NCBI GenBank assembly: GCA_029262055.1
Contig: JAJDAD010000003.1
Coordinates: forward strand, 1-64,000
Source of the DNA: Candidatus Zhuqueibacterota bacterium
GTDB lineage: Bacteria; Zhuqueibacterota; Zhuqueibacteria; Oceanimicrobiales; Oceanimicrobiaceae
Length of the DNA: 64,000 nucleotides
Reading direction: 5' to 3'
Shown here piece after piece: positions 1-64,000 of the stretch. A program made the position numbers and the translations under genes. The notes below the pieces were generated by a model that worked only from the letters and a program-made list of their open reading frames with translations, searched no databases and was not told where the DNA came from. Within the stretch, counting starts at the first letter, position 1. The number at the start of each line of letters is the position of its first letter.

Positions 1-3000
1 CCCGCAGGGCTCACCACCACCGTTACCACCGCCGGTCCAGACGGTAAGCCTTCATTGTCAAAAACCCGGTAACTGAATGTATCCACTCCCGTAAATCCGG
101 GATTCGGAGTGTATTGAATCGCACCACTGCCGCCATTCACCGATGCTACGCCCGAGAGCGCGCCAGTGACTATTGCGACGCTCGTAATATCAAGACTACC
201 ATCACTGTCGCTGTCGTTCGACAAGACATCGATTGACACTGACGTCCCGGCAAAGGTCGCGGCATTGTCCGCAAGTGTAAGTGGTGCCTGGTTACCCACG
301 ACCACCTCTACCAGCACCTCTCCAACATTCGACATTGCGCCGGCGTTGTCTTTCACTGTATAAGAAAAGAGTACATTACCGGTAAAGCTAGTGGCAGGCG
401 TATAGGTTATCACCCCGTTGCCAATTGCCGTTTGACCACTGGCGGGTGCACTAACGATTTGTATAGAAGTCCCAATAACCACCCCATCCTGATCCTGGTC
501 ATTCTGGGTTACCGCAATGGCCACCGGGTCTCCGGCAGCGGTGACGGCTGAGTCATTCTCCGCGACTGGCGGATCGTTTATGCCGGCAACAAAAAACAAG
601 ACGGTTGCCGTGTTGGAAACAGCCCCCAGGTTGTCCCTGACGGAGTATTTGGCGCTGTCGGTTCCGAAGAAATCGGGATTGGGAACATAGGTTAGAATGG
701 CGCTGACGGGATTGACAGAAGCCGTGCCGTGTACCGCTGGTTGTGTGATCACGACAGATGTTGGGTCGACGCTGCCATCCGGATCACTATCATTACTAAG
801 CACGGCGACGGTACTTTGGACATCCTCATCCGAAGTAGCGCTGTCGTTCACCGCGATCGGCGCATCGTTCGCCGGGGTTACCGTGATCAGAACGGTTCCA
901 TCGTTGGACAACGCGCCATCATTGTCTCGCACGCGATAACGCAGCGTATCCGCTCCGAAGAAATCCGTTGCAGGCACATAGGCGATCTGCCCGAGTACCG
1001 TGTTCACGCTTGCACTACCGTGCGCCGCAGGCGAGACGATTACCAGAGAAGAAACGTCAATGGTCCCATCGATATCAAGGTCGTTGCTCAGAACCTGAAG
1101 AGTCACGCCGGCCTCCTCAGAGGTTGTGACTGTGTCATCAATTGCGCTGGGGGGATCATTGACCGCAGCCACCGTCAGCCGTAGGGTGGCGCTGTTCGAC
1201 CTTGCACCGCGTTCGTCCGCGACCGAGTAGAACAGTGAGTCCAATCCGAAAAAATCACTCGCCGGCGTATAGATTACGCGCGAGGTGCTGGTGTCAAAGA
1301 TAGCGGTACCGTTTCTTGGTGGTGTGTCAATTGTCACGGAACGCACCACAAGACTCCCGTCAGGGTCGCTGTCGTTAGTGAGGATAGCCACACTCGCGGA
1401 CTGGTCCTCAACAACACTCCCTGCATCATCAACGGCCAGGGGTGGTGCGTTTACCACAAAGAAGACGAACGCCTGGTTCGAAGTGGCCAGATCGTCGTCT
1501 GCCACTGTGTAACCCAGAGAATCGAGACCGAAGAAGCCGGGCACCGAACTATAGGTGAGCGTGCCGTTTGCACCATTGACGTTGGCCGTCCCGTTGGCAG
1601 GCGCCGTGGTGATGGCCAGGCTCGCGACAACCAGGAATCCATCGCTGTCACTGTCGTTCAATAAAACATCCGCCACCGTTGGTTGCGCTGAATTGGCCAG
1701 CACCGTATCCGGATTGGCAACGGGAATATCGTTCAAATCCTGCACCTGAATTTGTACGGTGGCAACATTTGACTCCGTACCCAAATTGTCCCGCACAGTG
1801 TAACTTAGCGTGTCAAGTCCAAAGAAATCGGCCACGGGTTCGTAAGTGATGACGCCGGTTGCGGGGTTGACCGTCGCGGTCCCGTTGCCGGGCCCATTCG
1901 TTATTGCGACCGTCGCAATGTCGATGGAACCGTCAACATCGGAATCGTTCGACAGAACATGGATGTCGACCGGTCTTTCCTCATCGGTTATAACCTGATC
2001 GGCAATCGCGGACGGCGGTGTATTGACGAGAATATTGACAGTCGCATTATTTGACACGAGTCCGAGGTCGTCAAGCACATTGTAACGCAGTATGTCATTG
2101 CCGTTGAAATTGCCGGTGGGTGTGTAAATCAAGGCGCCGGTCGCCGGATTGCTCACAACAGTCCCGTTGAAAGGTCCGAGAACCGTGCTCACGCTGCCAG
2201 GATCCAGGCTTCCCCCGTCGGGGTCGAAGTCATTTGCCAGAATATCTACTTCGACGGTCGCGCCCTTGGGCGTCAAAGCGGCATCATTCACCGCCACCGG
2301 TGGCCCGTTTATCTTTACGACAACCGACGCAGGTTGTGAGGTAACCGCCTGGTTATCCTGCACCGTGTACTCAAAGGTGTCAAGGCCAACGAAACCTGCG
2401 TTGGCAGTGTAGGTTATTGTTCCGTTTTCGGTGTTTACGCTTGCACTTCCGTTGCCGGGGCCAACAACAATATTGACTGTGCCAGGTTCTAGGGTTCCGT
2501 CCGGGTCTGAATCATTGGCCAGCACATCCACCACCACAATCCCGGTATTGGTCGCACCGCTGTCAGCCACCACTACTGGGGCCGAGTTGACACGTACGAC
2601 GACAGAGGCTGGGTTGGACACCTTGCCCAAATCGTCGGCAACCGTATAAGAAAAACTATCAAGGCCAAAAAAGTTCGCAGCCGGTGTGTAGGTTACTGAG
2701 CCAGGCGCCGGGCCTGCCGTTGCCGTTCCGTTCGCAGGAGCGGTCAGCACCACGATTGCAGCAGGGTCGATATTCCCGTCCGGGTCGAAATCATTTGCGG
2801 TTACCGCGACCACAACAGGCGTAGCGCTTTCCGTGCTTGCCGAATCGGCCGTCGCGACCGGGGCATCGTTGACATCCGCCACCGTCACAGTGACGGTGGC
2901 TGCGTTTGACGTCCCTCCTGAGTTGTCCCTGACCGTGTAGGTGAACACATCAGTTCCGGAAAAGTCAACAGCCGGCGTATAGGTGATCAACCCGGTCAAC

Positions 3001-3170
3001 GGGTCGATGACAACCGCGCCGTTCGGTGGAGAGTTCGTCACTACAACCGAACCGGGATCGATCGCTCCGTCAGAATCACTGTCGTTGGCCAGGACATCGA
3101 TAGCCACCTGCACCTCTTCCGTGGTACTTCCGGAGTCGTCGATTGCAACGGGTGAAACGTTCGGCGTGCC
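1..3170 (-). repeat. Array of about eleven Big_9/cadherin-like coding repeats
   Basis: The codons for the TYTP motif recur on the minus strand near 110, 398, 683, 977, 1265, 1548, 1842, 2120, 2406, 2685 and 2975. The period is about 280-295 bp. The copies are clearly diverged in DNA sequence, so this is an old domain array rather than a recent microsatellite-like expansion. Confidence 0.85.
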
Positions 3171-4523
3171 ACTCAGTGGAAAGTAATTGTGCAGGTAACG
3201 TTTTTTGTTACTGTCAGTCGCTAAAATTAACAGGCCGGAATCGTTAGTAAGAACTTGCTTGGCAGATGTCACGTCATTCACTTCGTCCTGCTTATCGCTC
3301 ACAATGACTGGCTCTCCTATTCCGGATGCAAACGACAGACTGGAAAGGTGCGACTTCTTCATGTAGATGTTTGAAGGCGTGGGGTTCAGCGTCGGCCTGC
3401 CTGTGGTGATGACATAAACACTATCGGAATCAGCATTGAGCAGAACAATTGGACGCGTGTGGCGATGCACTGACTGACTGACCAAATGTTCGGACCACGT
3501 GCCGCCTGATGTTCTTCTCAGCAGAAATAGTCGTGGGTCATTATCCCCTGTAAGCGAGGTCTTTGTAATCGCCAAAAGGCTACCATCATTAGGAGAGAAA
3601 GCAAAATTGATATGGTCGTCGGCCACGGTCCCGAGTTGAGCATCCGCAAACGCTTCCTCACGCGGCTCCCACTCGGTATCCGACTTGCTGTCCTTGTGCA
3701 CGGAAAAATAGAATTTTTTATCAGGTTGGTGACTCCACATGACGCCGATCTTGTTGCCATCAAGCACAGAGATGGCGGCGATGTCATCACTTAAAGTGCT
3801 GCTCTGTTGCGCAGGTATTTGAAATGGTGTGCCCCAGGTAAGGTCATCCCCGAGCGTGCGGTTTACCGTGATATTCTTGTCCTTGTTCCAGGCAGCCCAA
3901 AGTTGCCCGGTGGAGTCTTTGACAAGCGTCAGCGCCTCTGATTTGCGGCTCCCGAACTCCACCGGAAACCCGTTATCCAAAGCATAGCTTTTGGAAACGC
4001 CATTATAGGCAAGACGATACAGGCGCGGAGCCTGGGAGCCATGGATGGTCTTATGGTTGGTTTTAGCGCGTGAGGTGATATAAACCCGCTGCCCATCCAG
4101 GAGCACGTCGGAACTCGAGCGCGGTCGGTCATCCAGGTTGGGTCCGACACTCTTCCAGCATTGGTTGGCGAGGTCCAGACGGTGAACGCGGAAACGCAGC
4201 GAATCTGGCGACCAGAGTACACCCCACCAAAATCCATCGTGAAACCAGAGCTTGCTTTCGGGCTTAGCTTCGGTCGGAGCACTGGTCACGTCCGTCGACT
4301 GGAAGTTGAAATCGAGAAAACCGACGTCAACCGGGACGGAAACACAATCTTGTGACCGCAGTGAAAAAGGCGAGAACAGTACGAAAACTACTAAAACAAA
4401 CTTGAAGGCGCCCGCGGCCGCAGATGTACTCGTGCGGGCCCGGGTTCGTGCCTTCCCCCAGAAGGTCTTCAATTGTTTGGTCCCTTTGATGTGCAAACAG
4501 TCAGTTGTGGTCCCAAGGAACAT
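1..4523 (-). CDS. Giant secreted protein with propeller-like N-terminal module and Big_9 repeat array (3' end outside window)
   Basis: The reading frame stays open from an ATG at 4523 to the left edge; I checked codon phase at about 4350, 2690, 1844, 404 and 5. A hydrophobic signal segment, FKFVLVVFVLFSPFSLRSQ, lies at about residues 36-54. A module of about 390 residues follows (KPESKLWFHDGFWWGVLW near its start), matching the same module in the upstream gene at 4569-10985. After it come eleven or more repeats of about 96 residues with the pattern NDSDxDG ... TYTPxxxFxGxDxFxYxVxDNxG, as in Big_9/cadherin-like surface proteins. The start lies 45 nt behind the stop of the upstream gene, so co-transcription is likely. 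An alternative TTG start preceded by AAAGGGA is possible because the ATG has no clear ribosome site. The C-terminus and any T9SS tail are outside the window. Surface adhesion or matrix binding is inference. Confidence 0.85.
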   Translation of the reverse strand, partial: MFLGTTTDCLHIKGTKQLKTFWGKARTRARTSTSAAAGAFKFVLVVFVLFSPFSLRSQDCVSVPVDVGFLDFNFQSTDVTSAPTEAKPESKLWFHDGFWWGVLWSPDSLRFRVHRLDLANQCWKSVGPNLDDRPRSSSDVLLDGQRVYITSRAKTNHKTIHGSQAPRLYRLAYNGVSKSYALDNGFPVEFGSRKSEALTLVKDSTGQLWAAWNKDKNITVNRTLGDDLTWGTPFQIPAQQSSTLSDDIAAISVLDGNKIGVMWSHQPDKKFYFSVHKDSKSDTEWEPREEAFADAQLGTVADDHINFAFSPNDGSLLAITKTSLTGDNDPRLFLLRRTSGGTWSEHLVSQSVHRHTRPIVLLNADSDSVYVITTGRPTLNPTPSNIYMKKSHLSSLSFASGIGEPVIVSDKQDEVNDVTSAKQVLTNDSGLLILATDSNKKRYLHNYFPLSGTPNVSPVAIDDSGSTTEEVQVAIDVLANDSDSDGAIDPGSVVVTNSPPNGAVVIDPLTGLITYTPAVDFSGTDVFTYTVRDNSGGTSNAATVTVTVADVNDAPVATADSASTESATPVVVAVTANDFDPDGNIDPAAIVVLTAPANGTATAGPAPGSVTYTPAANFFGLDSFSYTVADDLGKVSNPASVVVRVNSAPVVVADSGATNTGIVVVDVLANDSDPDGTLEPGTVNIVVGPGNGSASVNTENGTITYTANAGFVGLDTFEYTVQDNQAVTSQPASVVVKINGPPVAVNDAALTPKGATVEVDILANDFDPDGGSLDPGSVSTVLGPFNGTVVSNPATGALIYTPTGNFNGNDILRYNVLDDLGLVSNNATVNILVNTPPSAIADQVITDEERPVDIHVLSNDSDVDGSIDIATVAITNGPGNGTATVNPATGVITYEPVADFFGLDTLSYTVRDNLGTESNVATVQIQVQDLNDIPVANPDTVLANSAQPTVADVLLNDSDSDGFLVVASLAITTAPANGTANVNGANGTLTYSSVPGFFGLDSLGYTVADDDLATSNQAFVFFVVNAPPLAVDDAGSVVEDQSASVAILTNDSDPDGSLVVRSVTIDTPPRNGTAIFDTSTSRVIYTPASDFFGLDSLFYSVADERGARSNSATLRLTVAAVNDPPSAIDDTVTTSEEAGVTLQVLSNDLDIDGTIDVSSLVIVSPAAHGSASVNTVLGQIAYVPATDFFGADTLRYRVRDNDGALSNDGTVLITVTPANDAPIAVNDSATSDEDVQSTVAVLSNDSDPDGSVDPTSVVITQPAVHGTASVNPVSAILTYVPNPDFFGTDSAKYSVRDNLGAVSNTATVLFFVAGINDPPVAENDSAVTAAGDPVAIAVTQNDQDQDGVVIGTSIQIVSAPASGQTAIGNGVITYTPATSFTGNVLFSYTVKDNAGAMSNVGEVLVEVVVGNQAPLTLADNAATFAGTSVSIDVLSNDSDSDGSLDITSVAIVTGALSGVASVNGGSGAIQYTPNPGFTGVDTFSYRVFDNEGLPSGPAVVTVVVSPA

Positions 4524-4568
4524 ATGGCCGATATTTGATGCTGAGCCGCTACCAACAGCAATCACTAC

Positions 4569-7500
4569 TTACTTCTGGAGCGTGACACGTTGAACAAAGT
4601 TTCGGCCTGCAGCTTTCAAGCGAACAAAGTAGACGCCCGAGCCGACTTCGGTCCCGGAAGCGTTGCGTCCGTTCCACGCTACAACTTTGAATCCCGCTTC
4701 CTGCTTACTTTGCACCAGTGTCTTGACTTCCTGTCCTATCAGATTGTAAATGACCAGACTGACATTTGCTGCTTGCGGCAGAGCGTAACGGATTTGAGTT
4801 TCGGCGTTGAAAGGGTTCGGGTAATTGGAATTCAGCTCAAACGCTTGCGGAAGTTCCGGTGTATTGTCAAGTTTCAAGCTCGCGTCATCCGCCAGTTCCA
4901 GTGCCAGCTCAAAGGCGCTTGCACTGCTACCCCCGGTCTCGACCAGCAGCTCAGGGGCATTTGCCCCATCTTTTGTGTGGTATGCCGCCTGATTGTTGGA
5001 CTGGCCCTGAAGCGCAAAACTAAACGTGCCGTTACCGGTCAGAGCGGGCGTTATATCAACTTCGACAAACGTATTCAAGCCAACTGCTCCTAACTGCCCG
5101 CTGGCCGGACTGTCGATGGCCGGAGCGTTGCCGGCAGTCAAACTTCCCTCAACCCAGGCAGTTGTAGTGCCTTGAAAGTCATTCGAAACCAAATGTACCG
5201 AGCCGCCGTTGTCACTGCCATTTGTACAAAAGAAACGCAGGCGAGCGCTTTGGACGGTTCCACCGATGCCCGTCACAGCGAATTTGAAAAATGCATTGAA
5301 TTTGTTTTTTTCTACTTTGGCTGTCGACTTTGTGGCATAATTTCTCGCAGGTTCCGTGACTTTGACTTGAGCATCTTCAATAGACAAAAATGACAGGGTC
5401 GTGCTGCCCCCACTCCCGACATTTATGCTGACAGTTGCCTCGTTGGACGTGGCTCCCTCATTGTCATCGACCGTGTAGGTGAAAGTGTCAGCGCCCTGGA
5501 AACCCGTGACAGGCGTGTAGGTTGTGATACCCGACGTAGGATTGACCTGGACGCTGCCGTTCTGCGGCAGAGATTTCACGGTTACGGTTGTGGCATCTAA
5601 CGCACCATCCGGGTCGTTGTCGTTTGCCAGTATATTAATGACCAAATTAACATTTTCGGGTGTGCTGCCGGCATCGTTCTGGGCGACCGGCGGTACATTG
5701 CCACCACCGCCAGAGCCGAAGGACACAATCAGTTGTGGCCCGAAAGCCCCCTCCTGTGTATAGTATTTTGCCTGGTTGCCGGAGGTATTGCGCAAAGCGA
5801 AGCTAAACGTACCGTTGCCGTTTACCGCGGAAGTGACATCCCATTCAACTTCTTCATTGATGGCAACAGTTCCGACCGAGCTCAACGCTGTGCCTTCAAT
5901 GGCGGGGGCATTGCCGGCGGTCAGACCGGACTCGACCCACGGCGACGACGTACCTGCGAAGTTATTAGAAACCGAAAAGAATGATCCGCCGTCATCGCTC
6001 CCGTCACGACTGTTATCTGTGACACGCAGTTGGATACGGGCTTGTGTAATATTCCCGGTCACACCGGACACCTGGAACTTAAAGTAGCTGTTGAACTTTC
6101 CGGCATCTATCTTGGCTGTACTTTTGGAGCCGTAATTGTTGCCCGGCTCAGTTAGTTTGACCTGTCCATCGTGCTCGGCCTGGAAAGTCAAAACTCCGCC
6201 ACCGCCTTGCGGGGTGACCGTGATCGACACTGTGGCTTCATTTGAGCTCGCGCCCTCGTTGTCATCCACTGTATAAGTGAACGAATCAGATCCTGTGAAC
6301 CCGTTGTTTGGCGTGTAGGTGATGGAGCCTGTGCCGGGGTCAATAGTAGTGCCACCGTTTTGGGCAGTATTCCCAATCGTAACGGAAGCAGGCGCGAGCG
6401 TGCCATCGCTATCGCTGTCGTTGGAGAGGACAGGAACCAACACCGCTGTGTTTTCCAAAGTAGATTCACTGTCGTCCACTGCGACGGGTGGATCGTTGTC
6501 GCTCAGCACATTTATCGTAACGGTTGCGGCATTCGACTGCGCGCCCTCGTTATCCCTGACGGTATACGTGAAGGTATCCGTCCCTATGAAACCGGAAGTT
6601 GGTGTATAGGAAATAACTCCGGTGGTAGGATTGACAACTGCGTTGCCATTGGCAGGGCTGGTGCCAAGCGCCACTGTGGTCGCATCCAACGTCCCATCAG
6701 GATCGGAATCGTTCGCAAGTACGTCGACAGCCAAACCAAGCCCGGCCAACGTTGTGCCGCTGTCATCCACCGCCAGGGGACTGACGTTACCGCCGCCACC
6801 GGTTCCCTCTACCACAATTAGCTGTGGAGCATTGCCGCTTCCTTCCTTCGTAAAATACTTCACCTGGTTGTCGGAATTACCCGTAATGCAGAAGCTAAAA
6901 GTCCCGTTTCCGGTAACGGCTGCCGTTACATCAAAATCAACAATCTGCAGTGGAGTCACAGCGCCAACCGTACTCAGGGATGAACCCGTAATGTCCGGAC
7001 CGTTGCCGGCAGTAAGCGTCAGCTCAGCCCAGGCGGTGCTGGTGCCTGTGTGATTGTTGGAAGCAACGTAAATGCTGCCACCATTGTCGCCACCATCTGA
7101 TGCGGCGTCGGTAACCTGCAGGCGCACTATCGCACTCTGAATCGGCCCGGTCAAGCCACTAACAGTAAACCTATAGTGAGAATTGAAGGTACCCCGCTCT
7201 ACCTTGGATGTACCCTTTGAACCGTAGTTCTTTGAGGGGGCGGTTATCTTAGTCTGGTTGTCATCGGTTGGTTGGAAGGTCAATGTCCCGCCGCCACCAC
7301 CGCTGGCAGTGACCGTCAAACTGACCGACGCCTGGTTCGACACAGCGCTGTCGTCATCCTCGACCGTGTACGAGAAACTGTCTGCGCCCGAGAATCCGGG
7401 GTTAGGGGTGTACGTGACCGCTCCGGTCGAGGAGCTCACCGCGACGCTACCACTAGTTGGCTGCGACGTAACCAGCAATGTCGAAGGTACCAGGAACCCA

Positions 7501-10500
7501 TCGCTGTCGCTGTCATTGCTCAGCACGTCTACTTGTACCGGTACGCCCTCTCCTGTTGTGGCATTGTCGGCGTTGGCGATGGGAGCCTGGTTCGTCGTAC
7601 CCCCGCCGCCATCGGTAACAATTATCAGCTCGGGCGGATGACTGCCCTCAGAAACGTTGTATTGTGCAAAATCAGATGAGTTGTTTTTTATGGCAAAACT
7701 GCATGGGCCGTCTGCGCTGATTGCGGCTGTGACATCAAACTCCACGTAGGTGTCCACAGTAACAGCGCCCAAGTTGTCCAATGCAACGCCATCGATTGAT
7801 GGCGCGTTGTTCCAGGTCAGCAGTTCTTCCGTCCATGCCTGGCTCGTGCCCTGGAAGTCGTTTGAGACTTTGTGAACCGTACCTCCATCATCACTGCTGT
7901 CGGTCACATACAAGCGAAGCTTCGCACTAAGCACGGGTGCAGCAAGCCCCGTCACATCAAATTTATAATAGGCGTTGAAGCTGTTTCTTTGTACCTTCGC
8001 AGTGTTTTTGTGGTCAAAATTCTCATTCGGACTGCCTGCCTTCACCTGTGCGTCATCTGTTGCATCAAAAACCAGAGTCGTTGAGCCACCGCCACCGGAA
8101 GAAACAGTTACGGTTACAGTCGCGGTATTGGACGCAGCACCCGCGTTGTCGGCAACCTGATAGCCGAATGAATCCTGCCCGCTGAAACCAGCATTCGGAG
8201 TATAGGTGACTACCCCGGACACGTTGACGCCGACTGTGCCGTTCGCAGGTTGAGTCACAATATTCACTGATGTGACGTCTACGGTCCCATCCGGGTCCGA
8301 ATCATTAGCCGTGACATTGATATTGACTGGACTGCCTTCTGTCGTGCTCGCCACATCGTCGTTGGCAATTGGCGGCAGATTACTGCCGCCGGCCGCGACC
8401 GTCACTGCTACGGTCGCCGTGTTGGACGCCGCTCCAAGGTTATCACTGACCGTGTAGTCGAAAGAGTCTCCGCCGATAAACCCTGCACTGGGGGTATATG
8501 TCGCCAGGCCCGAAGCGTCCACCGCAACTGCACCGCTCGCCGGCTGTGCAACGATCGCTACGGTCGTTTTGTCAATAATCCCATCTGGATCCGTGTCATT
8601 CGCAGTAATGTCGATCTGGACGGGGACATCTTCAGTCGTTGCTGCGGAATCGCTCATAGCGATGGGGGCGATATTTGTCCCGCCGCCACCACCGTTTCCG
8701 ATCAGATTATGCAGATAATATCTGGTTTCATGGTCAGATGCGATGACAACGACACCTGTGGTAGAGTTGACAGTTTGCTTGGTAGATTTGGCGTTGTTGA
8801 TGTCGTTATCGCTTTGACTATAGATAAACGGCCGCCCTTCGCCAGCCTGGAATGAAATATTGTCGAGGTGGGTGGTTTTTAACTCGATTCGCCTGGGCGC
8901 AGTGAACCTGCTCAGGAAAACATAAGCGCTGTCCGTTTCCGAGTCTACCAAGACCATTGGCCTTGTGACATTGTCTGCCCCGATGCTAACTTCGTGTTTG
9001 GACCAGCTGCCTGCCGGGGAGCGTTTGAGAAAATAGATGAGTGTCTCGTTCGTTCCGGAAAAATTCGTCTTTATAGCGGCGACCACTTCGCCGGTCGACT
9101 GGCGAACCGCCAAACTCATGTGATCATCCATGACGTTAGCGGATGCGGAAGACAATGCGGTTTCACGAGTCTCCCATTCCAGGTCCGATTTGCCGTCCTC
9201 GTGCACGGCAAAATACCCCTTAAAATCAACCTGGTTGCTCCACATCACACCGACTTTGTTGCCGCCGAAGGCTACAATAGTGGAGATGTCATCCGGATCC
9301 AGGTCACCTCCCATGACCGGGAGAACGAACGGCTGCCCCCAAGTCAAATCGTCACCCAGTGAGCGATTGACCCAGACCTGGCTGTTCTTGGTCCAGGTTG
9401 TCCAAAGTTGTCCGGTGGAATCCTTGGTGAGGACCAGCGCCTCTACTTTCTCCGTCATGAACGCAACCGGGAAACCAGCATCAAGAGAATAGGTTTCGGT
9501 GGCAGCATCATAGCTGAAGCGAAAGATCTTGCCCTCATTAGGCCCCAAAGCAGCCGTGTTGTCGAGCGTCGAACGCGAAGCCACGTAGAGCTTACTGCCG
9601 TCCCAGAGGACATCCTGGGCTGACTGCGGCCGTTCGTCAACATCAATCCCGGTATTCAGCCAACATTGGCTGGCATTATCAAGTTTGTATATTCTGTATC
9701 TTAACGTCTGCCGGTCCCACAATACGCCCCACCAGGAGCCGGCGTTGAACCACAACTTGCTCTCAGGTTTGTTCTCTGTGGGTTTTTGAGCCACGTCGCC
9801 GAGACCGTAAAAGAAGTCCCGGTAGCCGTTGTCAACCACCAGACACGAACCTTCATCTACAGGCGGAGGAGGCGCGATAACAGCGGGGTCAATAACTGAA
9901 AACACGTTGTCGCTGAGGTCCGTCAGTGAACCATTGGCAATATCCGTGACACGAATAACTGCGTCATGAGTCGAGTCCTGCGGAACGGTCCAGTCGAATT
10001 CTCCGTCATTTTCTGTTGTAGAAATAACATCTACCCACGTTAGACCGGCATCTGTCGAGTATTCAATACGGACTGCCGGACCAGCCCCTTCCGAAGTCCA
10101 GGAAATAGTGCGTTGCGTACCCGGCTCCAAAGTCTCACCTCCATTGGGAGACGCTACAAATACAAAGTTTCCGGCAAAAATCGGCGCCGAGGAAGCAACG
10201 TACTTCGGGGGTTCAGTGACCTCTGGACTCGTAGTCGACTCACCTACAAGAGTTCCGTCGTGGTTATTGGCTGTTAAGTCGTCGACTACGAGGCCGTCAA
10301 TCAAATCAAACTTCCAATATGCGACGAGGCCTGTTTCGGTGCCAAGAAGCGTTTGGTTCATGTTGTCTCGTAACTCTGAGGCGGACTTTGCATGCTCCCA
10401 AATTCTCACCTCATCCATTTGACCGCTAAATTTCTTATCGGGTGTGTTAGGGTGCTTCCCCCCTACCAGGATATTCGCGTTTGTATTGGGCATGCCCCCG

Positions 10501-10985
10501 TTGGTGACAAGCTCGCCGGTCCCGTGCTCGATTCCATCAATGAAAATCCTGACAGTATCGGTAGCGCCATCATAGGTCATCGCAATGTGATGCCATCGCT
10601 TAGGCGAAATCACCCCACCACCGGCTTTGTATTCGAAATTGCTACCATCATTTTCGATGGCTACTGATACCTCATTCTGCCCGCTGCCATCGATGAGCAG
10701 ACCCCAATCTTTCCACCTCTTGTCTAACCATTTTTGTATGACAGGTCTGTCTTTCGCCAGGTTGGTTAGGTTGATCCATACCTCGACCGTCTTACTACGG
10801 CCGGAACCGCCGCCAAGGTCGTCGGAATCAAGTATTTCGACATACCCGTCATCGCTGTCAAAACTGAGCGCTGACCCGCCATTCTGTGCAAAGAGTACAG
10901 GGCAAAGAAAGAGAGTAATTACAAAAATGTGAGAGAAGTGTCTCAATTTGGAGGGAGTGTCCGAAGTTGAATAGATGCTTATCAT
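4569..10985 (-). CDS. Giant T9SS-exported protein: LamG, Ig-like, propeller-like module, Big_9 and DNRLRE domains
   Basis: The protein has about 2138 residues. I use the ATG at 10985, which precedes a signal peptide ending CPVLFAQ; the frame also opens at a GTG at 11036. Domain order, approximate: LamG/concanavalin-like fold 35-235 (RWHHIAMTYDG, MDEVRIWE), Ig-like 280-375 (PNGGETLEPGTQRTISWTS), propeller-like module 380-760 shared with the next gene, two Big_9 repeats 765-960, then DNRLRE domains at about 970-1120, 1235-1390, 1600-1755 and 1865-2015 alternating with one or two Big_9 repeats. A T9SS sorting domain ends the protein (SNYPNPFNAETQIRYALP, then SGVYFVRLKAAG). DNRLRE/CBM96-type domains are known from carbohydrate-binding surface proteins. 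Export through the outer membrane by T9SS is family knowledge; the ligand is unknown. Confidence 0.9.
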   Translation of the reverse strand: MISIYSTSDTPSKLRHFSHIFVITLFLCPVLFAQNGGSALSFDSDDGYVEILDSDDLGGGSGRSKTVEVWINLTNLAKDRPVIQKWLDKRWKDWGLLIDGSGQNEVSVAIENDGSNFEYKAGGGVISPKRWHHIAMTYDGATDTVRIFIDGIEHGTGELVTNGGMPNTNANILVGGKHPNTPDKKFSGQMDEVRIWEHAKSASELRDNMNQTLLGTETGLVAYWKFDLIDGLVVDDLTANNHDGTLVGESTTSPEVTEPPKYVASSAPIFAGNFVFVASPNGGETLEPGTQRTISWTSEGAGPAVRIEYSTDAGLTWVDVISTTENDGEFDWTVPQDSTHDAVIRVTDIANGSLTDLSDNVFSVIDPAVIAPPPPVDEGSCLVVDNGYRDFFYGLGDVAQKPTENKPESKLWFNAGSWWGVLWDRQTLRYRIYKLDNASQCWLNTGIDVDERPQSAQDVLWDGSKLYVASRSTLDNTAALGPNEGKIFRFSYDAATETYSLDAGFPVAFMTEKVEALVLTKDSTGQLWTTWTKNSQVWVNRSLGDDLTWGQPFVLPVMGGDLDPDDISTIVAFGGNKVGVMWSNQVDFKGYFAVHEDGKSDLEWETRETALSSASANVMDDHMSLAVRQSTGEVVAAIKTNFSGTNETLIYFLKRSPAGSWSKHEVSIGADNVTRPMVLVDSETDSAYVFLSRFTAPRRIELKTTHLDNISFQAGEGRPFIYSQSDNDINNAKSTKQTVNSTTGVVVIASDHETRYYLHNLIGNGGGGGTNIAPIAMSDSAATTEDVPVQIDITANDTDPDGIIDKTTVAIVAQPASGAVAVDASGLATYTPSAGFIGGDSFDYTVSDNLGAASNTATVAVTVAAGGSNLPPIANDDVASTTEGSPVNINVTANDSDPDGTVDVTSVNIVTQPANGTVGVNVSGVVTYTPNAGFSGQDSFGYQVADNAGAASNTATVTVTVSSGGGGSTTLVFDATDDAQVKAGSPNENFDHKNTAKVQRNSFNAYYKFDVTGLAAPVLSAKLRLYVTDSSDDGGTVHKVSNDFQGTSQAWTEELLTWNNAPSIDGVALDNLGAVTVDTYVEFDVTAAISADGPCSFAIKNNSSDFAQYNVSEGSHPPELIIVTDGGGGTTNQAPIANADNATTGEGVPVQVDVLSNDSDSDGFLVPSTLLVTSQPTSGSVAVSSSTGAVTYTPNPGFSGADSFSYTVEDDDSAVSNQASVSLTVTASGGGGGTLTFQPTDDNQTKITAPSKNYGSKGTSKVERGTFNSHYRFTVSGLTGPIQSAIVRLQVTDAASDGGDNGGSIYVASNNHTGTSTAWAELTLTAGNGPDITGSSLSTVGAVTPLQIVDFDVTAAVTGNGTFSFCITGNSDNQVKYFTKEGSGNAPQLIVVEGTGGGGNVSPLAVDDSGTTLAGLGLAVDVLANDSDPDGTLDATTVALGTSPANGNAVVNPTTGVISYTPTSGFIGTDTFTYTVRDNEGAQSNAATVTINVLSDNDPPVAVDDSESTLENTAVLVPVLSNDSDSDGTLAPASVTIGNTAQNGGTTIDPGTGSITYTPNNGFTGSDSFTYTVDDNEGASSNEATVSITVTPQGGGGVLTFQAEHDGQVKLTEPGNNYGSKSTAKIDAGKFNSYFKFQVSGVTGNITQARIQLRVTDNSRDGSDDGGSFFSVSNNFAGTSSPWVESGLTAGNAPAIEGTALSSVGTVAINEEVEWDVTSAVNGNGTFSFALRNTSGNQAKYYTQEGAFGPQLIVSFGSGGGGNVPPVAQNDAGSTPENVNLVINILANDNDPDGALDATTVTVKSLPQNGSVQVNPTSGITTYTPVTGFQGADTFTYTVDDNEGATSNEATVSINVGSGGSTTLSFLSIEDAQVKVTEPARNYATKSTAKVEKNKFNAFFKFAVTGIGGTVQSARLRFFCTNGSDNGGSVHLVSNDFQGTTTAWVEGSLTAGNAPAIDSPASGQLGAVGLNTFVEVDITPALTGNGTFSFALQGQSNNQAAYHTKDGANAPELLVETGGSSASAFELALELADDASLKLDNTPELPQAFELNSNYPNPFNAETQIRYALPQAANVSLVIYNLIGQEVKTLVQSKQEAGFKVVAWNGRNASGTEVGSGVYFVRLKAAGRNFVQRVTLQK

Positions 10986-11263
10986 GGTTGCGATGTCCGT
11001 CTTATGAGGTCGTCTGTCTAAATCATCACGTAACACGAATCAAATCATTGTGTCTTTAACACTACATAACCTCTTGAAAGTACGGGACGTGGCTCTTCAT
11101 ACTCAAGCTTACTTGTCACCATTTTTTTGTCCTCTTCTTCACGATTTACGAGATGTGATATCCGCAATTGTGTATTTGAATTCGCAACTTCTGTACCAAA
11201 AATTGATAGCGCCTCAAACAAACCAGGTCAAGCGGATCCGGGAGGGTACCACCCGTCAAAGCC
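10986..11263. other. Intergenic region upstream of the giant T9SS protein
   Basis: There is no convincing coding sequence. The region must hold the promoter of the minus-strand gene starting at 10985, but I could not identify good -35 and -10 boxes. It is AT-richer than its surroundings. Confidence 0.4.
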
Positions 11264-12238
11264 CTAGCGGTGCCTAATCCTATCGATGTGGGTAAACCAG
11301 CGCTGTAGCCGTAAACGCAGGATGGGCAAAGTAGACTTCCGCGTGATATTTGTGCGCCGCAGTTTAAGAAGGTCCTCTTTCATTAAATCGTTGTGTCCGT
11401 CATTCACCGTAAATGCCAACTTAAAACCCTGCCGGCGAAGAATCTCCACAATTTCATCGTCATGACTGCCGTTAGGATAACAAAAAATCGGCAGCGTTTC
11501 CCCCATCTCCTTTCTTAAATCATTGAAAGAACCCACTACTTCATCTTCGACTTGTTGCCTATTTAATTGTGTCATAATAGGATGCGTACGCGTGTGCGGA
11601 CCCAGCGTAACACCCTCCTTAGCTAAAGAGCGCAGCTCGTCCCAGTCGAGAACAGTCTTGCGTTCTTCGCCTTCGGTTCCGGCCTGCTGACAAACCTCTT
11701 CAACGAACCGACAGGCTGCCTCGTGGCCCAGCGTCTTGACGTGACCTCGGAGTCGGGAGAAGTGGTGCAGGCGTTCCGTACGTGAAGTCAACCCCACGGT
11801 GCCGAAACCGGGAATATCAAGTTCAGAGGCTGGCCCTGAAACAAGTGCGCTAAAAAGCCGGTCCCACCAAAACATTCGACTCTCATCGCCCGGAAAGGCC
11901 GTCGGCACGAAAACCGTAGCGGGGAGATCATATTCCTTCATGATCGGCCACGCCTTTTCCTTGAAGTCACAGTATGCGTCGTCAAATGTAATCAGGACTG
12001 ACCGGTCCGGTAAGATCCGGGAGTCCTCAACCGCAGCCAGCAGTTGCGGCAGTGAAATCACGTTGTACTTAGACTGTAGAAACCGCATGTGTTGTCTAAA
12101 AACATCCGGGGTCGCGCTGATCAGGCGTGGATCTAACGTCGGCGTCGCTTCAGGATCGTCGATGCGGTGGTAAGTGATTATTCTTAGCATATTGTTCAAG
12201 TGCATTTTGACGGCTGTCCTTGCAGTCACGCCAAACAT
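11264..12238 (-). CDS. Polysaccharide deacetylase (CE4/NodB-like)
   Basis: The protein has up to 324 residues. The NodB-type motifs are visible: TYHRIDD near the start, the metal and catalytic segment LITFDDAYCDF, DLPATVFVPT, the histidine motif HTRTHP and FCYPNGSHDDEI. The family removes N-acetyl groups from chitin-like or peptidoglycan-type polymers or from membrane-linked saccharides. There is no signal peptide, so a cytoplasmic or membrane-associated role in polysaccharide synthesis is more likely than secretion. The start is uncertain: ATGs at 12238, 12205 (AAGGA about 11 nt upstream) and 12190 are all possible, and the domain itself begins right after the last one. Neighbours give no clear pathway. 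Confidence 0.85.
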   Translation of the reverse strand: MFGVTARTAVKMHLNNMLRIITYHRIDDPEATPTLDPRLISATPDVFRQHMRFLQSKYNVISLPQLLAAVEDSRILPDRSVLITFDDAYCDFKEKAWPIMKEYDLPATVFVPTAFPGDESRMFWWDRLFSALVSGPASELDIPGFGTVGLTSRTERLHHFSRLRGHVKTLGHEAACRFVEEVCQQAGTEGEERKTVLDWDELRSLAKEGVTLGPHTRTHPIMTQLNRQQVEDEVVGSFNDLRKEMGETLPIFCYPNGSHDDEIVEILRRQGFKLAFTVNDGHNDLMKEDLLKLRRTNITRKSTLPILRLRLQRWFTHIDRIRHR

Positions 12239-12342
12239 GACGCCGATTTAATATTTTTCGGCACAATTGGTGAATTTTTGAGGATTAATGGAGTAACACA
12301 GTAGGAATACGGTCATCTGAGCCCTACGCGGAAGGTCGATAC

Positions 12343-13113
12343 TCACACCCCGCCCTTGCCGGCCTTCCCGAAAAACGCTGCCAGAGCCTTGCGATGGTCT
12401 TCGCTGGTCAGGGCCTGGCCAAACAACTTCAATTCTCTCCTGATCGCATCCTCGATAGCGGCACGATTCGTTGTGTTTAACAGGGACTTGGTTTGCCGCA
12501 ACGTGCCGGCCGGCAAAGCGGCCAGGGACTCGCACTTCTGTATAGCCACCGCCTCGACTTCAGCGTCATCGCAGATGGTGCTCACCAGCCCGAGTTGTTC
12601 TGCCCGCGCAACACCAAACGGTTCCCCGAGCAGCAGGGTCTCGCTTGCCGGCACCCGGCCAGCGACTTGACACAGGACGTAAGTGCTCCCGAACTCCGGC
12701 ACAAGGCCCAGCTTTGTGAAAGGCAAAGAAAGAACGGCAGTGCGCCCCGCGACCACAACATCGCAATGCATAAGCATGGTCACCCCGATGCCAACCGCCA
12801 GGCCGTTCACCGCAGCCACGACGGGCTTCTCAAAACTGAGAAGATCCTGCATGAAACGAACAGTAGGCAGCTCTTCGAGCCTGAGCTTGCCTTGATTGGC
12901 TTTGGAGAAATCGTGCAAGTCATCACCGCTGCAAAAAGCGTCTCCTTTTGCTTGAATCAGAACCACGCGAACATCTTCATCAGCAGCAGCTCTGCTCAGC
13001 CCAGCACTCATGCTCTCATACATTGCAAGCGTCAAAGCATTCTTCTTATCAATTCTATTCAGGCAGATACTGAAGACACAGCCATTTTTCATTAATATTA
13101 CGTTACTTTCCAC
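12343..13113 (-). CDS. Enoyl-CoA hydratase/isomerase (crotonase family)
   Basis: The protein has 256 residues, the usual length for the family. Visible crotonase features are the oxyanion-hole segments around AKGDAFCSGDDL and VVAAVNGLAVGIGVTM, followed by LPFTKLGLVPEFGS, where family members carry catalytic Glu residues. It would hydrate or isomerise an enoyl-CoA in the cytoplasm. The start is a GTG at 13113 with AAAGG six bases upstream; the later ATG at 13092 has no well-spaced site. It lies 58 nt behind the AKR-RidA fusion and may be in the same transcript. It could serve in fatty-acid or phenylacetate catabolism, but the paa-like genes lie 20 kb away, so the substrate is open. Confidence 0.88.
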   Translation of the reverse strand: MESNVILMKNGCVFSICLNRIDKKNALTLAMYESMSAGLSRAAADEDVRVVLIQAKGDAFCSGDDLHDFSKANQGKLRLEELPTVRFMQDLLSFEKPVVAAVNGLAVGIGVTMLMHCDVVVAGRTAVLSLPFTKLGLVPEFGSTYVLCQVAGRVPASETLLLGEPFGVARAEQLGLVSTICDDAEVEAVAIQKCESLAALPAGTLRQTKSLLNTTNRAAIEDAIRRELKLFGQALTSEDHRKALAAFFGKAGKGGV

Positions 13114-13171
13114 AATTTACCTTTCATTACATAAATCATCCGGCACGAGCGCTCAGCTCTCTTAGAATAAT

Positions 13172-14626
13172 CTAAGGAACGACAGCCTCAGCCTCCATTT
13201 CCACGAGATATTCAGACCCGATCAGGGATGCCTGCACCAGTGTGTTGGCAGGTTGAATATCTCTGAACCGTGCCCCATGAGCCCGAGCAACAGCCTCCCA
13301 ATCGTCAAGATTCTTTATGAACAGCCTTGTGCGCACGACATTGTGCAATTGTCCACCCAGAGATTCGATGGCTCCTGCGATTTTATCGATCACAAAGTGC
13401 AGTTGAGCTTCCGCGTCCATGCCCCCAATCACCCTCTCTCCCAGCGTGGCAGTTGTTCCTGAGACCAGGATGCGGTTATCGTGCCGCACCGCCCTGCTGA
13501 AACCGGCGATATCCTCCCAAATCGTTCCGCTCAAAACCCTTTGTCTGCCGTCCGTGCCGGACCGGGCCGTATATGGCGGCGGCATGGAGTCAATATGATG
13601 ACTGAGATCACCCGATGCAGTCAAAAACGGCGGTCGCCGGTATTCGTCACCGCAGTCGCCGGGGATACGCTCCAGGGCAGACACGGCCTCCGCGATCTCG
13701 GCTGTGTCTTGTTCATCCAGAGAGAACTGAAACAAGCGCCGGTTATCGTCCAGATGCTCGCTCTCTCCAAGCCTGGCGCCCACGATTATGCCACCGACGG
13801 CAGGTTCGGCCAGAATGGCTTTACAAGCGACATTAGCCATTGAAACATCTCTGCGCCGTGCAACACTGTGCAAAACGCGCAATAAGCCCTGAAAAGCCGC
13901 CCAACCCCCGGCGTGGTCAATGAACCGCTTGTACTTCATTTGCGACCAGGTGGCCAGCGCATCGATGGCAGGTTCGGGACGATCCAGCCACTTTTCAGTT
14001 AGAAGACCACCGGCGACGGTTCCAAACGCGAGCAATTTCACCCCGTGTTGCGCGCAGACGCGTGACAGACCATATTTGGCGCGTTGATCAAGAAGCGAAA
14101 AACAGACCTGATTAGAAACAATCTCGATTCCGCTGTGCAGGACTATTCCTAGATGCACGGCATCAAAGTTAGTGACCCCAAGGTGCCGGATCAGCCCCAT
14201 CTCTTTAAACTCCTGTAGCCAAAACAGGTACTCCAGCCAATTCGGATCTGTATAATTCCAGGCGTGAAATTGTAGAAAGTCGAGTTGGCTGACCTGCATT
14301 CTGTCTAGTGAGCGCTGCACGGCTGCAAGGGCCTTTGCACGCGTGGCGGATTCCGGTTTAGGCACCCACTTAGTCAGCAACTCTACGGGCGCTGCTCCGG
14401 GTGTATTTTTAAAATGCCCGGCTACTTCTTCCGCCGAACCGTAATGGTCCGCCATGTCAAAAGTTGTAAAGCCCGCTTCAGCGTAGGGTGCCATGCATCT
14501 GGCGGTTGCTTCCAGGTCCAGTTTACGGTCCTCGCGCTCCATGTCCGCGATCTGCCAAAGACCGGTCAGGACACGCGAAATTGTAAATCCGGGAGCCAGT
14601 TGGCAACGTCCGATGGTTTCAGGCAT
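13172..14626 (-). CDS. Aldo/keto reductase-RidA fusion protein
   Basis: The protein has 484 residues in two parts. Residues 1 to about 330 are an aldo/keto reductase: FTTFDMADHYGSAEEVAGHF holds the conserved Asp/Tyr, followed by QLDFLQFHAWNY and LGVTNFD. Residues about 360-484 are a RidA/YjgF domain (ILVSGTTA ... VVRTRLFIKNLDDWEAV ... PANTLVQASLIGSEYLVEMEAEAVV). The AKR part would reduce carbonyls with NADPH; RidA domains hydrolyse reactive enamines or imines. The arginine in VVRTRLFIKN fits an active RidA but I cannot prove it. The start is strong: GGAG nine bases upstream overlaps the stop of the permease gene, six bases away, which suggests translational coupling and a role on a permease-imported amine or amino acid. 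Confidence 0.88.
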   Translation of the reverse strand: MPETIGRCQLAPGFTISRVLTGLWQIADMEREDRKLDLEATARCMAPYAEAGFTTFDMADHYGSAEEVAGHFKNTPGAAPVELLTKWVPKPESATRAKALAAVQRSLDRMQVSQLDFLQFHAWNYTDPNWLEYLFWLQEFKEMGLIRHLGVTNFDAVHLGIVLHSGIEIVSNQVCFSLLDQRAKYGLSRVCAQHGVKLLAFGTVAGGLLTEKWLDRPEPAIDALATWSQMKYKRFIDHAGGWAAFQGLLRVLHSVARRRDVSMANVACKAILAEPAVGGIIVGARLGESEHLDDNRRLFQFSLDEQDTAEIAEAVSALERIPGDCGDEYRRPPFLTASGDLSHHIDSMPPPYTARSGTDGRQRVLSGTIWEDIAGFSRAVRHDNRILVSGTTATLGERVIGGMDAEAQLHFVIDKIAGAIESLGGQLHNVVRTRLFIKNLDDWEAVARAHGARFRDIQPANTLVQASLIGSEYLVEMEAEAVVP

Positions 14627-14632
14627 AGTCGA

Positions 14633-16132
14633 TTACTCCGGAGGCAAGGTGGCAAAAAGTGCGTCTACATCGACGCCCCTGGCACGCAGAATGCGCATTT
14701 CCCGCACATAAATCAAGGAACCGATAGCCATGACCGCCAGCCACAAGTAGGTTGAACTGAAATACCAGGCGGCCGGTGAGGTCAGGTCTTTCCAGATATG
14801 GACTGCCAGAAAGAGTCCCAGCAGAACAATACCCAGAACAGAGATCACCAATTGTAGCCTGCGCGAGGAGATCACGCGCACATTGCGCGCGATTCCGGGG
14901 TTACGTACGGGCAGGGTCAGCACCGACAGGCACATGAACAGGAAATTCACTAACATCGACATCACCAGAAGATCCACGCCGAGAAAGAAATCACCTGCCA
15001 GATAGCACCCCAGGATCCCGACGGTAGCCATGCCCCCACTCAACAGAATAGCCCTGTTGGGCGTATGCCATTTCGGGTGAACGTAGGCAATATGCTTAGG
15101 AAAGATGCCGTCCTCTGCCCAGGCGAACATCAGACGCGAAACTGCGAGTAACATAGCTGGCAAGTCGTTGAGCAGCGCAATGGCGGCACCAAAAACAATC
15201 GCCACGGTCCAGCCTGCCGGAAGAAGCAATCCGAGCAAACCCGGCGCTGTCAGGTCGCGGCTCAAGGATTCTTGAGCAATGTAACTCCACGGTACGGCGT
15301 GGTAAACGGCGGCAGTGAACAGAATGTAGAATGTGCTCACGACACCGACCGCAATCGCGATGGCCAACGGCAGGGAACGAGAGGGGTTCCGGGCCTCGCC
15401 ACCCGCCTGCGCGATTGAATCAAATCCAATGAAGGTGGCAAAAAGCACCGCTGCCGCGGCAAGATGTGTGCTGAAATCAAATGGAGGCACGGTGGTCGTC
15501 GGCAGTTGCATCCCTTCCTTGTGCCAAAGCGCGCCCGCGAAATCAGCATGGTCGAAAGAAAAGCCGGCCACTATGACGATGGCGCCAAGACCAAACATCA
15601 GGAACATGAGCGGCACCAGTGTTTTTTGATAGAGTTGTACCCCGCGTAAATTGACTACCACAAAAGTCCAGAGAAACACTAACGCGATCAGGAACCGGAC
15701 CGGTCCCATGTCAAGGATGGCCCCTGCAGTCTCAAAACTGAGAGCGAGGGCTACATCGCGCAGGAAGGGCACTATCACGTAGGACACAATGCCAATGGCG
15801 ATCGAGAGCCCAAACCACTGTGAAAAACTCGCCACAAAGCCGAGGTAGGGACTGAGAGCCCGGCTGGCGTAAACATAGCTCCCACCTGCACGTGGCATTG
15901 CTGAGCCGAGAATGGCATAGCTTAGAGCAGCAAGAATAGCCGGCACAGCGGCGAACAGATACGCCTCAAGGACGAAAGGCCCAATGCCGGGCACGTTCCG
16001 CTGAATCATAAATGGAATGATATTGATGGCTGCACCCAACATCGAACAGATGCCGGTGGCTGCCAGTCCCAGCAGGCCCATTTCGCGTGACAGCCCGCTG
16101 TCCCGCCGAATATCGTGGTTCGGTAGACTCAT
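14633..16132 (-). CDS. APC-family amino acid/polyamine permease
   Basis: The protein has 499 residues and about twelve hydrophobic segments, beginning LGLLGLAATGICSMLGAAIN, the glycine-rich first helix of APC transporters. PRAGGSYVYASRALSPYLGF is the next conserved motif. It should be an inner-membrane symporter or exchanger for amino acids or amines; the substrate cannot be read from the sequence. The next gene, the AKR-RidA fusion, begins six bases after its stop. The far side is a 335-bp divergent intergenic region. Confidence 0.9.
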   Translation of the reverse strand: MSLPNHDIRRDSGLSREMGLLGLAATGICSMLGAAINIIPFMIQRNVPGIGPFVLEAYLFAAVPAILAALSYAILGSAMPRAGGSYVYASRALSPYLGFVASFSQWFGLSIAIGIVSYVIVPFLRDVALALSFETAGAILDMGPVRFLIALVFLWTFVVVNLRGVQLYQKTLVPLMFLMFGLGAIVIVAGFSFDHADFAGALWHKEGMQLPTTTVPPFDFSTHLAAAAVLFATFIGFDSIAQAGGEARNPSRSLPLAIAIAVGVVSTFYILFTAAVYHAVPWSYIAQESLSRDLTAPGLLGLLLPAGWTVAIVFGAAIALLNDLPAMLLAVSRLMFAWAEDGIFPKHIAYVHPKWHTPNRAILLSGGMATVGILGCYLAGDFFLGVDLLVMSMLVNFLFMCLSVLTLPVRNPGIARNVRVISSRRLQLVISVLGIVLLGLFLAVHIWKDLTSPAAWYFSSTYLWLAVMAIGSLIYVREMRILRARGVDVDALFATLPPE

Positions 16133-16467
16133 CGAGGTAAATAACCTTACAGTTTTTTAGTAGGAATCCCGGACACAGCGAGCAACGTAAGGATTTTCGA
16201 TCAAATTCGCAAGTCCGTCTCAATTGCCTCGTCGGCGTAGCCGGAAAACTTTCTGCCCCACTTGGCAAACGCACGAAGTCCCGGTAGCCGCTCAACTTCA
16301 GTGCCTTGAAAAGTCATTGTGCATCAGAACAAATCCGTTGCGCATCTCCTGCCGGTTCTCTAAATTATTGTTAAGTCTCTCAAGCCAAGGCAGGCATATC
16401 CGATGGGTAATCCGACAACGCTACCTCTTCCCTATTCCGAACCGCCGTTTTGAGTACGAGTCAAAGC
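16133..16467. other. Divergent intergenic region between permease and epimerase genes
   Basis: Both neighbouring genes point away from it, so it should contain two promoters. I saw no convincing sigma-70-like pair, operator palindrome or small gene. Confidence 0.4.
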
Positions 16468-17562
16468 ATGCACAAGAACGCCGTCATAGTGACGGGCGCA
16501 GCGGGGTTCATCGGTTCATCTATCGTCGCGGCCCTGTCAAATGACTACGAAATCGTCGCACTCGACAAACGTGTGCCGGGCGAGAGTCTGGTCTCGACAG
16601 CCCCCTCCGTCCGGTGGCTGCAGATCGATATTGGCGACGCTGCCGCAGTCACGCAAGCTTTCCGGTACACACAAGAGCACTTCGGTCAGGTGGATTTCGT
16701 CATTCACCTGGCAGCCTACTACCATTTCGGCAACGACTGGCGGCCGGAGTATGAGGAGTCCAATATTCACGGAACGGAAAATATTATACAGGCTGCCATC
16801 GCCGGTGGGGCGCGCCGGCTCATTTTCGCTAGCAGCATTGCCGCTATGGAACCAGCGCCCCTCGATCAGCCATTGACGGAAAACTCAGCAACCAGTGATT
16901 ACCTGCCATATGCCCGCTCAAAATCACTCGGAGAAGAAATCGTCAAACGTTTCGCCGACCAACTTCCGGGTATCGTGCTAAGGATTGGCGGTGTGTTTAG
17001 CGACTGGTGCGAACTCCCACCTCTATTCAGTTTGCTCAGACTATGGACGGCGCCTCTTCCCTTCCGGGCTACAATGCCGGGAAAAGGCAAGTCCGGGCTC
17101 CCCTATATCCATCTGTCGGACGTCGTGAATGTTGTGAAGTCCTGCCTCGCAAACGAACACCACCTTGATTCTCATGAAGTCTTCCTGGCCTCTCAGCATG
17201 GCACGGTCTTCCATCAAGATATCTACCGGGCCGTGCTGGACCCACTATCACAAAAGAAAGGCCGGTTACAACCCATCCGAATACCTGCGTCTGTGGCAAG
17301 GTCCGCCCTGACTGCTAAAGTCTTGCTGGAGAAGGCGCTGCAGAAGCCATCCTATCAACACCCCTGGATGATTGATTTCATCGATCGTCCCTGGGTGGTG
17401 GACACGACTGGTACACGCGAAAAGCTAGGATGGCAGTGCACTCCTGGCATGGGTGTTTTGGACCGGCTGCCGGTTATTCTGCACCACTATCGAACACGAC
17501 GCAGAGACTGGATGGCCAGGAACAATCGCCGTAATACGGCGCAGTATGAGTATCTTGGTTAG
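16468..17562 (+). CDS. NAD-dependent epimerase/dehydratase (extended SDR)
   Basis: The protein has about 364 residues. The nucleotide-binding motif VTGAAGFIGSS is at the N-terminus, DFVIHLAAYYHFGNDWRPE follows, and the catalytic pattern Ser ... YxxxK appears as YARSKSLGEE near residue 150. Extended SDRs of this kind epimerise, reduce or dehydrate sugars, sterols or acyl substrates with NAD(P). I chose ATG 16468 rather than the in-frame TTG six codons upstream. The next plus-strand gene, another SDR-type protein, starts 35 bp later. The substrate is unknown; a 3-beta-HSD-like or UDP-sugar-type activity are both possible. Confidence 0.82.
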   Translation: MHKNAVIVTGAAGFIGSSIVAALSNDYEIVALDKRVPGESLVSTAPSVRWLQIDIGDAAAVTQAFRYTQEHFGQVDFVIHLAAYYHFGNDWRPEYEESNIHGTENIIQAAIAGGARRLIFASSIAAMEPAPLDQPLTENSATSDYLPYARSKSLGEEIVKRFADQLPGIVLRIGGVFSDWCELPPLFSLLRLWTAPLPFRATMPGKGKSGLPYIHLSDVVNVVKSCLANEHHLDSHEVFLASQHGTVFHQDIYRAVLDPLSQKKGRLQPIRIPASVARSALTAKVLLEKALQKPSYQHPWMIDFIDRPWVVDTTGTREKLGWQCTPGMGVLDRLPVILHHYRTRRRDWMARNNRRNTAQYEYLG

Positions 17563-17597
17563 TCGTCCCGCAATCTACATATCTTTCTGGAGCGAAT

Positions 17598-19088
17598 ATG
17601 GAATGGAATGAGGCAGATTTGATGTGCAGTGACTTGCTGACGCACCCCATACCTGAGGTCGGGACTATACTGGTAACCGGGGCCACCGGCTATGTTGGCG
17701 GTCGACTGGTCAGAGAACTGTTGGCGCGGGGTTATCACGTACGGGTGATGGCCAGGGTTGCGCCTGAGGTTTGCCGGGAGCGCTGGCCCGAGGCGGAAGT
17801 CGTAATGGCGGATGCTTTGAACATTGAGGAACTCCTGGCCGCCCTGGAGGGCGTGCACACGGCTTACTACCTCATCCATTCCTTGCTTCTGGGTCCCAGC
17901 AAATTCGAAACTGCCGACACCCGGGCCGCACTGAACTTCGGGCTGGCGGCCGAAGCAAATGACCTCAGCCGGGTCATCTACCTCGGCGGCCTGGGCGACA
18001 CGCAATCCCTGTTGTCCCCTCATCTTAGAAGTCGAAGGGAGGTGGCAGAACAACTACGCAGCAGAAAAGTGGCAACCACAGAGCTACGTGCCGCTATCAT
18101 CATCGGCTCCGGCAGCGCACCCTATGAGATCCTCAAGAACCTCGTGAAGAGGTCACCGATCTTCTTCATGCCCTATTGGGCCAAAACCAAATGTCAACCG
18201 ATCAGCATTCGTGGCTTGATCAGCGTACTTGTCGGCGTGCTGGAAACCGAAGAGACCACCGGCAAATCCTACGACATTGGCGGCAACGAGATTCTCACCT
18301 ATGAGATGATGTTAAGAATCCTCTCGCAGATTCTTGGAAAGAAGAAGCTGTTCATACCTACCTCCTTTTCGAGTACGCGTTTCTATTCTTACATTGCCAG
18401 TCTACTCACGCCGGTTCCTGCCGGGGTCATCCGAGCCCTGATGGAAGGTTGCCGCAACGAAGTCGTGTGCAAAGTGAACAACGCCTTACCTACCAATCTC
18501 TACCACCCGATTACGTTTAAGGAAGCCATCGTCAAAGCCATGACCCGCGAAGAGCAAGATGCCGTGCACACGCGCTGGTCGGACGAACATCCCCGCGCAC
18601 ACGAACTGGCCATAAAATTGCACGAACTGAAGAAGGCGCCGCACTACATCAGCTCTTATACGAGGATAATGACAAAACCGGTGAGCGCTTTATTCGAGTC
18701 GATTTGCAGAATCGGTGGCAGCGAAGGCTGGTTCCATGCGAACTGGATGTGGCGCCTGAGAGGATTGCTCGACCGGCTTCTTCTGGGCGTCGGCAGTTCA
18801 AGAGGCAGGCGCAGTGGTTCCAGCCTCAGGGTAAATGACGTTGTGGACTTCTGGCGTGTGGAGCGCCTGGCGAAAAACCGAAACCTTCTGCTCCGGGCTG
18901 AAATGAAACTGCCCGGCATGGCGTGGCTGGAGTTTAAGATCGACGAGGAAGAAAGAAACGACCGCCTCACCCTCATAGCCTATTTCGAACCGCATGGCTT
19001 GCCCGGCAAGCTGTATTGGTACAACTTCCTGCCTTTCCACTACTTTATTTTTGAGAATCTGTTAGAACAGTTGGACAGGACAGATTGA
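17598..19088 (+). CDS. NAD(P)-binding SDR protein with DUF2867-like C-terminal domain
   Basis: The protein has 496 residues. The N-terminal half is an atypical SDR/NmrA-like Rossmann fold (ILVTGATGYVGGRLVRELL, then VHTAYYLIHSL), without an obvious YxxxK pair. The C-terminal ~150 residues (SEGWFHANWMWRLRGLLDRLL ... VVDFWRVERL ... LPGMAWLEF ... LYWYNFLPFHYFIF) resemble DUF2867, often fused to such SDRs. The aromatic-rich tail looks like a lipid- or hydrophobic-ligand-binding SRPBCC-like fold, which is inference. A good ribosome site (CTGGAG) precedes the ATG. It follows the epimerase by 35 bp and is probably co-transcribed. The cellular role is unknown. Confidence 0.8.
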   Translation: MEWNEADLMCSDLLTHPIPEVGTILVTGATGYVGGRLVRELLARGYHVRVMARVAPEVCRERWPEAEVVMADALNIEELLAALEGVHTAYYLIHSLLLGPSKFETADTRAALNFGLAAEANDLSRVIYLGGLGDTQSLLSPHLRSRREVAEQLRSRKVATTELRAAIIIGSGSAPYEILKNLVKRSPIFFMPYWAKTKCQPISIRGLISVLVGVLETEETTGKSYDIGGNEILTYEMMLRILSQILGKKKLFIPTSFSSTRFYSYIASLLTPVPAGVIRALMEGCRNEVVCKVNNALPTNLYHPITFKEAIVKAMTREEQDAVHTRWSDEHPRAHELAIKLHELKKAPHYISSYTRIMTKPVSALFESICRIGGSEGWFHANWMWRLRGLLDRLLLGVGSSRGRRSGSSLRVNDVVDFWRVERLAKNRNLLLRAEMKLPGMAWLEFKIDEEERNDRLTLIAYFEPHGLPGKLYWYNFLPFHYFIFENLLEQLDRTD

Positions 19089-19570
19089 ACATTTTGGGCA
19101 GAGTCCCGTCTGCTGATGAGAGTCCGGTTAGCCAAAAACTCAAGCCACGTAAGTATCAGATATACCTGCGCTAAGGGTATTTCCGTCTAAGTGCGAGACT
19201 TGCAAATTGCACAGTGAGTCCAGTGTGATGCCCGAAGTCTTGCCCGCTTCTGGCATGCGGGCACAAGCTTGTCCGGGTATCCGGGACGGCTCCCTGCTGA
19301 AAGGAAAGAATTATGCCGTGGCTAGATTCAGGGCACTTACCACGAAGAGCACGAAGGACACGAAGACACAATAGTTGCTGAAGCATTTTCAAACTGAGTT
19401 TGCCGTCGAAACCATGAGAACCAGTGCTCCGTATTGAGTTGTTCAGTTTACATTAGGTTCTTCCTTCGTGCTCTTCGTGAACTTCGTGGTTTGTGAAATA
19501 TTTCAGTTTAACTTGCTTACTATTCGCTTTTCAAACAATCTTAACCGGACATTCATGCCGTCTGCTATGA
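19089..19570. other. Convergent intergenic region
   Basis: Two convergent genes end here. Besides the CACGAAG inverted repeats and the terminator at 19571-19610, I see no coding sequence or RNA gene. A pyrimidine-rich stretch and the partly repetitive segment at 19240-19300 have no recognisable function. Confidence 0.4.
19339..19490. repeat. Inverted pair of three-unit CACGAAGnn repeats
   Basis: 19339-19365 reads as three nine-base units (CACGAAGAG, CACGAAGGA, CACGAAGAC). 19463-19490 carries the same pattern on the other strand (CTTCGTGCT, CTTCGTGAA, CTTCGTGGT). The two arms are about 100 bp apart and could fold together. Similar scattered nine-base elements are common in environmental genomes; no function is known to me. 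Confidence 0.7.
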
Positions 19571-19610
19571 ATAAGAAAGCCCCATCCGCACGCGGATGGG
19601 GCTTTCTTAT
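19571..19610 (-). terminator. Strong hairpin terminator behind the matrixin gene
   Basis: A perfect 18-bp inverted repeat (19571-19588 with 19593-19610) and a four-base loop sit 20 bp after the stop of the minus-strand protease gene. The stem ends in TTTCTTAT on both strands, so it could also act on the plus-strand SDR operon. There is no separate long T run. Confidence 0.8.
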
Positions 19611-19630
19611 TCCAGTACGACAAAGCGGGT

Positions 19631-22363
19631 CTACTTCAAAAGTGTCATCTTCTGAACCTGATGAAATGAACCTGCCTGAATTTGGTAGAAATATGTGCCG
19701 CTGGGCACCGAGATACCAGCCTGATTACGACCATCCCAGGTGATCTCGTAAAAGCCGGCCGGCTCGAAATCATTCACCAAAAGGCGAACCGCCTGTCCGG
19801 TGACATTGAAGATCTTGATAACTACCCTGCTTTCTTCCGGCAGCTGGTAGTTGATTTTGGTTTCCGGATTGAACGGGTTCGGGTAGTTCTGTGCCAAAGC
19901 AAACTCATCCGGCAGCAACGTCGTTGCAGAATTGCTGAGAGTCAGCTTGGGCGCCACGCTTGCCGCACTTGCGCTCGGGGCGCCGAAAGTAACATTGTAA
20001 AACGCGTTTACGAACGGCGGGCCTTGTGGAGCGAACCCTCCGAAGAGGTCGCCAACGAAACTGGTGCTGAAATCCTCGACCAGCGCGAAGTAATCACCAT
20101 CAGCCGGCGCTTCGAAGGCAAGAAATGAATCCAGCCCGTCAAAGTCATCATTAAATGCGAGGAAATTGCCCTCGCTGTCAAAGATGCTCAGGAACGGGTC
20201 CATGCCCGACGCGGGGTCCAGCGTACTTGCGTCGATATCGATTTCGACAATGTCACCTGCGCTAGCAGAAAACTTGAAGTAATCCTGGTCTCCTGCCGCG
20301 TCGATAGTCAATCCTTCTGCAGCGAACGGAACATCGACCGCGCTGGCACGTCTCATCTCTCCATTTGCTTCCAAAGCATCTCCGGGTGCCGCTACCAGCA
20401 CCATATTACTCGGCAGGCTTGAAGTCGAACGAATGGTGTTTGTTCGGACGAAGTACAAGTGGGTTTCACCCACCCGGTTTTTTGTTAGGACCGGATCCTG
20501 CAATTCGCCGAAAGTCTCAACCTGGACATCCGCGAAACCTCTGCGCTCATAGACATTTGTATCGCGCACCTTAAACCTCTCGATGAGGTTGTCTGCTTGT
20601 CCGGAAGGTTCGGCAAAGCCAAGACGATAGTTCGCCCGGCGTCCGTTAAATCGAATGGCGTTGGCGCCCAGGAACCTCGGGGCCTCGTGCGGGACATGCT
20701 TCACGCTGGTGCTGACCGTCGCCATCATCCCGTAATTGCGTGTACCGCTCAGGAAAAATGTCGGAGCGGGCCCGTTGTCGCTGGTGAAATAGGAGCTTCC
20801 AAACCAACCCTCCTCAAGAAAAGTAAAGTCCATTCGAATAAACGGGAAACCACCAAACGGGAAGAAACTGGGATCGGCAGCAGACGGGAACTCGAGCATA
20901 ATGTAAAACACCGGGTCGCGATCAGGTCTTTCCAGACCAATGTCTACCGTCGTCACGCCATTGGGTGAGCCAATGAACGGCGCAACTTCGTGCAGGACAT
21001 TGCCCATGTCCGGGGAACCGTCAGGATGTGCGCCGACTACTCGCAATGATGGGAACTCGGCCGGCGTACCGCTGAAAGTGAACGTGGGGATTGACACACT
21101 CTCCAGCACATAATCCCTCTTGAAGTCAGTCGGAATCCGCTGCACGAGAAATGCATCTGAGGTAAAGGTGACGATGTTTTCGGTATCACCGAACAGGCGG
21201 ATATCTACGCGTCCAGGAAAGGTATTCGTGATAATATCAATCCCGGACGTGGCTGTTCCGGCAGACACACTGACTGCATCAGCACCGGTACCGGGAAAAC
21301 CCTCATCTCCACTCTCGGCGCTATCATAGCACTCTTCGGGAAAATCGGTGTCTGAGGTCCCGGCAACAATAGCGCTGATTTGTCCAGGACTGACGGGAGA
21401 ACCGTCCAGGGGTTCGACGCAAACAAAGTAATCGCCATCAACCAATCCGGGAATGAAATAACTGCCATCCGGTGCAGAAAAGCCACTAACGGCATTGCCT
21501 ACAGCGGCGGCCGAAATCGGGTCGGTCACTGCCGGAAAATCCGCCAGAGGCACGGCGAACACGCTTGCGCCCAGCACGGCGTGGCCATCCACGCCACTTG
21601 TCACGATACCCTCCAGCTTACCAAATGTCGCATCAAAAGTATCTGACGGATAATAGTATGAAATGTAGGCTATGTCGTCAGCATTCAGGGTGCGCCCGGC
21701 ATCGACGTCAGAGCCAATAAATGGAAACATCGTTGCATCCCTGACCAGCGTGTGTGACAGGCCTTCCGAGTGTCCTATTTCATGCGTGCTGACATCCTGG
21801 ATGTCGAAGGCAGGACTATTCGTACCACCGGCCAGGTCATTCCATACCAGGCCTGAATTGTAGGTAACATCCGAGTCGAGAATGGTCCCGGCCGAAAATG
21901 TGCCTGCCACATAATCCTCATCCCCATCACCGTCAAAATCCGGTGGCGTGTCAAAGGTGGTTTCTGTCAACAAGATGAAGGAGGGCGCGAACGCAAGCGG
22001 ACCACCAGCGCCCAAGTCCACCCATCTGTGAATATTGTCGCCGTCCAGTGCCAGGTTCGCATTGGTCGTGCCAACACCCGGTGCAATGTTTTCCCAGGTG
22101 ATTCTTGCTGTCCCAACATCCTGCCAGGCTGCGTAGCTGGCGTCGACAGCGGCCTCAGTGACGGCAAAGTCAGCACTACCGGCCAGACTCACCGAAGCTC
22201 CCAATTCATTGACCATGTAAGGAATTGGCAACATCGCGTCGGGCCAAGTGATGTTAATGATATTACCGTCTACATCTAAATTCTGTAGGTTGCCTCCGGG
22301 GAAGGCTGAAGATACGAGTCCAACAAGGGACAGGCAGATTGTGACGTATTTAGTAAATCGCAT
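19631..22363 (-). CDS. Secreted matrixin-type zinc metalloprotease with PPC and T9SS domains
   Basis: The protein has about 910 residues. ATG 22363 is chosen because GGAG stands six bases upstream; an ATG four codons earlier is also in frame. A signal peptide covers about residues 1-20. The catalytic zinc motif HEIGHSEGLSH lies at about 194-204, with a following Met (RDATMFP) as Met-turn. A calcium-binding-like run DFDGDGDED precedes it. After the protease come a carboxypeptidase-regulatory-like domain (GKLEGIVTSG), a long beta-rich stretch, a PPC domain at about 715-800 (DYFKFSASAGDIVEIDI) and a T9SS tail (QNYPNPFNPETKINYQLP). It should be exported and degrade or process extracellular protein. 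A small secreted protein gene directly upstream is probably in the same transcript. Confidence 0.9.
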   Translation of the reverse strand: MRFTKYVTICLSLVGLVSSAFPGGNLQNLDVDGNIINITWPDAMLPIPYMVNELGASVSLAGSADFAVTEAAVDASYAAWQDVGTARITWENIAPGVGTTNANLALDGDNIHRWVDLGAGGPLAFAPSFILLTETTFDTPPDFDGDGDEDYVAGTFSAGTILDSDVTYNSGLVWNDLAGGTNSPAFDIQDVSTHEIGHSEGLSHTLVRDATMFPFIGSDVDAGRTLNADDIAYISYYYPSDTFDATFGKLEGIVTSGVDGHAVLGASVFAVPLADFPAVTDPISAAAVGNAVSGFSAPDGSYFIPGLVDGDYFVCVEPLDGSPVSPGQISAIVAGTSDTDFPEECYDSAESGDEGFPGTGADAVSVSAGTATSGIDIITNTFPGRVDIRLFGDTENIVTFTSDAFLVQRIPTDFKRDYVLESVSIPTFTFSGTPAEFPSLRVVGAHPDGSPDMGNVLHEVAPFIGSPNGVTTVDIGLERPDRDPVFYIMLEFPSAADPSFFPFGGFPFIRMDFTFLEEGWFGSSYFTSDNGPAPTFFLSGTRNYGMMATVSTSVKHVPHEAPRFLGANAIRFNGRRANYRLGFAEPSGQADNLIERFKVRDTNVYERRGFADVQVETFGELQDPVLTKNRVGETHLYFVRTNTIRSTSSLPSNMVLVAAPGDALEANGEMRRASAVDVPFAAEGLTIDAAGDQDYFKFSASAGDIVEIDIDASTLDPASGMDPFLSIFDSEGNFLAFNDDFDGLDSFLAFEAPADGDYFALVEDFSTSFVGDLFGGFAPQGPPFVNAFYNVTFGAPSASAASVAPKLTLSNSATTLLPDEFALAQNYPNPFNPETKINYQLPEESRVVIKIFNVTGQAVRLLVNDFEPAGFYEITWDGRNQAGISVPSGTYFYQIQAGSFHQVQKMTLLK

Positions 22364-22428
22364 GGCAAACTCCATTTATGAGAGTAAATGACTGTTTTGG
22401 TGTGGTCGTTGAAATCGTCAGACTATTG

Positions 22429-23076
22429 TTAACGTTCCAACTTCCGCTTGCCATGGGTTTCATAAGCCTCGTCTGTGCTGGCCTTTTCAAAATCAATGCC
22501 CCCTTCTTTACCCAGGATGGTGTTGACTTCCTGAATGTAGCTCTCCAACTTGAAGGATTGCGCGCGGGCCGGCGACTCAACCGCTTTTCCGTCGACCTCT
22601 TTCATTATCTGAATATTTTCCGGATTCGAAAATATCATCTTCTCGCCGGTTCCATCTGCCCGGATGCTGAATTTCCCTAACGCCCATCCCATCACAGAAT
22701 TACGCCCGGATTCCTTCTGCGAAATATAGACCAGGACTTCTTCATCGATGCGGAATTTGGGCGCGCCAGGTACGAGCATTCCGATATTGTCTACATTGCC
22801 ACCGAGTCGCGTGACAGTCACTGACGCACCCAGGTCGCCCTTCAAATAGCGACTGACAGACAATACAATTTCTGTTTCAATGCGGCCATCCACCCATTTG
22901 CTGCTGGTGCCTACACATTTACCGATAGCAATGGCATCTGACTTGGTAACAAGATCTTTGGTGGTTAGCCGAGGAAAGGTCGTAGCGTCCGCGGTTTGAT
23001 AGACGAGTGCAAAAGTGCAGAATAAGACGACTAAACTCCTGAAGGCAGGAGACAAGAGCCTTGTAAATACATGCAT
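22429..23076 (-). CDS. Small secreted protein upstream of the matrixin protease
   Basis: The protein has 215 residues with an N-terminal signal peptide ending near TADATTF. The rest is mostly beta-strand-like: SDAIAIGKCVGTSSKWVDG, then IVLSVSRYLKGD, and FRIDEEVLVYIS. I recognise a style of protein often encoded next to matrixin-like proteases in environmental bacteria, but no named function. It lies 65 bp upstream of the protease and AAGGGG stands seven bases before its ATG. An accessory role for the protease, such as inhibitor, chaperone or substrate, is inference from position alone. Confidence 0.7.
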   Translation of the reverse strand: MHVFTRLLSPAFRSLVVLFCTFALVYQTADATTFPRLTTKDLVTKSDAIAIGKCVGTSSKWVDGRIETEIVLSVSRYLKGDLGASVTVTRLGGNVDNIGMLVPGAPKFRIDEEVLVYISQKESGRNSVMGWALGKFSIRADGTGEKMIFSNPENIQIMKEVDGKAVESPARAQSFKLESYIQEVNTILGKEGGIDFEKASTDEAYETHGKRKLER

Positions 23077-23492
23077 TTTTTTGCCCCTTAGATTGAGGTT
23101 TGTAGAGTTAAAAGTTGCGTTAGGCCAAAGTTGCTTACCAAAGGAAAAGAAACTACTTTTTGTGGATCACCCCCTTAGATCGGTATCAGAATTAGTCTAT
23201 CTTGGTTGACAGTCTAAAATCCATCCCTCCTTGTGTTTTATTACGAGCTGAAATCACTTAGACTTACTGTTCGGCGAAATAAATGATGTGGAGAAACACG
23301 TCGAGCCAACAAATTCCGTACAGGCCGGAATTGAAAGGTGCCATGGTATAAGTTATAAAACCACTTTACGAATGCAACCTAAATAATGCGTTGTCACAAC
23401 ACTTCTTATTAAAAAACCGCAACAACTTGTGATTAGCGCCTCTTTTCGCGCGTCTTCAAGGCCTTTTTTGCCGTAGGCGTACTCAGTAACGC
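23077..23492. other. Intergenic region between the matrixin operon and a BNR-repeat gene
   Basis: About 415 bp, AT-rich, without a convincing ORF. It should carry the promoter of the minus-strand operon beginning at 23076 and the 3' end of the gene stopping at 23493. I found no clear terminator hairpin or promoter pair. Confidence 0.4.
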
Positions 23493-26400
23493 TTACTTTA
23501 GCAAAGTCATCTTCCGGGTTCTGACGGTGCTACCCGTCATAATGCGGTACAGGTAAACACCGCTGGCCAGAGGTGCTCCGGAATCGTCCAACCCGTCCCA
23601 GGTCAATCGATGTCCCCCGGGAACCTGTCTCTCTGTCTTAATGGTCCGTACTGCCCGACCAAGAATATTGAATATTTGCAATGTAACACTTGTCGCTTCG
23701 GGCAACGTGTAGGTAATCGTGGTGGTTGGATTGAATGGGTTTGGGAAATTCTGAGCCATCGCGAAGGAGGCTGGACGCGCCACGGTCTGGGAGACAGATG
23801 TAGCGCCATCTTGAATTCTGATATTGTCAATGGCCCAACCCCAGCCATTTGTATTTGCGTCGGCGGAAAGCCGGAATCGCACAAGAATGGTCTCATCGAC
23901 AGCAAAGATACTGCCCAGGTCAAGGCTGTGTGTTCGAAACAAAGATGCGTCCCCTTGTCCGGATGGGAAGCGCGGCAACCATCCGCTTGAATCAAAACTG
24001 GCATCGTAGCCATCGCCTATTGCAAGCCACGTCTTGCCGTTGTCGCGGCTCCCCTCCACAACCACAAAATCCCAAAAGCCAAACTGGCCGAATGGCACGC
24101 CCAACCCGGGTTCGACCAAAGCAACATCATCGTACTCAATAAGTGAATGATCGTTTGCCACGGTGATGGGCGTCTTCAAGATCGCTGTCAGCTCTGTCGC
24201 ATCGGGATAGGGATGCGGGCTGTGCAGCGCAGGGTCCGCGAATCCGGCCGCGGTGAGGACCTGCAGGCCCAAGAGAATGAAGTCATTGCTGGGCTCGTTG
24301 AAATCATTGAGATAGGTAAACACAGGTTGGTTAAGTGGAAGTAAAACCAGCTCAAGCGGAGCGCCGCCCACCCTTTTCCCTGCCCGGAATCCAAAAGCCG
24401 CCACAGAAACAGTATCGACCTCACTGACCGGGGCAACCAGGGTCAGCGCCGTGTCCATCGGTGTGATGTTTGGAGGCAGTGCCAGAAAGGTACTGCCATC
24501 TACGGTAATCGCTGTTGAATCGTAGGCCGACCGCAGCTCGACTTCAACATTGACAATCCCGCCGACGCCCCCCTCTACATTCAGAATTCGCGGTGGCAGC
24601 GTGGCCAACGGCGGTCTGTAGCCGGCCAATTCCGGCAGGGAAACGGTCCAGACACCCCGCCCGTGCGTTGCCACGACAACCTCGTCATCGACAATCAGCA
24701 TTTCGTAGACAGCGGTTGCCGGAAAACCGCCTTGATGCAATGCCCAGGAAGCGCCGCCGTCCAGGGATTCGAAAATTCCGATTTCCGTACCTGCCCAAAT
24801 ACGATCCACGTCAAACGGCATCACGAGCAAACTGTAAACCGCCACATCCGGAAAACCGGCGCTGCTTGCGCCAGTTGGTCCGAATCCGGATATGTCCTGC
24901 CAGGATTGTCCCAGGTCAGACGTACTCAGAATCTTCGGCGCTCCGGCAAAAGAAAAAAGAGCAAAGGCAGTGCTATCTTGCAAGGGATGGGTTTCGATCC
25001 CGGAGATGCGGCCCAACGTAACGTCCGGAAAGACCACGGTTTCAGCAAAAGTCAGCCCCCCGTCCGTAGAAACAAAGAGCGGGCTCTCAGGTGTCATATT
25101 GCGGCCGGTCCAGACAATTTGGGGGTTGTGCAAGTGAATCTTGATTTGCGAAAAACTACTCTGGCCATCCCAGCCTGAATGCTCCATCGGAACCAGCCGC
25201 CACTCCGAACCGAAATGTTCTGAGCGCCAGACACCTGAAGCGCCGATGGCGAAAATCAAATCAGGATCTTGCTTTGATTTGCCAATCTTGGTGAAAAAAG
25301 GCGCGAGGTCGGGTCCTGAGTCGATCGCTCTCGAGATAGTTTGCCAACTGTTTCCGCCATCGGTGGAGCGGAAAATCAGATTGAACTGCGAGGACTCGAT
25401 GAGCTTGTCCGGATCAACATAATGCCAAGCCGCCTCGAAGCCGTCGCCGCTGGGCGCCGGAGCCCAGGCACTGCTCCTGCCGGGGTCCACCGCGGAAACC
25501 CAGCTCCCGTTGTCTTGCGTCCCGCCGATGTATCGACTCTCACCGGGCGCTTTGTCAATGCCATAAAACTGTGAGGTATTGAAACCGGCATTCCTCTGGA
25601 TAAAGGTCAGACCTTTGTTATCCGAGAAAGCAACACCGCCATCGTTCGCGTTCACCATTCTGTACTCTTGCGTCCCGGGATTACTCGGGACCAGGACCAG
25701 ATTATGGTGGTCAACATGCACGCCCTTCGTTGTTCCCCCAAACTCGCCGTAGCCATCCGTAATATTTTGAATACTGCTCAGGCGCTGGCGTCGCGTGCCC
25801 CAAATGATGCGGATGAACCCAGTCGAACTCAAAGTGTCAAAATTGCTCGTGCCGTTGCCCTCAGGTGCCTCCATCCACAACCCGTAGAGATTTTTGGCCG
25901 TGATGTTGTCATTAGCAATAGCGACATCGGGAGCGGCTGCATTGTAGGTATTGGCGCTGATGAAGAGATGTTCCCGGTCTATTCCCCCCAAAGCGGTAGC
26001 CCGGTCCTGCAAGTCGAAAACGCCGTTCTCGTCCCAATCCCTGAATGCCGCCGCCAATTGCCGGTTGTTATCGAGATCCCACACTTCAAATGGTACATCC
26101 GGGTAGTCTAAGAATGTGTCGGCTGTCGAATCGAATCGATGTGCCTTCTGCGACCTGCCGGGTCCAAAACGTACTTCGATCGATACAAAGTCGTCCTCCG
26201 TTGCGTCGGTGCCAAAGAATTCCGATCCCAGAAAACCTCCGCCATCAAAGAAGGAACCAGATCCCGGGAAAAAAGCAATCAGCGATGACGTGTTCTCTGT
26301 TTCCGTTTTGAGAACAGCATTGGTGGAGTCGACACTCTCCAGAATGTCAATACGCCAGAGATTGACGCCCCCGACAAACACGGCGTTTTCATCGAACGGA

Positions 26401-27578
26401 TCGCATGCGATGGTGTTGTCATACCAGCCCTGCCCTGCCAGCCAGTCAGTCTCCCCGCCGTCGGCCTCTTGCGCAACCACCCACGATTGCGCCCTGTTTT
26501 CACTGACATAGAGTACAGAACCCCGTTCAAACGCTTCTATTTCCGACGAGACAAAGAGTTTTGCCGGATTCACGGGTGAGATCGCGATTTCCATCCTGCC
26601 GACATTGCCGATGCCCACCGATGCATCGGTCCAGGTGACGCCCCGGTCGCCCGACTTCACGACTCCCTGCGTATGCACTGTGGCGTACTGCAGGTCAAAA
26701 TCCGTCGGATCGGCCACCAGATCCTGCACCGGGTTCACGCCCGTATCCAATACCTTTGCCCAACTTAGCCCGCCGTCATCAGATCTGTGAATCCCAGAGG
26801 TCGTGGGCGCGGCATTGAAACCTGTGCTGGTGGACACTAAAACCAGGTCCGGGTCAGCGGGATCGACGACCATCCGCGTGACATTCTGAAAATCCAGGTT
26901 CGCAGTGTTGACCAACTGTTGCCAGGAGAGGCCACTATCCTCAGATTTCCAGATGCCGCTACCGTGAATCTGGTCAACGTTGAAGAAACCCTCGCCCGTG
27001 CCGGCATAGATAATATCCGGTGCGGCAACACTCCAGGCCAGCGTGCTAAAAGCAAGGTTTGGCAGACCCTGCGTCAGGTTCACCCAGGTAACACCCGCGT
27101 TTTCGGTTTTCCAGACGCCGCCTCCGACTGAACCCGCAAACCAGGTATCAAGGCCGGCAGCGCGCGGATCCACCAGCAGTCCGCGCACCCGTCCGGCAAA
27201 ATTGCCTGGACCGCGTTCAGTCCAACCTAACTGGTTGTCGCCGGCAAACTTCACCAAAGCTCCCGTGGACTTAACGCCTTTGGCGTTGAGCAGGGCCTCG
27301 ACTTTGTAGTTTGGCCGGTAGCCTGGATCCGTCTCATTGCTGCGCGTGCGGATGCCGTGGCGCCATTGCGCAAATAGGCTCGGATGTTGTTGCTTGGGCG
27401 TATTTTTCACCAAACGCTTGCGCTCAGTCAGGAAATTCGCGGGGCTGGCGCTGTCCTCCGCGGCCCTCTTTGCAATTGTCAAGTCGGACTTTGGATCGTG
27501 CGCTCTATTTCCGGAAATACGCAGAATTACAACGAGGCAGGTGAAAGTGAGCAGTAAAAGAGATGCGGGTTGCTTCAT
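23493..27578 (-). CDS. Secreted sortilin/VPS10-like BNR-repeat protein with T9SS tail (paralog 1)
   Basis: The protein has about 1361 residues from ATG 27578, which starts a good signal peptide (MKQPASLLLLTFTCLVVIL); 32 upstream in-frame codons look untranslated. Many Asp-box motifs SxDxGxxW are visible (WKTENAGVTWVNL, KSEDSGLSWQQL, RSDDGGLSWAKV, STDGGLTF, ESLDGGASWAL), as in sortilin/VPS10 and exo-sialidase propellers. A MAM- or jelly-roll-like domain at about 1130-1260 (FWDFVVVEGSRDNGKTW) and a T9SS tail (QNFPNPFNPTTTITYTLP) follow. It aligns along its length with the protein at 28854-33008. Secreted surface display is well supported; the ligand or enzyme activity is not known. Confidence 0.9.
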   Translation of the reverse strand: MKQPASLLLLTFTCLVVILRISGNRAHDPKSDLTIAKRAAEDSASPANFLTERKRLVKNTPKQQHPSLFAQWRHGIRTRSNETDPGYRPNYKVEALLNAKGVKSTGALVKFAGDNQLGWTERGPGNFAGRVRGLLVDPRAAGLDTWFAGSVGGGVWKTENAGVTWVNLTQGLPNLAFSTLAWSVAAPDIIYAGTGEGFFNVDQIHGSGIWKSEDSGLSWQQLVNTANLDFQNVTRMVVDPADPDLVLVSTSTGFNAAPTTSGIHRSDDGGLSWAKVLDTGVNPVQDLVADPTDFDLQYATVHTQGVVKSGDRGVTWTDASVGIGNVGRMEIAISPVNPAKLFVSSEIEAFERGSVLYVSENRAQSWVVAQEADGGETDWLAGQGWYDNTIACDPFDENAVFVGGVNLWRIDILESVDSTNAVLKTETENTSSLIAFFPGSGSFFDGGGFLGSEFFGTDATEDDFVSIEVRFGPGRSQKAHRFDSTADTFLDYPDVPFEVWDLDNNRQLAAAFRDWDENGVFDLQDRATALGGIDREHLFISANTYNAAAPDVAIANDNITAKNLYGLWMEAPEGNGTSNFDTLSSTGFIRIIWGTRRQRLSSIQNITDGYGEFGGTTKGVHVDHHNLVLVPSNPGTQEYRMVNANDGGVAFSDNKGLTFIQRNAGFNTSQFYGIDKAPGESRYIGGTQDNGSWVSAVDPGRSSAWAPAPSGDGFEAAWHYVDPDKLIESSQFNLIFRSTDGGNSWQTISRAIDSGPDLAPFFTKIGKSKQDPDLIFAIGASGVWRSEHFGSEWRLVPMEHSGWDGQSSFSQIKIHLHNPQIVWTGRNMTPESPLFVSTDGGLTFAETVVFPDVTLGRISGIETHPLQDSTAFALFSFAGAPKILSTSDLGQSWQDISGFGPTGASSAGFPDVAVYSLLVMPFDVDRIWAGTEIGIFESLDGGASWALHQGGFPATAVYEMLIVDDEVVVATHGRGVWTVSLPELAGYRPPLATLPPRILNVEGGVGGIVNVEVELRSAYDSTAITVDGSTFLALPPNITPMDTALTLVAPVSEVDTVSVAAFGFRAGKRVGGAPLELVLLPLNQPVFTYLNDFNEPSNDFILLGLQVLTAAGFADPALHSPHPYPDATELTAILKTPITVANDHSLIEYDDVALVEPGLGVPFGQFGFWDFVVVEGSRDNGKTWLAIGDGYDASFDSSGWLPRFPSGQGDASLFRTHSLDLGSIFAVDETILVRFRLSADANTNGWGWAIDNIRIQDGATSVSQTVARPASFAMAQNFPNPFNPTTTITYTLPEATSVTLQIFNILGRAVRTIKTERQVPGGHRLTWDGLDDSGAPLASGVYLYRIMTGSTVRTRKMTLLK

Positions 27579-27789
27579 GGGATCTGTTATGTGAATGTAG
27601 CGGAAGAAAGAATTGGCGGGATATCTATTCGCCCCCCTTGGGAGGTTAGTCAAAAATACTTCAAATTGCAACATTCGCCTGACATGTTAAGCGAACTTAA
27701 GATTCAACGCGATGCATAAGTAGAACAAGGCCCGCCATCCTGACCTGCGGCAGGAATGCGGGTTCTTAAAAGACGTGGCATCACCTAGG
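27579..27789. other. Upstream region of BNR paralog 1
   Basis: About 210 bp with no gene. It must contain the promoter for the minus-strand gene at 27578. A weak TTGCAA-N17-TAACCT arrangement exists near 27643-27671 but is not convincing. Confidence 0.3.
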
Positions 27790-27822
27790 AAAAAAAGGAG
27801 GGCACAACCTATGTGCCCTCCC
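27790..27822 (-). terminator. Rho-independent terminator
   Basis: A 10-bp stem (27797-27806 with 27812-27821), a five-base loop and then seven T residues on the minus strand (27790-27796). It lies 26 bp after the stop of a leftover T9SS tail and would end the transcript of the small secreted gene upstream. Confidence 0.85.
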
Positions 27823-27847
27823 AAACTTCGCTGGCTATTCAGCGGGA

Positions 27848-27960
27848 CTACTTAAGCGATGTCATCTTAAAAGACTTTACAAAGTATGCGGCTTGAATTC
27901 TGTAAAAATACAGACCGCTTGAAACTTGTCGGTCGAACTGTCCATGCCCAGCCTGTTCGG
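27848..27960 (-). pseudogene. Leftover T9SS sorting-tail fragment (copy A)
   Basis: Read on the minus strand, this stretch gives GQFDRQVSSGLYFYRIQA and then AYFVKSFKMTSLK before a TAG stop. The true tail of the gene at 28854-33008 reads GRQVSSGLYFYRIQAAGFV and then KSFKMTLLK, and the DNA is also closely similar. The fragment is in the same frame as the 163-residue ORF just upstream, separated by a TAG at 27977-27979 and about a dozen codons. It lacks the YPNPFNP first half of the domain. It is either the remains of a deleted paralog or a tail once joined to the small secreted protein. Confidence 0.8.
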
Positions 27961-27976
27961 AACTGTTCAACACAGA

Positions 27977-28468
27977 CTACAATGCACAGAACGTATAGTC
28001 TGTCCCGTAGTTGTAATTGCTTGGTTCTGTTGGCAATGTGTCGCATTCTGTTTGTGGGGGAGAGCCCACATGCAAGACTTCGGTTGTGTAGGTGATGTCA
28101 CCGCCTATGGCGTTAAATTTCACTTTACATCTGACTTTCAGCCACTTGCCGCAATCAGCGTCTATCCTGACCCTCTCTTTGCCGTTCACTATCTCGGCCC
28201 AAGCACCACCTTCCGCTTTTACTTCCCAATTGATACAAATTATGCAATCTAGATAGCTGGGATCAAGAGCTTTCAACTGGAAAAAACCCACCCACTCCTT
28301 ATTCTGCAAATTGCTGTTTTTGTAGATATCATCGACTCGCTGAACGTAGAAAGGATATTCAGAAAGTGGGACTAGGCACTCGTCTACCGGGGATAAGCTA
28401 GGGTGTCCATTACCTATACTATAGAAGCAAACAGCTATCACAGTTATCACGAACACGATGGACTTCAT
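27977..28468 (-). CDS. Small cysteine-rich secreted protein, function unknown
   Basis: The protein has 163 residues with an N-terminal signal peptide (MKSIVFVITVIAVCFYSIG). The mature part has at least seven cysteines (DEC, DCIIC, DADC, VRC, TEC, TFC), so disulfide bonds outside the cytoplasm are likely. I recognise no family. It ends in TAG, and translation in the same frame beyond the stop would enter a T9SS tail fragment with its own terminator. It may therefore be a truncated form of a longer T9SS cargo. It sits between two paralogous BNR-repeat genes, in a region of tail remnants. Confidence 0.6.
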   Translation of the reverse strand: MKSIVFVITVIAVCFYSIGNGHPSLSPVDECLVPLSEYPFYVQRVDDIYKNSNLQNKEWVGFFQLKALDPSYLDCIICINWEVKAEGGAWAEIVNGKERVRIDADCGKWLKVRCKVKFNAIGGDITYTTEVLHVGSPPQTECDTLPTEPSNYNYGTDYTFCAL

Positions 28469-28561
28469 GACTCAACCCTCATGGTTAGAATAATAGTTGT
28501 AGACTATGATCGAGTTACACACATTCGCACGCTCTCCCAAAGTCTCATTAATTAGGTACTC

Positions 28562-28690
28562 CTATCGGCCTGTAGTTAGCAAAGTCACCTTGAACGACTT
28601 CACGAAATCAGTCAGCCTGAATCCTGTAAAGGCAGTCCCCAGTGCCTTTCTGCCGAACTCAAGGGTGTTTAACGGATGCCCGTATCAATG
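28562..28690 (-). pseudogene. Degenerate T9SS sorting-tail fragment (copy B)
   Basis: The minus strand reads EFGRKALGTAFTGFRLTD, then FVKSFKVTLLTTGR and a TAG stop at 28562-28564. Compared with FGRQVSSGLYFYRIQAAGFVK of the neighbouring intact gene, the frame is kept but the central SGLYFYR core is lost. It lies downstream of the terminator of the intact gene and has no coding sequence in front of it, so it is a dead remnant. Confidence 0.65.
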
Positions 28691-28743
28691 CTGATATCAA
28701 CGTGTCCGGTCTGATTTCGATTTTCCAGGGATAACCGGACCAA

Positions 28744-28780
28744 AAGAAATGACCGGGAGGTTAATCAAACCTCCCGGTTC
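28744..28780 (-). terminator. Rho-independent terminator behind BNR paralog 2
   Basis: An 11-bp stem (28752-28762 with 28768-28778), a five-base loop and a T-rich stretch on the minus strand lie about 75 bp after the stop of the gene at 28854. Confidence 0.8.
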
Positions 28781-28853
28781 TATTAACCATTTTCTCCTTC
28801 ATCCCTAAGTGAAACATTTTTGAATACTTAGAACTTCATGTGGTCATTTGATA

Positions 28854-31800
28854 CTATTTGAGCAAAGTCATCTTAAAAGACTTCACAAAACCCGCCGCTT
28901 GAATTCTGTAAAAGTACAGACCGCTTGAAACCTGCCGGCCGAACTGGTCCTTGCCGTCCCATTGCACCGTGTACCGACCTGCTTCACGTTTTTCGTTCTG
29001 CAGAAGCGTCCGTACGCTTTGTCCGAGAACGTTGAACACAGTCAATGTAACCTCAGACTGCTTCGGCAAAGCATAATCGATCTGGGTGGTCGGGTTAAAC
29101 GGATTTGGATAGTTCTGAGACAGCGAAAAGACTTGTGGCAACTGCGAGCCACCGTCATCCTCAACGGAGACGACACCGTCCTGAATGTTCAGGTTGTCGA
29201 TGACCCAGCCCCAACTCTCGGCGCCCGGATCTGCCTCTAGCCTGAACCGAACGAGGATCACCTCGCCGGCGGAAAATGTATCCAGCAAGTCCAACTCGTG
29301 GTGAACGAACATAGTTGAATCACCGGGACCAGCCGGGTCGTTTGCCAGCCAGGTGGCATTGAACCGCGCATCGTAGCCATCGGCAAGCGGTGTCCAGGAG
29401 ATGCCATTATCGTTGCTTCCTTCGACAATGACAAAATCCCAGAAAGTTGCATCGCCGAAGACAGTGCCGGCATTTCCTGGCTCAACAATGGCAACGTCAT
29501 CATAGGCAAATGTTGCACCACTGGACGCGACCTCGATCGGCGTTTTCAATAAAGCGATAAAATTCCGGTTCGGCGTGTAGGGGTGCGGAGAGTGCAGCGC
29601 ACCGTCTGCGAACCCTGCCTCGCCAGTGAGAAGGTCAAGGCCACTAAGGACAAAATTATTCCGGTCTGCATTGAAGTCTTCCGCAAATGCAGCCTGCGGG
29701 TCGTTCAAAGGAAAGACAACTGTCGGGATAGGCACATTACTCAACTTGACACCACCTGCGTAGGCAGAAACTGAGACATCCACCGTATCGAGTGTGGTGG
29801 TTGCTACAATCAGAGTCAGCACCGAGTCGACCGCACCAGTATTTGCAGCGAAAGAAGCGAGACGCTGTCCATCCACATAAACAAATGAGGAGTCATACGG
29901 TGAAGGTAACTGTAACGTGGCGCTGATCTGGCCGCCACCGCCACCGAGGACAGATGCAAAACGCGGTGCAAGTGTCGCCACGGGAGGTTCATAACCGGAC
30001 AGTTCCGGCATAGTGACAGACCAGATACCTCTGCCATGGGTCGCGACAACAACCTGGTCGTTTACGATAAACATCTCATAGGCGCCAGTGGCCGGGAAAC
30101 CTTCCGTTTGCAGGGCCCATGATGCACCGCCGTCATTGCTCTCAAAAATACCGATCTCTGTACCGGCCCAAATGACATCTGTGTTAAACGGCATGACGAG
30201 GCAACTATATACGGCAACATCGGGGAACCCGCTTGCACTGGTTGTGCCTGTGCCAAAACCTGTTATATCTTCCCAACTTTGCCCAAGATCGGTTGTCCCG
30301 AGTATCTTCGGCCCGTTTGCAATGGAGAACAAAGCATACGCAGTGCTGTCTTCAGTCGGATGAGTCGCAAAGCCGGACAACCTGCCCATGGTTACATCCG
30401 TGAAGAGGTTAGTCGCAGAAAAAGTAATACCACCGTCCGTCGACACATAAGGCGTACTGCCCGTAACCATGTCTCTTCCGGTCCAGACAATTTGCGGATT
30501 GTGCAAACTGATCTTCACCTGCGAGAAACTACTAATGCCATTCCACGCGGCGTTTGTCATTGGCGCCAGAGTCCAGTTGCCCGCGAAATTGTCAGTACGC
30601 CAAACACCCGATGCGCCGACCGCAAAAAGTAGGTCGGGATCCTGGTCGGTACTGGCAATTTTCGTAAAGAACGGTGCGAGCTGTGGGTTACTGCCAACGT
30701 CCAACAAACCCGTCGCTGTATTGGCATTGGAAAAGCTAGCACCACCGTCCAGCGACCGCCTGATGCCATTAAATTGCGAACCGCCAATCATCTTCAAAGG
30801 ATCGTTGTAATGCCATGAGGTTTCGTAACCATCACCCCCGATTGCGAAGGTGTAGTTGGTGGCTGCGCTCGCATCTTCTCCAGCCGGAGAGAACCAGGTA
30901 CCGTTATCCTGCATACCGCCGAAGTAACGGTCCGCTCCATTCATCTTGTCGGCGCCATAGAATTGCGAGGTGATATAACCGTTGTCAGTTTCGCTCCAAG
31001 TTACACCGTTGTCCATTGACACAGAAACGCCACCATCATTTCCGTTCAAGATCATGAAGGTCTGTAATTCCGTATCTGTCGGAACAGCAAGCAGGTTGTG
31101 ATGATCGACATGCACTGTATTTACCGGCCCCGAGGCTATCTGGGTGCTGGCAAGTCTGTTGGTGATCAAAGTCCCCCACTTTATCCTGATGGTAGCATCA
31201 AACGATAGAGTATCGGGGGAAACGATTCCCGCGCCGGCAGGTGCTACCGGCCACATGGCAAAGGTGTTTTTGTAGACTTGTCCCGCAGTAACCGCAATCA
31301 TCGGGTCTGGCGCGGTTGAATCATAAGCAACAGAATGAATAAACAGATACTCACGGTCGATACCACTGCCGTCAATGTCTGATGCGCGGTCTTCCAACTC
31401 GTAGACACCGTTGTTCTCATCATCACGGAACGAGACCATCAATTGCTGATTGTTGTCGATGTCCCACACTTCAAAAGGTACATCAACATAGTCCTGATAC
31501 GGATATTGAAATCCCCCTGCAAACAGGAATCTGTGTGCCTTTTGGGACTTACCGGGTCCTAAACGAACTTCTACACTCGTAAACTCATCTGGCGTTAGGC
31601 CGGTCGCAAGGCCGTGGAAACCTGCTCCGGTCTCCAGGCCACCGTTACCAAAGCGGCCGCCGAAATTCACAAAGGAAAAGAATGTGGACAGGTTTTCCTG
31701 ATCTACTCCCAGGACCGTAATTAGTGTGTCCTGACCAGCAATTCCATCTAGCTGCCACATCCGGACTCCGCCGACAAACACAACATCTTTGTTGAAGGGA

Positions 31801-33008
31801 TGAACCGCAATTGTGTTGTCGTACCAGCCCTGCCCGCCAAGCCAATGGACCGCGTTTTCATCATTGGCACCAAACCACGTAGCGCCGGCGTCTTCGGATT
31901 TGTACAGTATTGAACCAAGAGCGCCACCTTGAGCAGCGGCATAAATGGTTGCCGTGTCAGTTGGCGCTATTGCCAATTCCGAACGTCCTACCGGACCAAT
32001 GCCCTCGGAAGAAGAAAACCAATTCTGTCCCGCATCAATCGACTTGAAGACAGCGTTGCCATTGACCGCTGCATATAAAGTATTGAAGTTTTCAGGGTTA
32101 GCGACAATGTGTTCAACCGAAAACGCACCGGATTCGTATACTTTTGTGACCGTCGCGCCGCCGTCTGTGGATCTATAAATACCGGAGGTGGCATTGCCAT
32201 CATTAAACCCTGCAGCTACACCGAATACGAAGGTGTCCGGGTCGTTGGGATCAACGACGATACGCGTGATGTTTTCAAAGTCAGCGCTGCTGGCAGTGCT
32301 GGCCAGTTGCGTAAAGGTCGTGCCGCCATCGTCGGAACGCCAGATTCCACTGCCATCGAGATTATCAACGTTACCAAAACCTTCGCCGGTACCGACGTAA
32401 ATGACATTGGGATTGGAAAGACCCATCGCCAGCGTACTGGTAGACAAATCAGGTAAGTCGGCCGTAAGATTCGTCCAGGTCGCGCCGGCATCTTCGGTCT
32501 TCCAGACACCGCCACCGACCGAACCTGCAAACCAGGTGCTGTAAGTGGGATCTCCCGGGTAGATCAGCAATCCTCTGGTTCTGCCGCCGACATTAGCCGG
32601 ACCACGGGACACCCAGTCCAGTCCGCCGAGGCCCTGCAACGAACTCAATTCTTTTGTAGATTCAACATCGTTCGCCTTCAGCAACTCTCTGATCTTGTAG
32701 TTGTGGGGGTAATCAGGTCTGTCGGCGCCGTGGCGGGTCCGAATACCATTGTGCCAGGCGGCAAACAAATCCGGGTTATCAGGGTTGGCCACGCCTTTCA
32801 CTCTTTTCTTTCTCTCGGAGAAAGGCTGCTTCTGGCCGGCTAAGATGGCCAGGTTATCAGCCTCAGTAGAAATATTGACGGGTGTCAAATCGTCACCCTC
32901 AAATACTGTGACATCTGAGTCCGTTGCTACTTCAAAATTCAAACTCAGAGTCAACGCAATGCAGAGAGCAACCAAAACACTTGAAAACGCATAGAGCTTT
33001 TTACTCAT
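28854..33008 (-). CDS. Secreted sortilin/VPS10-like BNR-repeat protein with T9SS tail (paralog 2)
   Basis: The protein has 1384 residues; AAGGAGG stands upstream of the ATG and a signal peptide covers about residues 1-25. Asp-box repeats run through residues about 165-1010 (WKTEDAGATWTNL, RSDDGGTTF, YRSTDGGATV, KSIDAGQNWF, RSLDGGASF, ESNDGGASW), typical of sortilin-type propellers. Then come a MAM/jelly-roll-like domain (FWDFVIVEGSNDNGISW) and a T9SS sorting domain (QNYPNPFNPTTQIDYALP). It is homologous over its length to the gene at 23493-27578 and has its own terminator. Two broken copies of its last 30-40 codons lie just downstream. Export and surface attachment are expected; the partner is unknown. 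Confidence 0.92.
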   Translation of the reverse strand: MSKKLYAFSSVLVALCIALTLSLNFEVATDSDVTVFEGDDLTPVNISTEADNLAILAGQKQPFSERKKRVKGVANPDNPDLFAAWHNGIRTRHGADRPDYPHNYKIRELLKANDVESTKELSSLQGLGGLDWVSRGPANVGGRTRGLLIYPGDPTYSTWFAGSVGGGVWKTEDAGATWTNLTADLPDLSTSTLAMGLSNPNVIYVGTGEGFGNVDNLDGSGIWRSDDGGTTFTQLASTASSADFENITRIVVDPNDPDTFVFGVAAGFNDGNATSGIYRSTDGGATVTKVYESGAFSVEHIVANPENFNTLYAAVNGNAVFKSIDAGQNWFSSSEGIGPVGRSELAIAPTDTATIYAAAQGGALGSILYKSEDAGATWFGANDENAVHWLGGQGWYDNTIAVHPFNKDVVFVGGVRMWQLDGIAGQDTLITVLGVDQENLSTFFSFVNFGGRFGNGGLETGAGFHGLATGLTPDEFTSVEVRLGPGKSQKAHRFLFAGGFQYPYQDYVDVPFEVWDIDNNQQLMVSFRDDENNGVYELEDRASDIDGSGIDREYLFIHSVAYDSTAPDPMIAVTAGQVYKNTFAMWPVAPAGAGIVSPDTLSFDATIRIKWGTLITNRLASTQIASGPVNTVHVDHHNLLAVPTDTELQTFMILNGNDGGVSVSMDNGVTWSETDNGYITSQFYGADKMNGADRYFGGMQDNGTWFSPAGEDASAATNYTFAIGGDGYETSWHYNDPLKMIGGSQFNGIRRSLDGGASFSNANTATGLLDVGSNPQLAPFFTKIASTDQDPDLLFAVGASGVWRTDNFAGNWTLAPMTNAAWNGISSFSQVKISLHNPQIVWTGRDMVTGSTPYVSTDGGITFSATNLFTDVTMGRLSGFATHPTEDSTAYALFSIANGPKILGTTDLGQSWEDITGFGTGTTSASGFPDVAVYSCLVMPFNTDVIWAGTEIGIFESNDGGASWALQTEGFPATGAYEMFIVNDQVVVATHGRGIWSVTMPELSGYEPPVATLAPRFASVLGGGGGQISATLQLPSPYDSSFVYVDGQRLASFAANTGAVDSVLTLIVATTTLDTVDVSVSAYAGGVKLSNVPIPTVVFPLNDPQAAFAEDFNADRNNFVLSGLDLLTGEAGFADGALHSPHPYTPNRNFIALLKTPIEVASSGATFAYDDVAIVEPGNAGTVFGDATFWDFVIVEGSNDNGISWTPLADGYDARFNATWLANDPAGPGDSTMFVHHELDLLDTFSAGEVILVRFRLEADPGAESWGWVIDNLNIQDGVVSVEDDGGSQLPQVFSLSQNYPNPFNPTTQIDYALPKQSEVTLTVFNVLGQSVRTLLQNEKREAGRYTVQWDGKDQFGRQVSSGLYFYRIQAAGFVKSFKMTLLK

Positions 33009-33103
33009 ACTACTCCTCCTTGTTCGTAAGAATTGGGATAGATATTGGAAAGATAAATCAATGTCGTTCTGATGATGCCTCCTTCCCAGTTGCGCTATTA
33101 TTA

Positions 33104-33109
33104 ATTATA
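33104..33109 (-). promoter_or_regulatory. Candidate -10 box for BNR paralog 2
   Basis: A perfect TATAAT on the minus strand stands about 95 bp before the start codon at 33008. No good -35 hexamer lies at 16-18 bp, so this is tentative. Confidence 0.35.
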
Positions 33110-33123
33110 CCTCTGAGGGAAAG

Positions 33124-33582
33124 CTATTTGTCGGGGTTTAAGGCGGACCGCTTGATCTTCTTTTGCAGCTTGCAGTCGTAAACATAGCCCGGCGAAGCAG
33201 AGTTTGCCTCCTCATCACCTCTAACAATACCCGGAACGACATCTACTTCGAAATTGTCTGGTGAAATCCACTTTATGTTAGCCCTACCAGGCATGTCCTC
33301 GAAAATCACTCTTTCTGCTTTCAAATCGTACACAAAGAATTTCAAAGGAGAAAAGCCCGGATTGGACGTTTCCTTTTCCTCGTTAATACAAAGAACGTAA
33401 GTCTTTGAACTATTAAAGAGAAAATCAACACGGCCCTCGTATTTTTCTTCGGCAATTACTTGATATGTTTTGGTGGAGATTGTTTGGATCTGGTTATTTC
33501 GGGGAGAAGTTTGCTTAGAGGAAGAACAACTCAGGATTCCGAAAATAATCGGGAAAACACAGAAACACGACCTTGTGATCAT
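33124..33582 (-). CDS. Small lipoprotein of unknown function
   Basis: The protein has 152 residues and begins with a lipoprotein signal: a hydrophobic segment followed by the lipobox FGILSC and a serine-rich linker. The rest looks like a beta-sandwich or repeat-blade fold (FFVYDLKAERVIFEDM, IKWISPDNFEVDVVP) with no named family. An AGGAAG ribosome site precedes the ATG. It ends 115 bp upstream of BNR paralog 2, on the same strand, but the TATAAT box between them suggests separate transcription. Confidence 0.7.
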   Translation of the reverse strand: MITRSCFCVFPIIFGILSCSSSKQTSPRNNQIQTISTKTYQVIAEEKYEGRVDFLFNSSKTYVLCINEEKETSNPGFSPLKFFVYDLKAERVIFEDMPGRANIKWISPDNFEVDVVPGIVRGDEEANSASPGYVYDCKLQKKIKRSALNPDK

Positions 33583-33755
33583 AAACTACGACTTCCTGTA
33601 ATCATCGTACCATGGCTTTAGGTAGTCAGGAGGTGCAAACCAGAAAGGGAACTGGACAGTATTTCCCCAAGGAACTTCGGAAAATAAAGGAACCTATTTA
33701 GAAAAACAAGAAAAAATATCGACTTATTCGAAAAAAACCAAAACAACCCTGACCG

Positions 33756-34844
33756 CTATTCTCTAAAAAGGAACAGCAGAGGCCGCCGGGCCCGCCGAGC
33801 CCAGCTCCGTTCAGAATGATCGCCGTTCTTGTCAAAGTAGTAATGGAACTCCCTGTGCGGCTTGTAGCCCTGCCGCAGAAAAATCTCGCGAAGGTGATGA
33901 TAGTCACAGGCGTGTGCCCCTTCATCGCCGAGACCGCCATGGTCAAAATAGATTTTGATATCGCGCGGCGGGTCCGGGTCCTGCTCGATCATTTGCAGCA
34001 CTGCCCGTTTCTGCCAAGACAGGGAAGTTGACAGACATGCTGCTTTGGAAAAGACGTTCGAATGGCGCCAGATTAAGTAAAGAGAAATCAGTCCACCCAT
34101 GGATGAGCCCATAACGCCCGTATGTTCCCGCCCAGGGTGCGTGCGGTAGGTCGTATCGATGAAGGGCTTGACCTCCTCGAGTATGTGGCGCATGTAGCTC
34201 CGGCCGAATTTTGTGTCGGCGTATTCCTGCAGGCGTGCCCGCGTGTTGTATAGGCCGACGATGATGGTCTCTTGCATCTTCCCCTGTTTCATCAGTCGGG
34301 TGGCGGTTTCATCCAAACGCCAGTCGACGCCGGCAAAGGCAGTGGCCGGATCAAACAAATTCTGGCCGTCATGGGCATACAGTACGGGGTAGCGCTGGTC
34401 GCAGTCGGCCGTGTAGCTGGGAGGTAGCCAGACCACCAACGTTCTTTTCCTGCGAAGGAACGCGGAGGCAAAGTCCTCATGATATTTGACACTGCCGACG
34501 ATACCCTTCCTCGCTTTGAACAGGATATCGCGCCAGCCATTTATCTTGATGTCGATCACTTGATTCTCCTGAACCCGGTGGACACGATTGCCACATACTT
34601 CACCGTTTTTGACCACCTCCTCAGTCTCCCATGACCCCCGGCTGAATTTAAAAGCCAGGCTCGTTTGTTTAGGAAACTCAAAGTCGAGCTGCCACACCCC
34701 TCTGCCGACATTTTGCAAAGGCACGCGATCCGGAAACCAGTTGCCCAGTGCTTCATGGTCGCCGGTAATGTAGATCTGTTTGTCAGGCTTGTGAATAAGG
34801 GGCGCTTTGACTCTAAAGGTGATTTTCGCGAGGCTGTTTGGCAT
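33756..34844 (-). CDS. CBM20-like starch-binding domain fused to an esterase (alpha/beta hydrolase)
   Basis: The protein has 362 residues. Residues about 5-105 look like a CBM20 starch/glycogen-binding domain (IYITGDHEALGNWFPDRVPL). Residues about 130-360 are an esterase D-type hydrolase: VVWLPPSYTADCDQRYPVLY, HDGQNLFD and the nucleophile elbow GVMGSSMGGLISL; the late DKNGDHSERSWARR segment supplies the likely catalytic His. There is no signal peptide, so a cytoplasmic substrate such as glycogen-bound or acylated material is possible. It starts 30 bp after the zinc-ribbon gene and may be the last gene of the paa-like operon, which is odd for its function. Confidence 0.85.
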   Translation of the reverse strand: MPNSLAKITFRVKAPLIHKPDKQIYITGDHEALGNWFPDRVPLQNVGRGVWQLDFEFPKQTSLAFKFSRGSWETEEVVKNGEVCGNRVHRVQENQVIDIKINGWRDILFKARKGIVGSVKYHEDFASAFLRRKRTLVVWLPPSYTADCDQRYPVLYAHDGQNLFDPATAFAGVDWRLDETATRLMKQGKMQETIIVGLYNTRARLQEYADTKFGRSYMRHILEEVKPFIDTTYRTHPGREHTGVMGSSMGGLISLYLIWRHSNVFSKAACLSTSLSWQKRAVLQMIEQDPDPPRDIKIYFDHGGLGDEGAHACDYHHLREIFLRQGYKPHREFHYYFDKNGDHSERSWARRARRPLLFLFRE

Positions 34845-34874
34845 TACTACAGAAGGGTGGCAATCCTTGTCGGC

Positions 34875-35057
34875 TTACTTATCTTTTAAAAAGTCAGGCA
34901 GATCCAACTCGGCCTCATCCCCCCACTTGATCCACTCGAATGCAGATTTGCAATCGAGGCAGTAGTATTGCCGCACCATTACGGACGTGCCGAAATCGGA
35001 CTGTTTCTCGGTATGAGACGAACCGCAGAAAGTGCATCTTTTGGGTGCGTCGCTCAT
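34875..35057 (-). CDS. Stand-alone zinc-ribbon protein equivalent to the C-terminus of PaaD
   Basis: The protein has 60 residues with two cysteine pairs, CTFCGSSHTE and YYCLDCKSAFEW, forming a probable zinc ribbon. The same ribbon is normally the C-terminal part of PaaD/PaaJ, which is encoded here by a separate gene at 36148-36459 that lacks it. The start overlaps the paaC stop by one base (TGATG), so translation is coupled. Its presumed role is to help deliver or assemble the metal or Fe-S centre of the PaaABC-type monooxygenase; this is family knowledge applied by position. Confidence 0.75.
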   Translation of the reverse strand: MSDAPKRCTFCGSSHTEKQSDFGTSVMVRQYYCLDCKSAFEWIKWGDEAELDLPDFLKDK

Positions 35058-35902
35058 CAGCTCAACTTGAAAACTTCGTTCTTATTTCCGCGCAAATGAT
35101 AGAGAATGTCCTGATCAGGCTGCGACTGACGCACTCTTCTGCTGCGCGAATCCCAATCCTGCCATGCTGTCTCTTCTACCAGCGCCCACTCATCATTCGA
35201 CTTGTGCAGGCCAACCTCAACCTGCAATTCATCAGCGCTGTTGCCGATTTCGGCGAACACTCTTGCCAGGGCTGAGGAACTACCCTCCTGCTTGACCCCG
35301 GCCTCCAGCAATTGCCGTTCAGCGCTTTCTTCCGGCGGCCCGAACCATTCAGCCACATCCTGTAGTGCGCGGGCGCAGGCGACACCGAGCGCCGTGCGCG
35401 TATCTTCATTTTTCAGCGCCAGTGTGCGGAACCAACCTTTGCCGTGGTGGACATGGTAACGCTCTTCCTGCAGCATTTTTTCCAGACTCATGTGCAAGGG
35501 CTGAAAAGCAGAATCCTTTAGCGAGTACAGCAGAGTAGTAACCGCAAAGTCAACCACATAATTGGCCGCTACCAGCCCAGCCCAGTTCGCAATTCCGCTG
35601 TCGAGGAAGGGAATATTGGCAAACTCCTCTGGCGCGCGGTCGCACACAAGCCGGTCAGGATCCTCGTCACAATGTTTATTGAGCAGCCCGTGCAGCAGGC
35701 GTACGTGTCCGAGCTCGCTTTGGCAGAGCGAGCAACACGCAATCGCTGCCTCGATCTGAGGCGGGCCAAACGTCCATTCGCCATAGTGATAGCCCAAAAG
35801 AAGCTTGGTGTCGGCGATGGCTATGAGCAGGTTGCGCAGGTTTGTCCGGTTTTCGGCGCTCAGGTCACCGGCCGATTCAAAGATTGCAGTCTGTGTTGAC
35901 AT
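35057..35902 (-). CDS. paaC: Phenylacetyl-CoA epoxidase-type structural subunit PaaC
   Basis: The protein has 281 residues, slightly longer than usual. Ferritin-like helical features are visible: LLLGYHYGEWTFGPPQIEA, SLCQSELGHVRLLHGLL and ERYHVHHGKGW. PaaC pairs with PaaA as the structural, non-catalytic subunit in the multicomponent monooxygenase that makes ring-1,2-epoxyphenylacetyl-CoA. It is the fourth gene of the cluster, 14 bp after paaB and overlapping the zinc-ribbon gene. Other substrates are possible for this enzyme class, for example other aryl-CoA compounds. Confidence 0.88.
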   Translation of the reverse strand: MSTQTAIFESAGDLSAENRTNLRNLLIAIADTKLLLGYHYGEWTFGPPQIEAAIACCSLCQSELGHVRLLHGLLNKHCDEDPDRLVCDRAPEEFANIPFLDSGIANWAGLVAANYVVDFAVTTLLYSLKDSAFQPLHMSLEKMLQEERYHVHHGKGWFRTLALKNEDTRTALGVACARALQDVAEWFGPPEESAERQLLEAGVKQEGSSSALARVFAEIGNSADELQVEVGLHKSNDEWALVEETAWQDWDSRSRRVRQSQPDQDILYHLRGNKNEVFKLS

Positions 35903-35916
35903 TGAAGATATCCGTA

Positions 35917-36129
35917 TCAGTTGCCCCAGAGGGGTATTTTACGATCATGAGTTACCCGGATCACGGCATCCCTTGGCACGACGCACATTTCGACCCAGTT
36001 CTCCTCATCGTACATGGTCCAGGCGTAGGCTTTCGCCAATTCGTCATCCGAGGCATTCAGGCTGCCCACATGAACTAAAGCGCCATCGTGATTCTTGCGT
36101 GCAAAGACTTCGTAGATTTTATCTGACAT
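35917..36129 (-). CDS. paaB: Phenylacetyl-CoA epoxidase-type subunit PaaB
   Basis: The protein has 70 residues, close to a minimal PaaB. The family pattern is clear: YEVFARKNHDGALVHVGSLN, then DDELAKAYAWTMYDEE and MCVVPRDAVIRV. PaaB bridges PaaAC dimers into the larger complex. It lies 18 bp after the paaD-like gene and 14 bp before paaC. Confidence 0.88.
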   Translation of the reverse strand: MSDKIYEVFARKNHDGALVHVGSLNASDDELAKAYAWTMYDEENWVEMCVVPRDAVIRVTHDRKIPLWGN

Positions 36130-36147
36130 TATTCATCTTGTATTATT

Positions 36148-36459
36148 TCAGAGACCGACACCGTAGTATTGCAGAATCTGCCGCCCCTTATCCGTGATGC
36201 AGGCTTTCGTCCATGCCGGGCTCCAGACTACGTCCACATTCACTCCCTGCACTTCCGGAATCTTCCCCACCTCGTCCCGGACATCGGCGATGATCATGTC
36301 GATGGCAGGACACCCGATGGCGGTAAAGGTCATCTCGATTTGAATGTCTTTGTGATTCACCCCTACCCCATAAACCATCCCCAGGTCAACAACGCTGAGC
36401 GGGTATTCGGGATCGTTGACACGAGCAAGTGCATCCCACACCTGGTCAGTGGTTACCAC
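36148..36459 (-). CDS. paaD: PaaD N-terminal part, DUF59/MIP18-type metal-sulfur assembly protein
   Basis: The protein has 103 residues and consists only of the DUF59 domain: ALARVNDPEYPLSVVDLGMV, then FTAIGCPAIDMI and VDVVWSPAWTKACITDKGR. Classical PaaD carries a zinc ribbon after this, which here is the separate gene at 34875-35057. It overlaps paaA by seven bases. It probably helps mature the metal centre of the oxygenase complex. Confidence 0.85.
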   Translation of the reverse strand: MVTTDQVWDALARVNDPEYPLSVVDLGMVYGVGVNHKDIQIEMTFTAIGCPAIDMIIADVRDEVGKIPEVQGVNVDVVWSPAWTKACITDKGRQILQYYGVGL

Positions 36460-37412
36460 AGACGTCCCCCGAAAATGCTACCCAAATCACCCTGGACCAT
36501 TTCCGTGTAGCGTTGATTCATAGGGCCACGAGCCTTCCAGCGCTGGAAGACATCATCCCATGACAGCGGAGCATCAAAGTCCCATCTTTTCTCCTGCGGG
36601 TCATATTGACAGGGGAAAGGGTAATCCAGAACAAACTCCCGGGCGACATCGTCATAGTGCGCGGGCACGTCTATTCCAATCCCTTCGCAGAGTGGAACCG
36701 TTGCCTCCATCCAGGTCTGGCGCAATTGGTCGTTGGTCTTACCTTTCAGCTTGTAGTCCAGTTGACCGCTGTGGCGCTTCAGACCGTCGGGCAGGCCAAA
36801 CCATTCCAACGTCATGGGAAACATCCAGTCAACGGCGCGTTGCAGCAAATCCTTCGCTTCACCGCCCGCTTTGGCCAGGCGGCGCATCCACGACTCACCG
36901 TGGCGCAAATGCAGGATCTCTTCGCGGTCGACTTTCACCAGAGCCCTTTTCAGGGGCCCGTAGCTGGTGTTGTTTAGCACATCACCGAGCAAGGTGATAC
37001 CGGCCCGGTCAAAAAAGCCGTTCGCGACGACCATTTCCGCCCAATCTTCCAGCGGTTGATCGAAACCATAGGGATGCTTGAATTGGTTCGGTTCGCGACC
37101 ATAAACCAGCCAGTGTTTGTCGACTCCGAGATCCTCGAGGATTCTATAAGCGATATTGGCATGTCCCAGTTCATCATGAATAATTGCCGTAACGGCAATC
37201 CTGCTGTTGATCGTGGGAGCATCTTTAGACGCCAGGTAGTAAGCTGGCGCGCTCATCAGTTCAGTATCGCCCTGAACCATGAGCTGGGTAATCAGGGATT
37301 TTTTGTAACCCGCGGTCATATCTTCTTCGGACTCAACTACAAAACCGCTCGCGATCCGATCGATTAGATCCTTTTCGGCATTTCCGTTTTTTGCATCTTG
37401 ATTGTTGGGCAT
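36453..37412 (-). CDS. paaA: Phenylacetyl-CoA epoxidase-type catalytic subunit PaaA
   Basis: The protein has 319 residues, the normal length. The four-helix di-iron ligand pattern is visible: an early Glu in QGDTELMSAPAYY, HDELGHANIAYRIL, DWAEMVVANGFFDRAG and DREEILHLRHGESW. This is the catalytic oxygenase subunit for ring epoxidation of phenylacetyl-CoA. GGGAG stands five bases before the ATG. It leads the cluster paaA-D-B-C-zinc ribbon. I see no PaaE reductase, no PaaG/PaaZ and no phenylacetate-CoA ligase nearby, so the electron donor and pathway continuation are elsewhere or different. Confidence 0.92.
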   Translation of the reverse strand: MPNNQDAKNGNAEKDLIDRIASGFVVESEEDMTAGYKKSLITQLMVQGDTELMSAPAYYLASKDAPTINSRIAVTAIIHDELGHANIAYRILEDLGVDKHWLVYGREPNQFKHPYGFDQPLEDWAEMVVANGFFDRAGITLLGDVLNNTSYGPLKRALVKVDREEILHLRHGESWMRRLAKAGGEAKDLLQRAVDWMFPMTLEWFGLPDGLKRHSGQLDYKLKGKTNDQLRQTWMEATVPLCEGIGIDVPAHYDDVAREFVLDYPFPCQYDPQEKRWDFDAPLSWDDVFQRWKARGPMNQRYTEMVQGDLGSIFGGRLW

Positions 37413-37924
37413 CCTGGCTCCCGTGAGATTGGGACATCATTGCGGAAAAATCGAATCAATATAGAATCGACCAGGATCAAAAGCAAGAGAAGATTTGGAC
37501 ATGGCATTCAGTGAGTAACAGACGTTGTACACTCGTCCGCCGGAGCTGCCATTCAACCCCCAGATCTCGCACCTTGTCGCCACAGTAAAAACATCCGCCG
37601 CAAAGGCCAGTATAAGCAAAGTAACGCTGGCCGCAACCGGCGGCACGGGCGACAACTTGTGGCGCAGGCATTGGAAAGAGGACACCATGTCACAGCATTC
37701 TTGCGAAAACCCCGGAAGCTCGAACTGACCTACAAATATTCGAAATTGCTCTGTGCGTGTACAGTCCTGTCTGACTAAAATCAAGTTGAATCATTCATCC
37801 GGAATCGCTAAAGTAGCAATCAACTTTCGTGGCGCGCACAGCGATTCACAAGAAACCGTTCAAATCTTGCTGCAGATACCGTTTGACGCTGAATTTGCAA
37901 AGGAAGAAACCGAGAACATCCTCA
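37413..37924. other. Divergent intergenic region between paaA and the LytTR regulator
   Basis: About 510 bp. It holds the candidate paa promoter near 37458-37486 and must hold a promoter for the plus-strand regulator. Open frames of 64-115 codons occur on both strands, but they overlap each other and none has a convincing start, composition or family. Confidence 0.45.
37458..37486 (-). promoter_or_regulatory. Candidate promoter of the paa operon
   Basis: On the minus strand: TTGCTT (37486-37481), a 17-base spacer and TATATT (37463-37458). The predicted transcript start is about 38 bp before the paaA ATG. Confidence 0.5.
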
Positions 37925-38668
37925 ATGCCGTTTCAGACCATTCTGATCGATGATGAGCCACTGGCGCTGGAGAGATTGGCTCGCCTGCTAGAGCCGCACC
38001 GCGACCAGATCCGGATAATTGCCCAGGCAGACAACGGGCCCGAAGCGGTGGAACAGTTAGACTCTTTGGAGCCGGATCTGATTTTCCTGGACATTCAGAT
38101 GCCGGGGATGGACGGCTTCGAGGTGCTGAACGCAGCAGGACATCACCCCCTGGTCATTTTCTCTACCGCATACGATGAGTATGCTGTGAAAGCATTTGCA
38201 GAGAACTCGGTGGACTACCTCCTCAAGCCAGTCGATCCGCAACGACTGCACCAAGCAATCAAGAAACTGGGCCGCTTGACCGATGCCGGCCAGGCCAACA
38301 TGAAAAGACAAATCAAAAAACTGCTCGACCTGAGCGGACACTCTGGAAAGACAAGGATCACAGTTCGGGTAGGAGATGTTGTCCGGTTCATTGACGCGGA
38401 AGAGATCCACTTCTTCCGGGCCCGTGACAAGTATGTGGAAGTCAAAACCGCGGAAGAAAGCTTCCTGGTCAGCAAGCCTCTGAATCAGTTGGAAAAAGAA
38501 CTCGGTGGCGACGATTTTGTCCGAATCCATCGCTCGGCTCTGGTCAACATGAAGTGGATTAAGAAGGTGAGACGACTGCAGAACGGCAATTGGTGGGTGG
38601 AAATGCAAGACCGGCATGCAACCCGCCTGCCGGTTAGCCGGAATTCAAAGAGCAAGCTCGGATTGTAA
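37925..38668 (+). CDS. LytTR-family response regulator
   Basis: The protein has about 247 residues from ATG 37925, where the receiver domain begins (MPFQTILIDDEPLALERL); the longer frame adds 32 basic residues unlikely to be translated. Receiver residues: DD early, phospho-acceptor in LIFLDIQMPGMDG, conserved Thr/Ser in VIFSTAYDEYA and Lys in VDYLLKPV. The second half is a LytTR DNA-binding domain (IHFFRARDKYVEVKT, then FVRIHRSALVNMKWI). There is no histidine kinase next to it, so the partner is elsewhere. Its divergent position to paaA makes regulation of that operon possible but unproven. Confidence 0.88.
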   Translation: MPFQTILIDDEPLALERLARLLEPHRDQIRIIAQADNGPEAVEQLDSLEPDLIFLDIQMPGMDGFEVLNAAGHHPLVIFSTAYDEYAVKAFAENSVDYLLKPVDPQRLHQAIKKLGRLTDAGQANMKRQIKKLLDLSGHSGKTRITVRVGDVVRFIDAEEIHFFRARDKYVEVKTAEESFLVSKPLNQLEKELGGDDFVRIHRSALVNMKWIKKVRRLQNGNWWVEMQDRHATRLPVSRNSKSKLGL

Positions 38669-38692
38669 AAAAGCCCTCACAAGGTTGGTGTT

Positions 38693-40141
38693 CTATTTCC
38701 TCAATCGCTGCAATTCATCGCGCAGGGTCTGGTTGACCAGCTTGGGATTTGCTTTGCCGCAGGTAGCGCGCATGACTTGTCCGACCAGAAAGCCAACCAC
38801 CTGTTCTTTACCGGCAAGAAACTTTTCCACCTCTGTCGGGTTGTCTGCGAGCACTTGCTGGACATGGCCGGTTATCTCGCTGCTGTCCGAAATCTGCACG
38901 AGACCCTTCGCCGCCACAATCGTATCGGGCTGCTCACCTGTACTGGCCATTTCCGCAAAGACGGTCTTCGCGATTTTGCCGCTGATCGTCCCCTCTGCCA
39001 CCAACTTGAGCAGTGCGGCGAGATTCTCTGAAGTTACTTTGAGATCCTTCAGATTTAGATTGTGTTCGTTCAAATAGCCCAGGACTTCTCCCATCACCCA
39101 ATTGCTGGCAGCCTTGCCATCACCAGCCGCCCGTGCCACCTCCTCGTAGTAGTCAGCAAGCGCTTGATTGTCAGTCAGAACTGCGGCATCATACTCCGGA
39201 ACCCCGTACTCAACTGCAAGCCGTCTACGCCGGGCCGAAGGCAGTTCTGGCAGGCTGTTCTCAATGTCAGCAATCCACTCATCAGTTATGGACAACGGCA
39301 CCAGATCCGGCTCGGGGAAGTATCGATAGTCGTGCGAATATTCCTTGCTGCGCATGGGAGCCGCTTCGTTTGTATTCGCATTCCAGAGGAGAGTCTCTTG
39401 CTGTATTGAACCGCCTTCCTCCAGAATCTTAACTTGCCGGGCTATCTCAAACTCTAAAGCGCGCTCGACACCCCGGATTGAATTCATGTTTTTTAGTTCG
39501 GTTTTGACGCCCAACTCCTTCTGACCTGCTGGCCGGACCGATATGTTGGCATCACAGCGCAAACTGCCCTCCTCCATATTGCCATCGCACACACCCAGGT
39601 AACGAACGATTTGTCGGAGCTCGGTCAGATAGAGATTCGCCTCGCGTGGCGTACGAATATCAGGCTCGCCAACAATCTCAACCAGAGGAACGCCACAACG
39701 ATTAACATCCACCAGTGTTTCATCGCTCTTGACAAAACTCTCCGCATGTATGGACTTCCCGGCATCTTCCTCCAGATGAATTCGAGTAATGCCGATGCGC
39801 CTGGACTCATTACCGTCTTGAATCTCGAGATAGCCATGCTCGCAAAGCGGTTCATCAAATTGCGAAATCTGGTAGCCCTTAGGTAGATCAGGATAAAAAT
39901 AATTCTTGCGGGCAAAAACCGAATGGCCGGCAATTCTGCAATTCATGGCCAGCCCCGTTTTAATGGCAAAGATGACGGCCGTCTTGTTGAGAACCGGCAA
40001 GACCCCGGGCAAGCCAAGGCAAACCGGGTCGACGTGGGAGTTGGGCTCGCCGCCAAAGGCAGCGCTGCTTCCGGAAAATATTTTGGATTCGGTGGAGAGC
40101 TGACAGTGAACTTCCAGGCCGATGACTGCTTCGTAGGACAT
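38693..40141 (-). CDS. gatB: Aspartyl/glutamyl-tRNA amidotransferase subunit B
   Basis: The protein has 482 residues, full length. GLEVHCQLSTESKIF opens it, SLRCDANISVRPAG and KTELKNMNSIRGVERALEFE follow, and the C-terminal YqeY-like domain ends with VNQTLRDELQRL. With GatA and GatC it converts Glu-tRNA(Gln) and/or Asp-tRNA(Asn) to the amidated forms. It is the last gene of a long minus-strand operon, 12 bp after gatA. I see no gatC in this window. Confidence 0.95.
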   Translation of the reverse strand: MSYEAVIGLEVHCQLSTESKIFSGSSAAFGGEPNSHVDPVCLGLPGVLPVLNKTAVIFAIKTGLAMNCRIAGHSVFARKNYFYPDLPKGYQISQFDEPLCEHGYLEIQDGNESRRIGITRIHLEEDAGKSIHAESFVKSDETLVDVNRCGVPLVEIVGEPDIRTPREANLYLTELRQIVRYLGVCDGNMEEGSLRCDANISVRPAGQKELGVKTELKNMNSIRGVERALEFEIARQVKILEEGGSIQQETLLWNANTNEAAPMRSKEYSHDYRYFPEPDLVPLSITDEWIADIENSLPELPSARRRRLAVEYGVPEYDAAVLTDNQALADYYEEVARAAGDGKAASNWVMGEVLGYLNEHNLNLKDLKVTSENLAALLKLVAEGTISGKIAKTVFAEMASTGEQPDTIVAAKGLVQISDSSEITGHVQQVLADNPTEVEKFLAGKEQVVGFLVGQVMRATCGKANPKLVNQTLRDELQRLRK

Positions 40142-40153
40142 GGTTTCTCGATT

Positions 40154-41584
40154 TTACCTCTCTACACGGGACTGCTCGATATGGCGCCCCAGCTTCAGTA
40201 CTGTTGTTTCGTCGAAGGCATTTCCAATAATCTGAACACCCAGCGGAAGGTTGGCCGAATCAACCCCACAAGGCACCGACATCGCCGGCAACCCGGCGAG
40301 GTTCACCGAGACAGTATAAACATCTGACAAGTACATGTTCAGAGGATCTGCGGTCTTTTCGCCCAGTTTGAAAGCAGTTGTGGGCGTAGTTGGCGTGAGG
40401 AGACAATCGCAAACCGTAAAGGCCTGTTCAAAATCACGCCGTACAAGCGTTCTCACCTGTTGCGCCTTCCGATAATAGGCATCATAGTATCCGGCCGAAA
40501 GCACGTAGGTCCCCAGCATAATTCTCCGTTTTACCTCCTCCCCGAATCCTTCACTCCGGCTACGAACATACATTTCTTCCAGGGAGTCGCTCTGTTCCGC
40601 CCGGTAGCCATAGCGCGCGCCATCATAGCGGGCAAGGTTGGACGACGCTTCAGCAGTCGTGATTATGTAATAGGCCGCGATAGCGTACTCGGTGTGTGGT
40701 AAAGACACGTCCACGATTTCTGCGCCGTCCGCCGCAAGCCTGGCAACAAGCTGGTCGATGGCGGTCCGGATATCCGCGGCCAACCCGTCAGCGAAATACT
40801 CTTTTGGCAGTCCGATCCGCAACCCTTTTATTTTCTCACCAGAGTGCTCATCCAGGACGGGTACCGCGAGTTGTGCGGAGGTCGAGTCCTTTGGATCGTG
40901 GCCTGCCATAGCTCGGAACAGATCTCCCGCGTCCTGCACCGTTTGTGCTATCGGACCGATTTGGTCGAAAGAGGAGGCAAAAGCCACAAGGCCGTAGCGG
41001 GAAACCCGGCCGTAGGTGGGTTTTAAGCCGACCACCCCACAGAATGCCGCAGGCTGCCGAATAGAACCGCCGGTATCGCTCCCTAGGGCCGCAGTCACCA
41101 TCCCGGCAGCAACAGCGGCGCAGGAGCCACCGGAAGACCCGCCCGGGACACGTTGGCGGTCATGAGGATTGCGCACTGCGCCGAAATGGGAGTTCTCATT
41201 GGAACTACCCATCGCAAACTCATCCATATTTGTTTTGGCGATGATGACGGCATCTTGCGCTTCGAGACGCTCAACCACTGTGGCGTCGTAAGGAGAGACA
41301 AAATCTGCGAGAATCCTGGAGCCGCACGTGACCCTACCACCCTTCATCACGATTAGATCTTTGACTGCAAGTATGGTTCCGGCCAGAGAGCCGGCTTCAC
41401 CCGCGGCAACCCTGGCATCGACTTCGCCTGCTTTTTGCCGGGCCCGTTCGGCCATAACTGAAATGAAGGCATTCAAATGAGTGCCTTCATCTATTTGACT
41501 CAAAGACTGTTCGACCAGCTCCGCGCAGCTACACTCGCCGGAGAGCAGAGCCGCACGCGCCTGTGCGATCGTGCTAAAACTGAT
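40154..41584 (-). CDS. gatA: Aspartyl/glutamyl-tRNA amidotransferase subunit A with an apparent ATC start
   Basis: The protein is an amidase-signature enzyme: AVKDLIVMKGG with catalytic Lys, VPGGSSGGSCAAVAAGM and ALGSDTGGSIRQPAAFCG with the Ser-Ser-Lys triad. The first usual start codon in frame is TTG 41503, which would cut off the conserved N-terminal helix. Upstream codons read SFSTIAQARAALLSGE, matching normal GatA N-termini, directly after an ATC at 41584. AAGGGAGG stands five bases before that ATC and a TAA lies 12 codons further up. A start at ATC gives 476 residues, the normal length. It follows tatA by 38 bp. Confidence 0.88.
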   Translation of the reverse strand: MSFSTIAQARAALLSGECSCAELVEQSLSQIDEGTHLNAFISVMAERARQKAGEVDARVAAGEAGSLAGTILAVKDLIVMKGGRVTCGSRILADFVSPYDATVVERLEAQDAVIIAKTNMDEFAMGSSNENSHFGAVRNPHDRQRVPGGSSGGSCAAVAAGMVTAALGSDTGGSIRQPAAFCGVVGLKPTYGRVSRYGLVAFASSFDQIGPIAQTVQDAGDLFRAMAGHDPKDSTSAQLAVPVLDEHSGEKIKGLRIGLPKEYFADGLAADIRTAIDQLVARLAADGAEIVDVSLPHTEYAIAAYYIITTAEASSNLARYDGARYGYRAEQSDSLEEMYVRSRSEGFGEEVKRRIMLGTYVLSAGYYDAYYRKAQQVRTLVRRDFEQAFTVCDCLLTPTTPTTAFKLGEKTADPLNMYLSDVYTVSVNLAGLPAMSVPCGVDSANLPLGVQIIGNAFDETTVLKLGRHIEQSRVER

Positions 41585-41622
41585 TTCTTCCTCCCTTGTC
41601 TTGCCGCAGCGTTATAGCAAAC

Positions 41623-41808
41623 TCACTCGCTCTTCTTCTCCGTCGACTCCACTTGCGCCGGATCTTCGGATTCCGGTTCTTTCACCGATTTCTTAAATTC
41701 TCGCAGGCCTTTGCCTAACCCTTTTGCAAGCTCCGGAAATTTCTTACCACCAAACAAAAGGAGCACTACAAAAATAACCAGCAGGAGCTCCCAGTGACCT
41801 AAACCCAT
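41623..41808 (-). CDS. tatA: Sec-independent translocase protein TatA (copy 2)
   Basis: The protein has 61 residues: a transmembrane segment ([16 protein letters not shown]), the hinge [20 protein letters not shown] and a short charged tail. AAAGGAG stands six bases before ATG 41808. It starts one base behind the other tat gene. TatA forms the pore that moves folded proteins across the inner membrane with TatC; no tatC is present here. Confidence 0.9.
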
Positions 41809-41809
41809 T

Positions 41810-42100
41810 CTATTCTCCTTTATTGGTTTTAGTCGGTGATGCTTTCGGCTTTGCTCCACCCACTTCCACTGTCTTGTCAAGCTCATGTTTCACTTCATCC
41901 AAGCCGCCTTTGATCTCTTTTTCAAAATCTCTCTTGAGCGGCTCGACGTTCAACTCGCTCTTAAAGTCGTCCGCAGCTTTCTTGAACTCGCGTATCCCTT
42001 TTCCCAAACCCTTTGCCAAATCCGGCAGACGTTTTGAGCCAAACAGCATCAAAGTAACCAAAAAAATCACGATGAGTTCAGGCATTCCTATTGAACCCAT
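41810..42100 (-). CDS. Sec-independent translocase protein TatA/TatB family (copy 1)
   Basis: The protein has about 96 residues: a membrane segment [18 protein letters not shown], then [19 protein letters not shown] and a longer amphipathic, charged tail (about 55 residues) than its neighbour. The long tail and the Glu in the membrane segment make a TatB-like role possible. GGAGG precedes ATG 42100 by nine bases; a TTG three codons earlier is in frame. It and copy 2 are adjacent and almost touching. Confidence 0.88.
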
Positions 42101-42121
42101 TATGAGCAACCTCCGTAGCGT

Positions 42122-42382
42122 TTAATACCAGCGTAATAGATAGAGCGCGACACCGATTCCCACCAGTCCCACAATATTCAGGGTCACACTGAAACCGAGT
42201 GTCAACGAAAAAAGTCCGACTTCCACGGGTGTTGGTCCCACCGCCAAGACAGAGGACTTCAGAAAAAAATCTTTGACAACTCCAGAGGGCAACACCAGGC
42301 CGATGAGCTGACCGACCAGCGAACCTATCAAGGCTCCCAGGATAATCACCAAAATGATCTTACCGAAGGACATTCGTGCCAT
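42122..42382 (-). CDS. Small membrane protein, DUF4321 family
   Basis: The protein has 86 residues with two long hydrophobic helices (FGKIILVIILGALIGSLVGQ and FSVTLNIVGLVGIGVALYLL). It fits the DUF4321 family, common next to tat and purine genes in clostridial and FCB genomes. The function is unknown. Its start overlaps the purQ stop by one base, so translation is coupled. Confidence 0.75.
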   Translation of the reverse strand: MARMSFGKIILVIILGALIGSLVGQLIGLVLPSGVVKDFFLKSSVLAVGPTPVEVGLFSLTLGFSVTLNIVGLVGIGVALYLLRWY

Positions 42383-43077
42383 TAATTTATGCCGCCATTT
42401 TGAACCATCGAATTGAAGATAGAGACTCCATCGCTGGAAGTCAACAGCTTCTCAAAGCACCTGTCTGGATGGGGCATCATGCCCATCACGTTTCCCTCGC
42501 GATTCATGATCCCCGCGATGTTCTGCAATGACCCATTTGGGTTTGAGTCGTCAGAAAGTGTACCGTCCTTGTCGCAATACCTGAACAGCACCCCGTTCTG
42601 CTTATTTAACTCAGCCAAGACATCATCCGTTGCATAGTACAGGCCTTCGGCATGCGCAACCGGTATGTTCAACACTTTGCCCTGCAAACATTGATTGCTA
42701 AAGACGGTGTCGAAATTTTCGACCCTAAGATGGCAAAACTTGCAGACAAACCGTAAATCTTTGTTCCGCATCAGCGCTCCCGGCAAAAGGCCGGTCTCGC
42801 ATAAGATCTGAAAGCCGTTACAAATCCCGACAACAATGCCCCCGTGGTTGGCAAAATCAACCACAGCGTCCATCACAGGTGAGAACCTGGCCACTGCGCC
42901 CGTGCGCAAGTAATCTCCGTATGAAAATCCGCCCGGGAGAATGACCGCGTCGACATCACCAAGATTGTGGTCCTTATGCCAGATGAAACGGACATCCTGA
43001 TGGCAGGCAGTCTTAAGCGCGTAGAAGCAATCGTGGTCACAATTGGAACCGGGAAAAACTACTACGCCAAATTTCAT
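42382..43077 (-). CDS. purQ: Phosphoribosylformylglycinamidine synthase glutaminase subunit
   Basis: The protein has 231 residues, normal length. Class I glutaminase features: VVFPGSNCDHD at the start, the nucleophile elbow VVGICNGFQIL and the His/Glu part in MPHPDRCFEKL. It supplies ammonia to PurL for FGAM synthesis in purine biosynthesis. It overlaps purS by four bases. The large PurL subunit is not in this window. Confidence 0.95.
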   Translation of the reverse strand: MKFGVVVFPGSNCDHDCFYALKTACHQDVRFIWHKDHNLGDVDAVILPGGFSYGDYLRTGAVARFSPVMDAVVDFANHGGIVVGICNGFQILCETGLLPGALMRNKDLRFVCKFCHLRVENFDTVFSNQCLQGKVLNIPVAHAEGLYYATDDVLAELNKQNGVLFRYCDKDGTLSDDSNPNGSLQNIAGIMNREGNVMGMMPHPDRCFEKLLTSSDGVSIFNSMVQNGGIN

Positions 43078-43328
43078 TCAACCGCCTGCAACAATTCGAC
43101 TTCGTAGTCTTCGATCACGGGATTGGCAAGAAGTTTCTCACAAGCCTCGTCGCTCAGACGCCGTGCTTCAGTCTCGGACACGTCTTCAAACGTCAGGCTG
43201 ATCAGTTTGCCAACCCGCACGCCTTTTACGGCATCGATACCGAGGCCCTGCAATGCATGCTCAACCGCCTTGCCCTGTGGGTCGAGGATCCCTTTTTTTA
43301 GAGTCACAAAGATTCGCGCAGTCGCCAT
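43074..43328 (-). CDS. purS: Phosphoribosylformylglycinamidine synthase subunit PurS
   Basis: The protein has 84 residues with the typical pattern ARIFVTLKKGILDPQGKAVE ... VRVGKLISLTFED. PurS bridges PurQ and PurL. Its end overlaps purQ and its start lies five bases behind pssA. Confidence 0.93.
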   Translation of the reverse strand: MATARIFVTLKKGILDPQGKAVEHALQGLGIDAVKGVRVGKLISLTFEDVSETEARRLSDEACEKLLANPVIEDYEVELLQAVE

Positions 43329-43333
43329 TTTCC

Positions 43334-44077
43334 TCAGTCCACAAACGGTACTTCGAATGCTTCATCCTCATCTTCGTCTTCCCCCGTATGAGTAAGCACG
43401 GAGCGAACAAAGTAGTAGAGAACGAAACCCATAGCAATCGGAAACATCACCCGTTCCCGGAAGACAATCGCAGCCAAAGCGGCGGCGATTAACAAAACCA
43501 GTATCAGGGAGTTCCCTTTGTCGCTGCGGAAGCTGAACTTCGGCATCATCTGGTACTCGACGTTGCTCGTCATCAAGTAACACAGAAACAAGACGAGCGG
43601 GATGACCGCCGGAGCAAATTTAAGCCCTTCCCACAGGTCGTAGTTAAACAGAACATAGGTAGAAAGGGTCCCCGCCATGGCCGGAACCGGCAATCCGCTG
43701 AAGTTGGTTTTCTCAAACCCGTCCTGCATGACGTTAAACCGCGCCAGTCTGATGGCGCCAAAAAGCAGTGGCAGGAAGCTGAGTATGACGCCCAAAGGTC
43801 CCAGCTTGTACAAGAAAACCTTGTAAATGAGGATGCCGGGGGCAACCCCAAAAGAAACAACATCAGTAATCGAATCAAACTGAACGCCAAAATCACTGTA
43901 GGTGTGCGTGCTCCGCGCTATCTTACCATCGATGCTATCCCAAACACCGGCAATAATGATCAGCCAGGATGCGCTCACGAATTTACCCTGCATTGCATTA
44001 ATGATCGCAAAAAAACCGAAAAACAGGTTCAACATAGTGAAAATGCTTGGAACAATGTTCCTATTGTATTTCATCAT
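43334..44077 (-). CDS. pssA: CDP-diacylglycerol-serine O-phosphatidyltransferase
   Basis: The protein has 247 residues and about seven hydrophobic segments. The CDP-alcohol phosphotransferase motif DGxxARx8GxxxDxxxD is present as DGKIARSTHTYSDFGVQFD followed by SITD. It makes phosphatidylserine in the inner membrane. It overlaps the psd gene by 17 bases, which encodes the next step, so the two give phosphatidylethanolamine. Confidence 0.94.
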   Translation of the reverse strand: MMKYNRNIVPSIFTMLNLFFGFFAIINAMQGKFVSASWLIIIAGVWDSIDGKIARSTHTYSDFGVQFDSITDVVSFGVAPGILIYKVFLYKLGPLGVILSFLPLLFGAIRLARFNVMQDGFEKTNFSGLPVPAMAGTLSTYVLFNYDLWEGLKFAPAVIPLVLFLCYLMTSNVEYQMMPKFSFRSDKGNSLILVLLIAAALAAIVFRERVMFPIAMGFVLYYFVRSVLTHTGEDEDEDEAFEVPFVD

Positions 44078-44717
44078 TAAAAACTCCTAGCACAGTTTCT
44101 CCGCCTCTGACTTTTTCGTTCACACGTACTCTGATATCAACATTCATCGGCACAAAAATATCAACTCGTGAACCGAACTTAATCATGCCAAACCGTTCCC
44201 CCGCCTGAACTGCATGTCCCTCACGAAGGTCGCAAACGATGCGACGTGCAATAAGCCCTGCAATTTGTTTAAACAGAACTCTCCTGCCACTGGCCGCTTT
44301 TACGCCGATGACGGTTTGTTCATTCACATCCGAAGCTTCAGCTTTATAAGCCTTCAGGAAAGCACCTTTTTGGTAGTGAAAATACTCGACGCTGCCCGTG
44401 ATGGGGATACGATTAACATGGACATTGAAGATATTCAAAAAGACACTGATCCTCCGCGACGGTGCACGCATGTACTCGTTGTTGTTATCTTCGACTATCT
44501 CAATAACCTTGCCATCCGCCGGAGAGATAATATTGTCGTCTCCCCCCGGGGGCTTTCTGTCCGGATCCCGGAAGAAGGCAATGGTGAAGATTGTAAAAGC
44601 AATGATGACACCGGTGATTACCCAAATATGGATAAACGGGCTGAAGTACGAGCCCACCAGCATAATAACAGACGACAGCACCGAGCCGATGACGATGCCA
44701 AGTCCTTCTTTTGCCAA
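44061..44717 (-). CDS. psd: Phosphatidylserine decarboxylase, short (type II/archaeal-like) form
   Basis: The protein has 218 residues, as in the short family. An N-terminal membrane hairpin (residues about 5-50) is followed by FFRDPDRKPPG, ISPADGKVIEI, VHVNRIPITG and the self-cleavage site KFGSRVDIFVP, where the Gly-Ser bond is cut to form the pyruvoyl group. It turns phosphatidylserine into phosphatidylethanolamine. It is encoded directly before pssA with a 17-base overlap. Confidence 0.94.
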   Translation of the reverse strand: MAKEGLGIVIGSVLSSVIMLVGSYFSPFIHIWVITGVIIAFTIFTIAFFRDPDRKPPGGDDNIISPADGKVIEIVEDNNNEYMRAPSRRISVFLNIFNVHVNRIPITGSVEYFHYQKGAFLKAYKAEASDVNEQTVIGVKAASGRRVLFKQIAGLIARRIVCDLREGHAVQAGERFGMIKFGSRVDIFVPMNVDIRVRVNEKVRGGETVLGVFNDEIQ

Positions 44718-44743
44718 CTTTCTCCCCTCCTGCGTTGGTGAAA

Positions 44744-45466
44744 CTACTTGAAGACCCGAGTCAGAACTTCCTGGTATGCTTCTTCTACTTTACCAAGATC
44801 TTGTCGGAAACGGTCCTTGTCGAGCTTATCGCCCGATTCAATGTCCCAGAATCGACAAGTGTCCGGAGAAATCTCATCGCCCAGCTTCAACTTTCCAGAT
44901 TTTGCGCGTCCAAACTCCACCTTGAAGTCAACAAGCATCAATTGCCTGCGATAAAAGAATGACTTCAGGACCGCGTTGATCTTCTGAGTGTATCGTTTCA
45001 TGACCTCAACTTCTTCCTCAGTTGCATGCCCAAAGGAAAGAACGTGGTCCTCGTTAATCAGGGGGTCGTTCTTGTCATCATCTTTCAGGTAAAACTCCAT
45101 AATCGGATGCTCAAGCTCCATACCCTCCTCAACACCATAGCGTTTCACCAGACTACCGGTGGCTATGTTGCGCATGACAACCTCAACCGGGATCATTTCG
45201 AGCTTCTTGATCACCATGCTCGTATCAGAGAATTGCGAGACAAAGTGGGTAGGAACATGGTAGCTCTCCAGGTAACTGAAGAGGTGGGCGGAGACCTGAT
45301 TGTTGATAGCTCCCTTAGATTTTATCTTAGCCTTTTTCTTGCCGTTAAAAGCAGTGGCATCATCCTTAAATTCTTGCAGATACAGGTCTTCATTGTCTGT
45401 TTCGAAGACGATCTTCGCCTTACCTTCATACAGCTTCTGTTTCTTCTTAATCTTCGTTTCTTTCAA
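44744..45466 (-). CDS. purC: SAICAR synthetase
   Basis: The protein has 240 residues. KLYEGKAKIVFETDN, FVSQFSDTSMVIKKLEMIPVE and LMLVDFKVEFGRAK are typical of PurC, as is the SPDTCRFWDI segment. It joins aspartate to CAIR in purine biosynthesis. It lies between purB (37 bp upstream) and psd (26 bp downstream). Confidence 0.95.
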   Translation of the reverse strand: MKETKIKKKQKLYEGKAKIVFETDNEDLYLQEFKDDATAFNGKKKAKIKSKGAINNQVSAHLFSYLESYHVPTHFVSQFSDTSMVIKKLEMIPVEVVMRNIATGSLVKRYGVEEGMELEHPIMEFYLKDDDKNDPLINEDHVLSFGHATEEEVEVMKRYTQKINAVLKSFFYRRQLMLVDFKVEFGRAKSGKLKLGDEISPDTCRFWDIESGDKLDKDRFRQDLGKVEEAYQEVLTRVFK

Positions 45467-45503
45467 TTTGCCCTAGCTCCCTCTTTTTATTATAACCAAT
45501 AGG

Positions 45504-46802
45504 TTAGTTCTTTAACCCTACTCTATCAAAAATAAAACCGACGTTCCGCAATTGCCTGTTCAAGTCGAAGCAAGCATTCACTTCCGAGGCAGTTAGATGC
45601 TCATTCATTCCGGCATCCGACTGCGCCACATTCTCGAAATCTTCGTTAGTATCCCAAACCTTCATGGCGCAAGCCTGCACCAGCTTGTAGGCCACTTCTC
45701 GGGTTACACCTTTTCTTGTGAGTGCCAACAGCAACGGTTGTGAAAAAATAAGCCCTCGGGTCTTTCGCAGATTTGCCATCATGTTGTCAGGATAAACCAC
45801 CAGCCCGTCGACAACATCGGTAAATTTCGCAAGGATGTAATCAAGGGCGATTGTACTATCCGGGATGATGATTCGTTCCACGGATGAATGCGTGATATCG
45901 CGTTCATGCCAGAGTGCAACATTGTCCAGGGCCGCCTGAACGTTGCTCTTCACGACCCGCGCCAGACCACAGACTTGTTCACAAGTAACCGGATTGCGCT
46001 TGTGTGGCATGGCCGACGATCCTTTCTGTCCCTTCTCAAAAGGTTCCTCAGCCTCGAGTACTTCGGTTTTTTGCAAGCTGCGAACCTCAGTCGCGAATTT
46101 CTCCAGAGAGGCTGCGACCAGTGCCAGACTGGACAGGTACTCTGCGTGCCGGTCCCGCTGCACGATTTGAGTTGAGACCGGCGCCGGCTTCAGCCCGAGT
46201 TTTTCACAAACATAAGTTTCTACAGACGGGTCGATATGCGCGAAGGTGCCTACCGCCCCCGAAACCTTACCGACGGAAATGGAGTCGATGGCGTGCCTGA
46301 GCCGTTGCTCGCCCCTACCGATCTCATCGTACCAAACCGCCAACTTGAGTCCAAACGTTGTCGGTTCTGCGTGCACGCCATGCGAGCGTCCTATGCACGG
46401 TGTGTCTTTGTATTCCATCGCCCTGCGAGCAACAGCAGAGCGCAGTTTTCGTAAACCTGCCAGCAGCAAGAAACCTGCCTGGCGCAGCGTGCTCGACAGG
46501 GATGTGTCAAGAAGATCCGAGGAAGTCATGCCCAAATGGATGTAGCGGCTGGATGGGCCGACGTGCTCGGCGACATTGGTCAAGAAAGCGATGACGTCGT
46601 GTTTGACGGTCCTTTCGATCTCAAGAATTCTGTCCTTATCGAATTGCGTTTTTTCCCGGATGTCAGCCAAAGCATCGAGGGGTATCTCTCCCAGTTCAGC
46701 CATGGCCTCGCAAGCAAGGACCTCAACTTTCAACCAAGTGCCGAACTTGGTGTTGTCACTCCAGAGGTTTGACATCTCCGGGCGCGAATAACGCTCAATC
46801 AA
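45504..46802 (-). CDS. purB: Adenylosuccinate lyase
   Basis: The protein has 432 residues, full length. The signature GSSAMPHKRNPVTCEQ, the active-site histidine region GRSHGVHAEPTTFG and the opening IERYSRPEMSNLWSD are clear. It cleaves SAICAR and adenylosuccinate, directly following purC in the pathway. It lies 27 bp behind the htrA-type gene. Confidence 0.96.
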   Translation of the reverse strand: MIERYSRPEMSNLWSDNTKFGTWLKVEVLACEAMAELGEIPLDALADIREKTQFDKDRILEIERTVKHDVIAFLTNVAEHVGPSSRYIHLGMTSSDLLDTSLSSTLRQAGFLLLAGLRKLRSAVARRAMEYKDTPCIGRSHGVHAEPTTFGLKLAVWYDEIGRGEQRLRHAIDSISVGKVSGAVGTFAHIDPSVETYVCEKLGLKPAPVSTQIVQRDRHAEYLSSLALVAASLEKFATEVRSLQKTEVLEAEEPFEKGQKGSSAMPHKRNPVTCEQVCGLARVVKSNVQAALDNVALWHERDITHSSVERIIIPDSTIALDYILAKFTDVVDGLVVYPDNMMANLRKTRGLIFSQPLLLALTRKGVTREVAYKLVQACAMKVWDTNEDFENVAQSDAGMNEHLTASEVNACFDLNRQLRNVGFIFDRVGLKN

Positions 46803-46829
46803 CGGGCTTGTAACTCCTTCCCAGACATG

Positions 46830-48008
46830 TCAATTAAGACCTTTCAGCTGCAGAGTGACGTTGCCACTCCGGCCATCACGAATGAGGGTAAGTTCGAGTT
46901 TATCGCCTCCCCTCAAATCGGAGTTGTCTATGACGTTCCAAATATCCCGCTCGCTGTGAACCGCTTTCCCGTTAACCTCGGTTACGATGTCCCCAACCTC
47001 TATGCCGGCTCGCTCAGACGGACTGCCGCGCTCGATCTCCGTGACGATAACGCCTTTTTGCGAGTCAAGCTTGAAATACCGGGCCACCAACGGTGTAATG
47101 TCTTCGACGACCAGGCCGGTCGTCCACTTTCTATTGACGGACCCATGCTCTTTGAGGTCGCGTAGGATTCGCTTGATCCGGTTACTGGGGATGGCAAAGC
47201 CAAGGCCGATAGAGCCGGAACTATAATCGCTACCAGTGTAAATGAATGTGTTCATTCCAATGACATGACCGGCGCCATTCACCAGTGGCCCGCCGCTGTT
47301 GCCCTGATTTATCGCGGCATCGGTTTGAATCATATCCTGATAAACCCGGTCATTGCTCTGTTTGCCAAAATCGCGGTCTATTGCACTGACGACGCCAACG
47401 GTAACCGTCGGCTTTGCGTTTATTTCGAAAAGACCGAACGGATTCCCGACCGCAATCGCCCATTCACCAATGATTATGTCCTGCGAGTTACCGAGCTCAA
47501 TATGGGGATAACTCTCACCTTCGATCTTGATAAGCGCCACATCCGTGATGTAATCCATTCCAATCAGTTTGGCATTGGGCGTACTGCCATCGGAGAGGCT
47601 GACCACAATCTCGGTGGCGTTGTGAACCACATGCTCATTGGTGAGAATGTAACCGTCGGCTGAAATCAGGAAGCCGGATCCGAGGCTCTTCACGGTCCGA
47701 CGCGGGACACGCTCCGGAAAAAAGAATTCCATGAACGGATCGTTAAAACGCCGCCCCCTGCGCGCCTCCCGGATCTGGGTCACATTTATGCCGCACACAG
47801 CCTTGCTGACCCGGCTCACCGCCTGTGTAATCGCGTTCTGACGGCTGTTGGAAATGTCCTCGTTCTCATTGCCCAAGCGCTTATTCTGCGTGGCAGCGTT
47901 CACGGTCGACACCTCAAAACCCTCACTCGAGGAAGGCTTTTCACGGCTGCATGCAGATAGCAGTAATGCAGCGAGCAAAACTGTGCAAAAGAATCTCACG
48001 GCTTTCAC
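46830..48008 (-). CDS. HtrA/DegP-type serine protease, lipid-anchored, one PDZ domain
   Basis: The protein has 392 residues. The N-terminus is a lipoprotein signal with lipobox LLSAC, unusual for DegP proper and more like a membrane-tethered DegS/HtrA. The trypsin-like triad is visible: His in ILTNEHVVHN, Asp in ITDVALIKIE, Ser in NQGNSGGPLVNG. One PDZ domain covers about residues 295-392 (GSPSERAGIEVGDIVTEVNG). It should act in envelope protein quality control. The stop-to-start gap to tal is three bases, so expression is tied to housekeeping genes. Confidence 0.92.
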   Translation of the reverse strand: MKAVRFFCTVLLAALLLSACSREKPSSSEGFEVSTVNAATQNKRLGNENEDISNSRQNAITQAVSRVSKAVCGINVTQIREARRGRRFNDPFMEFFFPERVPRRTVKSLGSGFLISADGYILTNEHVVHNATEIVVSLSDGSTPNAKLIGMDYITDVALIKIEGESYPHIELGNSQDIIIGEWAIAVGNPFGLFEINAKPTVTVGVVSAIDRDFGKQSNDRVYQDMIQTDAAINQGNSGGPLVNGAGHVIGMNTFIYTGSDYSSGSIGLGFAIPSNRIKRILRDLKEHGSVNRKWTTGLVVEDITPLVARYFKLDSQKGVIVTEIERGSPSERAGIEVGDIVTEVNGKAVHSERDIWNVIDNSDLRGGDKLELTLIRDGRSGNVTLQLKGLN

Positions 48009-48011
48009 GTC

Positions 48012-48668
48012 CTAGCTTACTCGGTCCTTAACTTTGTCCCAGTCTGCCAAAAACCTCTCCAAACCGATGTCCGTTAAGGGATGGTTGAATAGCTGGTCGA
48101 ACACCTTATACGGCATGGTGGCAATATCAGCGCCGATCAAAGCTGCCTCCACGACATGGAGCGGATGCCTCAAACTCGCTGCCAGAATCTCAGTTTCAAA
48201 GCCGTAGTTGTCGTAAATCGTCCGGATATCCTGAATAATATCCATGCCCACGCCGCTTATATCGTCAACACGTCCCACAAACGGACTGATAAGTGTGGCA
48301 CCTGCTTTGGCCGCCATCAACGCCTGGCTGGCGCTGAAACACAAGGTGACATTTGTTCTGATCCCTTCAGATGAAAGCGTCTTAACTGCTTTCAGGCCTT
48401 CGCGGATCATGGGTATTTTCACGTAGATATTGGAATGAAGACCCGCCAGGTCCCGTGCCTCGCTCAGCATACCTTCGGCCTCAGTCGAGACTACCTCCGC
48501 GCTGACCGGCCCGTTCACGATCTCACAAATCTGCACCAGGTTGTCCTTAAATTTTCCTTCTTCGCGGGATACAAGAGTAGGATTGGTTGTGACGCCATCC
48601 AGAATCCCCATGCTGGCAGCCTGCCTTATTTCGTCGACATTTGCCGTATCAAGAAAAAACTTCATCAA
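48012..48668 (-). CDS. tal: Transaldolase / fructose-6-phosphate aldolase-like (short class)
   Basis: The protein has 218 residues, the short TalC/FSA class. [32 protein letters not shown], the Schiff-base lysine in YVKIPM and [11 protein letters not shown] are all present. It works in the pentose phosphate pathway or as a fructose-6-phosphate aldolase; the sequence alone does not decide between the two. It stands between truA and the htrA-type gene. Confidence 0.93.
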
Positions 48669-48699
48669 ATGGCTCCTTCCATTGTTGCTACATTAAGGT

Positions 48700-49428
48700 T
48701 CAGTAGTTTACATTTACGAGAAACAGGCCGTGCGCCGGTACTGCACCCCCTGCGCGCGCTCTGTCTTTGGCCTTCAGGATATCTTGCAGGTCGTGTGGAC
48801 TCAACTTGCCGCGGCCGACCTCGACCAGGGTTCCGACAACGATTCGCACCATGTTGTGCAGAAACCTGTTCGCCCGGACCTGCATGAACACCTCATCCTC
48901 CACTTCGTGCCACTCCAAACTCATGACGTCACACAAATAATGCGGTTCGTCTTTGTTTATGCGTGAAAACGCCGTAAAATTGTGCGACCCAACCAGATAA
49001 CCCGCAGCTTCTTTCATCCTCGGGATATCCAGCACGTACTTGCAAAACCAGGAGTATTTTCTGTCTATTGCCCTCGGTCTTTTTGAAATCATGTATCTGT
49101 AGACGCGATTGCTCGCGTCGAAACGACTATGAAATCTCTCCGCCGCTTCAGCCGCACTCAAGACACGCACATCCTCCGGCAGGTAGCTATTAAGCCCCAG
49201 TCGCATGGCCGACAAATCCAGGTCACTCTCACACTTGAAATTGGCTACCTGGCCAAGCGCATGGACCCCGGCGTCGGTTCTGCCGGCTCCGATAATTTTT
49301 ATCGGCTGCTGCAGCAGTTGCTTACCGGCGTCCTGCAAAACACCCTGGATTGTCCGTCCGACCGGCTGCCACTGCCACCCGCAGAACTCAGTACCGTCGT
49401 ACTCGAGTTCGATTCTAATGTTACGCAT
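48700..49428 (-). CDS. truA: tRNA pseudouridine38-40 synthase
   Basis: The protein has about 242 residues from ATG 49428, where the conserved start MRNIRIELEYDGTEFCGWQW begins. The catalytic Asp lies in AGRTDAGVHALGQ, and the C-terminal RFLHNMVRIVVGTLVEVG is typical. It modifies the anticodon arm of tRNAs. It follows ecfT with a two-base gap, an arrangement known in many bacteria. Confidence 0.95.
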   Translation of the reverse strand: MRNIRIELEYDGTEFCGWQWQPVGRTIQGVLQDAGKQLLQQPIKIIGAGRTDAGVHALGQVANFKCESDLDLSAMRLGLNSYLPEDVRVLSAAEAAERFHSRFDASNRVYRYMISKRPRAIDRKYSWFCKYVLDIPRMKEAAGYLVGSHNFTAFSRINKDEPHYLCDVMSLEWHEVEDEVFMQVRANRFLHNMVRIVVGTLVEVGRGKLSPHDLQDILKAKDRARAGGAVPAHGLFLVNVNY

Positions 49429-49430
49429 TC

Positions 49431-50222
49431 TCAAAGTGAGATAATGGCGAACACCAGAAACAAGAAAGAACACCCAAGAGCCAGGAAGTCGTTCCGGCCG
49501 AATGTCAACTCGCGGTAGGACGACCTGTCTTTCCCGCCCGTGTAGCTACGAGCTTCCATTGCCAGCGCCAGAGCCTCGGCCCGGTAAATCGCTGAAACAA
49601 AAAGCGGCAGAATCATCGGAACCATCGCCTTAACCCGAGCCAACAACCTACCGTCCAGCGTGGCTCCCCGCGATAATTGAGCATTCTTCACGCGTCCGGC
49701 CTCATTAACTAAAATAGGCAAAAACCGAAGTGAAAGGGAGGCCATCAGGACCAATTCGTGCACCGGCACCTTTAATCGTTTTAAAGGTGAAAAAAGTTTA
49801 TCCAGTGCATCTGTCAGCTCGATGGGCGGCGTTGTCAGCGTAAACAGCGCCGCAACCAGGATGAGAAAACTCAGCCGCATCGAATATCCCAAACCACTGA
49901 CCAAGCCCTCCCGGGTCACCGGCATGCCGAAGTCAAACAGAGGTTGCCCAGGCGTTGTCAAGGCATGTACTAAAAAAGTTATAAAAAACAGCCAGACGAA
50001 AGGCCGCAAATTCCGAAAAATGGCGCCTGCAGGCAGGCCGGATCGGGCGATCCCTAATGTCAACAGGCTACCCCCTGCGATCAGCACATCAACCTCCATA
50101 GAGATGAACAGACAGGTCATGAGAGTCACGATGGAGATCAGTTTACTTCGGGGATCGAGGCAATGTAGAAAAGAGTTGCCGGGGTAGTATTGGCCTAGTG
50201 TCATGTCCCGCAATAGTGGCAT
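49431..50222 (-). CDS. ecfT: Energy-coupling factor transporter transmembrane protein EcfT
   Basis: The protein has 263 residues with about five to six hydrophobic segments. LDPRSKLISIVTLM near the start and the coupling motifs around AQLSRGATLDG and ALAMEARSYTGG are typical of EcfT. It connects a substrate-binding S component with the ATPases EcfA in vitamin or metal uptake; neither partner is encoded here. It is the first gene of the long operon. The actual start may be ATG 50204, six codons later. Confidence 0.9.
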   Translation of the reverse strand: MPLLRDMTLGQYYPGNSFLHCLDPRSKLISIVTLMTCLFISMEVDVLIAGGSLLTLGIARSGLPAGAIFRNLRPFVWLFFITFLVHALTTPGQPLFDFGMPVTREGLVSGLGYSMRLSFLILVAALFTLTTPPIELTDALDKLFSPLKRLKVPVHELVLMASLSLRFLPILVNEAGRVKNAQLSRGATLDGRLLARVKAMVPMILPLFVSAIYRAEALALAMEARSYTGGKDRSSYRELTFGRNDFLALGCSFLFLVFAIISL

Positions 50223-50246
50223 TCAACCTGTCCGTTTGAAGATTTT

Positions 50247-50275
50247 AATATAAGATTATTATTTTTCAAAATCAA
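50247..50275 (-). promoter_or_regulatory. Candidate promoter of the ecfT-to-gatB operon
   Basis: Minus strand: TTGATT (50275-50270), exactly 17 bases, then TATATT (50252-50247). This would start transcription about 20 bp before the first possible start codon at 50222, or about 35 bp before ATG 50204. It is the best sigma-70-like match I found in the window. Confidence 0.55.
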
Positions 50276-50492
50276 ACCAAAAAAGCCTTAACAGTTGTAC
50301 CAGTTTTGGCTTGATCCTGACAGAAATTCATACTAAATTCGCTTCAGTACCGAGGGAGGACGGTCAACCCCACCACAAATCATTTTCAAGCAAAACAGAT
50401 TCTCTTGAGGCAGAAGAAATCGTTCTTCCGGCAGCAAAGCAAGCAGTTGTAGATAGAGTGCATAGAGCCGTTTTACTTTGGGGGCCTTGACT

Positions 50493-51437
50493 ATGGATCC
50501 ATTGCAACGCCCTGCGCGGAAACTATTGCGGCAGTGTCTGGCCCTTCAACCCGCTAACAGGGTCACCATCGTAGCACACGAGTCGCAGGCTGAAACCGCC
50601 AATGCAATCTGGCAAGTCGCAAAAAAGACCGCGGTTAACAGCGTTTTAGTCTCTTATCGCGCCCGAAGGGCCCGGGACTTTACCATGCCACCGGGAGTCA
50701 CCAACTGCCTGACATGTTCGGATATTGCAGTTGTCCTGACTCCGGTTTTTCTGGAAGAATGCTTATTCGATCCTGCCCGCCAACATGGTGCGCGCGTCGC
50801 GATTCTGCAGTATTCCACACCACGGCAGTTCATCAGAGCACTAGCAAATGACCTGGTGGCTGTCTCCAACAAGAGCCAGAAACTCGCTGATATTCTTTCT
50901 ATTGGAAAATGCATGCAATTGGCCTCTCCATCCGGGACCAACACGCGGGTTGACATCACCAAAACGCGTGGGATTGCGCACGCGGCCCTTGCCCGGAACC
51001 CCGGTGAAATCACTTCTCTGCCTGCCGGTGAGGCCTCAATTCTGATGGACGGCAACATTGAAGGCAGAGTGATACTGGACCGCCTTGCCGGCGGTAAAAA
51101 GAAGCTTGCGCAACCGGCGACCCTTAAGCTTGATGCCGGCGAGGTTGCACAAATACGCGGACAGGGAGAGATAGAAATCCTGCGCAAAGAAATACGAAAG
51201 TTTGGCAGACCGGGACGAAAAATATACGAATTGGGAATTGGTACCAACGATAAAGTTACTTTTGGAAAATCCGCACAGGAAGATGAAAAAGTGTCCGGCG
51301 CAGTACACTTGTCATTTGGCCAGGGCCCAGGCGGACGCGGTGCATCCGACCGCCCTCGTATCAAAGGCATTGTGACGCAGCCAACAGTGTCCATCGATGG
51401 CCGCGTGATTGTCGACCAGGGTGAAATCGTTATATAG
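50493..51437 (+). CDS. Aminopeptidase T/M29-like metalloprotein
   Basis: The protein has 314 residues from ATG 50493; a TTG five codons earlier is in frame. The C-terminal half shows the M29/leucyl aminopeptidase-like pattern LPAGEASILMDGNIEGRVI, ELGIGTNDKVTFGKSAQEDE and KVSGAVHLSFGQGPG. The N-terminal half (VTIVAHESQAETANAIWQVA) fits the same superfamily, which includes NicX-like dioxygenases. It may therefore be a peptidase or an aromatic ring-cleavage relative; metal ligands cannot be fixed by eye. It is convergent with cdsA, eight bases apart. Confidence 0.75.
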   Translation: MDPLQRPARKLLRQCLALQPANRVTIVAHESQAETANAIWQVAKKTAVNSVLVSYRARRARDFTMPPGVTNCLTCSDIAVVLTPVFLEECLFDPARQHGARVAILQYSTPRQFIRALANDLVAVSNKSQKLADILSIGKCMQLASPSGTNTRVDITKTRGIAHAALARNPGEITSLPAGEASILMDGNIEGRVILDRLAGGKKKLAQPATLKLDAGEVAQIRGQGEIEILRKEIRKFGRPGRKIYELGIGTNDKVTFGKSAQEDEKVSGAVHLSFGQGPGGRGASDRPRIKGIVTQPTVSIDGRVIVDQGEIVI

Positions 51438-51445
51438 CAACGCTG

Positions 51446-52273
51446 CTAAAAGACCATGATTCGTAGATAAAAATAAACTATGGGGGCCACCAGGATCTCG
51501 CTGTCGAACCGGTCCAGTATCCCCCCATGTCCGGGAATCAGACCGGACGAATCCTTCACCCCGGCATCCCGCTTCAACAGCGATTCCACCAAATCGCTTA
51601 CTTGCCCAAAACTGCCGCAAATGCCCCCGATGACCAGCGCGTTTGTTCGGCTCAATTCAGCAAAGAAAAACAACTGACTTAAGTACGCAGTCAGAAGTGC
51701 AAACAGGAACCCGAACAGCGTGCCCTCCACCGTCTTATTTGGGCTGACGCGCGCAAAGAGTTTATGCCGACCAAAGCGCGAACCCATAATGTAGGCAGCT
51801 GAGTCACAAATCCAGATGCACAATAATATCAAAATGATCAGCTTGCCGCCGAAGTCGGACTTGAAACCGGACGTCCGCCCCATCTCTCTAATTAGAATCA
51901 AACATCCAAACGGCACGGCTACGTAGAACAACCCGGCGATAGTAGCCGAAATATTGAGAAACGGCGACTCCTGACTGCGAAACAACTCCGAGGTCAGAAT
52001 CACCAGCACGGCAAGCACAATCAGCACAGAAAGCGCCTGAACCTCCCCGTGAAACATGAGGTAACAAATACCCGCACCCGCGACAAATGCCACCAAACGC
52101 TGGGCATTCACGCCTTTGTGATCAGCGAGATTGTAGAATTCGTGCAAGCCCAGCAGGACAATCACACACACCAATGTCGCAAAAAAATAGCTTCCCAACC
52201 ACGCCAGCAAAAGGATCAGCGGTCCCAACGTGATCGTTACGGCCGCCCGGATTCCGAACTTTTTTAGGTCCAG
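51446..52273 (-). CDS. cdsA: Phosphatidate cytidylyltransferase with a probable CTG start
   Basis: The protein has many membrane segments and the CdsA signature near its end (LLKRDAGVKDSSGLIPGHGG, followed by ILDRFDS). It makes CDP-diacylglycerol, the precursor for PssA in the other operon. The first standard start, TTG 52228, lies inside the first membrane segment. In the same frame, CTG 52273 gives the N-terminus LDLKKFGIRAAVTITLG, as in other CdsA proteins, and GGGAGG stands eight bases upstream. There is no ATG, GTG or TTG between the pyrD stop and 52228 in this frame, so CTG is my preferred start. It follows pyrD by 32 bp. Confidence 0.88.
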   Translation of the reverse strand: MDLKKFGIRAAVTITLGPLILLLAWLGSYFFATLVCVIVLLGLHEFYNLADHKGVNAQRLVAFVAGAGICYLMFHGEVQALSVLIVLAVLVILTSELFRSQESPFLNISATIAGLFYVAVPFGCLILIREMGRTSGFKSDFGGKLIILILLCIWICDSAAYIMGSRFGRHKLFARVSPNKTVEGTLFGFLFALLTAYLSQLFFFAELSRTNALVIGGICGSFGQVSDLVESLLKRDAGVKDSSGLIPGHGGILDRFDSEILVAPIVYFYLRIMVF

Positions 52274-52305
52274 GGTGTGTTCCTCCCGATTGTGATAGTA
52301 CGTGA

Positions 52306-53241
52306 TTATGAAGAGGTGTCGTTGTCACACCAGGGTCGCAGAGAACCCACAAGCTCGGCGCAGGCGGGCAACTCGTGCTCCGCGCAGTAGCGCTCTATTC
52401 CTTTGATGACTCTGATTCCGGTAGTGGGGTCGACAAAATTGGCTGTACCGATTTGAATAACGCTGGCCCCGGCGATCAAGAACTCCAGGGCATCATTGCT
52501 GCTAAAAATCCCACCGATGCCGATGATTGGAATGTCTACCTCCTGAGCAACCTCGAACACCTTGGCCAAAGCCACAGGCTTGATTGCAGGCCCGGAGTAA
52601 CCGGCCTTGCCGGCGTAAATTCGGGGTCGTCTGGTCTCCGTGTCGATTGCAAGCCCCACCAGCGTGTTGATCAAAGAGACAGCGTCAGCGCCACCGTCGC
52701 GTGCCGCCCGGGCAATCGTGCTGACCCTGGTGACATTCGGAGTCAGTTTTGCGATCACGGGCCGTCCGGTCACCCGCCGGACCTGCGCCGTGACCTTTTG
52801 GGTGACACTCGGGTCCTGGCTGAACTCCAGTCCGCCTTCGCGTACGTTTGGACAGGAATAATTCAACTCGTATGCAGCGATGCCGCTTTCATCTTCGAGG
52901 TGCTCCACGACGCGCACAAATTCTTCAGCTGTACCACCGGCGATATTTACGATGATTCTGGTCTGCAGCGAGCGCAGAAACGGCAGCTTCTCGGCAATGA
53001 AGGCTTCTACTCCGACGTTGGCCAAACCGATAGAATTCAGCATGCCTGCCGCGACTTCAAAAATTCGTGGCGGTGGGTTGCCGGCCCGGGGGTTTAGGCT
53101 AATCGATTTTGTAACGATTCCACCCAATTGGTTCAGGTCGAAGAGGTCTGCACTTTCGCTGGCGTAGCCAAAAGTACCCGACGCCACCATCACCGGATTC
53201 TGTAGCACCAGATCACCGATCTTGGCCGAGAGGTCAACCAT
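52306..53241 (-). CDS. pyrD: Dihydroorotate dehydrogenase, catalytic subunit (class 1B)
   Basis: The protein has about 311 residues from ATG 53241 (MVDLSAKIGDLVLQNPVMVA), which overlaps pyrK by eight bases; the longer open frame is a shadow over pyrK. AGMLNSIGLANVGVEAFI, YELNYSCPNVREGG with the catalytic Cys region, and IIGIGGIFSSNDALEFL mark the FMN-binding barrel. It oxidises dihydroorotate in pyrimidine synthesis and passes electrons to PyrK. Confidence 0.94.
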   Translation of the reverse strand: MVDLSAKIGDLVLQNPVMVASGTFGYASESADLFDLNQLGGIVTKSISLNPRAGNPPPRIFEVAAGMLNSIGLANVGVEAFIAEKLPFLRSLQTRIIVNIAGGTAEEFVRVVEHLEDESGIAAYELNYSCPNVREGGLEFSQDPSVTQKVTAQVRRVTGRPVIAKLTPNVTRVSTIARAARDGGADAVSLINTLVGLAIDTETRRPRIYAGKAGYSGPAIKPVALAKVFEVAQEVDIPIIGIGGIFSSNDALEFLIAGASVIQIGTANFVDPTTGIRVIKGIERYCAEHELPACAELVGSLRPWCDNDTSS

Positions 53242-54064
53242 GTAACGCAACCTTACCGGCCTCGAAAACAGGGCCGTCAACACAAGTGAGCATGAACCGC
53301 TTACCGTTATCCGCGGTACGTACCGGGCAGCCAACACAAATCCCGAAGCCACATGCCATGGTTGTTTCCAGCGAGATTTGACACTTCACCTGGTATTTCT
53401 TGGCGATCTCGCACATGGCGTTCAGAAACGGTGTGGGCCCGCAAGCAAACAGTTGCACTGAATCCAGATGTTCCGTCTTATCGAGAAATGTAACGAGTGG
53501 CCCGGTGACCAGGCCGCGAAAACCCACGCTGCCGTCTTCGGTAGCCAATTCAACGTCGGCATTTCCTCGCGAAAATCCCTGAGTCAAAACCAATTCGCTT
53601 CCAGTGCGTGCCCCCAGGAAGACACGCACCCGTCTATGCATCGCCACGAGTCTCTCGAACAAGTAAGGGAACGGCGCTACCCCAAGTCCGCCCGCCACGA
53701 GAACAGCATTTTCGGCATCGGGGTCGATGGTAAATCCGTTACCCAACGGCCCCAGGACACTGACTACCTGACCGGTGCGTAGCCTGCTCATGAGTTCGGT
53801 TCCAACACCTACGATTTTCCATACGACTTCGATCCAACCGTCGGATTGATTAACTTGGCTGATGCTGAATGGCCTGCGCAGTATGGGAAACAGGTCCTGG
53901 TTGACTTTAAGATTCACAAACTGGCCGGGCTCAGCCTTTTGCGCTATGTCAGGACATGACAAACGAAGTGAATATATCTGATTGGAAAAGTGCGTGATCG
54001 AAAGGACGCGGCAGTCAAAAATTCCCCGGCTGCCTGCAGGCGAAGCTTCGTTACTCTTCTGCAC
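53234..54064 (-). CDS. pyrK: Dihydroorotate dehydrogenase electron-transfer subunit
   Basis: The protein has 276 residues. FAD-binding motif RRPFSISQVN, NAD-binding VAGGLGVAPFPYLFERL, and the [2Fe-2S] cysteine cluster in ACGFGICVGCPV followed by FMLTCVDGP are visible. It transfers electrons from PyrD to NAD. It overlaps both neighbours: eight bases with pyrD and 14 bases with the TPR lipoprotein gene. Confidence 0.93.
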   Translation of the reverse strand: MQKSNEASPAGSRGIFDCRVLSITHFSNQIYSLRLSCPDIAQKAEPGQFVNLKVNQDLFPILRRPFSISQVNQSDGWIEVVWKIVGVGTELMSRLRTGQVVSVLGPLGNGFTIDPDAENAVLVAGGLGVAPFPYLFERLVAMHRRVRVFLGARTGSELVLTQGFSRGNADVELATEDGSVGFRGLVTGPLVTFLDKTEHLDSVQLFACGPTPFLNAMCEIAKKYQVKCQISLETTMACGFGICVGCPVRTADNGKRFMLTCVDGPVFEAGKVALHG

Positions 54065-56126
54065 GAGCTCGCTGGTTCTCCACCGGGTCTTCCTCCTGCT
54101 TCTGTATCTGCTTCTGACCGGCTCTCGGTTTCTCAGGAACGGGGCCCTCTGTTGCCGGGGACTTCACATTGCCTTCGGGAGGGGACTGGCCCGGCTCAGC
54201 CTGTTCGCCAGCAGGCGGCGCGGGGCCTCTTCCCATGGCTGACATTTTCTTGCTGACGTCACCTGAATATTCCGAGTCGGGGTAGCGCTTCATGATCTCG
54301 CCGTAGACCATGGCTGCCCTTGCATTATCAAAAATAATCTGCTCGTGAATCCAGCCGATGGCATACAGCGCCTTCGGGGCAAACTCGGAATTGGGGAAGT
54401 CGTCCGCCACTTTTTGGTAGTTGTCGATGGCCTGTGGGATATTCTGACGTTCGAACAGGTCGCGCTCGGCGGCCTGATAGAGATCCATGGCGGGCTCATG
54501 CTTCGCTGCAACGGGGAGTCCAAGCCGCAGGCGCGCGGCAACGCTTTGCTCGCTCAGAGGATACTCATCCATAAGTTTCTGCAACAAAGAGTCCGATGTC
54601 ACCTGGTCATCATAGTCGTCCGCATAGATAAGAGCTGAGGAATACACCGCCTTGGGCGCTTCAGGATGGTCCTTGAACAAATCCATGATCTCGGCGTACT
54701 CTGCAAGCGCTGAATCAACCTGCCCGAATTGCAGCCGGTATGTTTCAGCCAGTTGCAGCTTGTTGGCCATCAATTCATTTAACTGACGAATCCGTGCCTG
54801 CTCGTTTTCATCAACCGGCGGCTTTTCGTTCTCCGTCAGTTGCAGACTTTTTTCCAGGCGGGCGATCTTTTTTCTTTGCGTCATCAACCGTAACTCCGGA
54901 TGCACGCCGTGTTCCAGCAGAAGCAACTCAAGCTTTGACAGGCCGTAACTGTTGCCAGCTTCATCCATCAGTGCCTCACCCTGCGCTTTCTTGACAAGGT
55001 TGTTTAATCGGATCAGCTCTCCGATATCCCTGGCCCGTCGGCTGGACTCGGCCACATATTCGGATTTATTAAATTCGATTTTGACCTTGTCATAATTCTC
55101 TTTAGCCTTGGCAAAACTGCGCAGATCCAATTCATAGATTCTCGCCATCCTGTAGTAGGCAGTAGCTGCGGCTTCTGATCTTTTATTCTCCAGGACGAGC
55201 AGCTCGTACTGCTCCAACGCGTCATGCACCTTCCCCAGGTACTCAGGCTGGTTTGCATCTGATTTTTTCAGTAAGGCGACTCCGCGTCGATAGGTAATGT
55301 CTGCCAGTTCCAATTGCACGAAGCCATGTTTTCTCTTAAACAGCTCGTTTTCCAGGAGATCTTCACAGACAGTCTTGGCTGCGTTGAAATCGCCGGAAAG
55401 CTTCAGCGCGCGCGCATAGCTCAGCAGAGCTTCAAACTCACGGACATCCTGGGTGTCGTACTTTAGAGCCGATTTGAAACTAGCTGCGGCCTCAATCGGC
55501 TTGCCGTTGATTATCTGGCATTCACCAAGCTGGTAATAGGCCTTGGATTTCACCATCTTGCTACGTGAAGTGTGTGCCGCGGCCTTGTACTCCAACTCGG
55601 CGGGATCATAACTCTGTTGCTTGAAATGGATTTCGCCGAGCAAGAAGCGACTCTCTTCTCGAATCTCATCTTTCAGCTTTTCTTTCTTCAGCAACTCTGT
55701 CAACACAAGACGGGCAGAGGAATAGTCCTGCATCTCTATGTTGGATTTTGCCAGCCAGATTCGCGCCCTGTGGTAGTATTTGCTTTTAGGAAAATATTGG
55801 CCCAGCTCCTGAAACTTGCGTTGGGCCTTAATGTACTCCTCTTTGTAATACAGACACTCACCCAGAATAAACAGTGCATCGTCCACGTACTTGCTGTCTG
55901 GATAGACTTCGAGGATTTTTGAGGCTTTTGCTATTGTGTCATCGTACTTCTTCTTTTCCGCCGCGGTGATCGCCGCACCCTGTCGCTTTTGGCGCTCCTT
56001 CAGAGCTTCCCTGTAAAGCTCTTTTGTGTTATGAAAAGTATTGAAGTAAGCGCACGACGAAAACAGAACGGACAGCAACGCCAGCGTAAAAACAATCGCG
56101 CGTTGTGTGTGGCGGAATCTATGCAT
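54051..56126 (-). CDS. TPR-repeat outer-membrane lipoprotein
   Basis: The protein has 691 residues. The lipoprotein signal has lipobox LFSSC followed by AYFNTFHNTKELY, a signature I associate with FCB-group TPR lipoproteins. Most of the protein is helical TPR/BamD-like repeats (LFILGECLYYKEEYIKAQRK, ALYAIGWIHEQIIFDNARAA). A disordered, Pro/Glu-rich tail covers the last 50 residues. It probably works in outer-membrane assembly or cell-envelope scaffolding. It is translationally overlapped with pyrK by 14 bases, which is probably only packing. Confidence 0.85.
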   Translation of the reverse strand: MHRFRHTQRAIVFTLALLSVLFSSCAYFNTFHNTKELYREALKERQKRQGAAITAAEKKKYDDTIAKASKILEVYPDSKYVDDALFILGECLYYKEEYIKAQRKFQELGQYFPKSKYYHRARIWLAKSNIEMQDYSSARLVLTELLKKEKLKDEIREESRFLLGEIHFKQQSYDPAELEYKAAAHTSRSKMVKSKAYYQLGECQIINGKPIEAAASFKSALKYDTQDVREFEALLSYARALKLSGDFNAAKTVCEDLLENELFKRKHGFVQLELADITYRRGVALLKKSDANQPEYLGKVHDALEQYELLVLENKRSEAAATAYYRMARIYELDLRSFAKAKENYDKVKIEFNKSEYVAESSRRARDIGELIRLNNLVKKAQGEALMDEAGNSYGLSKLELLLLEHGVHPELRLMTQRKKIARLEKSLQLTENEKPPVDENEQARIRQLNELMANKLQLAETYRLQFGQVDSALAEYAEIMDLFKDHPEAPKAVYSSALIYADDYDDQVTSDSLLQKLMDEYPLSEQSVAARLRLGLPVAAKHEPAMDLYQAAERDLFERQNIPQAIDNYQKVADDFPNSEFAPKALYAIGWIHEQIIFDNARAAMVYGEIMKRYPDSEYSGDVSKKMSAMGRGPAPPAGEQAEPGQSPPEGNVKSPATEGPVPEKPRAGQKQIQKQEEDPVENQRARAEE

Positions 56127-56222
56127 TGAAATGCTCTAATTACCTGTGGGTGAAATCAATTACAAAACATCGACACATAAACCAACGAGGTTCTTCGAAT
56201 ATCGTTCCCGGGGACACCCAAC

Positions 56223-56846
56223 TTAATGGCTAACCCGTGGGGCCATCGAACCATTCGGGAGGATTTCCCTGGCAATATTGACCAGATAATGTGCAAATAT
56301 TCCCACCAAAGATCCAGAGAAAAGTGCCGACACCAGCATGACCGGCATCAGGTAGAGCGCTTGTATCTTGTTGACAAACAATAGCGACGCTAATAGAAGC
56401 TGTGTTAAGTTGTGCGCGTAAGCGCCCAGCACACTTATACCAATTGCACTGAAAACACCGCTCCACCTGTGTTTGACTAAGCCCATAATGGCCGCAGCCG
56501 CCATGCCACCGCATAGGGAAAACAGAAAGACCGGATTGAGAAAGGTCCCGAGCACCAGCGCTGAAAGCACGCTCCGCAAAAATGCGACGAGCATGGCCGC
56601 CCTGGCACCGAACAAATAGAGGGTAACGACCGTGCCAAGGTTGGCTAAACCGGGCTTAAGCCACGGCAGTGGCGCCGGGATCAGCGATTCAAACAAAAAC
56701 AGCGCCATCGACGCCGCGACCAGCACACTGATGCGTACCAAGGTACTGAGGTTGCGCGCACTCACCGAACCGGAATCCGGCCGCGTGCCGGCACTATTCC
56801 GTGATCGCGTCAAATTTGTTGCTCTGTCCACCTTGAATGGAAACAA
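56223..56846 (-). CDS. Gx transporter family membrane protein
   Basis: The protein has up to 207 residues with about six hydrophobic segments. The glycine-rich pattern LPWLKPGLANLGTVVTLYLF and AAMLVAFLRSVLSALVLGTF matches the Gx transporter / heptaprenyl-diphosphate synthase component I-like family, relatives of ECF S components. The listed start overlaps the NusG-II gene by 53 bases; GTG 56765 is an alternative that avoids this. It is usually paired with a NusG domain II protein, as here. The substrate is unknown. Confidence 0.82.
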   Translation of the reverse strand: MFPFKVDRATNLTRSRNSAGTRPDSGSVSARNLSTLVRISVLVAASMALFLFESLIPAPLPWLKPGLANLGTVVTLYLFGARAAMLVAFLRSVLSALVLGTFLNPVFLFSLCGGMAAAAIMGLVKHRWSGVFSAIGISVLGAYAHNLTQLLLASLLFVNKIQALYLMPVMLVSALFSGSLVGIFAHYLVNIAREILPNGSMAPRVSH

Positions 56847-57183
56847 CTACTCGGTTCGGGACACAAACAATGACCTGCCCCACCCTGCTGATTTGGCCCT
56901 GGCGTTCGCAGACCTTGGCAGGGCAATCCGAATGGACCACTTGTAGCGCCCCTTTTTCGATGCGGATGCGCGTCACTCCCAGCGGCCCGGGCACCGCGAA
57001 CTCACCGCTTTCGCTCAACAGTCGGTCAAAGCGCGTGCCGGCAGCCCCTACGATCTCCGCCGAGTGCCCGGCAGCCGTAAGTCCGTTTATCCAGAAAATG
57101 CTAAATGAACTGACGACCAGCAGGAACAGCAGTAGTATGCGGTCACCAGCCGTCGTCACGGCAAAAAGTTCGCCGAACCGCAA
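56794..57183 (-). CDS. NusG domain II-containing membrane-anchored protein
   Basis: The protein has 129 residues with one N-terminal membrane anchor (ILLLFLLVVSSFSIFWI). The outside part ends with the family's Cys pattern SDCPAKVCERQGQISRVGQV, followed by CVPNRVVV. This family travels with Gx transporters and sometimes with electron-transfer or FMN-linked membrane complexes. It begins two bases after the PorV-TPR gene. Confidence 0.85.
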   Translation of the reverse strand: MRFGELFAVTTAGDRILLLFLLVVSSFSIFWINGLTAAGHSAEIVGAAGTRFDRLLSESGEFAVPGPLGVTRIRIEKGALQVVHSDCPAKVCERQGQISRVGQVIVCVPNRVVVSIQGGQSNKFDAITE

Positions 57184-57185
57184 TT

Positions 57186-59447
57186 CTAATTGAGCCGCTT
57201 TATTGCTATCATCGCTTCCTCAACTTGCTGCAGATATTTGAGCGCGCCAACATGGCCCGCGTCCAACTCGAGAACCTTCTTGAACTCGACCTCGGCTTCC
57301 TGGTATTTGTCCTGGGTATACAAGCTGATAGCCCCATTGAACAATGAGACGATCTCCCGTTCTTTCCGCTTCTTCACCACCTGCAATTCGCGCTCAACCC
57401 GATTATCGGCGGGAGAGATTTCCAGTGCAGACTGTAAGATTTCCAGTGCGTGGTTGAACTTGCCCCGACCAGCTTCGCGCCGCGCTTCTGACACGAGGTC
57501 CCTTATCCGGACTTCTTTCCGTGCTACTTTCCGCTGCCTTTGGGCCTCGGGGTTGCCCGGTTCCAGAGTCAGCGCCTGTTCATAGAGGTCCAGCTCCTTC
57601 CGCAAATCTCCCTGTTCTCTGGCGGCCTGTGCTTCGGCTAACAGGCTGGTGGTCTTGGCCCCAATGTCTTTTCTCACCTTGCGCAGACCGGTTGCAGCGC
57701 CTTTATGTTTCGGATTCATGGCCATGACCTCTGAAAGAACAGCCAACGCGCCCCGCAGGTCATCCTGTTGATAGAGAGTCATTCCTTTCCGGTACTGCGC
57801 ATTCGCAAACTTGTTCACTCTGGGGCGCAGACGGGCAACGGCGCTCTGAGCTGCTGCATTGCCTTTCTCTATCTTCAGGATCGACCGGTATTGGTTGGTA
57901 GCAGGCACATACTCTCCAGCCTGTTCAAGGCGGCGGGCTTCAACAAAGAGATCATCGATCCTTGAACGACGTGCACCGATCCTCTGCCTGGTTTCTACCA
58001 GATAGCCTTGCAAACCTTCTATCTTTGGAGACAGTTGCGCGGCGGCTTCAAACTGGCCTAGAGCTTCTTCATAGTTTCCCTGCTTAAAATATCCGATGCC
58101 ACTAAGGTAGTGTTCCTGGCCGTTGTCCTTTAGAATCGTATCGATGTTGCTCAGATAGTAAAGGGCGGTTGAATTGCCTTTGTCGAGCATCAAGACGCGG
58201 TTAAACATCTTTTTGGCTGCCAGAAACTGGTTGGACTCAAATCTCAGGATGCCCTCGTCTATGGTCTCCCTCGCGAAAGCTGCGATCGCCGGTTTGAGAG
58301 CCTGGAGTTGCATGCGTGCTTCATCCTGGCCTGGGTTTAGTTCGAGTATTCTGGCATAGATCAGTGCTGCCCGCAAGAATTTTGGTTCTTCTGGATTAAG
58401 TAATGTCGCCGCCACCGTGAGGAGGGAATCTACCATGTGGCTGATTTTGTCAGACCTGCGGTCCAGTGCAAAGACGATCTGTCGCACTGAATCGCTCTTG
58501 GCGTCAGCCAAGTCATAGGATAGATACTTTTTCAGGGACCGGCTGGCAGCGCCATAATTCCCTGTTTTGATCTGCCTGATCCCCGCTTTCATGTGCGGTC
58601 TGGCCAGGCTTCTCCGGTCAGGTCCGACACGGGTCGAAAGAGTAAAAAGCAACCTATCAGTTGCACCGGAATAAGCCATACTGAAACTAAAAAGGTCCAA
58701 ACGATAAGCGGCGCCAAACGAAGCTTTATCGAGTTCAAAGTCTTCGATACCGGCGAACAAAGACAAACGGCCGGGCAATTGGAAGCCAACGCCAAGGTGC
58801 TCGCTGTTTTCTCCTTCCCGAATGTGATAACCGGCATTCAACAAGACCCCGGTCATGGGAAAGACATAGCTGAGCCCTAACAGGGCGCTCGTACTAACCG
58901 ACGGACTGCTTAACGGAATCCCGTGCACGGCCAGACCAAAGCCGAGGCGGTCATCCCATTTCATGTCAGGCTTGCGGTACCAACCACGCTCAGGTGCGCC
59001 AATATCGGCATTTCCGAAGAAAGCGCCCCAGTTGGCGCTGCCAAACCAGCGGCCGCCTGTTTCCTCCAGATTCACGCTGCCGCCCAGAGAGATTCTTTCA
59101 TTCATGCTACGCCCCCAGGCCAGCGAGCCGCGGTCAAGCCTTTCCGGCGTACCCGGCACACGCACCAAGCCGACTCCAAAGGTCCCGAAAGTTGGCAGAT
59201 AGTGGGAGCCCGCAAGTAGATTGAACTCGAACGGATCATTGACGGTAGCCACAAACGTGCTGGTTTTCAGTCCGGAAAGCAGAGCAGGATTCCAAAAAAT
59301 GCCGGCTGCGTCACGGGACTGCGCAACCAATGAACCACCCAACCCTACGCCGCGCGCATCCGGCAGGAAGAGCTGCTGCGCAGATGCCATCACTTGCGTT
59401 AGGCTAAGAACAAGCAGGATGATGCAATATTTAAGACTGTGTCTCAT
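57186..59447 (-). CDS. PorV/UPF0164-like outer-membrane barrel fused to TPR repeats
   Basis: The protein has 753 residues. After a signal peptide (about 1-23), residues about 25-290 look like an outer-membrane beta-barrel of the PorV/FadL-like group: FLPDARGVGLGGSLVAQSRD, FWNPALLSG, FGVGLVRVPGTP. Residues about 300-750 are TPR-like helices (GNYEEALGQFEAAAQLSPKI, GDLRKELDLYEQALTLEPGN, DKYQEAEVEFKKVLELDAGH). The fusion could make it an outer-membrane scaffold with periplasmic TPRs. Given the T9SS cargo elsewhere in the window, a link to that pathway is possible, but this is inference. Confidence 0.82.
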   Translation of the reverse strand: MRHSLKYCIILLVLSLTQVMASAQQLFLPDARGVGLGGSLVAQSRDAAGIFWNPALLSGLKTSTFVATVNDPFEFNLLAGSHYLPTFGTFGVGLVRVPGTPERLDRGSLAWGRSMNERISLGGSVNLEETGGRWFGSANWGAFFGNADIGAPERGWYRKPDMKWDDRLGFGLAVHGIPLSSPSVSTSALLGLSYVFPMTGVLLNAGYHIREGENSEHLGVGFQLPGRLSLFAGIEDFELDKASFGAAYRLDLFSFSMAYSGATDRLLFTLSTRVGPDRRSLARPHMKAGIRQIKTGNYGAASRSLKKYLSYDLADAKSDSVRQIVFALDRRSDKISHMVDSLLTVAATLLNPEEPKFLRAALIYARILELNPGQDEARMQLQALKPAIAAFARETIDEGILRFESNQFLAAKKMFNRVLMLDKGNSTALYYLSNIDTILKDNGQEHYLSGIGYFKQGNYEEALGQFEAAAQLSPKIEGLQGYLVETRQRIGARRSRIDDLFVEARRLEQAGEYVPATNQYRSILKIEKGNAAAQSAVARLRPRVNKFANAQYRKGMTLYQQDDLRGALAVLSEVMAMNPKHKGAATGLRKVRKDIGAKTTSLLAEAQAAREQGDLRKELDLYEQALTLEPGNPEAQRQRKVARKEVRIRDLVSEARREAGRGKFNHALEILQSALEISPADNRVERELQVVKKRKEREIVSLFNGAISLYTQDKYQEAEVEFKKVLELDAGHVGALKYLQQVEEAMIAIKRLN

Positions 59448-59498
59448 ATTCTACCGCGTTCCGGATGCAGACAGTTTGAGTTGTTGAGGCACACCAGG

Positions 59499-61004
59499 TT
59501 AGGCAATAATGTCGCGGTCATAGTCAACTTCACAAACCGCGATGGGCTGCGACCTGCCCTTTACCGATATGGATTTCAGGCGCGAGGTCGGGTAGGAACC
59601 GTCAACATCATTGGCAACATCAAAAGAGGTTATGATTTGCCCGGCATGTGCGGCAGTGCAAAGGCGGGCAGCAACATTGACCACATCGCCGATCACGGTG
59701 TAGTCCATACGATGAGCCGATCCCATGTTTCCGATGACCGCTGAACCGCAGTTAATGCCGACGCCCACTTCAAGGCTGGTTTTCCCCCGTATTTCTCTTT
59801 CCTGATTTACAAGTTTGATTTGTCTCTGGATTTCCACAGCAGCACAAAGGGCATTTTCCGACATCTGTTCCCCCTGGAAAATGGCCATGATCTGGTCCCC
59901 CATAAACTTGTCGACTATGCCGTTGTACCTTTCGATAATCCGCGTTTGCAGGTTGAAATAGATATTCAGGAGCTTCACAATCTCCTCTGGGTCAAGGTGT
60001 TCGGCAATGGACGAAAAGTCACGCAAATCCGAAAAGAGTACGGTCAGGTTCCGTTTTACCGCAACGGCCCCCCGCCCGTCGCTTCGTACCGTTTCCTTGA
60101 TCATCTCGACCGTCAGTTTCGAGACGAACTTCTGCATTTGTAGCTTCTCGCGCAACTGACGGATCATGCTGTTAAACTCGGTGGCTAACCTGCCCAACTC
60201 ATCCTTGGAATCAACCAATATCTCAAGGCTTAGATTGCCGTTGCCAACCTGGCGTGCGCCGTCCGAAAGCAACTTGATTTGATTGGTCATTTTCTTTGTA
60301 ATCATGTTGATGCCGACGAACGCAAAGATGACAATTAGCAATGCGGAAGCCAACGCAATTTTTCGCGCAAGCCGAACCGGGGCCAGTACAGCACGTTTTG
60401 AGAAGCTTATGAAGGCGACCCCCAACAGAATTTGCTTCGCCTCTGAGTTCTCTTGTAACTCGGCTGTGATCGGACAGAAATATTTAAACCGGGTGTCGGA
60501 CTCGACCACACTGAACTGTCGATACTGTAGCAGCTCTTGCGGGTTTGCCAGCTCAATGGCTTCACCATCTTTATCAAAGCCGGCCACCAGTTCCGCCTCG
60601 TGGTTCACAACCACTGCCCGTTTCAAACCCTCCACTTCAGCATTGTTCAACCGGAGCACGGCTTCCTTCACTTTCCCCGACTCGCCGCGCAGCAAGTCGC
60701 CCTTAACCGTCTCAGCCAGATTCCGGATCAGCGCTCCACTGACCTGGGAAACTCTCTGCAGGGTTGCCGCCTCCTGGGTCTGGATGAGGATCAAGCTGAG
60801 CATCGAGAGAACGAAAAGAACGATGGCCCCAATGATCAAACTCAGTTTGAACCGGATCGGCAGGAAACGGAAATACTCTGCAATAGATTTCCCCCTGGCT
60901 GACACGCGAGCAAAAACTGAACGCTCGTGAGCGACGGTGATAGTCTCGGTGGGCGTGGCCCCGGTCTTGCGGACTGGGCCGGGTTGGTCACTAAATCCTG
61001 GCAA
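59499..61004 (-). CDS. Membrane-bound class III adenylate cyclase with HAMP domain
   Basis: The protein has 501 residues. Two membrane segments (about 52-75 and 225-245) enclose a sensor domain of about 150 residues. HAMP follows (IKLLSDGARQVGNGNLSLEI), then the cyclase domain. Metal-binding aspartates lie in VLFSDLRDFSS and MGDQIMAIF; the Lys of DKFMGDQ and Asp of RMDYTVIGD are the adenine-specifying pair; NVAAR carries transition-state residues. It should make cAMP in answer to an outside signal. No cAMP effector is next to it. It is followed 51 bp later by the PorV-TPR gene. Confidence 0.9.
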   Translation of the reverse strand: MPGFSDQPGPVRKTGATPTETITVAHERSVFARVSARGKSIAEYFRFLPIRFKLSLIIGAIVLFVLSMLSLILIQTQEAATLQRVSQVSGALIRNLAETVKGDLLRGESGKVKEAVLRLNNAEVEGLKRAVVVNHEAELVAGFDKDGEAIELANPQELLQYRQFSVVESDTRFKYFCPITAELQENSEAKQILLGVAFISFSKRAVLAPVRLARKIALASALLIVIFAFVGINMITKKMTNQIKLLSDGARQVGNGNLSLEILVDSKDELGRLATEFNSMIRQLREKLQMQKFVSKLTVEMIKETVRSDGRGAVAVKRNLTVLFSDLRDFSSIAEHLDPEEIVKLLNIYFNLQTRIIERYNGIVDKFMGDQIMAIFQGEQMSENALCAAVEIQRQIKLVNQEREIRGKTSLEVGVGINCGSAVIGNMGSAHRMDYTVIGDVVNVAARLCTAAHAGQIITSFDVANDVDGSYPTSRLKSISVKGRSQPIAVCEVDYDRDIIA

Positions 61005-61041
61005 ATGGCACCGCGTTTGAGAGTCTGTTGTGGCTGTTTAC

Positions 61042-61323
61042 TTACATACCACTGGGAGCTATTTCAATTCGGATATTTTCCAGTTCAAAAGTACGGGTCT
61101 GGGGCTCCACCAGGGTCCAGAGGTAGTAGAGACAAAAAGACAAGAAAATGACAAGAAACGCCAGGCTCTTTACCGAACCGCGTGATGTGCGGGCATTCTT
61201 GCGCAGACGACGAAACTTGATACGGGCCTCATCCTGCTCCTTTTCCTCTTCAGTCTGGTAGTAGTAGGCAGTGAAACCGAATTGCCTGGGTCTTCTCCTG
61301 ACAAAAAAATCTTCAAAAAACAT
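61042..61323 (-). CDS. Small membrane protein of unknown function
   Basis: The protein has about 93 residues from ATG 61323 (MFFEDFFVRRRPRQFGFTAY); the longer frame adds 27 unlikely residues. A charged, Arg/Glu-rich N-terminal half is followed by one membrane segment (SLAFLVIFLSFCLYYLW). I associate the FFxRRxPRxF motif with small membrane proteins of FCB-group genomes but know no function. It begins an operon with the adenylate cyclase (37-bp gap). Confidence 0.65.
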   Translation of the reverse strand: MFFEDFFVRRRPRQFGFTAYYYQTEEEKEQDEARIKFRRLRKNARTSRGSVKSLAFLVIFLSFCLYYLWTLVEPQTRTFELENIRIEIAPSGM

Positions 61324-61536
61324 GGCACTACCTGATGGTGTCGAAAAGCAAATTTCCCGGTGAACGGGTTGATTGACCGCAATACTGGAAACGCAAGATT
61401 TCACGAATTACCCGAACATGAAAATAACCAAAAATCAATATATAGTCAAGCACTTTGCAGGTTACAGCGCTTGCTACAATCTTGCGGTTTTACTATCTTG
61501 CCGATTCTGAAAATACACAAAACAAACGAGGTAGAA

Positions 61537-62343
61537 ATGCCACCAGAATCAAATGCCGGTGCCGGCGCTGAGTTCGAGGAGTTGGTTGCGATCATGGCGC
61601 AACTCCGTGGTCCGGAAGGATGCCCCTGGGACAAAGAGCAAACGCATGAATCGCTGCGACAGTATCTGATTGAGGAAGCATACGAGGTCCTGGAAGCTCT
61701 GGATACCGGCGACATAAAGCACCTGAAAGAAGAATTGGGCGACCTTCTTTTGCAAGTCGTTTTTCATGCGCAAATCGCATCTGAAGCGGACCAATTTGAT
61801 GTTGCGGAGGTCATTAGGGGCATTTCTGAAAAGCTGATCAGAAGACATCCCAATGTTTTTGGCAACCAGACGATTAACACAGCTGAAGAACAGTCGATCA
61901 ATTGGGAGAAGATTAAGAAGGCTGAGGGCAAATCATCCACAATCGCCGGGGTGCCCATAGCGCTTTCCGCCTTGCTGCGCGCGTGGCGGATTCAGCAAAA
62001 GGCAGCAACAGTAGGTTTCGATTGGCCGGAACTGCAGCCTGTCTGGGACAAGCTGGAAGAAGAACTCGAGGAATTCAAACAGGCATGCCGCAACGAGACG
62101 CCTGCGGAAATGGAGGAAGAATTTGGCGACCTGCTATTTTCTCTGGTCAACCTATCCCGCCACCTGAGCATCAACCCCGAGGACGCTCTGCGCTCCACCA
62201 CGGAGAAATTCATCCGTAGGTTTCAAAAAGTCGAAGCATTCTTTGATAACAAGAACCAAAACCTGACGGACGCAACGCTGACAGAAATGGACCAGGTTTG
62301 GGACACGATAAAGCAGGAAGAACGGGCCGGCGCTAAAGAATAA
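61537..62343 (+). CDS. mazG: Nucleoside triphosphate pyrophosphohydrolase MazG
   Basis: The protein has about 268 residues from ATG 61537, where the conserved part starts; 59 upstream in-frame codons overlap the divergent gene and are unlikely to be translated. Two MazG domains are visible: CPWDKEQTHESLRQYLIEEA with KEELGDLLLQVVFHAQIASE, and EEFGDLLFSLVNLSRHL. The enzyme removes pyrophosphate from NTPs and keeps the nucleotide pool clean. GAGG precedes the start. Confidence 0.93.
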   Translation: MPPESNAGAGAEFEELVAIMAQLRGPEGCPWDKEQTHESLRQYLIEEAYEVLEALDTGDIKHLKEELGDLLLQVVFHAQIASEADQFDVAEVIRGISEKLIRRHPNVFGNQTINTAEEQSINWEKIKKAEGKSSTIAGVPIALSALLRAWRIQQKAATVGFDWPELQPVWDKLEEELEEFKQACRNETPAEMEEEFGDLLFSLVNLSRHLSINPEDALRSTTEKFIRRFQKVEAFFDNKNQNLTDATLTEMDQVWDTIKQEERAGAKE

Positions 62344-62356
62344 CTGGACGACCCAG

Positions 62357-64000
62357 CTATTTGTTTTCCTTTTCTTCTTCCGCCGCCGCAATAATTTTCT
62401 TGGTCACGTCTCCCGGTACTGTTTCGTAGTGCGAGAATTTTCGGCGGTGCAGCCCCCGCCCGTGAGTAATCGATCGTAGCGAGGTTGAGTACCGATACAA
62501 TTCCGACAGCGGCACTTTCGCTTTCACGATTTGAAACGGGCCTTCACTGTCCATTCCCGAAATCTTCCCACGCCTTCCTGAAATATCGCCCATGACGTCA
62601 CCCATATATTCTTCCGGCACCATCACCTCGACATCATAAACCGGCTCAAGGATCACTGGTTTCGCATCCAGAAACGCCTGTTTAAAAGCACGTGCGCCCG
62701 CGATCTTGAAAGCCATTTCCGAGGAGTCCACGTTATGGTAGCTGCCGTCGTAGAGTGAGACCCGGACATCAATCACTTTATATCCGGCCATGACGCCGTC
62801 TTCCAACGCTTCCCTGATACCCTTCTCGACGGCGGGAATGAATTTTCCCGGAATCACACCGCCGACTATGTTGTTGACAAATTCAAATCCGCCACCACTC
62901 GGCACCGGTTCAACCTTGATCCAGACATCCCCGAATTGACCCCGGCCACCAGTCTGCTTCTTATATTTGTACTGGGTCTGAGACGAACTGCGGATTGTTT
63001 CACGGTAGGGAATTTTAGGTTCCACCAGCTCGACGTCAACACCAAACTTTTCCTTCAGACGTTTGACCACGATATCCAGATGCAATTCACCTTGTCCTGA
63101 GATAATTGTCTGCGCCAGCTCTGCGTCGTGATTCACAAGAAAAGTCGGATCCTGCTCATGCAGCACATGCAACCCGGTTGAGATCTTGTCCTCGTCGCCC
63201 TTGGCTTTGGGTTCAACAGCGATTCTAATCACCGGCGAGGGGAAGCTGATCCCGGACAGGGTGATTGGATCTTGCTTGGTGCTCAACGTGTTTCCGGTGT
63301 GCGTATCCTTCAGCTTGACTGTGGCTCCAATGTCGCCGGCGTACAATGTTCCGACCTCTTTGCGATTCTTGCCATTCATCAGAAAAATCTGCCCGATCTT
63401 TTCCCCGACATTTCGCGTTGTGTTTTGCACCTCGGTGCCGGCCTGCAACTTACCGGACACGACACGGAAAAACGACATCTCCCCAACGTGTGCTTCCGAA
63501 ACGGTCTTGAACACAAGCAGCGAAAGTGGAGCATCAATATTGCACTCTCTGCTCGCTTCAGCGGAGCCGGTTGTGCCAGCTTCAGCGGGGCGGTCGGCGG
63601 GCGAAATCCCGTAGTCAGCCAGGAAGTCCATCAGGTGTTTCAGACCAATATTCTTCGTTCCAGCGCCACACAGTACCGGAAAAATACTTTGCTTAAGGAT
63701 GCCCGCCCGAAGCCCCTGCGTCACCTCATCCGCTGTTAACTCTCCATCTTCAAAGAACTTTTCCAAAAGCGCATCGTCGCTTTCCGCGGCAACCTCGACG
63801 AGCTTCTCCCGCAACTCATCAGCCTTTGCCTTGTGCTCGGCAGGAATGTCACTGACCGAAAACTTACCCGAGCCATCCCCTTCATATTTGACCAGTTTCA
63901 TGGATAGTAAATCTACAAATGAGTCGAAGGCTTCACCCGCATTGGTCGGGAACTGGATCACAGCTCCCTTGTTCTCAAACCGGTCCTGAATCGATGCTAA
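62357..64000 (-). CDS. Elongation factor G-like GTPase, C-terminal part (5' end outside window)
   Basis: At least 548 codons are present, open to the right edge (IQDRFENKGAVIQFPTN at the edge). Features: domain II (SFFRVVSGKLQAGTEV), domain III (SGQGELHLDIVVKRL), domain IV (VDSSEMAFKIAGARAFKQAF) and domain V (EEYMGDVMGDISGRRGKISG). The N-terminal GTP-binding domain is missing because of the window edge. The divergent style (Gly/Thr-rich linker TTGSAEAS, the TGGRGQFGDVWIKVEP variant) suggests a second, EF-G-II-like paralog rather than the main ribosomal factor, which is inference. It converges with mazG, 13 bp apart. Confidence 0.9.
   Translation of the reverse strand, partial: LASIQDRFENKGAVIQFPTNAGEAFDSFVDLLSMKLVKYEGDGSGKFSVSDIPAEHKAKADELREKLVEVAAESDDALLEKFFEDGELTADEVTQGLRAGILKQSIFPVLCGAGTKNIGLKHLMDFLADYGISPADRPAEAGTTGSAEASRECNIDAPLSLLVFKTVSEAHVGEMSFFRVVSGKLQAGTEVQNTTRNVGEKIGQIFLMNGKNRKEVGTLYAGDIGATVKLKDTHTGNTLSTKQDPITLSGISFPSPVIRIAVEPKAKGDEDKISTGLHVLHEQDPTFLVNHDAELAQTIISGQGELHLDIVVKRLKEKFGVDVELVEPKIPYRETIRSSSQTQYKYKKQTGGRGQFGDVWIKVEPVPSGGGFEFVNNIVGGVIPGKFIPAVEKGIREALEDGVMAGYKVIDVRVSLYDGSYHNVDSSEMAFKIAGARAFKQAFLDAKPVILEPVYDVEVMVPEEYMGDVMGDISGRRGKISGMDSEGPFQIVKAKVPLSELYRYSTSLRSITHGRGLHRRKFSHYETVPGDVTKKIIAAAEEEKENK

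Follow-up and report, generated by a model that had tools for sequence, protein, structure and literature searches.

How does the end of a T9SS sorting tail come to stand between genes, with no protein of its own? The question is raised by the window, the whole stretch of 64,000 nucleotides analysed here, in which the minus-strand codons at 27848–27960 read ...QFDRQVSSGLYFYRIQAAYFVKSFKMTSLK*. The first-pass annotation saw in these codons a likeness to the end of the gene at 28854–33008, noted that only the last third of a sorting domain is present and that a strong terminator follows, and proposed recombination between the 3′ ends of paralogous cargo genes as a route to swap or lose export tails. 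In KSB1 genomes the T9SS cargo genes number about 150, and change in this repertoire has been little studied. The minus-strand order at the locus is P1, terminator, R2, ORF163, R1, terminator, P2, as follows.

28854–33008 (tail about 28854–29111), minus strand: P1, T9SS cargo gene with a Sortilin/Vps10-like beta-propeller and a FlgD_ig/type A sorting tail, source of the displaced copies
28752–28778, minus strand: intrinsic terminator after P1
28573–28659, minus strand: R2, second displaced copy of the P1 tail end, older-looking, with several indels (score 74, shuffle maximum 34)
27977–28468, minus strand: ORF163, small secreted protein, with a signal-peptide-like N-terminus and a GAGG ribosome-binding-like site upstream
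27847–27969, minus strand: R1, displaced P1 tail end, from DNA alignment (ungapped core 27847–27940, gapped part to 27969)
27796–27822, minus strand: intrinsic terminator after R1 (stem, z −4.0)
23493–27674, minus strand: P2, tandem paralog of P1 (52% identity)
22429–23076, minus strand: conserved downstream gene, with an apparent ortholog directly after the P1 ortholog in G004 (read by eye)

The window also holds, at 19631–22375, a further T9SS cargo gene, which encodes an M10 (matrixin-type) metalloprotease bearing both a PPC domain and a sorting tail.

Source and state of the displaced tail end

R1 aligns with the 3′ end of P1 at 85% identity across 94 nt without gaps, and the homology reaches about position 27969 once gaps are allowed. 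The local score is 143, whereas 200 dinucleotide shuffles reached at most 34. When the whole genome was searched with R1 as DNA, the tail of P1 was the sole strong match (84%, E 4e-25), and the second-best match was 22 nt with E 0.28. The identity to the neighbouring gene is thus well above that to unrelated tails, a comparison that the first-pass annotation had called for. About 150 T9SS tails are present in this genome, and none but that of P1 is near R1 in DNA. The tail of P2 gives a score of 31, which lies inside the shuffled range. P1 is therefore the source type of the tail, and P2 is rejected as the source. Of the recombination suggested earlier, one part stands, in that R1 is a leftover T9SS 3′ end from a rearrangement there. 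The exchange between paralogs does not stand, as R1 copies P1's own tail.

The fragment comprises about 30 residues plus a short decayed extension, and is absent from the full-domain sorting-domain matches. A type A tail is a complete C-terminal domain of about 70–80 residues on a secreted protein; P1 has one and R1 does not. The terminator following the fragment looks real, with its stem running from 27822 to 27796. What the earlier reading overlooked is R2, the second and more decayed copy. A possible third tail copy at 27764–27785 scored at chance level (26 of 200 shuffles) and was dropped.

Within 90 nt R1 differs from the P1 tail at 14 positions, mainly third positions of codons, with three residues altered and nine of the 12 changed codons synonymous. 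A model in which both copies drift neutrally is rejected for these differences (P below 1e-4), whereas one in which P1 is constrained and R1 alone drifts is not (rough P 0.27). The outcome depends on the model, so no purifying selection is claimed for R1. Two residues kept in P1 and three orthologs are lost from R1 (Gly to Asp and Leu to Ser), and its 5′ part is disrupted by indels. On the sequence, R1 is best read as a decaying, non-functional copy of the tail with no sign of function, and is predicted not to be a functional export tail.

R1 could still be translated, either by readthrough of the in-frame TAG of ORF163 or by independent initiation, as it is in phase with ORF163 and free of stops over 42 codons. 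Such agreement of frame is expected one time in three by chance, and the tail copy at the corresponding locus of another genome, G039, sits in a different frame. The stop of ORF163 looks native, because its two relatives in G039, ORF-A and ORF-B, also terminate at about this point, right after a conserved Cys. The Gly-to-Asp and Leu-to-Ser changes at conserved residues and the 5′ indels also speak against translation, which we hold to be extremely improbable. Nor is there support for the suggested swap or loss of an export tail by any protein at this locus: P1 keeps its tail intact, ORF163 ends at the usual C-terminus of its family, and no remnant of a vanished cargo body was found.

A small secreted-protein gene between the tail copies

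ORF163 is a complete small gene and is alone in the interval between R2 and R1, which contains no recombinase-sized reading frame. It matched no family in Pfam, NCBIfam or PHROGs and nothing in plasmids, phages, viral contigs or PDB, and the Rfam search of the region was also empty. Its AlphaFold model, at a mean pLDDT of 40, was unusable. A search of 99 genomes with ORF163 returned two weak matches, the best outside its own genome having an E-value of 0.0016 (in G039). This search was made blind, before the displaced tail at the G039 match had been seen. ORF163 scores 75 against ORF-A (shuffle maximum 55) and 62 against ORF-B (shuffle maximum 47), and none of 1000 shuffles reached the real score in either comparison. 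Profile searches of 388 genomes found three members only, ORF163, ORF-A and ORF-B, the relatives being confined to contig C70 of G039; the E-values of the three in their own profile search are by construction. All three show the traits by which we define the family: a signal-peptide-like N-terminus, 160–180 aa, E-W, SY, C..W, and a C-terminal G..Y...C.

Two of the three members carry an in-frame stop. In both G039 genes (C70, 11078–11569 and 11969–12505) the sole in-frame stop, TGA in one and TAG in the other, stands where ORF163 has Trp. The ORF163 family and the T9SS-tail setting of such scars appear to be new.

The same layout at another cargo gene

In G039, another KSB1 genome, the relatives of ORF163 follow closely behind a T9SS cargo gene other than P1, one with FG-GAP repeats. 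Reading onwards from this gene, one meets its tail and a terminator, ORF-A, a copy of the tail, a copy of the terminator, and ORF-B. The tail together with its terminator is duplicated (score 125 across 167 alignment columns). ORF-A and ORF-B can also be aligned with each other in their leader and signal-peptide regions. The interval contains these two genes only and no recombinase-sized reading frame. Past ORF-B there is no tail, and that gene adjoins the original 3′ flank directly.

Four relatives share this cargo gene at 72–76% (G036, G030, G017 and G054), three of the same genus and one of another. None has an insert or a second tail within about 3 kb of it, and none has an ORF163 relative in the profile searches. 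In G036, the closest, the 3′ flank of the cargo gene and the next gene correspond to the sequence right after ORF-B in G039 (score 375), so that about 1.7 kb in G039 splits what is contiguous in G036. Both G039 tails share three derived bases missing from all four relatives, which indicates that the copying happened within the G039 lineage. With the layout recurring in independent genomes, and with copies 15% different inside a 99-kb contig, an assembly or binning artefact is hardly credible at all, even for data that consist of metagenome assemblies.

ORF-A and ORF-B have diverged far more than the tails flanking them. Plain tandem duplication explains the G039 locus poorly for this reason, and the divergence gives a hint that the locus gathered distinct versions of the small gene instead of copying one version on the spot. 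On this hint rests the reading of ORF163-family genes as cassettes with recurrent entry into T9SS cargo genes at the 3′ end, where the tail serves as landing site and is restored each time. We consider it quite unlikely; if true, cargo genes would accumulate arrays of small secreted partners to choose among, much like rhs orphan arrays.

A third such layout was found in G004 (C107, 3300–5071), where, downstream of a Vps10-like T9SS cargo gene, there is a gene for a 317-aa PD40 beta-propeller and behind it a displaced, closely similar copy of the cargo gene's tail (score 213); the middle gene is unrelated. Displaced tails are not a general feature. None was found within 1.5 kb of 30 other tails in the window's genome, an isolated 26-nt inverted match being disregarded, so such layouts are uncommon. 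Several candidates were discarded: an orphan tail at C114 of G039 is a decayed lone cargo gene, two further short orphan tails of G039 lie at contig ends and were set aside, and the case at C60 of G005 is a plain frameshift. G004 also has an orphan tail relic with an internal deletion (C52, 5334–5420).

Origin of the locus and known systems

In G039 a 3′ end is duplicated around an insert, whereas G036, G030, G017 and G054 have the site empty. The recurrence suggests that R1 is likewise a scar, left when the 3′ end of P1 either received an insertion of DNA with ORF163 or underwent tandem duplication together with that DNA. We give this reading a probability of about 0.6. The DNA carrying the small secreted-protein gene would enter the cargo-gene 3′ end, or duplicate in tandem with it. 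The cargo gene would retain a complete tail, with the spare tail end placed beyond the small gene, where it would decay slowly without function. The second displaced copy, R2, suggests at least two such events at the window. Ordinary recombination or tandem duplication would probably suffice, and a dedicated recombinase would be unneeded. We infer the order of events from the layout, and the window would have arisen like G039.

The P1 orthologs in the same-family genomes G002, G004, G005 and G007 have a single tail, with no second within 3 kb; a short tail shared by relatives, which the first-pass annotation named as evidence against its reading, is thus not seen there. The gene after the tail of the G004 ortholog is, by eye, the ortholog of 22429–23076. 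An empty site for the window is accordingly presumed from genomes of the same family, not the same genus. The G004 ortholog itself is divided between the ends of contigs C204 and C187, the break falling inside the tail.

Some observations count against the scar reading. The terminators after P1 and after R1 have no significant homology to each other, unlike those of G039, and a proposed homology of either to the G002 terminator was not supported. No relative of ORF163 lies beyond R1, and no recombinase or terminal repeat was found.

R1 and R2 might instead be the last remains of complete tandem P1 paralogs whose bodies were deleted. P1 and P2 are already tandem paralogs, and cargo genes do decay down to tails, as orphan relics with no parent gene nearby occur elsewhere in the window's genome (C74, 153183–153263; C94, 16205–16267; C25, 30258–30320). 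The synonymous excess would also agree with R1 having long sat in a working gene, although it also fits one-sided neutral decay. No remnant of the body of P1 or of P2 was found in any frame of 27680–28853, and lost paralogs leave the G039 layout and the association with ORF163 unexplained. We regard this origin as somewhat unlikely.

If the scar reading is right, cargo-gene ends appear to let new small secreted-protein genes settle with the cargo gene unbroken, leaving readable scars. The succession of tail, small gene and second tail would then be a search signature for recently gained secreted-protein genes, and with ORF163 comes a small protein family linked to scars of this kind.

Several known systems resemble the locus in part. 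R1 matches the end of the T9SS type A C-terminal sorting domain (TIGR04183), but keeps only its last third with no protein attached. Like the pseudogene fragments left by decayed tandem duplications it is a partial, decaying copy of a neighbouring gene end; its layout, however, is found again at a second cargo gene, in company with the same unrelated family of genes.

Insertion of prophage e14 at icd displaces a 163-bp icd 3′ end (PMC6379469), so that, as here, the host-gene 3′ end occurs twice, intact on the gene and displaced past the inserted DNA. Site-specific integration of this kind, in which the element arrives with a replacement gene end and pushes the former one aside, is suggested by the likeness of the layout and of the mostly synonymous differences. 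The inserts of about 1 and 1.7 kb, however, hold no integrase, att core or phage genes; frame sizes leave no room for a site-specific recombinase, and the tail copies begin at differing points rather than at a fixed core. In G039 no tail stands past ORF-B next to the original flank, and the three shared derived bases indicate a local copy. We find such integration distinctly improbable.

Fragments of rhs orphans are found downstream of the main gene (PMC3967940), and the orphan modules of Rhs/CDI systems share with our loci the alternation of displaced 3′ fragments with small genes after a large exported-protein gene. The likeness is one of layout only. Those modules pair a displaced toxin C-terminus with an immunity gene, whereas the fragments here encode the sorting tail alone, with no toxin domain, and ORF163 is not known as an immunity gene. 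By analogy, the layout of the window and G039 would work in outline like icd/e14 and the rhs orphans, as a member of neither.
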